Assembly: GCA_014240065.1 (NCBI GenBank)
Contig: JAAZXR010000027.1
Coordinates: forward strand, 21,895 to 58,248
Source: Myxococcales bacterium
GTDB lineage: Bacteria > Myxococcota_A > Polyangia > Nannocystales > Nannocystaceae
Length of the DNA: 36,354 nt
Direction of reading: 5' to 3'
Part shown: piece by piece, positions 1 through 36,354 of the stretch
Numbering within the stretch: position 1 is the first letter of the stretch
How the letters are laid out: every line of letters starts with the position of its first letter
Translations under genes and position numbers: made by a program
Notes under the pieces: generated by a model
The model's input: the letters and a program-made list of their open reading frames with translations, nothing else
Told to the model about the DNA's origin: nothing
Databases searched by the model: none

Positions 1-334
1 TTTTCTTCGCGGCGGTTTTCTTCTTCGCCCGCGCGGGAGGTGTGGCGGTGACGCGCTCCTCGATGACGTCGTCGCCGAAGACGGCCTCTGCGTCTTCGTC
101 GATCGCGTCCGCTCGAAGGCGGGCCTCTCCGTCCAGCAGCGACCGCGCGAGGTCCGAGAGCGTGAGTTCATTCATGGCGTCCCCCCAGCCAAGCTCGGCG
201 GCCGCGTCGACGATCTCTCCGAGGGTCGTCTCCCGTTGCAAGGTGCGTTGCATGGTCTCGAGCACATGACGCCGCTGCGCGTCGGTGAGATGATCGCGGT
301 ACGCGGTTTCGAACTTCTTAGGAGCCTTGGCCAC
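1..334 (-). CDS. Hypothetical protein with Lys/Ala-rich tail (partial)
   Basis: The 3' end is cut off by the window edge; 111 codons are visible. Translation from the GTG at 334 gives an acidic, probably helical protein beginning VAKAPKKFETAYRDHL, with the segment LTDAQRRHVLETMQRTL, then an Asp/Glu-rich stretch, and finally a basic tail (ARAKKKTAAKK) that runs off the edge. I do not recognise the family. In-frame GTG codons at 340 and 343 are alternative starts; an in-frame stop lies at 344-346. The Lys/Ala tail resembles nucleic-acid-binding tails and the Lys-rich N-terminus of the TopA encoded nearby, but that is only a compositional similarity. Coding is supported by clean amino-acid composition, not by homology. 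Confidence 0.6.
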   Translation of the reverse strand, partial: MAKAPKKFETAYRDHLTDAQRRHVLETMQRTLQRETTLGEIVDAAAELGWGDAMNELTLSDLARSLLDGEARLRADAIDEDAEAVFGDDVIEERVTATPPARAKKKTAAKK

Positions 335-456
335 GCCCACCACCTAGCGCACTTGCTGCCGCAGGTCTAGCGCGGACCCGCGGGCCGTTGTTTTACCGCG
401 GCGCCGCGGTCGGCGGGCTCGATCGCGCTGGCGACAGGGTCCAAGGAAACCGCGAT

Positions 457-2745
457 TCACGGGCTCGGCGTCACTGGCGGCGCGGACGCTGGGGGGGCGG
501 TGTCGTCGACTGCGCCGGCCTCAAAAGAGGCCTCTGCGGTCGGGCCCTCGGGGTCTGCGGTCGGGTTGTCGGGGTCTGCGGTCGGGCTCTCGGGGTCCGT
601 GGTCGGGTTGTCGGGGTCCGCCGCTGGCGGCGCGGGCTCGCCAGGCTTCGAGAGCAGCCCTTCGTAGGGCTCCTTGGTGCCGCCTCGGATCCGGCCCTTG
701 GTCACGCTCACCGGGATGGGCTCAAGCAGCTCGTAGCGATAGCCGCGTGTGTCGATCTTCATCCTGTATTCGGTCTTCTCCACCTCGAACGCCCGGGCGT
801 ACGCGATCTCTGTCTGACCGTGCCGGACGAAGTCGTTGCGACGGAGCAGGAATGAGAACAGCCGCACCGCGTTCCCGTTGTGGAGTCGATGGCACCCGTG
901 GGAGTAGCGGCTGCGAATGGACATGTAGTCCACGCTCCCGTGGGTGCGGATTTTGTGGTCCAGCTCGCGGAGGACTTCGCCGGATCGCGATTTCACTTGG
1001 CGGATATGGTAGGCCGCCACGAGCCCGTAGGCCGATTGAAATCCCGGCCCGGTCTCGTCGTAGTTGACGACCCACTCACGCTTTCGTCCGGATTTCTTCT
1101 TTTTGATCAGGGACCGCGTCGGCGTGTAGGTGGGCGGTATCCACACCGGAGCCGCCATGATGTCACGCCAGATGCGAGGGCCTACGTCAGAGTTTTTGTA
1201 GGCGAGCCACTCGTGACCATCGTGCTGCTCGCTGCGCCACGAGCCGATGGTGGTGGGCCAGTAGACCAGCGGAATTTTTTGATCCAGGTGATGCACGTAC
1301 AGCGTCAGATGCGGCTTGCGGCGCCGCGGTTGGCGCACGCGCTGCCCCTCGCTGTCGTAGGGAGGATCGTAGTACACGTCGCCGCGATCGATGACCACGG
1401 AGAACGCCATATTCGGCCCGTAGTATTCGGGGAGGGGAGGGAGCTTCACTGCGATGAGCAGGTTGTCGAAGCCGTCGTCGCGGAGCTTCGAGAGCGCCTG
1501 CATGCCTTCGTAGGCGCTGGCGGCGTCGTTCCATCCGAGGGCCTCCAAGGTCGCGTCGACGTGCTCGCGGATGAGGTCGCGCGGGTTGTGCTCCACGCCC
1601 TCGCTGTCGGTCCAGTTCTTGTTGCGTCGGAGGATGTCGGCGGTGCCGTCTTCGATGACGCCGGACGCGGCCACGACCCGCTCGGCGAGCATCCGCCGCA
1701 GTCGCGCGAAGGTCGCCTGTTCGGGGGTGAGCTTCAAAACCTCGACGTCATCGCGCTTGATATGCCCCCATCCAAAGATCGCGTGCTTGCGCTGAAAGTC
1801 CGCCAAGGCGAGGTGGGTGGACCACCCAAATTGCCCTGGAACGTAGGTCGCGGAGCCCCCGAGGGCTCGGTAAAATCCAGCACACTCCAGCCGCACCTGG
1901 GCGTTGCGGATGATGTCGACGGGGGCTTGCGCGCGCCTCCACTTCCGCAGCAGGCTCGCGGTTCGTTTGTTTTCAGCGGCGGCCTCGTAGTCGCCCGCTT
2001 CGATCTTCGCGGCGTTCATCTTCCGCTCGAGCGTCTTGCGGAACCAGTCGGCGCGCTTTTTAAGGGAGGTGATGTCCTTTCGCTCGAACGGAATATAGTT
2101 CGAGAAGGCCTCGAAGGCCTCGGGGTCAAAGGCCTTGGCCTCCAAGCACGGAGAGATCGTCTCTCCCACCGCTTCGAATTCGGCGAGCAAGACTTTCGGG
2201 GTCGAGGGGATGCCGAAGAGCTCGAGGTGATTGGCGCCGTCGCGCCCGAGAGGGGCGCCGGCTTGGTCGATTTCGTTGTTCGCGAGGGCGACGAAGGTCG
2301 ACGCGTAGTCGTTCTCTTTGTACTCGCCGTCATCGGTGCTCGCGCCCCAAAAGATAAACGGGCGCCAGTGATTGGACAGATCGATGATCGTGTAGCCGAG
2401 CGCTTCGGCGCGCGCGATGTCGGTGGATTCGGGCGCCTTTGAAGGAGCCACGATCCAGGCCTGACCGGCCGGGTGCGTGCGCAAGCTCGCTTTGTGAGGG
2501 GGCGGGATGAACAGCTCGGGCTCCGGCGCGGCGGCGGGCGGCGGCGGCTTCGACTCCACGTTATTCGCGCGTGGGACTCTATCCGGGAGATCTGCGGCGT
2601 CTGGGACGGCGGTCGTCGTCCGCGCCTCGTCTTGGCATGCGGGGCCTAGGAGCGCGCAAAGGACCAGGGGCAACCAGCGCCACCTCACCAGCGCTCGCGG
2701 GGTCGAAGGGTCCCGGGCGCCCGCCCTGTTGGGAATTGAGCCCAT
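457..2745 (-). CDS. L,D-transpeptidase (YkuD family) lipoprotein
   Basis: Predicted periplasmic peptidoglycan cross-linking enzyme or lipoprotein-anchoring transpeptidase, 762 aa from the ATG at 2745. The N-terminus has an Arg-rich n-region, the hydrophobic stretch WLPLVLCALLGPA and a possible lipid-anchored Cys37 (imperfect lipobox). A peptidoglycan-binding-like region lies near residues 278-340 (AQVRLECAGFY...LALADFQRKH). The C-terminal half carries the YkuD signature: HGS followed by SHGCHRLHN with nucleophile Cys at about residue 618. It ends in four acidic Pro-rich heptads. An in-frame ATG at 2802 would add 19 residues in front of the signal; I prefer 2745 because it starts the signal peptide and lies 6 nt after a -10-like hexamer. 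At over 750 aa it is much longer than a minimal YkuD protein; residues 90-270 are unassigned. It is divergent from the next gene. Confidence 0.88.
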   Translation of the reverse strand: MGSIPNRAGARDPSTPRALVRWRWLPLVLCALLGPACQDEARTTTAVPDAADLPDRVPRANNVESKPPPPAAAPEPELFIPPPHKASLRTHPAGQAWIVAPSKAPESTDIARAEALGYTIIDLSNHWRPFIFWGASTDDGEYKENDYASTFVALANNEIDQAGAPLGRDGANHLELFGIPSTPKVLLAEFEAVGETISPCLEAKAFDPEAFEAFSNYIPFERKDITSLKKRADWFRKTLERKMNAAKIEAGDYEAAAENKRTASLLRKWRRAQAPVDIIRNAQVRLECAGFYRALGGSATYVPGQFGWSTHLALADFQRKHAIFGWGHIKRDDVEVLKLTPEQATFARLRRMLAERVVAASGVIEDGTADILRRNKNWTDSEGVEHNPRDLIREHVDATLEALGWNDAASAYEGMQALSKLRDDGFDNLLIAVKLPPLPEYYGPNMAFSVVIDRGDVYYDPPYDSEGQRVRQPRRRKPHLTLYVHHLDQKIPLVYWPTTIGSWRSEQHDGHEWLAYKNSDVGPRIWRDIMAAPVWIPPTYTPTRSLIKKKKSGRKREWVVNYDETGPGFQSAYGLVAAYHIRQVKSRSGEVLRELDHKIRTHGSVDYMSIRSRYSHGCHRLHNGNAVRLFSFLLRRNDFVRHGQTEIAYARAFEVEKTEYRMKIDTRGYRYELLEPIPVSVTKGRIRGGTKEPYEGLLSKPGEPAPPAADPDNPTTDPESPTADPDNPTADPEGPTAEASFEAGAVDDTAPPASAPPVTPSP
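537..620 (-). repeat. Four tandem 21-bp repeats in the L,D-transpeptidase C-terminus
   Basis: Units at 537-557, 558-578, 579-599 and 600-620 differ at a few positions. On the minus strand they encode the heptads DPDNPTT, DPESPTA, DPDNPTA and DPEGPTA, an acidic Pro-rich tail beyond the catalytic domain. Because the unit is a multiple of 3, slippage would change tail length without shifting the frame. Confidence 0.85.
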
Positions 2746-2751
2746 ATGTCG

Positions 2752-2779
2752 AACATAGCCTCCTCGATCGAAGAGTCCA
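2752..2779 (-). promoter_or_regulatory. Putative promoter of the L,D-transpeptidase gene
   Basis: Minus-strand -35-like TGGACT (2774-2779), 16-bp spacer, -10-like TATGTT (2752-2757). The -10 ends 6 nt before the ATG at 2745, so transcription would start at the start codon itself. Confidence 0.4.
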
Positions 2780-2865
2780 CAAATCCCACAAAAAGTGGCC
2801 ATCAGAGAACTTTACAGGCCCCTCTAGCTATGCGAGTTTCGCCGTGCACCCCTCCTTCGAGACCC

Positions 2866-3732
2866 ATGAATATCCGACAGCTTATCACCGTCATTTCCGC
2901 CGCTTTTGTTTCTTCTGCGGCCTTCTCCGCCGCGTGCATAAGTGTGGACTATCCCCCGATCGCGTTCCGGTGCAACCCCTCGCTAGGCGGAGACGCGTGT
3001 CCCGATGGCTTCAAGTGCTGCTCGGACGACCCCGCGGCCTTTGATACCGCGCTGAACACGACCGTGGGCGTGTTGCCGCAGTACGGCAACCTCCCGTCGG
3101 ACCGCACAGCCCAGCCGATGTTTTCTGAGGTTAACAATGTCATCTCTCGCACGGGGATGTGCGTGTCCGAAGACAGCGTAATCAGTCTGCTGGCGGCGGA
3201 TGGGGATGGGCTTTTTCAGCCTCCCACAGTGGGTTGTCCCCGGCCGTGTAATCCCACGTGGAGCGAATCGGACGTTCTGAGCGTGTGTGGGGTCAACAAC
3301 GTGGGACAGACGAATCTGTGCTGTCAAACGGTCGAGCTGGACGTCACCGATTGCGTCTTCGACGGCGATCTGGATTGTTTTCGGCCAGTGAGTGGCCTCG
3401 ATCTGAACGTGGGCCCGAACACGCCGCCTGCGATGCTCAATCGTGTCGATTCGTCGGGGGCCATCATCGTAGATTCGAGCGTCAGCTGGTTCCCAGGCGA
3501 CCACGCCACGATGCAAGGACCGGGCGGAGACGCGTGCACGATCTTCGCGGGCACGAACGACCAGGACGCGGTGTATTGGTACGAGTGTGCTCGCGCGCTC
3601 TCGGTTGCCAACCAGCGAGGCTATTGTCTGACGCGAAACGACGACGGTGGCGTCGCGACCTGCCCGCTCGACAGCGCCAGCTACGTGGATGCCTGTGAGC
3701 AGCTGAACTTGGACAACAACAAGAGCTGCTGA
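2866..3732 (+). CDS. Cys-rich secreted lipoprotein, unknown function
   Basis: 288 aa from the ATG at 2866, which begins a clear lipoprotein signal peptide (MNIRQLITVISAAFVSSAAFSAAC, lipid-anchored Cys24). Earlier in-frame starts (2746, 2830) would bury the signal. The mature protein is rich in cysteines, often paired (RCNP...ACPDGFKCCSDDP, VGCPRPCNP, NLCCQT, DACEQLN...KSC), which suggests a disulfide-stabilised extracytoplasmic domain. Similar Cys-rich lipoproteins of unknown function are common in Myxococcota. I recognise no catalytic motif. There is no obvious Shine-Dalgarno before 2866, and the gene diverges from the L,D-transpeptidase gene with 120 bp between starts. Confidence 0.78.
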   Translation: MNIRQLITVISAAFVSSAAFSAACISVDYPPIAFRCNPSLGGDACPDGFKCCSDDPAAFDTALNTTVGVLPQYGNLPSDRTAQPMFSEVNNVISRTGMCVSEDSVISLLAADGDGLFQPPTVGCPRPCNPTWSESDVLSVCGVNNVGQTNLCCQTVELDVTDCVFDGDLDCFRPVSGLDLNVGPNTPPAMLNRVDSSGAIIVDSSVSWFPGDHATMQGPGGDACTIFAGTNDQDAVYWYECARALSVANQRGYCLTRNDDGGVATCPLDSASYVDACEQLNLDNNKSC

Positions 3733-3894
3733 CCCGAGGGCGGATCTTCCGCGGGCTCTCCCTTGGCGATGGGCGAAATACGAGTCACTCGCTCCGAAGG
3801 CGCGCCTTTGCGCGAAAGTCCTCATGCGACCGAGAATGTCGGTCTATCTGAGATTTCGAACACTCGCCGAGGGGTCACGCGTGTCGCTCGCAGT

Positions 3895-3924
3895 TTGGTA
3901 ATACCGGGGAACGTGCCCTAGATT
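3895..3924 (+). promoter_or_regulatory. Putative topA promoter
   Basis: -35-like TTGGTA (3895-3900), 18-bp spacer, -10-like TAGATT (3919-3924). This predicts a leader of about 50 nt that includes GGGAG at 3970-3974, a ribosome-binding site 7 nt before the GTG at 3982. It is one of the few clearly leadered genes here. Confidence 0.4.
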
Positions 3925-3981
3925 GAGTCGGCCGCCACCAATCGCGCATATCGCGCATTCTGAATCGGCGGGAGAACGAAC

Positions 3982-6759
3982 GTGACCTTGACCCAGTCCA
4001 ACAAATCGAAGGCCAGCGCTTTGGCCCCGGGTGCCGCCAAGAAGAAGGCGACCAAGAAGAAGGCGACCAAGAAGAAGGCGACCAAGAAGAAGGCGACCAA
4101 GAAGAAGGCGACCAAGAAGAAGGCCGCCGCGGGGGCGGAGATATCATCGGCCGCCGGAAAGCACCTCGTAATTGTCGAGAGTCCCGCCAAGGCCCGGACG
4201 ATCAATCGTTATCTCGGAGATGAATTCGTCGTCTGCGCCTCCAAGGGGCACATCCGCGATTTGCCGAAGGGTGCCAGCGCGTCGAAGGACAAGAAGAAGA
4301 AAAAGTCCCCGATTCCGGGTGTGGATATCGACGGAGGCTTTGAGGTCGAATATGTCGTCTTGGCAGACAAGAAGAAGCACGTCGCGGAGATCCGCAAGGC
4401 GGCCAAGGGGGCGAATGAAATTTGGTTCGCGACGGACTTGGACCGCGAGGGGGAGGCGATCGCCTGGCACCTCGCGGAGGAGCTTGGCGTCGATCCCTCG
4501 CGCGCGCGTCGGGTGGTGTTTAACGCCATCACGCAGGCGGAGATCAAGCGCGCGTTCGATAAACCACGGGGCATCGATCTCCAGAAGGTGAACGCCCAGC
4601 AGGCGCGGCGCGTGTTGGATCGCATCGTGGGCTACAAGGCGTCTCCGCTGCTGTGGAAGAAAGTCGCCGCCGGGCTGTCCGCGGGGCGCGTGCAATCTGT
4701 GGCGGTGCGACTCGTGGTCGACCGGGAGCGATCCATTGAGGCCTTCATCCCGGATGAGAGCTGGCGAATCACGGTCCGGCTGACGACGGAGGTCGCGCGC
4801 GCGGCCGAGCGTGCAGGCGCCTGGGGTTCGTTCATGACGAGCCCCGACGGGGTCAAGGGGCCCACCGTGAAGGCGCAGCACGCGTGGATGTCGGAGCACG
4901 GCGTCGTCCGCTGTGAGCTGGTCGAGCTGGGCGGTGAGAAGTTCCAGCTTGGCTGTAAGGCGGATGCCCCGGAGGACCTGGGCGAAGCGGCGAGCGCGGC
5001 GGCGAAGGCGGCGGGACTGCGAGAGGTGGTTGTGGACGTGCAGGTCAACGAGGACGGCAAGGGGCCCGCGAAGCATGTTCGGACGCTTCGAGGTGGCCTC
5101 GACGCCAAGGCGCGGTACGAGGTTGAGAGCATCGAGCAGAAAGAGACGAGCTCGCGGCCGCCGGCGCCGTTCATCACCTCCTCGCTGCAGATCGCCGCGT
5201 CCAATCGTCTGGGATTTGGTGCCGAGCGCACCATGCGACTCGCGCAGGAGCTCTACGAGGGGGTGGAGGTCTCCGGAGAGGGCCGGGTCGCGCTCATCAC
5301 CTACATGCGGACCGATTCTACGCATCTGTCCGCAGACGCCGTGTCGAAGGTGCGGGACTACATCGGGAACGAGCTCGGCGCGGCTTATCTGCCGGCGAAG
5401 GCGAAGACCTACTCCTCGTCGAATAAGGACGCACAGGAGGCGCACGAGGCGATTCGACCCACGGATCCGGCGCGGAGTCCGGCCTCGCTGCGAGGCCGCG
5501 TTCGGGGGGCGCGCGCGGAGGACTTAATGAAGGTCTACGACCTCATCTGGAGCCGCTTCGTTGGCTGTCAGATGAGCCCCGCCCGCTGGAACGGCACGGC
5601 GATTCGATTCGCGCGGACGGACGATGACTCGGGGGCTGTGCTGCGCGCCACGGGGCGCACGCTCGCGTTCGATGGGTTCTACCGGGTCACGGGCGTCCCC
5701 ACCGCGAGTGACGAGCAGACGCTGCCGGAGCTCTCCCGGGGCATGTCGGCCGCGCCCATCTCCGTCGAGCCAGAGCAGCGCTTCACCTCGCCGCCGCCTC
5801 GGTTCAACGAGGCGTCCCTGGTCAAAGCGCTGGAGTCCGAAGGCATCGGGCGGCCGTCCACATACGCGAGCATCATCGCGACGATCCAGAAGCGAAACTA
5901 CGTCGAGCAGCTCGAGCGTCGATTCCACCCGACCGACCTCGGCGGCGTCGTCACAGACAAGCTCATCGAGGCGTTCCCGAGCCTCCTGGACGTGGGCTAC
6001 ACCCGCGACATGGAGTCGGAGCTCGATCATGTCGAGGAGGGGACCACGGACTGGAGAGAGATGCTCGCGCAGTTCTACGGCCCGTTCTCGAAGCAGGTAG
6101 AGGCGGCGATGGAGAGCATGTCGCACGCGAAGGCGGAGCTCGAAGAGGCCGTGTACGCGTGCCCCGAGTGCGGCTCCAAGACCGCGTATCGGTTCGGAAA
6201 AAACGGCCGTTTTTTGTCGTGCACGGGCTACCCCGACTGCAAGTACGCGGCCCCCATCGATCGGAAAGGCAGGCCGCTGCTTCCAGAGCGCGTGGACATC
6301 GTCTGTCCCATCGACGGCTCCGAGATGGTGCTCCGGACCGGCCGATTCGGTCCGTTCATGGCCTCGGTCAATTATCCCGAGGTCTCCTTCGCGATCAACG
6401 TGGACAAGAAGGGCTTCGTCAAGCTGCCGACCTCACCGGCCTTCGACTCAGATGAGGAGTGTCCGAAGTGCGAAGCGCACCTCAAGCTGCGGCGGGGAGA
6501 GCGCGGCCCGTATTTTTATTGCTCTCAATTTCCCAAATGCCGCGCGAAGAAATCGTGGGCGGGGCTCGACGACGCGCGGAAAGCCGAGCTCGACGCGGCC
6601 CTCGCTGCCCACGAGCGTGAGCACCCGGCGGAGGTGCTGCGTCGCGGCGACGGGAGCTTGATCGAAAAGGGCACTCCAGTGCGCGACCTCGTCATCGACG
6701 GAGGGTTGGCGACGCTTGAGCAGCACCCAGAGGCGAAGCGACCCGACGAGGTCGCGTAG
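3982..6759 (+). CDS. topA: DNA topoisomerase I
   Basis: Type IA topoisomerase that relaxes negatively supercoiled DNA, 925 aa. The Toprim domain begins near residue 60: Glu66 in HLVIVESPAKA, and Asp152/Asp154/Glu156 in TDLDREGEA. Other landmarks are SAGRVQSVAVRLVVDRE (about 233-249), the active-site Tyr441 in ITYMRTDST with Arg443, and GRPSTYASI. The C-terminus carries zinc-ribbon modules: CPEC...CTGYPDC from about residue 727, a degenerate CPIDGSEM module, then CPKC...CSQFPKC. Two features are unusual. There is a Lys-rich N-terminal extension of about 58 residues with KKKAT repeats, and an extended segment (about 276-370) before the strand-passage region resumes. GTG start is preceded by GGGAG at 7 nt. 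Confidence 0.97.
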   Translation: MTLTQSNKSKASALAPGAAKKKATKKKATKKKATKKKATKKKATKKKAAAGAEISSAAGKHLVIVESPAKARTINRYLGDEFVVCASKGHIRDLPKGASASKDKKKKKSPIPGVDIDGGFEVEYVVLADKKKHVAEIRKAAKGANEIWFATDLDREGEAIAWHLAEELGVDPSRARRVVFNAITQAEIKRAFDKPRGIDLQKVNAQQARRVLDRIVGYKASPLLWKKVAAGLSAGRVQSVAVRLVVDRERSIEAFIPDESWRITVRLTTEVARAAERAGAWGSFMTSPDGVKGPTVKAQHAWMSEHGVVRCELVELGGEKFQLGCKADAPEDLGEAASAAAKAAGLREVVVDVQVNEDGKGPAKHVRTLRGGLDAKARYEVESIEQKETSSRPPAPFITSSLQIAASNRLGFGAERTMRLAQELYEGVEVSGEGRVALITYMRTDSTHLSADAVSKVRDYIGNELGAAYLPAKAKTYSSSNKDAQEAHEAIRPTDPARSPASLRGRVRGARAEDLMKVYDLIWSRFVGCQMSPARWNGTAIRFARTDDDSGAVLRATGRTLAFDGFYRVTGVPTASDEQTLPELSRGMSAAPISVEPEQRFTSPPPRFNEASLVKALESEGIGRPSTYASIIATIQKRNYVEQLERRFHPTDLGGVVTDKLIEAFPSLLDVGYTRDMESELDHVEEGTTDWREMLAQFYGPFSKQVEAAMESMSHAKAELEEAVYACPECGSKTAYRFGKNGRFLSCTGYPDCKYAAPIDRKGRPLLPERVDIVCPIDGSEMVLRTGRFGPFMASVNYPEVSFAINVDKKGFVKLPTSPAFDSDEECPKCEAHLKLRRGERGPYFYCSQFPKCRAKKSWAGLDDARKAELDAALAAHEREHPAEVLRRGDGSLIEKGTPVRDLVIDGGLATLEQHPEAKRPDEVA
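4039..4128 (+). repeat. 15-bp tandem repeats encoding KKKAT in TopA
   Basis: Five perfect KKKAT units plus one KKKAA unit (residues 20-49), encoded by a nearly invariant 15-nt unit (AAG AAG AAG GCG ACC). The codon-level identity points to recent expansion by slippage and not to selection on each residue. The result is a very basic, probably disordered tail before the Toprim domain. Confidence 0.95.
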
Positions 6760-6849
6760 CCGCGGGGGAGGTCAAAGGGGCGTGCCGGGGCGTGTCAGGG
6801 CGTAGGCGCGCGCGTTCGGAAGGTGTTAGCATCCGGGGAACGGAGCCGC

Positions 6850-7773
6850 ATGCGGGTCGTCTTTATCGCAGAAGAAGATGTAGGGGCGAATTTCGCGATG
6901 CTCGGCGCGGAGCTGCGACGGAGCGGCGTCGCGCAGGCGCGCGTCATGGTCGTCAACGAGTCCGAGGGCCGCGTCGCCGCGCCCGATATTCCGCACCAAC
7001 TCGACGGGGGCGCGGAGGCGACGCGCCTGTTCGAAGGCGCCGACAGCGTTCACTTCGTGGGGATCGATCCGCGCAGCACCTCCCTCGGCGCCCGGACGAT
7101 CGAGTCGATGCTCTCGGATTGTCGCCGGGTCGTTCATCTCGACAGCTGCACCGACGGTCAAGCGAGGAGCCTCCGCGACTACGCGGACGACACCGGGGCC
7201 GCTGTGTTCTCCGCGCGACCGAGCCGCTGTCAGAAATTCTCCGCGACGTTGCTGCCCCCGTTCGTGCCGACGTGGCGCGGGCTGTTCTCACCGATCTCTC
7301 CCGGGAGCCGCGGGCGCGCAGATCTGAGCCGAAAGGGGGTCGTACACGCCTCCTCGATGGCGCCGTTTCGGCGGCGTCGAAAGCTCGAAGACCTCATCGA
7401 TCGGGCGGAGATGAGCGTGGCAGCGAACGGGCGCGTGGACACCCTCGTCGGCGTGCGACAAGAGGTCGTGTTGCGCCGCCGTCGCCACTCCAACCTCGCC
7501 TTGGGAACGTGGGAGGACGGCATCGGCCGCTCGGGCATCGAGACCCTGGCGCAGGGGGTGCCGCTGGTCGCGGCGGTGTCGGCGTCGACGCTTGAAGGCT
7601 ACGCACGACTCGCGGGCGGGCCTGTCCCCTTGATCTCCCCCGAAGATTTGGAGCAGGTGGTAGCGCAGATCGACCCCCGCGGCGAGTGCGTGTCTCAGGG
7701 CGCCGCGTGGGCCCGTAAGTTGCTGGAGCCGGCGCGGTATTTTGACATGCTCCGCGCCGCTTGGTCCGCGTGA
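6850..7773 (+). CDS. Glycosyltransferase-like protein
   Basis: 307 aa from the ATG at 6850, preceded by GGAG at 4 nt; an in-frame GTG at 6823 is less likely. The sequence opens like a GT-B fold protein (MRVVFIAEEDVGANFAMLGAELRRSG) and near the C-terminus has a glycosyltransferase-like segment (GTWEDGIGRSGIETLAQGVPLVAAVSASTLEGYARLAGGPVPLISPEDLEQVVAQ), matching the donor-binding region of GT4-type enzymes, where a Glu followed by A.G.P precedes a loop. It lacks the long canonical N-terminal domain, and sugar substrates cannot be inferred. It lies 90 bp after topA and converges with the phosphatase gene (9 bp apart). Moderate confidence in the fold, low in function. Confidence 0.6.
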   Translation: MRVVFIAEEDVGANFAMLGAELRRSGVAQARVMVVNESEGRVAAPDIPHQLDGGAEATRLFEGADSVHFVGIDPRSTSLGARTIESMLSDCRRVVHLDSCTDGQARSLRDYADDTGAAVFSARPSRCQKFSATLLPPFVPTWRGLFSPISPGSRGRADLSRKGVVHASSMAPFRRRRKLEDLIDRAEMSVAANGRVDTLVGVRQEVVLRRRRHSNLALGTWEDGIGRSGIETLAQGVPLVAAVSASTLEGYARLAGGPVPLISPEDLEQVVAQIDPRGECVSQGAAWARKLLEPARYFDMLRAAWSA

Positions 7774-7782
7774 GTGAGGGGA

Positions 7783-8289
7783 TCAGCGAAGCTCGTCGAG
7801 GAGCGCGCGACAGCATCGCTCAACGACAGCAAAGCACGCCTCAAATTGCTCGGGGCCGTCGCGCACGGGGTCGAACAGATCCGCTGATGACTCGGGCGGA
7901 TCCTCCGGGACCTCCCGTAGCAGTCGGACCCGCGCCTGAGCACCAGGCGTCTCACCGAAGGCGGAGGGCCCCATCAATTGCTGTAGGCGGCGGCGGTTGT
8001 CGCTGTCTGCGAGGATGATGTGATCGGCGTCAAACAGGTCGCGCCGCAGCAGCTGCCGGGCGACCCCGGTCGCCTCGATCCCATGCGCAGCGCAGGTCTC
8101 GACCGTGAAGGGGTGGGGGGCGTAGCCTTCAAGAGCCATGACCCCGGCGCTGTCGATGCGGAACCGATCGGCCACGCCTGCGGCCGTGACGAGGCCGCGA
8201 AACACCGCCTCGGCCATCGGGGAGCGGCAGATATTGGCGTGGCATACGAACACGACGCTCACCGAGTCTTGGGTGGCGGCCGCGGTCAT
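7783..8289 (-). CDS. Low-molecular-weight protein tyrosine phosphatase
   Basis: 168 aa, cytoplasmic. The N-terminal P-loop VVFVCHANICRSPMAEAVF supplies the CX5R motif (nucleophile Cys16, Arg22), with Ala where most family members have Gly (CxGNICRS). A DP pair in DLFDPVRDG probably provides the general acid. Length fits the LMW-PTP/arsenate-reductase-like family. In bacteria these enzymes often counteract BY-kinases in polysaccharide synthesis, but no such genes are in the window. The start at 8289 overlaps the stop of the upstream lipoprotein gene by 4 bp (ATGA), so translation is probably coupled. Confidence 0.9.
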   Translation of the reverse strand: MTAAATQDSVSVVFVCHANICRSPMAEAVFRGLVTAAGVADRFRIDSAGVMALEGYAPHPFTVETCAAHGIEATGVARQLLRRDLFDADHIILADSDNRRRLQQLMGPSAFGETPGAQARVRLLREVPEDPPESSADLFDPVRDGPEQFEACFAVVERCCRALLDELR

Positions 8290-9023
8290 TTCAAGAGCGC
8301 TTGGACATCCGAGTCGTTCACCACGAGCGAGAAGGTGGGATCGAAGGAGATGGTCTGGAGTTGTTTGTCTCCCCCCCGCTCCTTCACTTCTTGGAGCAGC
8401 GCCTTCGCGCCGTCGATATCGCCAGCCATGCAGGCGAGCTTGGCGAGCTCGAAGGAGGCGGCGGCCGAGTTCGTGTAGCGTTCGCGCGACCACTGGTACA
8501 TCGCCTCGGCTCGCTCTGGGGTCTTGAACAGGCGGGCCGCCCGTCGGTTCACCGCGCGCCCGATGGATCCTTCGGAGCCCCCGAGGTCGAGGGCTTCCTG
8601 GGCAGCGGCGAGCGCGCGCTCGTCCGAGGTGGAGGTGGCGCCGATCTCGCTCATGAGGGCCTTGATCTTGGCGGAGGGATCGTCGGCCGGCCCCGCGAGC
8701 GCGTCGTCGCTCCCGCCGGTGGTGGAACGGGCGGGCGACCCCTCGGCGTCCGCAGGCGCGCCGTCATTTCGGGCGTCGCCTTCGGCGGAGGCGGCGCTGG
8801 TCGGCGCGGCGGTATCGGGCGCCGGCGCCGCCGTGGGCTCGGCCGCCGGCTCGTCGCGCGGGAGGAGATCGTCTCGCGTGGGTGGGGTCGATTTTTCAGC
8901 CTGTGCCGGAGCACTCGCCGCGTCGGTCGGGCGGCTTTCTTGGCGGTTGCACGCGGTGGCGAGCGCGAGCGTCGACGCGCATATCACCGTCGGGCACCAG
9001 GAGGCGAAGCGAGAGCAGAGCAT
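8286..9023 (-). CDS. Lipoprotein with C-terminal TPR-like helices
   Basis: 245 aa from the ATG at 9023. Signal peptide MLCSRFASWCPTVICASTLALATAC with predicted lipid-anchored Cys25, then a long Ala/Pro/Asp-rich disordered linker (about 26-125), then a helical C-terminal domain (SASFELAKLACMAGDIDGAKALLQEVKERGG) resembling tetratricopeptide repeats, which typically mediate protein-protein contacts. No catalytic motif. An alternative in-frame start at 9056 would put extra residues before the signal peptide. The start at 9023 is 5 nt after a good -10 (TAGAAT). It is coupled by a 4-bp overlap to the phosphatase gene. Confidence 0.75.
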   Translation of the reverse strand: MLCSRFASWCPTVICASTLALATACNRQESRPTDAASAPAQAEKSTPPTRDDLLPRDEPAAEPTAAPAPDTAAPTSAASAEGDARNDGAPADAEGSPARSTTGGSDDALAGPADDPSAKIKALMSEIGATSTSDERALAAAQEALDLGGSEGSIGRAVNRRAARLFKTPERAEAMYQWSRERYTNSAAASFELAKLACMAGDIDGAKALLQEVKERGGDKQLQTISFDPTFSLVVNDSDVQALLK

Positions 9024-9028
9024 GGGGC

Positions 9029-9056
9029 ATTCTACCTTCCCCGCTGGCCGTCGCAA
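9029..9056 (-). promoter_or_regulatory. Putative promoter of the lipoprotein-phosphatase operon
   Basis: Minus-strand -35-like TTGCGA (9051-9056), 16-bp spacer, -10 TAGAAT (9029-9034; 5 of 6 matches to TATAAT). The -10 ends 5 nt before the ATG at 9023, so the mRNA would be leaderless. Confidence 0.5.
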
Positions 9057-9121
9057 ACAGCGGGCTCCGGGCCCCCGGACGATGGACGCTGAGGGCGCTG
9101 TGGCCGCCGACGATATCGGAT

Positions 9122-10372
9122 ATGCTCCGCAGGCATATGAGCTTGGCGTCCCTTGTTTTCGGTGTTGGACTCGCGACGGCCGCGACCGCTCCTGTCAGCA
9201 CGGACGACCAAGGAGCCGTGGTTCGGCGAATCTTCGAGGACAACTGCGCGCTCTGCCACGACGGCAGCGAGGGCCTCAACTTGGAGGTCGCGCCCGCGAC
9301 GCTCGTCGGGGTGCGCGGCGCGGCGGGGGAGCCCCTCGTCGTGCCCGGTGATCCGCAAGGGAGTTATTTGCTCCACAAGATTCAAGGCGGCCCGGACCTC
9401 GAAGGGGACGCGATGCCCCTCGGTGAGCCCCCGCTCTCCGCGGAGGACCAACGCGCGGTGCGGGTGTGGATCGCCGGGCTCGAGCCGCTCGACGCCGCAA
9501 CCCCTGAGGACGCGGGGTCTGACCCGGCGAGCTCACGGCCCGTGTTCGGGGGGACCCACCAGCACGGGCTGCATACGACGACCACGCTCGGGAGACGGAT
9601 GTTTGAATTCCGCGTGCATCACCGCTTCGCGCGGTGGGGGCGCCCGTTCGTCGATCGGACGTACTTCGGACTCGCGGGCGGCGCGGTGATGAGCCTCGCC
9701 GTGTCGTATGGGATCATCGACGGCTTGGACATCATGGCCCGGTGGACCAACGAGCGCCTCGCCCACGAGCTTGGGGTGAAGTGGGTGCCGGTGCGCCAGT
9801 CCGCGGGGCAGCCGGTGTCGTTCGGGCTCTACGCGTCCGGCGAGGTGCTCGTAGAACGGGAAGAGAATTCCGCCAATCGCTACACCGGCAACGTGCAGGC
9901 GATGCTCAGCCGGCTTTGGTTTGACCGGTGGGCGACGCAGTTGACCATCGGTTTCTCTGCGCTCACGAACCACGCCCCGGCGCCGCTGTTGACGCGATCC
10001 GATGGCGCGCTCGTGGCCGCGCGTGACAAGCGTGGCACGCTGTATATGGGGCTCGCGTCCACCGTCCTGCTCGGGGCGCGGCGGCGGCACGGAATCGATC
10101 TCGAGTACATGGTGCCGATCCCCGACGGCGCCGACGACTTCAACGTCTTTTATTACGCCGGAGGAGACGCGGATCCTGCGGGCACGGCCTACGGGACATT
10201 TTCCCTCGGGTGGTCCGTGAAGGCGGGCCTGCATTTCTTTCAGGTGCTCGCCTCGACCACGCGCAGCATCCACACGAACTTCTTGGCGCCGGGGGGTGGC
10301 GCTGGCAATCCTTTCGTCCCCATCGGTAATTTTTACCTAGGATTTAACCTGAGCCGGAAATGGAGCTTATAG
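9122..10372 (+). CDS. Cytochrome c-type domain fused to DUF5777-like beta-barrel
   Basis: 416 aa from the ATG at 9122 (signal peptide MLRRHMSLASLVFGVGLATAATA); the ATG at 9137 is an alternative that loses the positive n-region. Residues 30-125 form a PSCyt1-like heme domain: CALCH (Cys42, Cys45, His46), a GDPQGSYLLHKI strand, and an AMPLGEPPLS segment offering an axial Met. From about residue 150 the protein changes to aromatic-rich alternating segments (RMFEFRVHHRFARWG, GGAVMSLAVSYGIIDGLDIMARW) ending in FYLGFNLSRKWSL, typical of DUF5777 outer-membrane barrels. I infer a heme domain tethered to an outer-membrane beta-barrel. It is operonic with the next gene (1-bp gap). Confidence 0.8.
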   Translation: MLRRHMSLASLVFGVGLATAATAPVSTDDQGAVVRRIFEDNCALCHDGSEGLNLEVAPATLVGVRGAAGEPLVVPGDPQGSYLLHKIQGGPDLEGDAMPLGEPPLSAEDQRAVRVWIAGLEPLDAATPEDAGSDPASSRPVFGGTHQHGLHTTTTLGRRMFEFRVHHRFARWGRPFVDRTYFGLAGGAVMSLAVSYGIIDGLDIMARWTNERLAHELGVKWVPVRQSAGQPVSFGLYASGEVLVEREENSANRYTGNVQAMLSRLWFDRWATQLTIGFSALTNHAPAPLLTRSDGALVAARDKRGTLYMGLASTVLLGARRRHGIDLEYMVPIPDGADDFNVFYYAGGDADPAGTAYGTFSLGWSVKAGLHFFQVLASTTRSIHTNFLAPGGGAGNPFVPIGNFYLGFNLSRKWSL

Positions 10373-10373
10373 G

Positions 10374-11162
10374 ATGAGTCGTTCAACGAGCGTCGCCTTC
10401 ACTGCGATCACGATCGCGTTCAGCACGGCGCTCGGATGCGGAGTCGAGGTGCTCGACGATCAGGGCACGGGGCAGGTCCCATTCGCCGTGGAGGCCGCCT
10501 TCGCACGCAGCTGTGTGGCATCGGGCTGTCACAGTTCGGCGCAGCCGGCGGCGGGGCTCTCTCTGTCAGGGGCGGGGCTGCAAGGGCTCGTCGGCGCGGC
10601 GTCTTCGCAGCGGCCCGAGCTCCCGCTGGTCACCATTGGTGATGTCCCCGGCTCCTATATGGCGATCAAGCTGCTGCCCGAGGAGGCGCTCGCGGCGTAT
10701 GGTGTCTCGCGCGCAGCGGGGACGAGCCGCATGCCATTGTCCGGGCTCACCGACGAGGCGCTCGAGGACGTGTCGCTCGTCCTCGGTTGGATCGCTGGGG
10801 CGGAGCTCCCAGCCCCTTCGGGGGATGGCGGTCTGCCCACCGGCGAGAGCTTCCAGGAAGATATCTTTCCAATTTTTCAGGTGAGATGCGGCTGCCATCA
10901 AATTAGCGGCGGCGAGGGCGGGCTCGAGTACAACGCATCGACAGCCTACGGCGCGATCGTCGATCAGCCCGCGTCCATCGCGGGGCTCACCTACGTGGTC
11001 CCGTCGGACCCAGACGCGAGTTATCTGCTCGCCAAAGTGGAGGGCACGCATCTCGCCGTGGGTGGAGACGGCGACTCCATGCCACCCGATCCGCTGGCGC
11101 CTCTCGACGGCGAGGACATCGAGCTTATCCGCACCTGGATCTCCCTGGGTGCCAACCCTTAA
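10374..11162 (+). CDS. Lipoprotein with two cytochrome c-like domains
   Basis: 262 aa. Signal peptide MSRSTSVAFTAITIAFSTALGC with lipid-anchored Cys22. Two PSCyt1-like repeats follow. The first has CVASGCH (Cys47, Cys52, His53; CX4CH spacing), a SYMAIKL strand and candidate Met120 in SRMPLSG. The second has CGCH (Cys172, Cys174, His175; CXCH spacing), SYLLAKV and Met236 in DSMPPDP, ending in LIRTWISLGA. Both heme motifs depart from CX2CH, so heme attachment must be tested. The start lies 1 nt after the stop of the cytochrome-barrel gene, with GGAG about 8 nt upstream, so the two are surely co-expressed. Likely an envelope electron-transfer or metal/redox module; the partner is unknown. Confidence 0.8.
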   Translation: MSRSTSVAFTAITIAFSTALGCGVEVLDDQGTGQVPFAVEAAFARSCVASGCHSSAQPAAGLSLSGAGLQGLVGAASSQRPELPLVTIGDVPGSYMAIKLLPEEALAAYGVSRAAGTSRMPLSGLTDEALEDVSLVLGWIAGAELPAPSGDGGLPTGESFQEDIFPIFQVRCGCHQISGGEGGLEYNASTAYGAIVDQPASIAGLTYVVPSDPDASYLLAKVEGTHLAVGGDGDSMPPDPLAPLDGEDIELIRTWISLGANP

Positions 11163-11278
11163 CCTCGTCGGGCGGGCGGCCGAACGCCGCCTGGCGGCGC
11201 GGATGAGGCCGAATCGACGTCACGAGCGTCCCGTCGACGACCGCAGCGGTGCCTGTGCTCCCCGCCCGGCGGCTGGGG

Positions 11279-11284
11279 TATAGT
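11279..11284 (+). promoter_or_regulatory. Putative -10 element of the response regulator gene
   Basis: TATAGT (5 of 6 matches to TATAAT) ends 7 nt before the ATG at 11292. No convincing -35 is visible. A weak AGGA lies 3 nt before the ATG. Geometry predicts a leader of 0-1 nt. Confidence 0.4.
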
Positions 11285-11291
11285 AGGACGC

Positions 11292-12674
11292 ATGGTGAAA
11301 CTCCAAAACGCAGGTGGCGCGGCGGGGCTCCCCAAGATCCTCATCGTGGACGATGAGGCGCGCGCGCGTGGGGCCCTGGTCGAGTTCTTTGAGGAGGAGG
11401 GCTTTGAGGCGCGCGGGGTCGGTGACGCATACAAGGCGCTCGGGAAGTTCGCGGGTTGGCGGCCCGACATCGTCTTGACCGATTTGGCGATGCCAGGGAT
11501 GAACGGTCTCGAGCTGTTGGCCAAGCTTCGGGTGACGGCCCGCGACGTGCCCGTGGTCATGATGACCGCCTACGGATCCGTTGACAGCGCGATCCAGGCG
11601 CACCGCGAGGGCGCGACCGATTTCATCGTGAAGCCCCTCCAGCTCGATCATGTCCTGCACGTGGTGCGTCGGGCGCTCGAAGAACACTCACTCCACAGTC
11701 GGGCCAACGAGGCTCGACTTGAGCTCTCCAACACTCAATTGGCGGCGTCGATGGGCATGGTAGGCGAGAGCAGCGTGATGACAGCGCTGCTACGCCAGAC
11801 TGTGCTCGCCGCGTCGTCGAGCGCGCACGTCCTCGTCATGGGGGAGCCGGGCACGGGCCGCAGCATGCTCGCGAAGGCGATCCACGATCTCGGCGCGCGT
11901 CGAGATCGCTCGTTCGTAGAGATCACCTGCGCAGGCCAGGGTCCGGCACGGGCGGCGCGGACGCTGTTTGGCTCGGTGGGTGGTGTCGAGGGACGTCGCA
12001 AGGGCGCCGTGGATCGTGCGCGCGGCGGCACCTTGGTCATCGACGAGATCGAGTCGGTACCGGAGAGCATCCAGGCTCGATTGGTGCTGATGCTTGATCA
12101 GGGGTTCTTCGAGCGAGGCGACGAAAAGATCGACATCGACGTACGGCTGATAGGGATCGGGCGCGCGGGAGGCACGCCCAGCCCCGACGTGGGGCGGGTG
12201 CTGCCCGACCTTTATTACGCCATGGGGGTCATGGAGTTGGAGGTGCCCACCCTCCGCGAGCGAGAGCAAGACATCGAGCTGCTCGCGCGTCATTTCTCCC
12301 AGCAGGCGGCTCGGACGCACGGGAAAGGCTATCAGGGGGTCTCACCGCGCGCGATCGTGACCTTGTCTCGCTACGCGTGGCCGGGGAACGTGAGCCAGCT
12401 GCGCGACGCGGTGGCGGCGGCCGTGGCGATCAGCGACGGCGCCGAGATCGAGCCGCGGGCGCTGTCGGATAAAATAAAGCAGCCGGTTCACGGTGGGAGC
12501 CAGGCGCCGGTGATCCCAGGCGCGAAGCTCGATGACATCGAGCGGTGGGCCATCATCAACACCTTGCAGCACACCGGCGGCAACACGGCTCGAACCGCCA
12601 AGATTCTCGGGGTGTCGCCCCGTAAGGTCCAGTATCGCGTCGCGGAATACCGAGAAGACGGTTTGATCGACTAG
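11292..12674 (+). CDS. NtrC-family response regulator with degenerate AAA+ domain
   Basis: 460 aa with the NtrC layout. The receiver domain (about 14-125) is intact: Asp20/Asp21, phosphoacceptor Asp64 in LTDLAMPG, Thr92, Lys114. The central AAA+ domain (about 155-385) is altered: Walker A is GEPGTGRS with Arg190 replacing the nucleotide-binding Lys; the GAFTGA loop that contacts sigma-54 is missing (LFGSVGGVEGRRKGAV instead); the FREDLYYRL motif is VLPDLYYAM, so both arginine-finger positions are lost; the sensor II motif WPGNVREL is WPGNVSQL. Walker B (VIDEIE, Asp251/Glu252) persists. A Fis-type helix-turn-helix is intact at the C-terminus (GGNTARTAKILGVSPRKVQYRV). I infer a phosphorylation-controlled DNA-binding regulator that does not activate sigma-54 polymerase in the usual way. 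No partner histidine kinase is adjacent. The next gene follows 67 bp on. Confidence 0.9.
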   Translation: MVKLQNAGGAAGLPKILIVDDEARARGALVEFFEEEGFEARGVGDAYKALGKFAGWRPDIVLTDLAMPGMNGLELLAKLRVTARDVPVVMMTAYGSVDSAIQAHREGATDFIVKPLQLDHVLHVVRRALEEHSLHSRANEARLELSNTQLAASMGMVGESSVMTALLRQTVLAASSSAHVLVMGEPGTGRSMLAKAIHDLGARRDRSFVEITCAGQGPARAARTLFGSVGGVEGRRKGAVDRARGGTLVIDEIESVPESIQARLVLMLDQGFFERGDEKIDIDVRLIGIGRAGGTPSPDVGRVLPDLYYAMGVMELEVPTLREREQDIELLARHFSQQAARTHGKGYQGVSPRAIVTLSRYAWPGNVSQLRDAVAAAVAISDGAEIEPRALSDKIKQPVHGGSQAPVIPGAKLDDIERWAIINTLQHTGGNTARTAKILGVSPRKVQYRVAEYREDGLID

Positions 12675-12727
12675 CGGCGGTCTGTAAGCGCCTCGCCGGG
12701 CGCGCTGAGATTCCGCGCGCGGTGGCG

Positions 12728-12736
12728 TGGTACGAT
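12728..12736 (+). promoter_or_regulatory. Putative extended -10 of the P-loop ATPase gene
   Basis: TGGTACGAT fits the extended -10 form TGnTAnnnT. It ends 5 nt before the GTG at 12742 and supports that start over the GTG at 12727, which precedes the element. Confidence 0.4.
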
Positions 12737-12741
12737 CCCGC

Positions 12742-13782
12742 GTGCTTCTAGAGAGGCTAGAAATATCGGGCGTCGGCGATTTTTGCGATATCGAGGTCTC
12801 CTTGGTTGACGAGGTCGGTGAGCCTCGCCGCTGGGTCGTGTTCTATGGCGAAGGCGGGACCGGCAAGACCACGCTCGCAGCCGTCATCGCGGGGACGCGC
12901 CCGGGCCGATGCGTGCCGCTCGGAAAGACCACCGAGGACGAGCCTTGTTTTGCCATGGCCGAATGGCGACTCGGCGTGGAGGATCCCGCGCGGCCGCACT
13001 GTCTGCGTGTGCTCTCGCCCAATGTGCCTCGCGCGGGGGAGGGGGCGCCGCTGCAGCGCAAGGAGCAGACGCTCTACGAGCGAAAGGCGGTGGGCGGTCG
13101 GGGCTTCGTCTTCGTGGAGCTTCCCGCGGACCGACTGTATGGGCGAGGCGCGTGGGCGCTGTCCGATCCCCAGCGCACTGTGCTGCGCTACGACGTTCGC
13201 GCCGCGTTGACCGCCGACACGAGCCGCCTCGACCTCGCGCGCCCAGTCAAACAAGTGATCGCGTACGCGTCGATTTCATCCGCGCTCACGGGGGACCGGA
13301 AGGGGGGCGATGAAGGCGATCCGCGCCGGCTGCAGGCGGCGATCGTTCATGTGCTGGAGGAGGTGCTGGGGATCACCGACTACACCTTCGCGGGGCTGAA
13401 CGCGCGGACGCTGGAACCGACCTTCATCGCGCCGTCCGGGCGGCGGGTCGTCTTCGATCGCTTGCCTTCGTTTGTGAAGGACCTGCTGGCGATGGTCGTC
13501 CTCCCCGTGCGCGCGCTGTGGGCGTCACTCCCGGGGCTCGACCCGCGCGAGGCCGAAGGGATCATCGTGATCGACGATCCCGAGCGTCGCCTCCCCTCGC
13601 GGGTGTGTGAGCAGCTGTCGACCATGCTGCCGGCGGCGCTCCCCGGGGTGCAGTGGGTGCTGCTGACGGCGTCCTCATCCATCGCCGCTTCGAGCCCGAG
13701 GGGGGCCGTGTTCGCGCTCCGCAGGACCGGCGACTCCGAGGCGGTGCAGTTGTTTTGTGATGAGCTCGCGTTGACTCACTGA
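12742..13782 (+). CDS. RecF/AAA_21-like P-loop ATPase
   Basis: 346 aa from the GTG at 12742, giving MLLERLEISGVGDFCDIEVSL, the usual beginning of RecF/SMC-like ATPases; a GTG at 12727 is possible. Walker A is GEGGTGKTT (Lys42). Walker B is IIVIDDPE (Asp278, Asp279), with Asp at the position where this family normally has the catalytic Glu (IDEPE). The segment LPSFVKDLLAMVVLP sits where an LSSGE-type signature is expected, and the switch-His segment (TTHSP in relatives) reads LTASSS. These substitutions suggest weak or absent hydrolysis. No coiled coil or nuclease domain is present. It follows the degenerate response regulator in the same direction and ends overlapping the M61 gene tail-to-tail by 7 bp. 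Confidence 0.75.
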   Translation: MLLERLEISGVGDFCDIEVSLVDEVGEPRRWVVFYGEGGTGKTTLAAVIAGTRPGRCVPLGKTTEDEPCFAMAEWRLGVEDPARPHCLRVLSPNVPRAGEGAPLQRKEQTLYERKAVGGRGFVFVELPADRLYGRGAWALSDPQRTVLRYDVRAALTADTSRLDLARPVKQVIAYASISSALTGDRKGGDEGDPRRLQAAIVHVLEEVLGITDYTFAGLNARTLEPTFIAPSGRRVVFDRLPSFVKDLLAMVVLPVRALWASLPGLDPREAEGIIVIDDPERRLPSRVCEQLSTMLPAALPGVQWVLLTASSSIAASSPRGAVFALRRTGDSEAVQLFCDELALTH

Positions 13783-15638
13783 GCGCGGGTGGCGGGCGCC
13801 GAGCGCTCGCCGAGCCACCACGCCCGGAGCGAGGCGCGCGCCTCCGACGTCGAGGGAGCGCGCTCCAAAGACACTCGGACGACCGCCGGCGTGGAGCTGC
13901 TCACCTGCGCGCGCTCGATCCGACCCGCGCGGCTGAACAAGAGCTCAAATGTGGAGGCCGCGGGCGCCGCCTCCACGATCGTACGCAGGCGCTCTGGAGA
14001 GTCCAAGCGGACAGCGTTGATCGCGATCAGCTCGTCGCTGACGAGGAGTCCACCGCGCTGCGCCGGTCCAGCCCGTTCGAGACTCACGACGCGCAGCTCG
14101 GAGTCGAGGCGCATTCCAAAGGACGGGGGAGCGGGCGTCGCTCGCTCCGCGTCGACTCCGATGTCCGCGAGCTGGGCGATCAAATCGAGCGGGACCGTGC
14201 CGTAGACGTGACGCTCGAAGAACCAGGTGAGGTCCTCCCCCGCGAGCTTCGACGCCTCCTCGATCAAGAGCTGGTCTGTGATGGCGACGCGCTGGTCGTC
14301 GTCGCGAAGCGCCCAGATCGCCTGAAACAGGCTCTCGATGGTGGCTGGGGGGCGTCCGTTGGACACAGATCGCGCGCGCAACTCAAGGTCGAGGGACACC
14401 CCGAGCAGCCCCCCCTTCAGGTAGTAGCTGATCGACGTGTTGCGGTGATGGGGAGCGGGCTTGTAGGCCCCCACCCACGCGACGCGACTAATTTCAAAGA
14501 GCGGGGTGGCGTCTCCACCCGGATGGGCGCGGTAGCGGTTGAGGCTGCGTTCGAGGTTCTGGAGGAACTCATCACTCGAGACGAGCCCCGCGCGCAACAA
14601 GATCCTCGCCTCCATGGTCTCCGTGAATCCCTCGTGAAACCAGAGCAGGTCGGTGTAGTTCTCTGACGCGTAGTCAAAGGGACCGAGCGCTCGGTCGTGA
14701 ATCCGCTTGACGTTCCACGCGTGGAAAAATTCGTGGGCGAGCAAGGAGGCCGCGCGAGCGTAGGCGGACGGCGAGGTGAACGACCACGGGCGAATCACCA
14801 TCACGGTGCTGTCATCGTGTTCGAGGCCACCGCCTCCACCGCGGCTGCAGATGACGTGAAATACGTATCGTTGAAATGGAAACCCTCCCATGATTTCGCC
14901 CGTCGCTTTCACGATCGCGCGGGCGTCCGCGACGAGCTGGTCGATGTCGGCGTTGGTGCCCTCGGGGGCGTGGAGGACGTATTCAAAGGAGGCCCCGTCG
15001 AGCTCGAATGTCCGCACGGTCGGCGTCCCAACAGACAAGGGCGCGTCGACCAGGCGGTCGTAGTCCGGCGCTCGGTAGCCCTCGGCTGTGGCCTCGAGGG
15101 AGGTCGTGATGGTCGCGCCCGCTCGCGCGGTGACGCGCAGGTCCACGGGGAGCTGGGTCGCGCCGGGCACGTAGGTGAATATGCTCGCGCCGTTGAGCAC
15201 CGCCAAGGCGTCGTCGGCGTAGCTCGTGCGCACGCTCAACGTCCGCGCGTGGATATAGTACTCGGCGACAAAATCCTCACCGCCATGCCGGACTTCCCAG
15301 GTCTGCTTATCCACCCGCTCGACCTTGAGCGCTCTGCCGTCGGTCGTTCGGGCGCGCATATCGGAGAGGTCGCGGGCGAAATCACGAATGAGATAAGAGC
15401 CCGGGGTCCACGCCGGGAGGGCGAGCCGCGTAGCCTTCCCTCGCGGCCGCTCCACGGCCACGGTGACCTCGAGCCTGTCGAACGGCACTCTCGATAGATC
15501 GACGGTGTAGCTGATCCCCGCGACAGAGGGCCTCCGCGCGCGGCGTTTGGCCGTCGCGTCGGACGGGCCGGACAGCCAGAGGGTCGCCATCCAGAGCAGC
15601 GAGACGAGGGGGAGGAGGGCGCGAAGGGGTCGGCGCAT
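13776..15638 (-). CDS. M61 family metallopeptidase with PDZ domain
   Basis: 620 aa, exported (signal peptide MRRPLRALLPLVSLLWMATLWLSG). M61 (glycyl aminopeptidase) hallmarks in order: N-terminal beta domain with WTPGSYLIRDFARDLSDMRA, the GGGGGLEH motif, zinc site HEFFHAWN (His302, Glu303, His306), and the downstream zinc-ligand Glu336 in LLWFHEGFTE. A PDZ domain occupies roughly 510-590 (RAGPAQRGGLLVSDELIAINAVRL). Expected to trim peptides in the periplasm. The ATG at 15638 lies 6 nt after a -10-like TATGCT. It lies 49 bp downstream of the polytopic membrane protein gene on the same strand. Confidence 0.94.
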   Translation of the reverse strand: MRRPLRALLPLVSLLWMATLWLSGPSDATAKRRARRPSVAGISYTVDLSRVPFDRLEVTVAVERPRGKATRLALPAWTPGSYLIRDFARDLSDMRARTTDGRALKVERVDKQTWEVRHGGEDFVAEYYIHARTLSVRTSYADDALAVLNGASIFTYVPGATQLPVDLRVTARAGATITTSLEATAEGYRAPDYDRLVDAPLSVGTPTVRTFELDGASFEYVLHAPEGTNADIDQLVADARAIVKATGEIMGGFPFQRYVFHVICSRGGGGGLEHDDSTVMVIRPWSFTSPSAYARAASLLAHEFFHAWNVKRIHDRALGPFDYASENYTDLLWFHEGFTETMEARILLRAGLVSSDEFLQNLERSLNRYRAHPGGDATPLFEISRVAWVGAYKPAPHHRNTSISYYLKGGLLGVSLDLELRARSVSNGRPPATIESLFQAIWALRDDDQRVAITDQLLIEEASKLAGEDLTWFFERHVYGTVPLDLIAQLADIGVDAERATPAPPSFGMRLDSELRVVSLERAGPAQRGGLLVSDELIAINAVRLDSPERLRTIVEAAPAASTFELLFSRAGRIERAQVSSSTPAVVRVSLERAPSTSEARASLRAWWLGERSAPATRAQ

Positions 15639-15644
15639 GCGCGG

Positions 15645-15650
15645 AGCATA
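15645..15650 (-). promoter_or_regulatory. Putative -10 element of the M61 peptidase gene
   Basis: Minus-strand TATGCT ends 6 nt before the ATG at 15638. No good -35 and no Shine-Dalgarno sequence are visible. Predicted leaderless start. Confidence 0.35.
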
Positions 15651-15687
15651 CGCAACTTTGTTCGAGCGCGTGGCCCTCGGGACGGGC

Positions 15688-16437
15688 TCAGGCGCGGCGG
15701 CGCTGAGTCTGAGGCGAGGGGGCGAGCCACGCGCGCACGGCCGGCGCGAAACTCAGCGGCACGAGTCCGACCAGCGCCGCGCCGAATGCGAGGGCGTCGC
15801 TGGGGAGCGGCGTCGCCGGGGTCCACGGCGAAGACGTGAACGGGAGGGCTGGCGCGAATTCTCCGAACAGGCCGTGCGCGAGACAGGCGGCCGAGATCCC
15901 GACCAAGGGCAGCAGCCCCCAGGTCTTCCCGCGGGCGAGGCCGAACGCGGCCATGGCGGCCATGCCGAGCATCGCGAAGGTCAGGGCCTCGGGCTTGGGA
16001 GCGAACAAATACATGACCAGCAGCGGGAAGGTGGATCCCGCCGATTTGAAGGCTCGCCGCATCAGCACCAAGGATTCATCTTGAAAGTTCCACCGCTCCT
16101 TCGTGTACTCGCTGTACTCGTACCGTGAGGCCATGCCCTCGCCCATGAGCATGAGCGCGACGAGCGCGTGGGTCCCCCCAAAGAACAAGAGGATCGGCTC
16201 GAAGCCCATTTGCAGCATCAAGAGCAAAAACACGGAGCCGAAGTTGCCGATCCCCATGGCGAACCACCGCGCCCAAAACCACTCGGCGGCCAAGCCAAAG
16301 AAGGCGACCCCGTAGCAGAGGGAGAGCCCCATATACAGGCCAAAGGTCTCCGACGGGCCGAGCAGGGCGACCATGGAGAGCTGGCTGAAGAAGAAGCCGA
16401 GGATGAGGAGGACGATGGCTTTGCGGACGCCGACCAT
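15688..16437 (-). CDS. Polytopic inner-membrane protein, unknown function
   Basis: 249 aa with about six or seven hydrophobic segments: AIVLLILGFFFSQLSMVALL; LSLCYGVAFFGLAAEWFWA; FGSVFLLLMLQMG; ILLFFGGTHALVALML; a loop with YEYSEYTKERWNFQDESLVLMRRAF; then LLVMYLFA, FAMLGMAAMAAFGLA and two more near the C-terminus, ending in a basic tail (SPQTQRRRA). I do not recognise the family. Aromatic residues cluster at the membrane edges, as in real membrane proteins. The ATG at 16437 lies 6 nt after a -10-like TAGTCT. Confidence 0.7.
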   Translation of the reverse strand: MVGVRKAIVLLILGFFFSQLSMVALLGPSETFGLYMGLSLCYGVAFFGLAAEWFWARWFAMGIGNFGSVFLLLMLQMGFEPILLFFGGTHALVALMLMGEGMASRYEYSEYTKERWNFQDESLVLMRRAFKSAGSTFPLLVMYLFAPKPEALTFAMLGMAAMAAFGLARGKTWGLLPLVGISAACLAHGLFGEFAPALPFTSSPWTPATPLPSDALAFGAALVGLVPLSFAPAVRAWLAPSPQTQRRRA

Positions 16438-16443
16438 GCCTCA

Positions 16444-16472
16444 AGACTAGGCGCACCCGGGGGCATCCGCAA
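16444..16472 (-). promoter_or_regulatory. Putative promoter of the polytopic membrane protein gene
   Basis: Minus-strand TTGCGG (16467-16472), 17-bp spacer, TAGTCT (16444-16449), ending 6 nt before the ATG at 16437. Both hexamers are weak, but the spacing is ideal. Confidence 0.35.
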
Positions 16473-16559
16473 TACGGTCACGCCGTGGGCGCCAAACGCC
16501 CCCACCTGCGGTCGCGAGGGCGAACGTGGCGGGGGTCGGCGCAGGTGCGAGCCCACCTC

Positions 16560-17435
16560 TCAGGATTCCCAGGCGTAAAATCCCTGGCCCGATTTCTTGC
16601 CGAGTTTCCCGTCCGCGACCATGGCGCGCAGGAGGGGAGGTGGCGCGAAGTGAGCGCCATCGGGGAGATGCTCGGACAGGTAGTCGGCGATATGGAGCCG
16701 GACGTCGAGCCCGACGAGGTCTGTGAGCCGGAGTGGCCCCATCGGAAACCCGTAGCCGAGGGTCATGGCGCGATCGATGTCCTCGGCGCTCGCCACACCC
16801 TGCTCGACCATGCGGATCGCCTCGAGCCCGATGACGAGGCCGAGCCGGCTCGTGGCGAATCCTGGCACATCCCGCACCTTGATCGTCTGCTTCCCGATGG
16901 CGGCGCCATAGGCCTCCGCGGTCGCGTAGGTCCGCTCCGAAGTCTGCTCACTCACGATGATCTCCAAGAGCTTCATGATGTGAACCGGGTTGAAGAAGTG
17001 CAGCCCGATGACGCGGTCCGGATGTGGCATATCGCGGCTGATGTCGGCGATGGACAGCGAGCTGGTGTTGGTGCCAAAAATTGCCGTGTCGGGCGCGTGC
17101 GAGGCGGCGTCCGCGAACACGGAGCGCTTGAGATCGAGGCGCTCGGGGACCGCCTCGATCACGAGGTTCGCGCCCTCACAGGCGGCGGCGAGGTCCGATG
17201 TGGCGCAAAGGCGGGAGAGGGCGGCTTGTGCCGCCTCTTCACCCACCTTCCCACGCGCGACGCCCTTCTTGAAGTTGGCGTCAATGTGCGCCATCCCGCG
17301 GTCGAGGCCCGCCTGATCCACGTCGAACAGGCGGGTCTGGAAGCCCGCGAGCGCGCTCACGTGGGCGATGCCGTGCCCCATGGTCCCTGCGCCGATGACC
17401 GTGAGGGTGCGGAAACTGTCGGGGAGGCCGTTCAT
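16560..17435 (-). CDS. 3-hydroxyacyl-CoA (3-hydroxybutyryl-CoA) dehydrogenase
   Basis: 291 aa, cytoplasmic NAD(P)-dependent oxidation/reduction of 3-hydroxyacyl-CoA, in beta-oxidation or butanoate/PHB metabolism. The N-terminal Rossmann motif is VIGAGTMGHGIA, with acidic Asp39 at the end of the second strand (LFDVDQAG). Catalytic region: EAVPERLDLK, TNTSSLSI, and GLHFFNPVHIMKLLEI with the family His and Asn. The C-terminal domain includes DVPGFATSRLG and GYGFPMGPLRLTDLVGLD, ending KKSGQGFYAWE. Length is that of stand-alone Hbd/PaaH enzymes, with no fused hydratase. No other beta-oxidation gene is adjacent, so the pathway cannot be fixed. Confidence 0.95.
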   Translation of the reverse strand: MNGLPDSFRTLTVIGAGTMGHGIAHVSALAGFQTRLFDVDQAGLDRGMAHIDANFKKGVARGKVGEEAAQAALSRLCATSDLAAACEGANLVIEAVPERLDLKRSVFADAASHAPDTAIFGTNTSSLSIADISRDMPHPDRVIGLHFFNPVHIMKLLEIIVSEQTSERTYATAEAYGAAIGKQTIKVRDVPGFATSRLGLVIGLEAIRMVEQGVASAEDIDRAMTLGYGFPMGPLRLTDLVGLDVRLHIADYLSEHLPDGAHFAPPPLLRAMVADGKLGKKSGQGFYAWES

Positions 17436-17442
17436 GGGTGCA

Positions 17443-17471
17443 GATCTACTCCATTCTCTCGAATCTGTGAA
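17443..17471 (-). promoter_or_regulatory. Putative promoter of the hydroxyacyl-CoA dehydrogenase gene
   Basis: Minus-strand TTCACA (17466-17471; 5 of 6 matches to TTGACA), exactly 17 bp, then TAGATC (17443-17448), ending 7 nt before the ATG at 17435. The best -35 in the window. Predicts a leader of 0-1 nt. Confidence 0.5.
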
Positions 17472-17561
17472 CAGCGCCGACCCGGGAGAGGAGCGTCCCG
17501 GGCCGCGGCTGGGGCCGGTTTTCGGGGCGCGGCTCGGGCGACCCGCGGTTTCGGCCGTCTA

Positions 17562-17590
17562 TTGGAGCGAAAACGAGACCCGAGTATCCT
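17562..17590 (+). promoter_or_regulatory. Putative promoter of the repeat-stalk membrane protein gene
   Basis: TTGGAG (17562-17567), 17-bp spacer, TATCCT (17585-17590). The expected transcription start is about 5 nt before the GTG at 17602. Confidence 0.35.
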
Positions 17591-17601
17591 CTCGGGGGCC
17601 A

Positions 17602-19362
17602 GTGGAGACCACGGAACATAGTCCGACGCCCCTCGTGTTGTGCTGCGCGAAGGGAGACGAGGAAGCCCTGGCGCCCGTCATCGCGCGCCTCACCGTTGGT
17701 ACTCGAGTGCCGGAGGTGCTGCTGGAGATCGACGCGGACCCTCGAATGCTCGGTGAGGCGCTCGACCAGCTCCCTGGCGTGGCGTTCGTGGGCGTCTTCG
17801 TGGGGACCCGGCTCGGGGATGGAGACGTCCTTCGAATTCGTGGCATCTTTGGGGCTCGAAGGGGGCCATTTCACGAGCTGTTTGTGCTGCGGTCGGACCA
17901 AGACCTCAACGCCCTCTACACGAGATCGGGAGTCGTCGACGGGCAGCCAGGGGGCTCCTCGGTCGGTCCGAAGAAGAAAGCCTCGGGGGGGCCGTTCTCG
18001 GGGGTGCGACGGGCGTGGCGCCGGCGACGCTCGACGAGCTACGCCCCGGGCGCGCCTCCGCAGATTGCACACGACATGACCGCGCGTGATCGGATCGATC
18101 CTCTCCAGCAGGCGAAGCGCGAAGACCCCGCGGCGCAGGTGTCGCTGTCAGCGTTGCCGTCAGGGGGGCCAGGCGACCACGCTGACGAAGCTCAACAAAA
18201 AAAGAACACGGTGGATGTGGTGGGCGCGGTGTCGATGTCTGCGACGTCGGCTCGCGATGACATCGACATGCTCATTCGCGAGGGGACGTCGGAGGTCGCT
18301 CGCGGTACGCGACCTGAAGAGCAGACCACGCGAGACGGCGCGGACTCGGGCGCCCGCGAGTGGTCGCTCGGGAAGGTGAAAGAGCGCGGGGCGCTTGAGA
18401 TCTTGGAAGACGTTGGGCCGCTGCAGATCTCCGACGAAGAGGGGCGGACCTCTCACGACGGCGACGCGGCCGAGGACACTCCGCGCCCGCGCAGCGCGCT
18501 GATTCTCGGTCTGGTGGCCGCAGGAACCTTCGTCGCGATGGTCTGGCTGATGAGCGCGGTCGTTGGCGAGGGAGGGGCCTCCGCCCTCGATTCGGGCGCA
18601 TCTGCCGGCGGGTCCGGCGGCGAGGGGGCTGTATTTGGCGGCGCCAATACAGGCGGCGAGACGACGGGCGGCACCACCGGCGCGACGACAGGCGCGACGA
18701 CAGGCGAGACGACAGGCGAGACGACAGGAGAGACGACAGGCGGAACAACAGGCGAGACGACAGGCGAGACGACGGGCGAGACGACGGGCGGAGAGACGGG
18801 CGGAGAGACGGGCGGAGAGACGAGCGGAGAGACGAGCGGAGAGACGGGCGGAGAGACGAGCGGAGAGACGAGCGGAGAGACGAGCGGAGAGACGAGCGGA
18901 GAGACGAGCGGAGAGACGAGCGGAGAGACGAGCGGAGAGACGAGCGGAGAGACGACGGGCGGCGCCGTCGACGATCGCGTGCCGCCCCCGCGGTTGTTGC
19001 CTCGCTCACGATTGATAAGCCGCGAATTCACGGACAACCTGTTGGCCGTGGAGACCGTGGTCGGATCGGGCACCTTGCGCGCCGGCGTCGGCTGGAAGGA
19101 CGCCCACGCGATCTGCCGGGAGAACAAGTTTCAGGGTTACGACGAGTTTCGCGTGCCGACCTTCGACGAGCTCATGGCCCTCGCGAGCAAGTCACACCTT
19201 GATCTCGGCAGCGCCCATTGGAGCGTCTCGGTCGCGAAGGGGACGAAGCCAGGCTTTGTCCGGGCGGTGCTGAACGGCGATGAGGTGGTGCGCGAGACCG
19301 AGTTTGATGTCGCCGCCGTCGCCTGCGTCCGCGCCAAAGACACCGTGCCGCGCAAGCGCTAG
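17602..19362 (+). CDS. Membrane protein with GETx/SGET repeat stalk and Lcl/DUF1566-like domain
   Basis: 586 aa from the GTG at 17602 (VETTEHSPTPLVLCC). Earlier in-frame starts lie inside the divergent dehydrogenase gene. Four parts can be seen: an N-terminal cytoplasmic region with a compact globular section (about 8-115, PEVLLEIDADPRMLGEAL...GVFVGTRLGDGDVLRIRG); a charged disordered region; one transmembrane helix (about 299-322, SALILGLVAAGTFVAMVWLMSAVVG); a stalk of about 26 tetrapeptides (GETT, GETG, SGET; about 351-454); and a C-terminal domain, GWKDAHAICRENKFQGYDEFRVPTFDELMAL...HWSVSVAKG...ACVRA, resembling the Lcl C-terminal/DUF1566 fold. I infer a single-pass protein presenting that domain outside the inner membrane. 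Function unknown. Confidence 0.72.
   Translation: METTEHSPTPLVLCCAKGDEEALAPVIARLTVGTRVPEVLLEIDADPRMLGEALDQLPGVAFVGVFVGTRLGDGDVLRIRGIFGARRGPFHELFVLRSDQDLNALYTRSGVVDGQPGGSSVGPKKKASGGPFSGVRRAWRRRRSTSYAPGAPPQIAHDMTARDRIDPLQQAKREDPAAQVSLSALPSGGPGDHADEAQQKKNTVDVVGAVSMSATSARDDIDMLIREGTSEVARGTRPEEQTTRDGADSGAREWSLGKVKERGALEILEDVGPLQISDEEGRTSHDGDAAEDTPRPRSALILGLVAAGTFVAMVWLMSAVVGEGGASALDSGASAGGSGGEGAVFGGANTGGETTGGTTGATTGATTGETTGETTGETTGGTTGETTGETTGETTGGETGGETGGETSGETSGETGGETSGETSGETSGETSGETSGETSGETSGETSGETTGGAVDDRVPPPRLLPRSRLISREFTDNLLAVETVVGSGTLRAGVGWKDAHAICRENKFQGYDEFRVPTFDELMALASKSHLDLGSAHWSVSVAKGTKPGFVRAVLNGDEVVRETEFDVAAVACVRAKDTVPRKR
18652..18963 (+). repeat. Tandem 12-bp repeat array coding for GETx/SGET
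   Basis: About 26 units of 12 nt. The first part reads mainly gagacgacaggc (GETT); the last part is a nearly perfect run of gagacgagcgga (GETS). The homogenised 3' end indicates recent slippage or unequal exchange. All changes keep the reading frame, so stalk length can vary without loss of the C-terminal domain. Confidence 0.95.
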
Positions 19363-19410
19363 TCCGCGGGACGCCGCCGAGCGCAGGGGGTGCCCGCGAG
19401 GGGTCGGCGT

Positions 19411-21090
19411 CTAGCCGCCCCACAAAGGCACGACGGTCGCGCCGCCGTAGTAGTGCGCCAAGATCTTCGAGGCCGAGAGGTTGGCGCGCGCCATCCCCAT
19501 CGCGCCGTGTTGGCACATGCCCACGCCGTGGCCGTGCCCGCCGCCGTGCAGGACGAATCGTCCATATCTATCTCGCGCGTCATCGAGGACGAACATCGAG
19601 CTCTTGAGTCCGCCGAGGGCCTTTCGAATCGCGAACTCTCCGTGGATGCGGACCTCACCGCGCGTGCCAAGGAGCGACACGTCGATGGCGCGGCCACTCA
19701 CGCCGCGGGTGTGGATGGTGAGGCCTTCGAGCGCGCCGAATTGTGGAGGGACGCCGCTGTTGCCCGCGACGCTCGTCGGATCGATCGTGGCGGTCCATCG
19801 ATACGAGCTCTTGCCCGCGGAGCTCTTGGTCGTGCTGTAGGACTTGGGGGCGGAGCTCAGCCACGCGCGGAGGTTCTGGGGTTCGATCCCCTTCGCGAAG
19901 CGGGCGTGGAGCAGGGGATCGGGTCGCCCCCGAAGCTGGGCGTCGAGCGGGCTGTCCCACACGAGCTCGTTGTGCTCGGTGTGACCCCCTGAGTTGGCCG
20001 AGTAGACTGTGTCCACCATGGTCGTACGACCCGGTCGCATGAGGATTTGTCCGCGGGTGGCGCGGACCGCAGCGGTCGTCCGGGGATGTTCTCGCGAGGC
20101 GCCGGCGTAGACCTGGCAGTGTTGATGCGCGCAGAGCAAGAAGGGATCTGCGAGGTGGCGCGTGCCGACCTTGGCCACGAGCTGCCCGCGCGCGGCGATG
20201 GCTTGCGCGGCGAGGGCGTGCGACGGCGCCGAGGCGTAGATCTCGGCGGGGACGAGCCCCGCGAGGATGTCGGTCTCGCGGACCTGATTGACGACACACA
20301 GCTTCCCGTCGCGCCCGACCGCCACGTAGATCAAGCCTCGGTACTGCCGGTCCTCCGTCCCGCGGGTGCCGGTCGTGACTCCGTAGGGGACGTCGTGCAC
20401 AGTGGTCGTCTTTGCGCGGTTCGGCTCAAACCACAGCACCTGTTGGGCCTTGATGATGGCGTTGCCGTCGCGGTCACGAGCGACGAGGCGACCCGTGGGC
20501 TGTCGTTGCAAGAACGCATGCACCGTGCCGATCGCCCCGTGCCGCTGATGCAGGACCCGCGCGTGGCGTGCGGCCTCCTTGTCATTGGACGCGTCGGCCT
20601 CGGCGGTGAGGACGTACCTCCGCGTGTCGAGCACGCGCCCGCCGACGCCGAACAGGCTGCCCATCTCCCGCTGGTGGACGGTGAGCCCCCTCGCTGCCCA
20701 TGTATCTCGCGCGCTCGCGGCCTCTCGGATCCGCGTAGGCTCAAACGACTCCAGGGCGATCTCAAATCGCTGCGTGGCCGGCACCGGATCCTCCACCGAG
20801 ATCGTCCACGCGGCGCCCGCAGCGATCGACGTGCCGCCGGGTCCCGAGGGGAGGACCCGGAGTCCGCCTTGGGCGGAGAGGTTGACGGTGCGGGCGTGCT
20901 CGACCAAGCCGACCGTCGTCCACGGCTCGCCGTCTTCGTCGAAGTGAAAGCGCGGGCTGTAGAGTCGCTCGACTCTACGCGAGAGCGACACGTTGCTGGC
21001 CCGAGCGGGGCGGGAGATCAAGCCGGCGGCGGCGTGCACCGCGACGGCGCCTCCCCAAAGTGACATGAACTCTCGCCGGCGTGTGGCCAT
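19411..21090 (-). CDS. SpoIID/LytB-domain protein with Tat signal
   Basis: 559 aa. The N-terminus TRRREFMSLWGGAVAVHAAAGLIS carries an RRxFM twin-arginine motif before a hydrophobic stretch, so Tat export is likely. The SpoIID domain occupies about residues 270-555: GLVPAEIYASAPSHALAAQAIAARGQ with the probable catalytic Glu, the cysteine pair in LLCAHQHCQVYAG, a VYSANSGGHTEH segment, and GGGHGHGVGMCQHGAMGMA near the end. SpoIID proteins are lytic transglycosylases acting on denuded glycan in spore formers and are also found in non-sporulating bacteria. The N-terminal 260 residues are unassigned. It lies 67 bp downstream of the CPBP protease gene on the same strand. Confidence 0.88.
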   Translation of the reverse strand: MATRRREFMSLWGGAVAVHAAAGLISRPARASNVSLSRRVERLYSPRFHFDEDGEPWTTVGLVEHARTVNLSAQGGLRVLPSGPGGTSIAAGAAWTISVEDPVPATQRFEIALESFEPTRIREAASARDTWAARGLTVHQREMGSLFGVGGRVLDTRRYVLTAEADASNDKEAARHARVLHQRHGAIGTVHAFLQRQPTGRLVARDRDGNAIIKAQQVLWFEPNRAKTTTVHDVPYGVTTGTRGTEDRQYRGLIYVAVGRDGKLCVVNQVRETDILAGLVPAEIYASAPSHALAAQAIAARGQLVAKVGTRHLADPFLLCAHQHCQVYAGASREHPRTTAAVRATRGQILMRPGRTTMVDTVYSANSGGHTEHNELVWDSPLDAQLRGRPDPLLHARFAKGIEPQNLRAWLSSAPKSYSTTKSSAGKSSYRWTATIDPTSVAGNSGVPPQFGALEGLTIHTRGVSGRAIDVSLLGTRGEVRIHGEFAIRKALGGLKSSMFVLDDARDRYGRFVLHGGGHGHGVGMCQHGAMGMARANLSASKILAHYYGGATVVPLWGG

Positions 21091-21095
21091 GCCCC

Positions 21096-21123
21096 ATCAT
21101 GGCGCCGTGGATCGAGAGGCCAA
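21096..21123 (-). promoter_or_regulatory. Putative promoter of the SpoIID-like gene
   Basis: Minus-strand TTGGCC (21118-21123), 16-bp spacer, CATGAT (21096-21101), ending 5 nt before the ATG at 21090. The -10 lacks the first T, so support is modest. Confidence 0.3.
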
Positions 21124-21157
21124 GTTTTCGGCATAAATCGGGCATTCGCAGCCCGGA

Positions 21158-21877
21158 TTAGGGGTCGAGGGGTGGGCTCGCGCGCCCCGAGGCCACTGAG
21201 GCCACGCCAGCGTCGCTCGCGTCGGCGGGGAGCCCGGTCTGATCGCCGAGGTCGGGCGCTCCACCGTGGCCGTCGGTGTCCGCGGGCCCCTCGGGGCGGG
21301 CGATATGGCCGAGATTTAGATAGTTCACGACGAAGTGGGCGAGGACGGCGGCGCCGAGGTTGCCGGTCGCCAAGGTCAGCGCGCCGAGCAGGAGCCCCAT
21401 GACGAGGGCCGAGGCGGTCCACGGCCACAGGGACCAGCGGGGCGGGACGTGGATCAGCCCGAACACTACCGTGCTCGCGATCAAGCCCCAGTTGTCGAGC
21501 ATGGCGCCTCGAAACAAGAGCTCTTCGCCGACGGCCGACGCGGCCGCCAGCGCAAAAATCTCACGCCTGGAAAGGGGCCCCAGGACGTCACGAAACTCGT
21601 GTCGCAGCCGATGGAGCCACATGTAGCGCGGCTCCATCCAGCGGAACGTGCGGACGACGCCGAGCCCGACGACGATTCCACTTGCGGCGGTGGCCAGCAG
21701 ATAGGTCGCTGACTGGCTTGGATCGAGCCTCCAGATGTCGTTGGTGTCTTGGGAGGCCCCGTGCCAAAAGAACGCCGCGATCGTCAACGCGAGGTAGAAA
21801 CTGGTCACCGAGTGCAGACGCGAGGCGATCTGATGACCGCCGCGTGCGCGGCGCTGGGGCGATGATCCGTGGAGCAC
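21158..21877 (-). CDS. CPBP-family intramembrane metalloprotease
   Basis: 239 aa from the GTG at 21877. Several transmembrane helices carry the CPBP (CAAX/bacteriocin-processing, ABI) motifs: EELLFRG with the EExxxR glutamates, FGLIHVPP with a conserved His, and HFVVNYLNLG with a further His. The cytoplasmic or periplasmic C-terminal tail (about 45 residues, Gly/Asp/Ala-rich) is extra. Substrates are unknown. It sits upstream of the SpoIID-like gene and downstream of the tRNA terminator. The GTG is 8 nt after TATGAT. Confidence 0.88.
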   Translation of the reverse strand: MLHGSSPQRRARGGHQIASRLHSVTSFYLALTIAAFFWHGASQDTNDIWRLDPSQSATYLLATAASGIVVGLGVVRTFRWMEPRYMWLHRLRHEFRDVLGPLSRREIFALAAASAVGEELLFRGAMLDNWGLIASTVVFGLIHVPPRWSLWPWTASALVMGLLLGALTLATGNLGAAVLAHFVVNYLNLGHIARPEGPADTDGHGGAPDLGDQTGLPADASDAGVASVASGRASPPLDP

Positions 21878-21885
21878 GTCTCACC

Positions 21886-21891
21886 ATCATA
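21886..21891 (-). promoter_or_regulatory. Putative -10 element of the CPBP protease gene
   Basis: Minus-strand TATGAT (5 of 6 matches to TATAAT) ends 8 nt before the GTG at 21877. No clear -35. Confidence 0.4.
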
Positions 21892-21941
21892 GCGAAAACC
21901 GGCGCCGGGAATAGCGGGTGTGTTTCAGCCAGGGGACGCTC

Positions 21942-21975
21942 CTCAAGAATGAAGAGAGCCCCGGCAGGGGCTCTC
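21942..21975 (-). terminator. tRNA-Leu terminator
   Basis: On the minus strand a 9-bp perfect stem, GAGAGCCCC/GGGGCTCTC with a TGCC loop (21954-21975), begins 2 nt after the discriminator base of the tRNA and is followed by the U-rich tract TTCATTCTTG. Factor-independent terminator of the tRNA transcript. Confidence 0.8.
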
Positions 21976-21977
21976 GG

Positions 21978-22061
21978 TGCGAAGGGAGGGACTTGAACCC
22001 TCACAGCCTTGCGGCCACTAGATCCTTAGTCTAGCGTGTCTACCAATTCCACCACCTTCGC
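21978..22061 (-). tRNA. tRNA-Leu, anticodon AAG
   Basis: 84-nt cloverleaf on the minus strand. Acceptor stem GCGAAGG/CCTTCGC, D-arm with the Leu-type GGAATTGGTAGAC, anticodon stem CTAGA/TCTAG closing the 7-nt loop CTAAGGA (U33 then A34 A35 G36), a class II long variable arm (GCC-GCAA-GGC) and T-arm GAGGG-TTCAAGT-CCCTC. The discriminator is A73. The genome continues CCG and not CCA, so CCA must be added post-transcriptionally. The anticodon is AAG, not the usual bacterial GAG; A34 would need deamination to inosine to read CUC, the common Leu codon here. Confidence 0.95.
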
Positions 22062-22095
22062 GTGTGGGTTTGGAGAAGGGCTAGCTATCACGGCT

Positions 22096-23538
<1,443 letters not shown>

Positions 23539-23546
23539 GGAGCGAA

Positions 23547-23552
23547 ATCATG
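23547..23552 (-). promoter_or_regulatory. Weak -10-like element before pyk
   Basis: Minus-strand CATGAT ends 8 nt before the pyk ATG. Same hexamer as before the SpoIID-like gene; no -35 is visible. Confidence 0.25.
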
Positions 23553-23652
23553 ACACAGCCGGAGCCGTTCGGGTCACAATGGCGCGCCGTCCGCGTGAGC
23601 ACGCGGTAAATACGATGCCCGGGTGGTCCGGCACGTGGCGCGAGGGAAGTTC

Positions 23653-23661
23653 TGGTATGCT
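23653..23661 (+). promoter_or_regulatory. Putative extended -10 of the Pal-like lipoprotein gene
   Basis: TGGTATGCT matches TGnTATnnT. The predicted start near 23668 gives a 16-nt leader carrying GAGG (23672-23675), 8 nt before the ATG at 23684: a conventional leadered gene. Confidence 0.45.
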
Positions 23662-23683
23662 CTCGCCACCTGAGGACTCGAAC

Positions 23684-24502
23684 ATGACTTTGACAAAATC
23701 GCTTCTAGGAACACTCTCAGTCTCGCTCGCGCTGTTCGCCCTCAGCGCCACCGGTTGTAAAAAACCCGAGTATCCGGCGTGCAAGAAGGACAAGCACTGC
23801 GAGGAAGGCGAGACCTGCGTCGAAGGCTTGTGCCAAAACTGCACCACGGACGAGGACTGCGTCGGCAAGGGGGACAATGGCGAGGACCTGACCTGCGTTG
23901 AGTTCCGATGCGGCGTCAGCGAAGAGGGAGCGGGCGCTCCCGGTGAGCTCGGCTCGCCGTGCACCTCCTCCGATGACTGCACCGGCGGCTGGGTCTGTCG
24001 TGACGGGGTCTGCGGGGCCTGCGCTTCGGCCGAGGATTGTGGCGGCGGGGCGTGCAACCTGGACAGCGGCCGCTGCGAATCTGCGTGCAGCTCCGACGAC
24101 GACTGTCCGATGGACGAGATCTGCGACGGCGGTCAGTGCATCTTCTCCGGTGACTACGGCGAGAGCTCCGACGAGGTCCTGTGCGATCTTGAAGCGATCT
24201 TCTTCGCGTTCGACTCACCGAAGCTCTCCCCCGCCACCGAGGAGGCTCTGCAAGCCGCCGCTTCTTGTATCGCAGAGCAGGGACGCAGCGTCATCCTCGA
24301 GGCGCACGCCGACAACGTCGGCACCACGGAATACAATATCGCCCTGAGCCAGCGACGCGGCGAGGGGGTGAAGACCTACCTCGGCGACCTCGGCGTGCCG
24401 GCCGAGACCATGAGCGTCAACCCGAAGGGCGATCTCGAGTCCATGGGGCAGACCGAGGCGGACCGCGCCAAAGATCGCCGCGTGGAGCTCATCTGGCAGT
24501 AG
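23684..24502 (+). CDS. Pal-like OmpA-family lipoprotein with Cys-rich N-terminal region
   Basis: 272 aa. Lipoprotein signal peptide MTLTKSLLGTLSVSLALFALSATGC (lipid-anchored Cys25). Residues 26-160 form a Cys-rich region with repeated CxxDxDC-type blocks (CKKDKHCEEGETCVEGLCQNC, CTSSDDCTGGWVCRDGVCGAC, CSSDDDCPMDEICDGGQC), resembling Dickkopf-N/EGF-like disulfide knots common in myxobacterial secreted proteins. Residues about 166-272 are an OmpA/Pal peptidoglycan-binding domain (IFFAFDSPKLSP, EAHADNVGTTEYNIALSQRRGEGVKTYLGDLGVP, ending AKDRRVELIWQ). I infer an outer-membrane lipoprotein bound to peptidoglycan. Start chosen from the signal peptide and the GAGG at 8 nt. tol genes are not adjacent, so the main Pal may be elsewhere. 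Confidence 0.88.
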   Translation: MTLTKSLLGTLSVSLALFALSATGCKKPEYPACKKDKHCEEGETCVEGLCQNCTTDEDCVGKGDNGEDLTCVEFRCGVSEEGAGAPGELGSPCTSSDDCTGGWVCRDGVCGACASAEDCGGGACNLDSGRCESACSSDDDCPMDEICDGGQCIFSGDYGESSDEVLCDLEAIFFAFDSPKLSPATEEALQAAASCIAEQGRSVILEAHADNVGTTEYNIALSQRRGEGVKTYLGDLGVPAETMSVNPKGDLESMGQTEADRAKDRRVELIWQ

Positions 24503-24553
24503 CCGCGATCAGTTGACGACGGCTGCGCTCTTCAGCGCTCGGCGTCACCCCAG

Positions 24554-24582
24554 GGCCGGCATCCCTCCCGAGGGCGCCGGCC
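24554..24582 (+). terminator. Putative terminator of the Pal-like gene
   Basis: Stem GGCCGGC/GCCGGCC (24554-24560 with 24576-24582) followed by TTGCTCGTT. The loop of 15 nt is rather long. Two further perfect inverted repeats lie just downstream: ACCCCAC/GTGGGGT (24598-24618) and GTCGCCTGT/ACAGGCGAC (24617-24647). Confidence 0.5.
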
Positions 24583-24647
24583 TTGCTCGTTGGGGCCACC
24601 CCACGAGCTGTGTGGGGTCGCCTGTTGCAGGCCGAGCGACAGGCGAC

Positions 24648-24693
24648 CTCCAAGAATGAGAGAGGCCAGCCCCCCCGAAGGAGAGGCTGGCCT
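24648..24693 (-). terminator. Terminator of the Cys-rich lipoprotein gene
   Basis: Minus-strand stem AGGCCAGCC/GGCTGGCCT (24663-24693, 13-nt loop) followed by CTCTCATTCTTGGAGG. The downstream tract is nearly the same as that after the tRNA-Leu terminator. It sits 25 bp past the stop at 24718. Confidence 0.7.
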
Positions 24694-24717
24694 GGAAGTC
24701 GCGTAGCGACCCGGCGT

Positions 24718-26043
24718 CTAGGCGCCGAGCATGCCGCCGATGTTGGTGACTGCGGAGATGCTTCCATCCAGCTCACCCTCGACCCCACCGATGGCGGAGC
24801 CGACCGCGTTGAGCTCGGTGAGGGCGCAACCCACTCCGATGCTCGCGCGGATGTCGATGCTTCCGTCGGCGCCGATGGCGTTGACCGCTCCCGTGACCGC
24901 GCCGCCTGCGTCGGCGATGAGCTGCACGGAGGCTTTGATGACGTAGTCAGCCTTGGTGATGGCGGCGAACATCGCGCTGTAGCGCACGGCGACCTCGCGA
25001 ATCATCACCTTGAACTCCGCTTGCGCGTCGGCGTCGACCCCCGCCGCGAACTGGTAGGAGAGCTCGAAGCTCGGCGGCGTACACTCGATCTCTGCCTTGG
25101 CGCGAGCCTCCACGGAGGCCTTGCACTCTGCGCTCACCTCGGGGGGGGTCACGTCTGCCTCGCACTGGCCTTGGCAGTCGATGTCGACCATGGCCGCGGC
25201 GTCGCACTTGGCGGTGGCGTTGGCCTCGCAGCCAAACTCACCAGGGGTGTACTCGCAGCTGCCTTCGCAGCGACCTTCGCAGGCGCCGCCGGCTTCGAGG
25301 CGACATTCGCCCGAGCAGCTGCCCATGCACTGACCGGCGCAGTTGGTGATGAAGCCGTCGGCGTCGGTTTCGCACGCGCCGCCAGCACACACGGAGCACG
25401 CGCCGTCGCAGGTACCTGAGCAGCTGCCTTCGCATCCTGCGGCCACCTCGAGCTGACATGAGCCGGTGCAATCTCCCTCACAGGCGAAGTTGGGCGCTTG
25501 CCCCTCACACTTGAGGGTGCCCTCTGCTTGGCACATCGCGGCCACGTCGGCGGAGACTTCGCAGTAGCCGTTGCAGCTCGCGGAGATCATGCCCGGCTCC
25601 ACGTTCACGTCGCACTCGGCGGCCGCGCTGACGCTGGCCTCGATGCTCGCTTCGCACTTGGGCGGGGCCAGCTTGAGCGTGATGTTGCCGGAGACGTTCG
25701 CGCTGATCTTGGCGTCGAGCGCGGCGGAGACCTGAGCCGACAGGTCCGAGACCGAGAGATCGGCGGCACCTTCAACGCCGAGGACCGAAGCCAGTCCGAC
25801 CATCTCTGTCTTGATGTTGCCTTGCAGGCGCGCCGAGGCGTCGCGCACAGCGATGACGGATCCGAAGAAAGCGTCGACGGAGGCGATGCCGGAGATGCTG
25901 GCGTTGCCTTGTGCGATGCCCTCATCCGGACACGACAGGTCGCAGATCTCTTGAATTTGGTCGCAGCCTTGGGTGGCGCCCAAGGTGATGCCACACATAA
26001 GCGCGAGCCCTAAAAAGCTCCAGTTGCGGTGTTTCGTAAACAT
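24718..26043 (-). CDS. Large Cys-rich lipoprotein, unknown function
   Basis: 441 aa. Signal peptide MFTKHRNWSFLGLALMCGITLGATQGC, lipid-anchored Cys27. An Ala/Ser/Val-rich helical region (about 45-130) is followed by a dense cysteine region (about 130-330) built of short CxGxC-type blocks (CEGSCSGTCDGACSVC, CAGQCMGSCSGECRLE, CEGRCEGSCEYTP), with interspersed ECxAxVE segments, and then by a cysteine-poor helical C-terminal domain (about 330-441) with one Cys. The layout suggests a rigid disulfide-bonded spacer between two helical domains; it could also bind metal. I do not know the family. AGGAG stands 12 nt before the ATG at 26043. It converges with the Pal-like gene. Confidence 0.75.
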   Translation of the reverse strand: MFTKHRNWSFLGLALMCGITLGATQGCDQIQEICDLSCPDEGIAQGNASISGIASVDAFFGSVIAVRDASARLQGNIKTEMVGLASVLGVEGAADLSVSDLSAQVSAALDAKISANVSGNITLKLAPPKCEASIEASVSAAAECDVNVEPGMISASCNGYCEVSADVAAMCQAEGTLKCEGQAPNFACEGDCTGSCQLEVAAGCEGSCSGTCDGACSVCAGGACETDADGFITNCAGQCMGSCSGECRLEAGGACEGRCEGSCEYTPGEFGCEANATAKCDAAAMVDIDCQGQCEADVTPPEVSAECKASVEARAKAEIECTPPSFELSYQFAAGVDADAQAEFKVMIREVAVRYSAMFAAITKADYVIKASVQLIADAGGAVTGAVNAIGADGSIDIRASIGVGCALTELNAVGSAIGGVEGELDGSISAVTNIGGMLGA

Positions 26044-26333
26044 GATGGTTGGTTGCTCCTAAGATTGGATGTTGAATCGTTCGGGTGTCGTGGTGGTGAA
26101 GCACCCGCGGGGTTGATGGTGAGGCGACGCTTGAGTTCCACTCGGGCGACGCGTTCGCCGCTGCATGATGCCACGGACGGATCAAAGGCGCAGAAGCTTC
26201 ATCGAATGGCGCCAAACAGGCAGAAATATCGGCGTGAACAGCGTCATTTCGCGCGGCGCTCGCTCCGTCGTGAGCGGCGCTCCAGACCTGCACCGTGTCG
26301 CTGTAGCTTTGGGGGATCGCTGTGGCGATCTTG

Positions 26334-27344
26334 CTACGGTGTGACAGCGATGTCGCGTCCACGCATGGGCAGGTCGACGTGCACCGGGCAGTGGTCGCTG
26401 AAGGTCTCAAACGAGGTGTCTGGGTAGGCGTCCGTGGAGCGCAAGGACTCGCAGGCGTTGGCGGCGCAGTGCCCTCCGGCGTGGGCGAGCGGCGGTGGTC
26501 GCCCTTCGAAGCCCCGCACGAACACGAGGTCGAGCAAGGACGGCTCTTTCCAAGCGTCGCGCCGGGGTCCGTCCCAGTAGGCCGAGCAGCCATCCTCGAC
26601 GGGGATTCTTTGAAGGCCGGTCTGGGCGAGCGCGCCCTCGAGGGCGTTGAGCTCTTCGCGGGCGGTGCGCCCCTCGCCGCCGACCGGGTTGAAGTCGCCG
26701 AGCACGATGACCCGCGCCGCGGCGCGACTGACGATGTTCGCGAGCTGTACCCACTGTCGTTGTCGCAGCGCGGCGCCCTTGGGCATCGCCTTGAGGTGCA
26801 CCACGATGGCGTCGAAGCGCTCGTCGGAGGCCCGCACGCGGAAGGTCTGCGCGAAGGCAGGGCGCACCCGGCCGCCCGCGGTCAGCTCACGGTGTTCGCG
26901 GGGGGCGCCGACGGGCGCGAGGTGGGTCGGGTCGTAGGCGAATCCGAGCCGCTGGTGTCCTTTGCCGCCGCCCTTGGAGAGCAGGAGGGTCTTGCCAGGC
27001 AGGCGGGCGCGAAGCTCGTCTGGTTGTTTGATCTCCTGCACGGCGACGAGCGACGCTCGCAGCGCGCGGACATTGTCGGCCACGCCCTCCAGGTCTTGGC
27101 CGCGGCCCGGAAAGTTGCGCAGGTTCCACGTGGCCACGCGCAGCGCGCCGCCCGGCGGGAGCGCAGACGCGGTGAGGGAGCGCCGGCTGGGTGGCCACGT
27201 GGGCTCCCATCCGCACCGCTGCGCGATCACGCCACCGATCGTGAGGACGATGGCGATCAGCCACAGCGTCCGTCGCAGCGTGACGCGGAGCCTCTTGATA
27301 GATCCGCGCATGGAGCGTCTGCGTCTGCGTCTTCGTTTGGCCAT
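26334..27344 (-). CDS. Endonuclease/exonuclease/phosphatase family protein
   Basis: 336 aa from the ATG at 27344 (MAKRRRRRRRS). A very basic N-terminus precedes a hydrophobic segment (TLWLIAIVLTIGGVIAQRCG), so the enzyme is probably membrane-anchored or exported. EEP-fold motifs in order: LRVATWNLRNF (metal/Asn), LVAVQEIK (metal-binding Glu), FDAIVVHLKA, VIVLGDFNPVG (Asp/Asn) and FSDHCPVHVDL (Asp/His). Substrate could be DNA, RNA, sphingomyelin or phosphoinositide; the sequence does not decide. An in-frame ATG at 27443 would lie within the rpsU terminator and is rejected. The ATG at 27311 is another option; no Shine-Dalgarno precedes either. Confidence 0.88.
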   Translation of the reverse strand: MAKRRRRRRRSMRGSIKRLRVTLRRTLWLIAIVLTIGGVIAQRCGWEPTWPPSRRSLTASALPPGGALRVATWNLRNFPGRGQDLEGVADNVRALRASLVAVQEIKQPDELRARLPGKTLLLSKGGGKGHQRLGFAYDPTHLAPVGAPREHRELTAGGRVRPAFAQTFRVRASDERFDAIVVHLKAMPKGAALRQRQWVQLANIVSRAAARVIVLGDFNPVGGEGRTAREELNALEGALAQTGLQRIPVEDGCSAYWDGPRRDAWKEPSLLDLVFVRGFEGRPPPLAHAGGHCAANACESLRSTDAYPDTSFETFSDHCPVHVDLPMRGRDIAVTP

Positions 27345-27441
27345 GGGGTGGGGGGATCGTCGTGAGGGTCGCGCCGACGGCCGCGACCGGTCCTGTACTT
27401 CATCGACGAGCGCATCATCGAGCGTATCGCCCCACCAATGC

Positions 27442-27469
27442 AAAAACCCGGCCGGGGCCGGGTTTTTTT
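27442..27469. terminator. Bidirectional terminator after rpsU
   Basis: Perfect inverted repeat AAAAACCCGGCC/GGCCGGGTTTTT, with T-runs on both strands. It lies 19 bp beyond the rpsU stop (minus strand) and upstream of the EEP-fold gene, so it ends rpsU transcription. No plus-strand gene uses it. Confidence 0.9.
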
Positions 27470-27488
27470 GTTCGAGGATCTCCCCCGA

Positions 27489-27761
27489 TTATTCGCGGGG
27501 TCGGAAGGGACCCTTACGCAGACGGCGTTTGCGTCGCCGATCCGCCTCTCGCGACTTGCGCTTCGACGCGATGGAGGGCTTCTCGTAGTGGCGACGGCGC
27601 TTGATCTCGCGCAGGACGCCTTCCCCAGCCATCACGCGGCGGAGTTTGCGAATGGCACGCTCCACGCCCCGCTCGTCCACTTTGATCTCAAGCGGGCGAC
27701 CAAGGACCGGCACGTGGTCGTTGATGATAACGGGGGGCTGTTCTTTGGGCGCGGTTTCCAT
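27489..27761 (-). CDS. rpsU: 30S ribosomal protein S21, extended N-terminus
   Basis: 90 aa from the ATG at 27761. The core LEIKVDERGVERAIRKLRRVMAGEGVLREIKRRRHYEKPSIASKRKSREADRRRKRR matches S21 along its length (small-subunit protein that aids initiation on structured or Shine-Dalgarno mRNAs). It has about 24 residues (METAPKEQPPVIINDHVPVLGRP) before the usual start, compared with typical S21 proteins of 60-70 aa. The GTG at 27773 overlaps the -10 hexamer and is unlikely. No Shine-Dalgarno; the predicted mRNA leader is about 5 nt. Terminated by the hairpin at 27442-27469. Confidence 0.95.
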   Translation of the reverse strand: METAPKEQPPVIINDHVPVLGRPLEIKVDERGVERAIRKLRRVMAGEGVLREIKRRRHYEKPSIASKRKSREADRRRKRRLRKGPFRPRE

Positions 27762-27772
27762 GAGGGGTGGCA

Positions 27773-27801
27773 CGTATATGTCAGCGCTCGCGTCTTTTCA
27801 A
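27773..27801 (-). promoter_or_regulatory. rpsU promoter
   Basis: Minus-strand TTGAAA (27796-27801), exactly 17 bp, TATACG (27773-27778). The expected start near 27766 leaves about 5 nt before the ATG at 27761. Confidence 0.55.
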
Positions 27802-28270
27802 CCCCGTCCGGGCGCATTTCTTAAGGGGCTGGTGGTGATTTAGGGGCTCTGGTGTCAGCACAGAGACGGGCGTGCGGGGCGTGCGTGACGCGTCGTTGGG
27901 GAGTGCGCAGACAGTGCGCGGCGAGCGCGCGCCCACCCCGTGTCTGAGAGATAGGTGCTCGTCGGGTGCGAGGTGTGGGGCTTCCGCGAGGAGGTTTCAC
28001 ATGGCGGGAACTACCGGCGCCGCGTGGGAACGCGTCTCGCGAATGGCCAGTGGGCGCGCCGACCCGCGAACTGCCAGGGAGCCTCGAAACCGCCCAGGGA
28101 GCCTGTAAACGCCTAAAAAAACGGTTTGAACGAGACACGGGCGCCAGCGTCGCGGTCGCGGGCGGGGAGCGTCGCGGGCTCGGCGTTGCTCGCTCGGCGT
28201 TTGTTGGGCGCCTCCCCAGCGTGTGGGCTTCGGCCGGGGCTCGGTTTCAGGGCGACGAATGTGATTCCTG
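27802..28270. other. Non-coding interval between rpsU and the Lon-N gene
   Basis: No convincing gene on either strand: open frames here are Arg/Pro/Ala-rich GC shadows. One imperfect direct repeat is visible: CCAGGGAGCCT at 28074-28084 and again at 28094-28104 (20-bp period), followed by similar AAACCG/AAACGC. No tRNA or recognisable riboswitch was found. Confidence 0.6.
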
Positions 28271-28293
28271 GTACTCGCCGGAGTGGCGAGTAC
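28271..28293. promoter_or_regulatory. Inverted repeat at the Lon-N promoter (possible operator)
   Basis: Perfect 9-bp arms GTACTCGCC/GGCGAGTAC around a GGAGT centre. It ends 4 bp before the -10-like TAGGCT (28298-28303), so it covers the -35 to spacer region (about -39 to -17). That position suits a regulator-binding site; an RNA hairpin is less likely because the predicted transcript starts downstream. Confidence 0.55.
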
Positions 28294-28297
28294 CCAC

Positions 28298-28303
28298 TAG
28301 GCT
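28298..28303 (+). promoter_or_regulatory. Putative -10 element of the Lon-N gene
   Basis: TAGGCT ends 6 nt before the GTG at 28310, separated only by CCCCCC, which excludes a Shine-Dalgarno sequence. Predicted leaderless start. Confidence 0.35.
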
Positions 28304-28309
28304 CCCCCC

Positions 28310-29035
28310 GTGCTCGACGAGACCAAGCGACCTCCGTCGGAGGTTCTGCGAGCCCTGCCCGTGTTCCCACTCCCGAACGTGGTGTTCATGCCGGGGATGA
28401 TATTGCCGCTCAACGTGTTCGAGCCGCGATACCTTGAGCTGGTCGACCACGTCACGAAGACCGAGCATCCTCATATTGGCGTGCCGCTGCTCGTACCCCG
28501 GAGCGCCGGCGAAGACGGCCCGCAGAGCTTCGAGCGGATCTTCGGCATCGGGAAGTTGGTGATGCACAAGCCCCTCGACGACGGACGACAGTTTATTCGA
28601 CTTGAGGGTGTCGGTCGCGCGCGGGTGCTTCACGAGCTTGAGCAAGTACACTTGTTTCGTCGTTGTGGAGTGGAGGTGCTCCCAGAGTCCTCGCCGCAGG
28701 ACGGGGCCACGCTCGAGGTGCTCAAGGCCCAGGTGGAGCGAATTTGGGGGGCCTTTTCCGCCGACGACCGTGAGATGATCGCCAGCATATTGCGGGTGGA
28801 GGATCCTCGGGTGCTCACGTATATCTTGTGTGCGTTGGTGCCGAATATTGAGCCCTCGGTGGGGGGGGAGACCGCAGGGGCGCATGGGACGGTGCGCCCG
28901 GATCTCGCGCTGCAGCAGCGCTGCCTCGACGAGAATGATTGTGACGCCCGGATCGAGATGCTGCTGCGTCGCGCGAGCGCGGTCATCGATCGCCTCACGG
29001 ACGACGGGCGCCTCGCCATCTCCGTGTACAACTAG
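28310..29035 (+). CDS. Standalone Lon N-terminal (substrate-binding) domain protein
   Basis: 241 aa from the GTG at 28310. The opening RALPVFPLPNVVFMPGMILPLNVFEPRYLELVDH is the classic Lon-N/PUA-like start, followed by IGVPLLVPR, IFGIGKLVMHKPLDDGRQFIRLEGVGRARVLHELE, and a helical C-terminal portion (about 130-241). No AAA+ or serine protease domain follows, so this is a stand-alone LonN protein. Such proteins are widespread in Myxococcota and Cyanobacteria, with unclear function; substrate recognition or adaptor roles are guesses. It is preceded by a conspicuous inverted repeat. Confidence 0.9.
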   Translation: MLDETKRPPSEVLRALPVFPLPNVVFMPGMILPLNVFEPRYLELVDHVTKTEHPHIGVPLLVPRSAGEDGPQSFERIFGIGKLVMHKPLDDGRQFIRLEGVGRARVLHELEQVHLFRRCGVEVLPESSPQDGATLEVLKAQVERIWGAFSADDREMIASILRVEDPRVLTYILCALVPNIEPSVGGETAGAHGTVRPDLALQQRCLDENDCDARIEMLLRRASAVIDRLTDDGRLAISVYN

Positions 29036-29064
29036 CCGCGCGTCGAAGCCGCTCGAGCGGGCGT

Positions 29065-30150
29065 TCAGACGGTCCGCAGCAGGGAGCTCCTGCGCGGCCC
29101 CGTGCCCGCGCGTTTGCTCGTCTCGAGCGCCGTCTTGGCCGCCACCTCTCGCAGAATCTTGGCGTGTTCGCTCTCGGGATCGGCCTCGACGACGGGGACG
29201 CCTCGCTCACCTCCTGCGCTCACCCTCCGATCGATGGGGAGCTTCCCGAACAGCTCAACGCCGAGCTCTTGGGCGAGCCTGGCTCCGCCGCCTGCGGCGA
29301 AGATGTCGTCGTGGTGTCCGCAAGAGGGGCATTCGTAGCCCGACATATTCTCGACGATCCCGAGCACGGGGATCTCGAGGCGGGCGAACATGTCCACGGC
29401 CTTGCGGACGTCGAGCAGCGCGACCTCTTGCGGTGTTGTGACGATGAGGCCACCCGAGATAGGGATCAACTGTCCGAGCGAGAGCTGGGCGTCGCCCGTC
29501 CCCGGCGGCAGGTCGATGATGAGGTAGTCGAGGTCTCCCCAATCGACGTCCTCAAGGAATTGTTGCAGCAACTTGTGAATCATCGGCCCGCGCCAGATCA
29601 CGGCGCGGCCGCTCTCGACGAAGTAGTCGATGCTCATGGCGGGGATCCCCCTGTACAACGCAGGGACGATGCGCTCGCCCCCGACGCTCTTGTCCGCTTC
29701 GCGTTGGGCCGGCCCGAGCATCTTCGGGATCGAGGGGCCGTAGATGTCCGCGTCGAGCAGGCCGACGTTGGCGCCGAGCTGTTTGAGCGCCAGCGCGAGG
29801 TTGACGCTCACCGTGCTCTTGCCGACGCCGCCCTTGCCCGCGGCCACCGCGATCACGTTGCGCACGGTCGGGAGCCGATCGAGATCCTGGCGTGGCGGCT
29901 TGCGGGGGACCCGGAGGCCGTAGTCGATGGTCACGGTTCGGCCGAGAGGTTCGAGGGCGCCGCGGATGCTCGCGTCGAGGGCGTGGCGGAGCGGGTAGCC
30001 CGGTGAGATGAGGTCCACGGTCACCGCGATGGAGGTCTTCGAAACCTCGATCGCGCGCACCTGCGACGCCCCTACAATGTCTCGATCCGTGGCGGGATCG
30101 CGCACCTTCGAGAGCAGTTCACGCACCTCATTCTCGTTGATTTCGCTCAT
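29065..30150 (-). CDS. mrp: Mrp/ApbC/NBP35 family iron-sulfur carrier ATPase
   Basis: 361 aa, cytoplasmic P-loop scaffold/carrier that transfers Fe-S clusters to apoproteins. An N-terminal MIP18/DUF59 domain (about 5-80, VRELLSKVRDPATDRDIVGASQVRAIEV) precedes the deviant Walker A GKGGVGKS (105-112), then LLDADIYGPSIPKML, YLIIDLPPGTGDAQLSL, and the cluster-binding CPSC (Cys274, Cys277) in NMSGYECPSCGHHDDIF. The C-terminal tail of about 20 residues (TSKRAGTGPRRSSLLRTV) is basic. Not linked to other Fe-S genes. TACAAT at 30170-30175 could give a 12-nt leader without a Shine-Dalgarno. Confidence 0.96.
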   Translation of the reverse strand: MSEINENEVRELLSKVRDPATDRDIVGASQVRAIEVSKTSIAVTVDLISPGYPLRHALDASIRGALEPLGRTVTIDYGLRVPRKPPRQDLDRLPTVRNVIAVAAGKGGVGKSTVSVNLALALKQLGANVGLLDADIYGPSIPKMLGPAQREADKSVGGERIVPALYRGIPAMSIDYFVESGRAVIWRGPMIHKLLQQFLEDVDWGDLDYLIIDLPPGTGDAQLSLGQLIPISGGLIVTTPQEVALLDVRKAVDMFARLEIPVLGIVENMSGYECPSCGHHDDIFAAGGGARLAQELGVELFGKLPIDRRVSAGGERGVPVVEADPESEHAKILREVAAKTALETSKRAGTGPRRSSLLRTV

Positions 30151-30169
30151 TTTTCTGGTCGCTCGTGCG

Positions 30170-30175
30170 ATTGTA
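30170..30175 (-). promoter_or_regulatory. Putative -10 element of mrp
   Basis: Minus-strand TACAAT (5 of 6 matches to TATAAT), 19 nt before the ATG at 30150. -35 not evident. Confidence 0.35.
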
Positions 30176-30284
30176 GAGGGGTCCGGTGGCGGCGCTCGCT
30201 CACAGCCGATGGGGCGTGTCTAGCACCGGACGCGTTCGCAAGCTACCCTCCCGGCACACAAGGCCCACGCGCCCAACGCACGCC

Positions 30285-30815
30285 ATGCCCATTCTCGACA
30301 TCGTCAAGTACCCTGACCCGCGCCTGAGGGAGCCGACCGTGGAGGTTCCCGAGCTCACCGACGAGGTTCGGTCGCTGGTGCAGGACCTCAAAGACACCAT
30401 GTTCGCGGCGGACGGCGCCGGGATCGCCGCGATCCAAGTGGGTCGATTTGAGCGAATCTTCTTGATCGACGGCCGCGTCGCGACGGGCTCTGAAGAGGCG
30501 GACGCCATGGTGTTCATCAACCCCGAGGTGGTGGAGACCAGCGCGGCTACTGTGCGGAGCGAAGAGGGCTGTCTCAGTTTTCCAGGCGTCTTCGTCGAGG
30601 TCCAACGCCCTCGGCGGGCCAAGCTCCGGGCGATGGATCTTGAGGGCAATATGTTCGAGGCCGAGGGGGAGGGCTTGTTCGCGCGCGCCATGATGCACGA
30701 GTTCGACCACCTCACCGGGCAGCTGCTCGTGGACATGGTGGGGATGGTTAAAAAAGAGGTGATTCGTCGCCGCATGAAGAAGTGGCACGAGTCCAACCCA
30801 GACCCCACGGTCTGA
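30285..30815 (+). CDS. def: Peptide deformylase
   Basis: 176 aa metalloenzyme removing N-formyl groups from nascent chains. Three family motifs: GAGIAAIQ (44-51, motif 1; Ala45 at a usually larger hydrophobic position), EGCLSFP (metal-ligand Cys96) and HEFDH (His138, Glu139, His142). Start chosen at the ATG at 30285, giving the usual MPILDIVKYPDPRLRE; an upstream in-frame extension to 30186 is Arg-rich and unlike the family. fmt is not adjacent. It ends 9 bp before the stop of the convergent LysM gene. No Shine-Dalgarno or good -10 was identified. Confidence 0.96.
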   Translation: MPILDIVKYPDPRLREPTVEVPELTDEVRSLVQDLKDTMFAADGAGIAAIQVGRFERIFLIDGRVATGSEEADAMVFINPEVVETSAATVRSEEGCLSFPGVFVEVQRPRRAKLRAMDLEGNMFEAEGEGLFARAMMHEFDHLTGQLLVDMVGMVKKEVIRRRMKKWHESNPDPTV

Positions 30816-30824
30816 GCGCGGCGG

Positions 30825-32294
30825 CTACCCCTTGAAGCGCACGTGGAAGTGGTCGAGGTGGCCCTTCCAGTGACGGACGATGCCGCGCGCGCGCCTTTTG
30901 CCGCGCGGGTATTGAAAGAGCTCGTCGAGCGTGTCTTCGCTGACTCCTCGTTTATTGGCGTACTCGTACAGCCGCTGCTGCACCGAGTAGTCGACGAAGA
31001 TGTAGCGCACCCTGCCGGTGTCGAGGAAGGCCTTGAGCAGCTTCCACGAGCGCTCCACGTCGAGCACCCCCTCGACCGCCTTTCGGAAGCGGGTCTCGTC
31101 TCTCAAGGGGCCCTTGAGGACGTAGCCCACGTCCACGTCGAGCCCGGTCTGGTGTGACTTGTGGGGCGGGAAGGGCCCGCCGCCTTTTCGACTGATATCG
31201 CCCACGTGAATTTTTGGGCCTCCGCGGTTCTTTGACCAGTATTTTCCGACGGCGGTTTGGATGAGTCGCACGGCCCGCGGGGTCCCCCAGCGGAGTGACG
31301 CGGGCTTGGTGGTGTAGCCGTAGCCCTTGGGGAGGAGCACCCCCACCTTGAGGACGCCGTCGTCGTCACCGTAGGCGCCGAACCCCGGCACCAGCCCCGC
31401 GTCTACCCACACGCGCAGCCGCTGCCCGGTGCGCAGCTTGCTCGGATCGTCGAGGCGTCCTCGCTGGAAGCGAAGGAGCTGCCGGCGCGTCACATCGTAT
31501 CGCTTGGCGATCTCGCCGAAGGTCTCCCCCGATCGGACCGTGTGCTCGATCTCGTTGCGATAGCGGGGGGGGATGTCGGGGCAGACGACCAGCTCGTTCC
31601 CAGGCCGCAGGTAATTCGGGTTCTTCGCGAGCTTTGGATTCAGCCTCAAAATGTCCTTGCGACGCACCCCATAGCGGCTCGCGATCTCAGCGATATAGTC
31701 ACCAGGGACGACGGTGTGCCGGTGCAAGGGGGTGCGATATCCGCATGATTTTGCGTTGACGGCTCGGCTGGCGTCCACGCACACCAGCAAGGACTGCCCC
31801 GAGCGAATTTTGTTGGGGTTCCCTTGGAGGCCGCTGTTGCGCGCGAGCACCGACTTCTCGCTCACGCCGTAGCTGCGCGCGATCTCGGACACGGTGTCGC
31901 CCTTCGCGACCTCATGTTCGACGATGCGGCCGTTTCGCCCGCACCGCTTCTTTTTGGCGGATGACTTCGATGGAGACGAGGTTTTGGAGGCGCTCTTGCA
32001 CACCAGGAGTCGCTGTCCGATTTGTAGCTTCCGCGGATCGAGCTTCGGGTTGGTCGCCTCGACATCGGAGACGCTGACCCCGTAGCGGGACGCGATCTTG
32101 GAGAGCGTCTCTCCCGCCGCGACGTCGTGATTGACAGCGCGCCGCCCCTTGGGGCACTGGCCCGCTGCGGCCGACTGCGGAGGCGCGAGGCCCAACCCGA
32201 ACCCGCACAACAAGGCGAACAGCCAGTGCGCGCCGCGGCCCGGGAGACCGGCAGACGCGGCGCGGTCGTCGTGAGGGGCGAGGCGGCGGAGCAT
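30825..32294 (-). CDS. LysM-repeat murein endopeptidase (MepA/M74-like)
   Basis: 489 aa, exported: signal region AHWLFALLCGFGLGLAPPQSAAA. Four LysM peptidoglycan-binding domains follow (HDVAAGETLSKIASRYGV, HEVAKGDTVSEIARSYGV, HTVVPGDYIAEIASRYGV, HTVRSGETFGEIAKRYDV), each ending in an L(L/V)VC/LRV strand. The C-terminal domain (about 320-489) is penicillin-insensitive murein endopeptidase-like: GVLLPKGYGYTTKPASLRWGT, the zinc-site HKSHQTGLDVDVGY, and GHLDHFHVRF at the very end. It would cleave peptide cross-links in the periplasm. E. coli MepA has no LysM, so this is an enlarged architecture. The start at 32294 is the first ATG in frame. Confidence 0.94.
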   Translation of the reverse strand: MLRRLAPHDDRAASAGLPGRGAHWLFALLCGFGLGLAPPQSAAAGQCPKGRRAVNHDVAAGETLSKIASRYGVSVSDVEATNPKLDPRKLQIGQRLLVCKSASKTSSPSKSSAKKKRCGRNGRIVEHEVAKGDTVSEIARSYGVSEKSVLARNSGLQGNPNKIRSGQSLLVCVDASRAVNAKSCGYRTPLHRHTVVPGDYIAEIASRYGVRRKDILRLNPKLAKNPNYLRPGNELVVCPDIPPRYRNEIEHTVRSGETFGEIAKRYDVTRRQLLRFQRGRLDDPSKLRTGQRLRVWVDAGLVPGFGAYGDDDGVLKVGVLLPKGYGYTTKPASLRWGTPRAVRLIQTAVGKYWSKNRGGPKIHVGDISRKGGGPFPPHKSHQTGLDVDVGYVLKGPLRDETRFRKAVEGVLDVERSWKLLKAFLDTGRVRYIFVDYSVQQRLYEYANKRGVSEDTLDELFQYPRGKRRARGIVRHWKGHLDHFHVRFKG

Positions 32295-32425
32295 GCCTCG
32301 CTAGCATGCATCAATCGGCGCGCAGATCCAATGAAAGGAGGGACTTTTGCGGGGTCCCAACCGCTCCCCCCCAAAAAATTAATCGCGATGAAATAACCCG
32401 CCGCGCCGCGCGTCTTAAGGGATCG

Positions 32426-33160
32426 TCAGGGCGTCGAAGATTCGCCGTCGTCGCCGTATCGGCGGCGGCGTTCTTCGTGGATGTCGGCGATCGTCGCCTC
32501 GAGCCGGGCGCGCGCGGCTCGCTCTGACATCGCGCGGAAATTGGTCTCGGCGATCTCCGAGGAAATCTCGGGATCTGTGGTCACGCATCGGTCGAGCAAG
32601 GACACCAGCTCCGGGGATTGTGCGAGCAGCCGCTCGCGAACTCTCGCTTCGTGGACCGATTGGGCCTGCCGCCGCACCTCGTCGAGCGTCTCGGCGCGGA
32701 CACATTGGATCACCGGGTCGGGTGTGCGGCGGATGAGCGGGATCAGCTGGTGGGGCCTGCGAAGCGCCTCGCCCGTGTGTTGCGGGGTGGGATGAAAGCT
32801 CACCATATAAAACGCGGGGAGCCCCTCGCGCGCGGCGAAGGTCTCCCGGAGGTCGGTCATAAATTTGTCGAAGGTCTTGGGGGTTGTCCACGGGTGCCCG
32901 GCCCGGACGGGGCAGGTGAGGAGCATGATCTCCACGGGGGGCGTGGCCCGCACCGTCTCCACCAACAGGTCGCACGCGACCTGCACGTCGTCGTCAGGGG
33001 GGCGCGCACGGAAGATGGGGCGCCGCACGAGGCCGGCCTCGCGGCTCTTTCGAGAGAAGGGGCAAAGGTTCATCTGTTCCACCACCTCCATCAGATATCG
33101 ATCGTGAATCTCGTGGACGACGGCGTCGTCGGGAGGCCATGGAGGAGGCGGCGCGGACAC
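32426..33160 (-). CDS. DUF1415 family protein
   Basis: 244 aa from the GTG at 33160. It contains DUF1415 hallmarks: YLMEVVEQMNLCPFSRKSREAGLVRRPIF with the conserved NLCPF, a central helical/strand block, and YMVSFHPTPQHTGEALRRPHQLIPLIRRTPDPVIQCVRAETLDEVRRQ. The C-terminal 60 residues are helical and charged. The function of the family is unknown. The start lies 5 nt after a -10-like TAGCAT. It diverges from the NahK-like kinase gene with 77 bp between starts. Confidence 0.85.
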   Translation of the reverse strand: MSAPPPPWPPDDAVVHEIHDRYLMEVVEQMNLCPFSRKSREAGLVRRPIFRARPPDDDVQVACDLLVETVRATPPVEIMLLTCPVRAGHPWTTPKTFDKFMTDLRETFAAREGLPAFYMVSFHPTPQHTGEALRRPHQLIPLIRRTPDPVIQCVRAETLDEVRRQAQSVHEARVRERLLAQSPELVSLLDRCVTTDPEISSEIAETNFRAMSERAARARLEATIADIHEERRRRYGDDGESSTP

Positions 33161-33165
33161 GGGTC

Positions 33166-33171
33166 ATGCTA
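33166..33171 (-). promoter_or_regulatory. Putative -10 element of the DUF1415 gene
   Basis: Minus-strand TAGCAT ends 5 nt before the GTG at 33160. -35 unclear. Predicted leaderless. Confidence 0.35.
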
Positions 33172-33188
33172 CCGCGTTCCTCCGCAAG

Positions 33189-33217
33189 TTTGGGCGGCGC
33201 CCCAAGACCGCTAGAAT
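33189..33217 (+). promoter_or_regulatory. Putative promoter of the NahK-like kinase gene
   Basis: TTTGGG (33189-33194), 17-bp spacer, TAGAAT (33212-33217; 5 of 6 matches to TATAAT). A leader of about 13 nt without a Shine-Dalgarno precedes the ATG at 33238. Confidence 0.4.
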
Positions 33218-33237
33218 TTTACTTCTGCCCGCAGTTG

Positions 33238-34317
33238 ATGGAAGTTGGAGCCGTGGACGCGCCATTTCCCGAGGGAGTGCGACGAGCTTGGCCTGGCCTG
33301 GTGTGGGCGGAGGCGGAGCCGCTCGAGGGGGGGCTCATCAACCGGACGTGGATGGTCCCCGCGACCGGCGCGGAGGGGTCTGTCGTTGTCCAGCGCGTCA
33401 GCGACATTTTTGACCCTCGAATTCACGAGAACATCGAGGCCGTCACGCAGGCGCTGTCCGAGGCGGGGGTCTGCACCCCTACGCTGGTGCGCACGGGCGG
33501 CGGCGCCCTCTGGGTAGAGCTCCCGGAGGGGACATTTCGGGTGCTCACGCGGCTCGCGGGGCGTTGCGCCCCGGCCCTGTCTGGCGAGGTCGCCGCGAGG
33601 AGCGTGGGGACCCTGCTCGCTCGATTTCACGGCGCGTTGGAGGGGCTCTCGAACGAGTTCGTGGGCATGCGAGGAGGTGTGCACGATACGCCGAGGCATC
33701 TGGAGGCGCTGGCGCGCGCGGTGGAGGGCGGGGGGGCGCATCGCCTCTACGACGACGTGGCCCGGCTCAACGACGCGACCCTCGCGTGCGTGGCGGCGCT
33801 CCCAGAGGTGTCACTTCACGAGACGATTATCGGGCATGGCGATCCGAAGGCCGGCAACGTCATCTTCAACGAGGGGCTGACCGACGCCGTCGCGCTGATA
33901 GACCTCGACACGGTGGGTCCGATCGCGCTGGCTCATGAGCTGGGCGACGCCCTGCGTTCGTGGTGCAACCCCGCGGGAGAGGACCACCCGGCGCCAAAGG
34001 TGGACGAGGGCGCCCACGCGGCGGCTGTGCAGGGATACTTCGAGGGATGGCGAGGGCGGCTCACACCCGGGCGACGCGCGGAGATGGCGGAGGCGCTGCG
34101 TGTGGGGCTCCCGTGGATCTGCCTCGAGCTGAGCGCCCGCTTCGCGGCCGACGCTCTCGAAGAGCGCTACTTTGGCTGGGACGCCTCGGCGTTCCCTAGC
34201 CGAGGAGCCCACAACCTCTGGCGAGCCCGGGGACAGCTCGCGCTCGCACAGTCGGCGCTGCGCTGTGAAGGCCTCCGGCGAGCCCACATCGCGCGCGCCG
34301 CGTCGTCGGCCCAGTAG
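33238..34317 (+). CDS. Phosphotransferase (APH/choline-kinase fold), NahK-like
   Basis: 359 aa from the ATG at 33238. N-lobe LEGGLINRTWMV...VVVQRVSDIFDPRIHENIEAVTQAL closely follows the pattern of N-acetylhexosamine 1-kinases (GHIND, LQRIN, VF.DP..L..NI). The catalytic loop is HGDPKAGNVIF (HxDxxxxN) and the metal-binding segment ALIDLDTVGPIALAHELGDALR matches NahK's IDLDTVMPG...DFGD. Substrate is therefore probably a sugar or amino sugar (N-acetylhexosamine), but other small-molecule kinases of the fold cannot be excluded. An in-frame extension to 33139 would overlap the divergent DUF1415 gene and is rejected. Confidence 0.82.
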   Translation: MEVGAVDAPFPEGVRRAWPGLVWAEAEPLEGGLINRTWMVPATGAEGSVVVQRVSDIFDPRIHENIEAVTQALSEAGVCTPTLVRTGGGALWVELPEGTFRVLTRLAGRCAPALSGEVAARSVGTLLARFHGALEGLSNEFVGMRGGVHDTPRHLEALARAVEGGGAHRLYDDVARLNDATLACVAALPEVSLHETIIGHGDPKAGNVIFNEGLTDAVALIDLDTVGPIALAHELGDALRSWCNPAGEDHPAPKVDEGAHAAAVQGYFEGWRGRLTPGRRAEMAEALRVGLPWICLELSARFAADALEERYFGWDASAFPSRGAHNLWRARGQLALAQSALRCEGLRRAHIARAASSAQ

Positions 34318-34346
34318 CGGACGCGGCGCGGCCGAGCTCGCCGACA

Positions 34347-35231
34347 TCAGCGCGACGTGGAGCCACCGTCGGGCGCGGGCGGCGTGGGGTGGTTCTTCCG
34401 CCTGTCCATCGGGGGAGGTGGAGCGGCGGCGTCGCTGGAGTCGGCGGCGGCTCGGCGAAGCTCGGCGACGCGGTCCGCCAGGGTGCGCCGGAACTCCTCG
34501 TCTCCCGACTCACGTCGGAGCGATTCGAAGATCGCGATGGCGTCGTCTACATGGGCGGGGTGCCGCGACGAGAGGGTCGCGAGTTCGAGCGTCCAGTCGC
34601 GTCGTTCGGGCGCGAGCTCAAGCGCGTTCTTGAGCGCCGCGATCGCGTCATCGAGGCGCTCTGGAAGTCCTTGCAAGACGTTGGCGTGGACCATGTGTCG
34701 TGCGGCGGTGGGGGAACGCGACAACGCGACACGCGCCGCCGCCTCCGACTGGGGCAGGTCGCCGAGGAGGCGGAGTTGCTGGGCGAGCTCGTCGTAGTCC
34801 GCTGTGGAGATCGCGGGATCGTCGACGATGACCAAGCCGCCCATCGCCGCCTGATATTGTTCTCTTCGGCGCGGCACTGTGGCGAGGAATCGCGCCAGCT
34901 GAAGCTCGCACGCGAGGACAGGGGGATCGCGATGCAGACACGGCTGCAGCGAACGCTCGGCGGTCCGGCGGTCACCCGCGCGGAGCGCGGTGGCGGACAC
35001 CTCGACCATCGCGGCGATCTGTTCGGGAGCGGGGAGCGGGCCCGAAGCTTCGTGGAGGATCCCCGCCGCCGCCCTCCCCGCCACCTGCTCGGGCGCGACC
35101 GGCTCACCGGACGCGTGGGTCTGCTCGGACGTCGCGCCCAACACTTGGCGGGGCGGGGCGCTCGCCGGGCCACAGGCGGTCAAGCACGCCACCAGCAACG
35201 GGACAAATTTCGGAGGGTCGAACCGGATCAC
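34347..35231 (-). CDS. Lipoprotein with TPR-like repeats
   Basis: 294 aa from the GTG at 35231 (VIRFDPPKFVPLLVACLTAC), a short lipoprotein signal with a lipobox-like CLTAC (Cys20). The mature part is helical with Ala-rich TPR-like pairs (ADYDELAQQLRLLGDLPQSEAAARVALSRSP, DDAIAALKNALELAPERRDWTLELATLSSRHPAHVDDAIAIFESLRRESG), ending in an acidic/Pro tail. Longer in-frame starts lie inside the coaD gene in antisense and are rejected. It diverges from coaD, whose start codon lies 22 bp away across the palindrome at 35233-35252. Converges with the NahK-like gene. Confidence 0.75.
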   Translation of the reverse strand: MIRFDPPKFVPLLVACLTACGPASAPPRQVLGATSEQTHASGEPVAPEQVAGRAAAGILHEASGPLPAPEQIAAMVEVSATALRAGDRRTAERSLQPCLHRDPPVLACELQLARFLATVPRRREQYQAAMGGLVIVDDPAISTADYDELAQQLRLLGDLPQSEAAARVALSRSPTAARHMVHANVLQGLPERLDDAIAALKNALELAPERRDWTLELATLSSRHPAHVDDAIAIFESLRRESGDEEFRRTLADRVAELRRAAADSSDAAAPPPPMDRRKNHPTPPAPDGGSTSR

Positions 35232-35232
35232 C

Positions 35233-35252
35233 GTTGGGAGTATACTCCCAAC
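35233..35252. promoter_or_regulatory. Perfect 20-bp palindrome forming a divergent promoter
   Basis: Arms GTTGGGAGTA/TACTCCCAAC with no spacer. Each strand contains TATACT (plus 35241-35246, minus 35239-35244; 5 of 6 matches to TATAAT). The plus element ends 6 nt before the coaD ATG (35253); the minus element ends 7 nt before the lipoprotein GTG (35231). Both predicted transcripts begin at or 1 nt before the start codon. The arms also carry GGGAG, which could act as a distant (12-13 nt) Shine-Dalgarno if a longer RNA is made. No good -35 on either side. Confidence 0.6.
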
Positions 35253-35780
35253 ATGGCAGCGAAAGGCAGCGACCAGCCGCGTGTAGGCATGACGGCGGTA
35301 TATCCGGGGAGTTTCGACCCGGTGACCTACGGCCACGTAGACATCGTGGAGCGTGCGGCCCGCGTGTTTGACAAGGTCGTCCTCGGCGTCGGCCGTCATC
35401 CCTCCAAGCGCTGCTTCTTTAGCCAAGAAGAGCGCCGGCGGCTCCTCCAAGAGAGCGTGTCGCACCTCGACAATGTGGTGGCCGAGAGCTTCGATGGGCT
35501 CGTGGTTAACTTCTGCAAGGACAAGGACGCGCGCGTGATCGTGCGTGGGCTGAGGGCGACGCTCGACTTTGAATCCGAATTTCAGATGGGACAGGCCAAC
35601 CGAGACATCGCGCCGGACATCGAGACGATCTTCTTTTTCTGCGCGCCTCACGGTCAGTTCATCTCGTCGTCCCTCGTCAAAGAGATCGCGAGCCATCAGG
35701 GTGACTATCGTCGCTACGTCCCGGCGTGTGTCTACGAGGCGACGGAGAAGCGGTTCGCGGAGCTAGGGACGGGCGGGTGA
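35253..35780 (+). CDS. coaD: Phosphopantetheine adenylyltransferase
   Basis: 175 aa from the ATG at 35253, or 163 aa from the ATG at 35289 (MTAVYPGSFDPVTYGH), the usual family start; I list the first because it directly follows the palindromic promoter. Catalyses ATP + 4'-phosphopantetheine to dephospho-CoA, the penultimate step of CoA synthesis. Motifs: YPGSFDPVTYGHVDIVERA (TxGH nucleotidyltransferase), VVNFCKDKDARVIVRGLRATLDFESEFQMGQANR, and FISSSLVKEIASHQGD (SxxKE). Length and order are canonical. The stop overlaps the next gene by 4 bp (GTGA), so downstream translation is probably coupled. Confidence 0.96.
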   Translation: MAAKGSDQPRVGMTAVYPGSFDPVTYGHVDIVERAARVFDKVVLGVGRHPSKRCFFSQEERRRLLQESVSHLDNVVAESFDGLVVNFCKDKDARVIVRGLRATLDFESEFQMGQANRDIAPDIETIFFFCAPHGQFISSSLVKEIASHQGDYRRYVPACVYEATEKRFAELGTGG

Positions 35781-36354
35781 AGCGACCGTCGACCGGACTC
35801 GTCGCGCCCGCGCGGGACGAAGAGGCTTGGACCGGTGACGGCCACGCGATTCGACTTGAGGCGGGCGACGAGGTCGGGATCTCGCGGCGCGAGGTTTCGC
35901 TCGATTCCTTCCGCGAGGGGTTCTCGCAAGGGGTGGAGCTGTTCGGCATGGACGCCGCCCTCGTGGTGCGCGGTCGCACGATTTTGTCTCGTGAACAGCT
36001 TCGCGCGGAGACGCGAGAGCTCATGGAGAGCATCGGCATCCCGGAGCGCGGAGTGTTCGTCCGGGTCGATGACGGTGAGTTCGAGCTGCGGATTCCTCGG
36101 TGGGTGGTGGCGATGGTCGGGTTGACGCGTCCGCTCGGAGGCGGAGGCGGCGGGGGCGGGTTTGTCGGCGTGGCGGCGGGCCTGACCGCGGCGGGGCTGG
36201 CGCTGGGACTGTCCGGGCTGCCACTCGGCGTCCCGGGGGCGATGGTCGTGCTCGCGGGCGCGGGGCTGCTGTGGATGACGGCCGTCACGAAGGCGCGGGG
36301 CCTGATCGCTGGGCGTCTCACCGAGGAATTGGGCCGACTCGCGCGACGTGAGGG
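35777..36354 (+). CDS. Hypothetical membrane protein (partial)
   Basis: Starts at the GTG at 35777 that overlaps the coaD stop (GTGA) and remains open to the window end (192 codons seen). N-terminal soluble region (about 1-110) includes RREVSLDSFREGFSQGVELFGMDAALVVRGRTILSREQLRAETRELMESIGIPERGVFVRVDDGEFELRI. A Gly-rich linker (about 119-124) precedes a hydrophobic stretch (FVGVAAGLTAAGLALGLSGLPLGVPGAMVVLAGAGLLWMTAV), probably one or two membrane helices. I do not recognise the family. Translational coupling to coaD suggests co-regulation, not necessarily a shared pathway. Confidence 0.6.
   Translation, partial: MKRPSTGLVAPARDEEAWTGDGHAIRLEAGDEVGISRREVSLDSFREGFSQGVELFGMDAALVVRGRTILSREQLRAETRELMESIGIPERGVFVRVDDGEFELRIPRWVVAMVGLTRPLGGGGGGGGFVGVAAGLTAAGLALGLSGLPLGVPGAMVVLAGAGLLWMTAVTKARGLIAGRLTEELGRLARRE

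Follow-up and report, generated by a model that had tools for sequence, protein, structure and literature searches.

The window, that is, the whole 36,354-nt stretch of Myxococcales DNA analysed here, carries at 11292–12674 on the forward strand an open reading frame that starts with ATG and contains zero internal stops. The features of this gene are as follows, with the evidence in brackets.

11279 to 11284, + strand: TATAGT, a possible but unproven −10 element 7 nt 5′ of the ATG, perhaps giving a leaderless transcript (sequence)
11292 to 12674, + strand: degenerate NtrC-type response regulator, a probable NmpR-family paralog, 460 aa (ORF, translation, Pfam, tree)
11334 to 11666, + strand: receiver domain, residues 15–125, with D20/D21, the phospho-acceptor D64, T92 and K114 intact (Pfam, family alignment)
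11757 to 12251, + strand: degenerate AAA+ core, residues 156–320 (Pfam Sigma54_activat, AlphaFold2 model)
11841 to 11861, + strand: Walker A, GEPGTGR, with Lys changed to Arg190 at codon 11859–11861 (translation, family alignment)
11970 to 12020, + strand: shortened L1 region at the GAFTGA position, GSVGGVEGRRKGAVDRA (alignments)
12033 to 12047, + strand: Walker B, LVIDE, intact, with D251 and E252 (family alignment)
12198 to 12224, + strand: arginine-finger helix, VLPDLYYAM, with both Arg lost (L304, A310) (family alignment)
12255 to 12491, + strand: AAA+ lid, residues 322–400 (Pfam AAA_lid_14)
12378 to 12401, + strand: sensor II within the lid, WPGNVSQL, with S368 in place of Arg (family alignment)
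12525 to 12656, + strand: Fis-type HTH (HTH_8), whose recognition helix VSPRKVQYRVAEY resembles the family's ISPRKIQYRLxEY (Pfam, alignment)

The Pfam matches (Response_reg, 16–125; Sigma54_activat, 156–316; AAA_lid_14, 322–400; HTH_8, 413–453) all exceed the cut-off. A two-hexamer scan for a σ70 promoter at the gene found none. Upstream on the same strand lie genes for a cytochrome-c-like protein with a DUF5777 beta-barrel (8882–10372) and, directly adjacent to the regulator, for a secreted or lipoprotein-like protein with cysteine–histidine (heme-type) motifs (10374–11162).

The preliminary description had read four losses in the AAA+ core together with an intact receiver and DNA-binding domain, and the alignments bear out all of these. 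Specifically, the Walker A Lys is replaced by Arg190 (GEPGTGR-S); residues 224–247 (TLFGSVGGVEGRRKGAVDRARGGT) contain no GAFTGA and form a loop 4 residues shorter than in canonical members; both arginine-finger positions are replaced, by L304 and A310; and the sensor II Arg is replaced by S368. In addition, sensor I reads IGIGRA, versus the usual AATNR. The core is not changed throughout, since the Walker B residues D251 and E252 are kept. Chance, sequencing error and frameshift as the source of these changes are ruled out by the single clean frame and by the location of the changes at motif positions. In an AlphaFold2 model built from a 59-row alignment (mean pLDDT 87.3), the AAA+ fold is retained, and low confidence is confined to the N-terminus (1–10) and to residues 294–301, directly before the finger helix. 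The closest full-length structures found by Foldseek are those of NtrX, NtrC1, LuxO, NtrC4 and VpsR.

The window protein has 57 matches in its own genome, mostly single receivers, the best NtrC-type protein among them sharing 37% identity. Its nearest relatives lie in other genomes, at 39–44% identity and E values down to 1e-114, and occur in 26 of 39 relatives; across the class, 144 of 290 genomes have family matches at E ≤ 1e-88. The family shares a distinctive HTH, GGSTSKAAxILGISxRKIQYxLxEY. In the tree the window protein falls within the part formed by its own taxonomic family (f1), together with homologs from genus g11; its branch is very long, at 2.3 changes per site, which leaves its exact position unsure. 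The AAA+ part has diverged most: identity to the g11 homologs is 53% in the receiver, 30% in the AAA+ part and 65% in the HTH, for comparison with 68, 49 and 83% between g7 and g11. The protein is probably a diverged paralog of NmpR-type response regulators. The ortholog collection proposed earlier as a conservation check yielded the homologs and the residue series described below but no close ortholog of the window protein, which was searched for among the relatives, where the genus mate's genome is just 54% complete. The window neighbours show essentially no synteny with the homolog loci; one match found in this search, of window gene 15688–16437 in G015, is not repeated in the sister genomes of G015 and was discarded.

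In many genomes the family regulator adjoins a receiver-PAS histidine kinase, a protoglobin histidine kinase or both, and in other classes of the phylum the protoglobin kinase ends ~50–100 bp before the regulator. Because these neighbours match the make-up of NmpRSTU, an oxygen-sensing system of Myxococcus xanthus with NmpU as the modelled heme-based oxygen sensor and NmpR as the activator of σ54 promoters at GCGCA-N5-TGCGC boxes (PMC11841059, PMC6211767), we infer from architecture, gene neighbours and the box test below that the family is NmpR-like. The window protein has the same receiver–AAA+–Fis HTH layout, with D-33-V and D-50-KP spacings equal to those of NmpR D54/V87/K104, and its homologs have NmpR-type boxes upstream and kinase neighbours, of the protoglobin and receiver-HK types, that correspond to NmpU and NmpS. 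However, M. xanthus NmpR (MXAN_4240) requires a σ54 site, whereas in the window protein GAFTGA is absent and the Walker A Lys, the two fingers and the sensor II Arg are replaced; no kinase gene adjoins it, and in the window it is linked to neither a protoglobin kinase nor a receiver-HK.

The window gene is one of two family copies found in its genome and stands apart from the conserved locus. That locus, on a different contig (L115), encodes an NmpS-like receiver-PAS kinase (L115:10697–12241, − strand), an NmpU-like protoglobin kinase and a degenerate family member (L003). L003 has lost the Walker B acids along with both fingers; like the window protein it reads LP in the finger motif, and the AU test (p 0.40) leaves room for a sister grouping of these two same-genome paralogs without establishing it. 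The kinase cores of L115 look intact. The protoglobin kinase (L115:12960–14222, − strand) gives a weak protoglobin match (E 9e-8 vs 1e-31 in a relative), and Ala occupies its conserved proximal-His column while the preceding residue is His (RSRAVMHAVE vs RSRIGRVHVE), a possible natural loss of heme sensing; in M. xanthus NmpU, the H96A substitution was introduced to abolish heme binding (PMC11841059). With this kinase and the degenerate L003, the nmp-type system of this genome has drifted at its input as well as at its output. A homolog of the 10374–11162 protein lies ~8 kb from the nmp-type locus (L115:18759–19082). Elsewhere in the taxonomic family, genome G006 (93% complete) contains an NmpS-like kinase and no family regulator at E ≤ 1e-70.

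To place the losses, we counted residues in 106 family rows, of which 31 lie inside f1, 74 lie outside and one was set aside, the f1 duplicate L148_9070 (same gene as L058), which had been binned by script as outside f1. The receiver residues D64, T92 and K114 are present in all 106. By contrast with the family, the Walker A Lys is missing from the window protein alone (1/106) and the two arginine fingers from no member but it and L003 (2/106), so its losses are not a matter of chance; its exact substitution set is found in no other member. Outside f1, all but two of the members carry a GAFTGA-type motif (72 of 74), the exceptions being L174 and L177 (f4/g50). These two, from another family, represent an independent loss (GALPGS, GALAGS), accompanied by loss of the second arginine finger. 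Inside f1, GAFTGA is lost in 24 of 31 members, the Walker B Glu in 18 and the Walker B Asp in 13, and the intermediate motifs GAFAGA and GAFPGA are seen. On a tree computed with the motif columns removed, parsimony gives 4 changes of GAFTGA state. Absence of rpoN does not account for these losses, since σ54 is encoded in all 19 good-quality f1 genomes, the window's genome included. A second, fragmentary match to the σ54 DNA-binding domain (G000:C158:25575–25838) has an in-frame TAG.

The preliminary description held that orthologs with normal motifs would mark this gene as a decaying copy. The finding is divided: homologs outside the taxonomic family are normal, but most inside it lack the σ54 loop. 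Many of the latter also lack the Walker B Glu, yet they are under purifying selection (dN/dS 0.09–0.29 for GAFTGA-less pairs and 0.06–0.07 for intact pairs, that is, constrained but less so). Since most same-family homologs share the GAFTGA loss, with such pairs constrained, the window protein is neither a solitary invention nor a plainly dying copy; its gene is the extreme case of the family series.

The DNA boxes follow a parallel pattern. A search for GCGCA-N5-TGCGC with ≤1 mismatch within 330 bp upstream of nmpR-family genes found boxes at 22 of 54 genes, versus 3.4 in shuffles. A −24/−12-like σ54 site follows the box at 10 of 12 box-bearing loci outside f1 and at 1 of 10 inside (Fisher p 0.002, which is optimistic because related loci are not independent). 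When all loci are considered, σ54 sites occur in the last 200 bp at 11 of 23 outside f1 (0.84 expected) and at 2 of 28 inside (0.88 expected). In f1 the σ54 promoter seems to have disappeared while the NmpR box stayed in place. L058 and L109 (the second copy in g12) pair a strongly degenerate regulator with a near-perfect σ54 promoter-like site upstream (TGGCACG-N4-TTGCT). No NmpR-type box with ≤1 mismatch lies upstream of the window gene or L003, and boxes show no clear excess across the window's genome (28 vs 20 in the control), no excess in the window at 2 mismatches (63 found vs 67 expected) and none at the L003 locus. The sole perfect NmpR-type box in the window (27905–27919, GCGCAGACAGTGCGC) lies ~460 bp upstream of an ORF for an endonuclease/exonuclease/phosphatase-family protein (26334–27443, − strand).

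GAFTGA-less NtrC proteins that work at σ70 promoters are documented, and the Walker motifs are kept there (PMC10274813). Like the NtrC proteins of Rhodobacter capsulatus and Caulobacter, the window protein combines an L1-loop deletion with a retained receiver and HTH and presumably acts at σ70 promoters; unlike them, it has lost the Walker A Lys, the fingers and sensor II, whereas they keep Walker A and Walker B, both of which Caulobacter NtrC needs (PMC10274813). VpsR of Vibrio cholerae, a degenerate NtrC-type regulator of σ70 promoters, is reported to be ATP-independent (PMC10274813) and is among the closest folds (7v2b, TMq 0.54); VpsR itself binds c-di-GMP. The best full-length structural match, Brucella abortus NtrX (5m7n/5m7p), is only 28–29% identical to the window protein and contains bound ATP or ADP.

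We favour, with a probability of roughly 0.6, the reading that the window protein is a non-ATPase, σ54-independent, phosphorylation-switched DNA-binding dimer that diverged from NmpR-type regulators. ATP-driven σ54 remodelling is very unlikely, given that GAFTGA and the Walker A Lys are gone, as are the fingers and the sensor II Arg; with Walker B intact, some nucleotide binding may persist. As conservation is highest in the receiver and HTH, a phosphorylation-controlled DNA binder with the AAA+ domain as a relay would fit. The domain make-up, the residue losses, membership of the family, the family-wide disappearance of the σ54 loop and the constraint on other GAFTGA-less members are computed results, whereas we infer the absence of ATPase activity, the kinase partner, the DNA sites and the direction of regulation along the following lines. 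A histidine kinase, for which the NmpS-like receiver-PAS kinase elsewhere in the genome is a candidate, would phosphorylate D64; the change in the receiver would be relayed through the AAA+ domain, structurally intact and catalytically dead, as a dimerisation and relay module; and the Fis-type HTH would bind palindromic sites and act at σ70-type promoters or block other regulators. The preliminary description had proposed a non-ATPase scaffold binding DNA under phosphorylation control; the conserved receiver and HTH, the lost ATPase residues and the kept fold speak for such a binder, with the scaffold role a supposition.

With no close ortholog found, the main rival is decay, in which selection on an nmpR-type gene eased after its duplication and the substitutions mark its way to becoming a pseudogene. 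The very long branch, the second degenerate paralog in the same genome alongside a drifted NmpU-like kinase, the small genome (4.7 Mb) and the lack of a linked kinase and an upstream box agree with it, but 460 codons have stayed open and all receiver catalytic residues and the HTH core have been kept after ~2 changes per site, the losses cluster in the AAA+ part, the structural model is confident and other GAFTGA-less members are under purifying selection, so we regard decay as unlikely. Less probable still is an accessory subunit or antagonist that forms mixed dimers or rings with an NtrC-type protein of the same genome, or competes for its DNA sites, and reduces its activity in a dominant-negative manner: although the genome encodes several GAFTGA-bearing NtrC-type regulators and σ54, an intact and a degenerate family copy coexist in genus g10, and the recognition helix is nearly unchanged, no active same-family partner was found, as L003, the sole other family member found in the genome, is itself degenerate. 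ATP binding without hydrolysis as a switch at σ70 promoters, with Arg replacing Lys beside the retained D251/E252, has a precedent in R. capsulatus NtrC, which lacks GAFTGA and requires ATP binding and not hydrolysis (PMC10274813), but it is highly improbable with changes at sensor I, sensor II and both fingers as well as at the Walker A Lys, and with the equivalent Lys mutation, K178A, inactivating Caulobacter NtrC (PMC10274813).

For the family as a whole, the data suggest, as a tentative proposal, that in one myxobacteria-like family an oxygen-linked regulator was repeatedly converted (at least 4 state changes) from a σ54 ATPase activator into a σ54-independent one that kept its old DNA boxes, and that this change would have run its full course in the window protein, a pseudo-ATPase still functional after giving up sensor I and sensor II, the Walker A Lys and the fingers. 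The family-wide pattern, repeated loss of the σ54 motor in oxygen-linked regulators with boxes kept, is of more interest than the single gene. GAFTGA-less NtrC proteins have so far been known singly; here a single family in related genomes runs the full range between an intact motor and a dead one, and the DNA box and σ54 promoter can be traced beside the loss of the motor. The series makes a switch from σ54 to another polymerase form directly testable, and it raises the question of what role an AAA+ domain plays once it no longer burns ATP. Outside the NmpR-like family, L074 of Anaeromyxobacter oryzae (match 10001–11302) is a GAFTGA-less receiver–AAA+ regulator with a different HTH.
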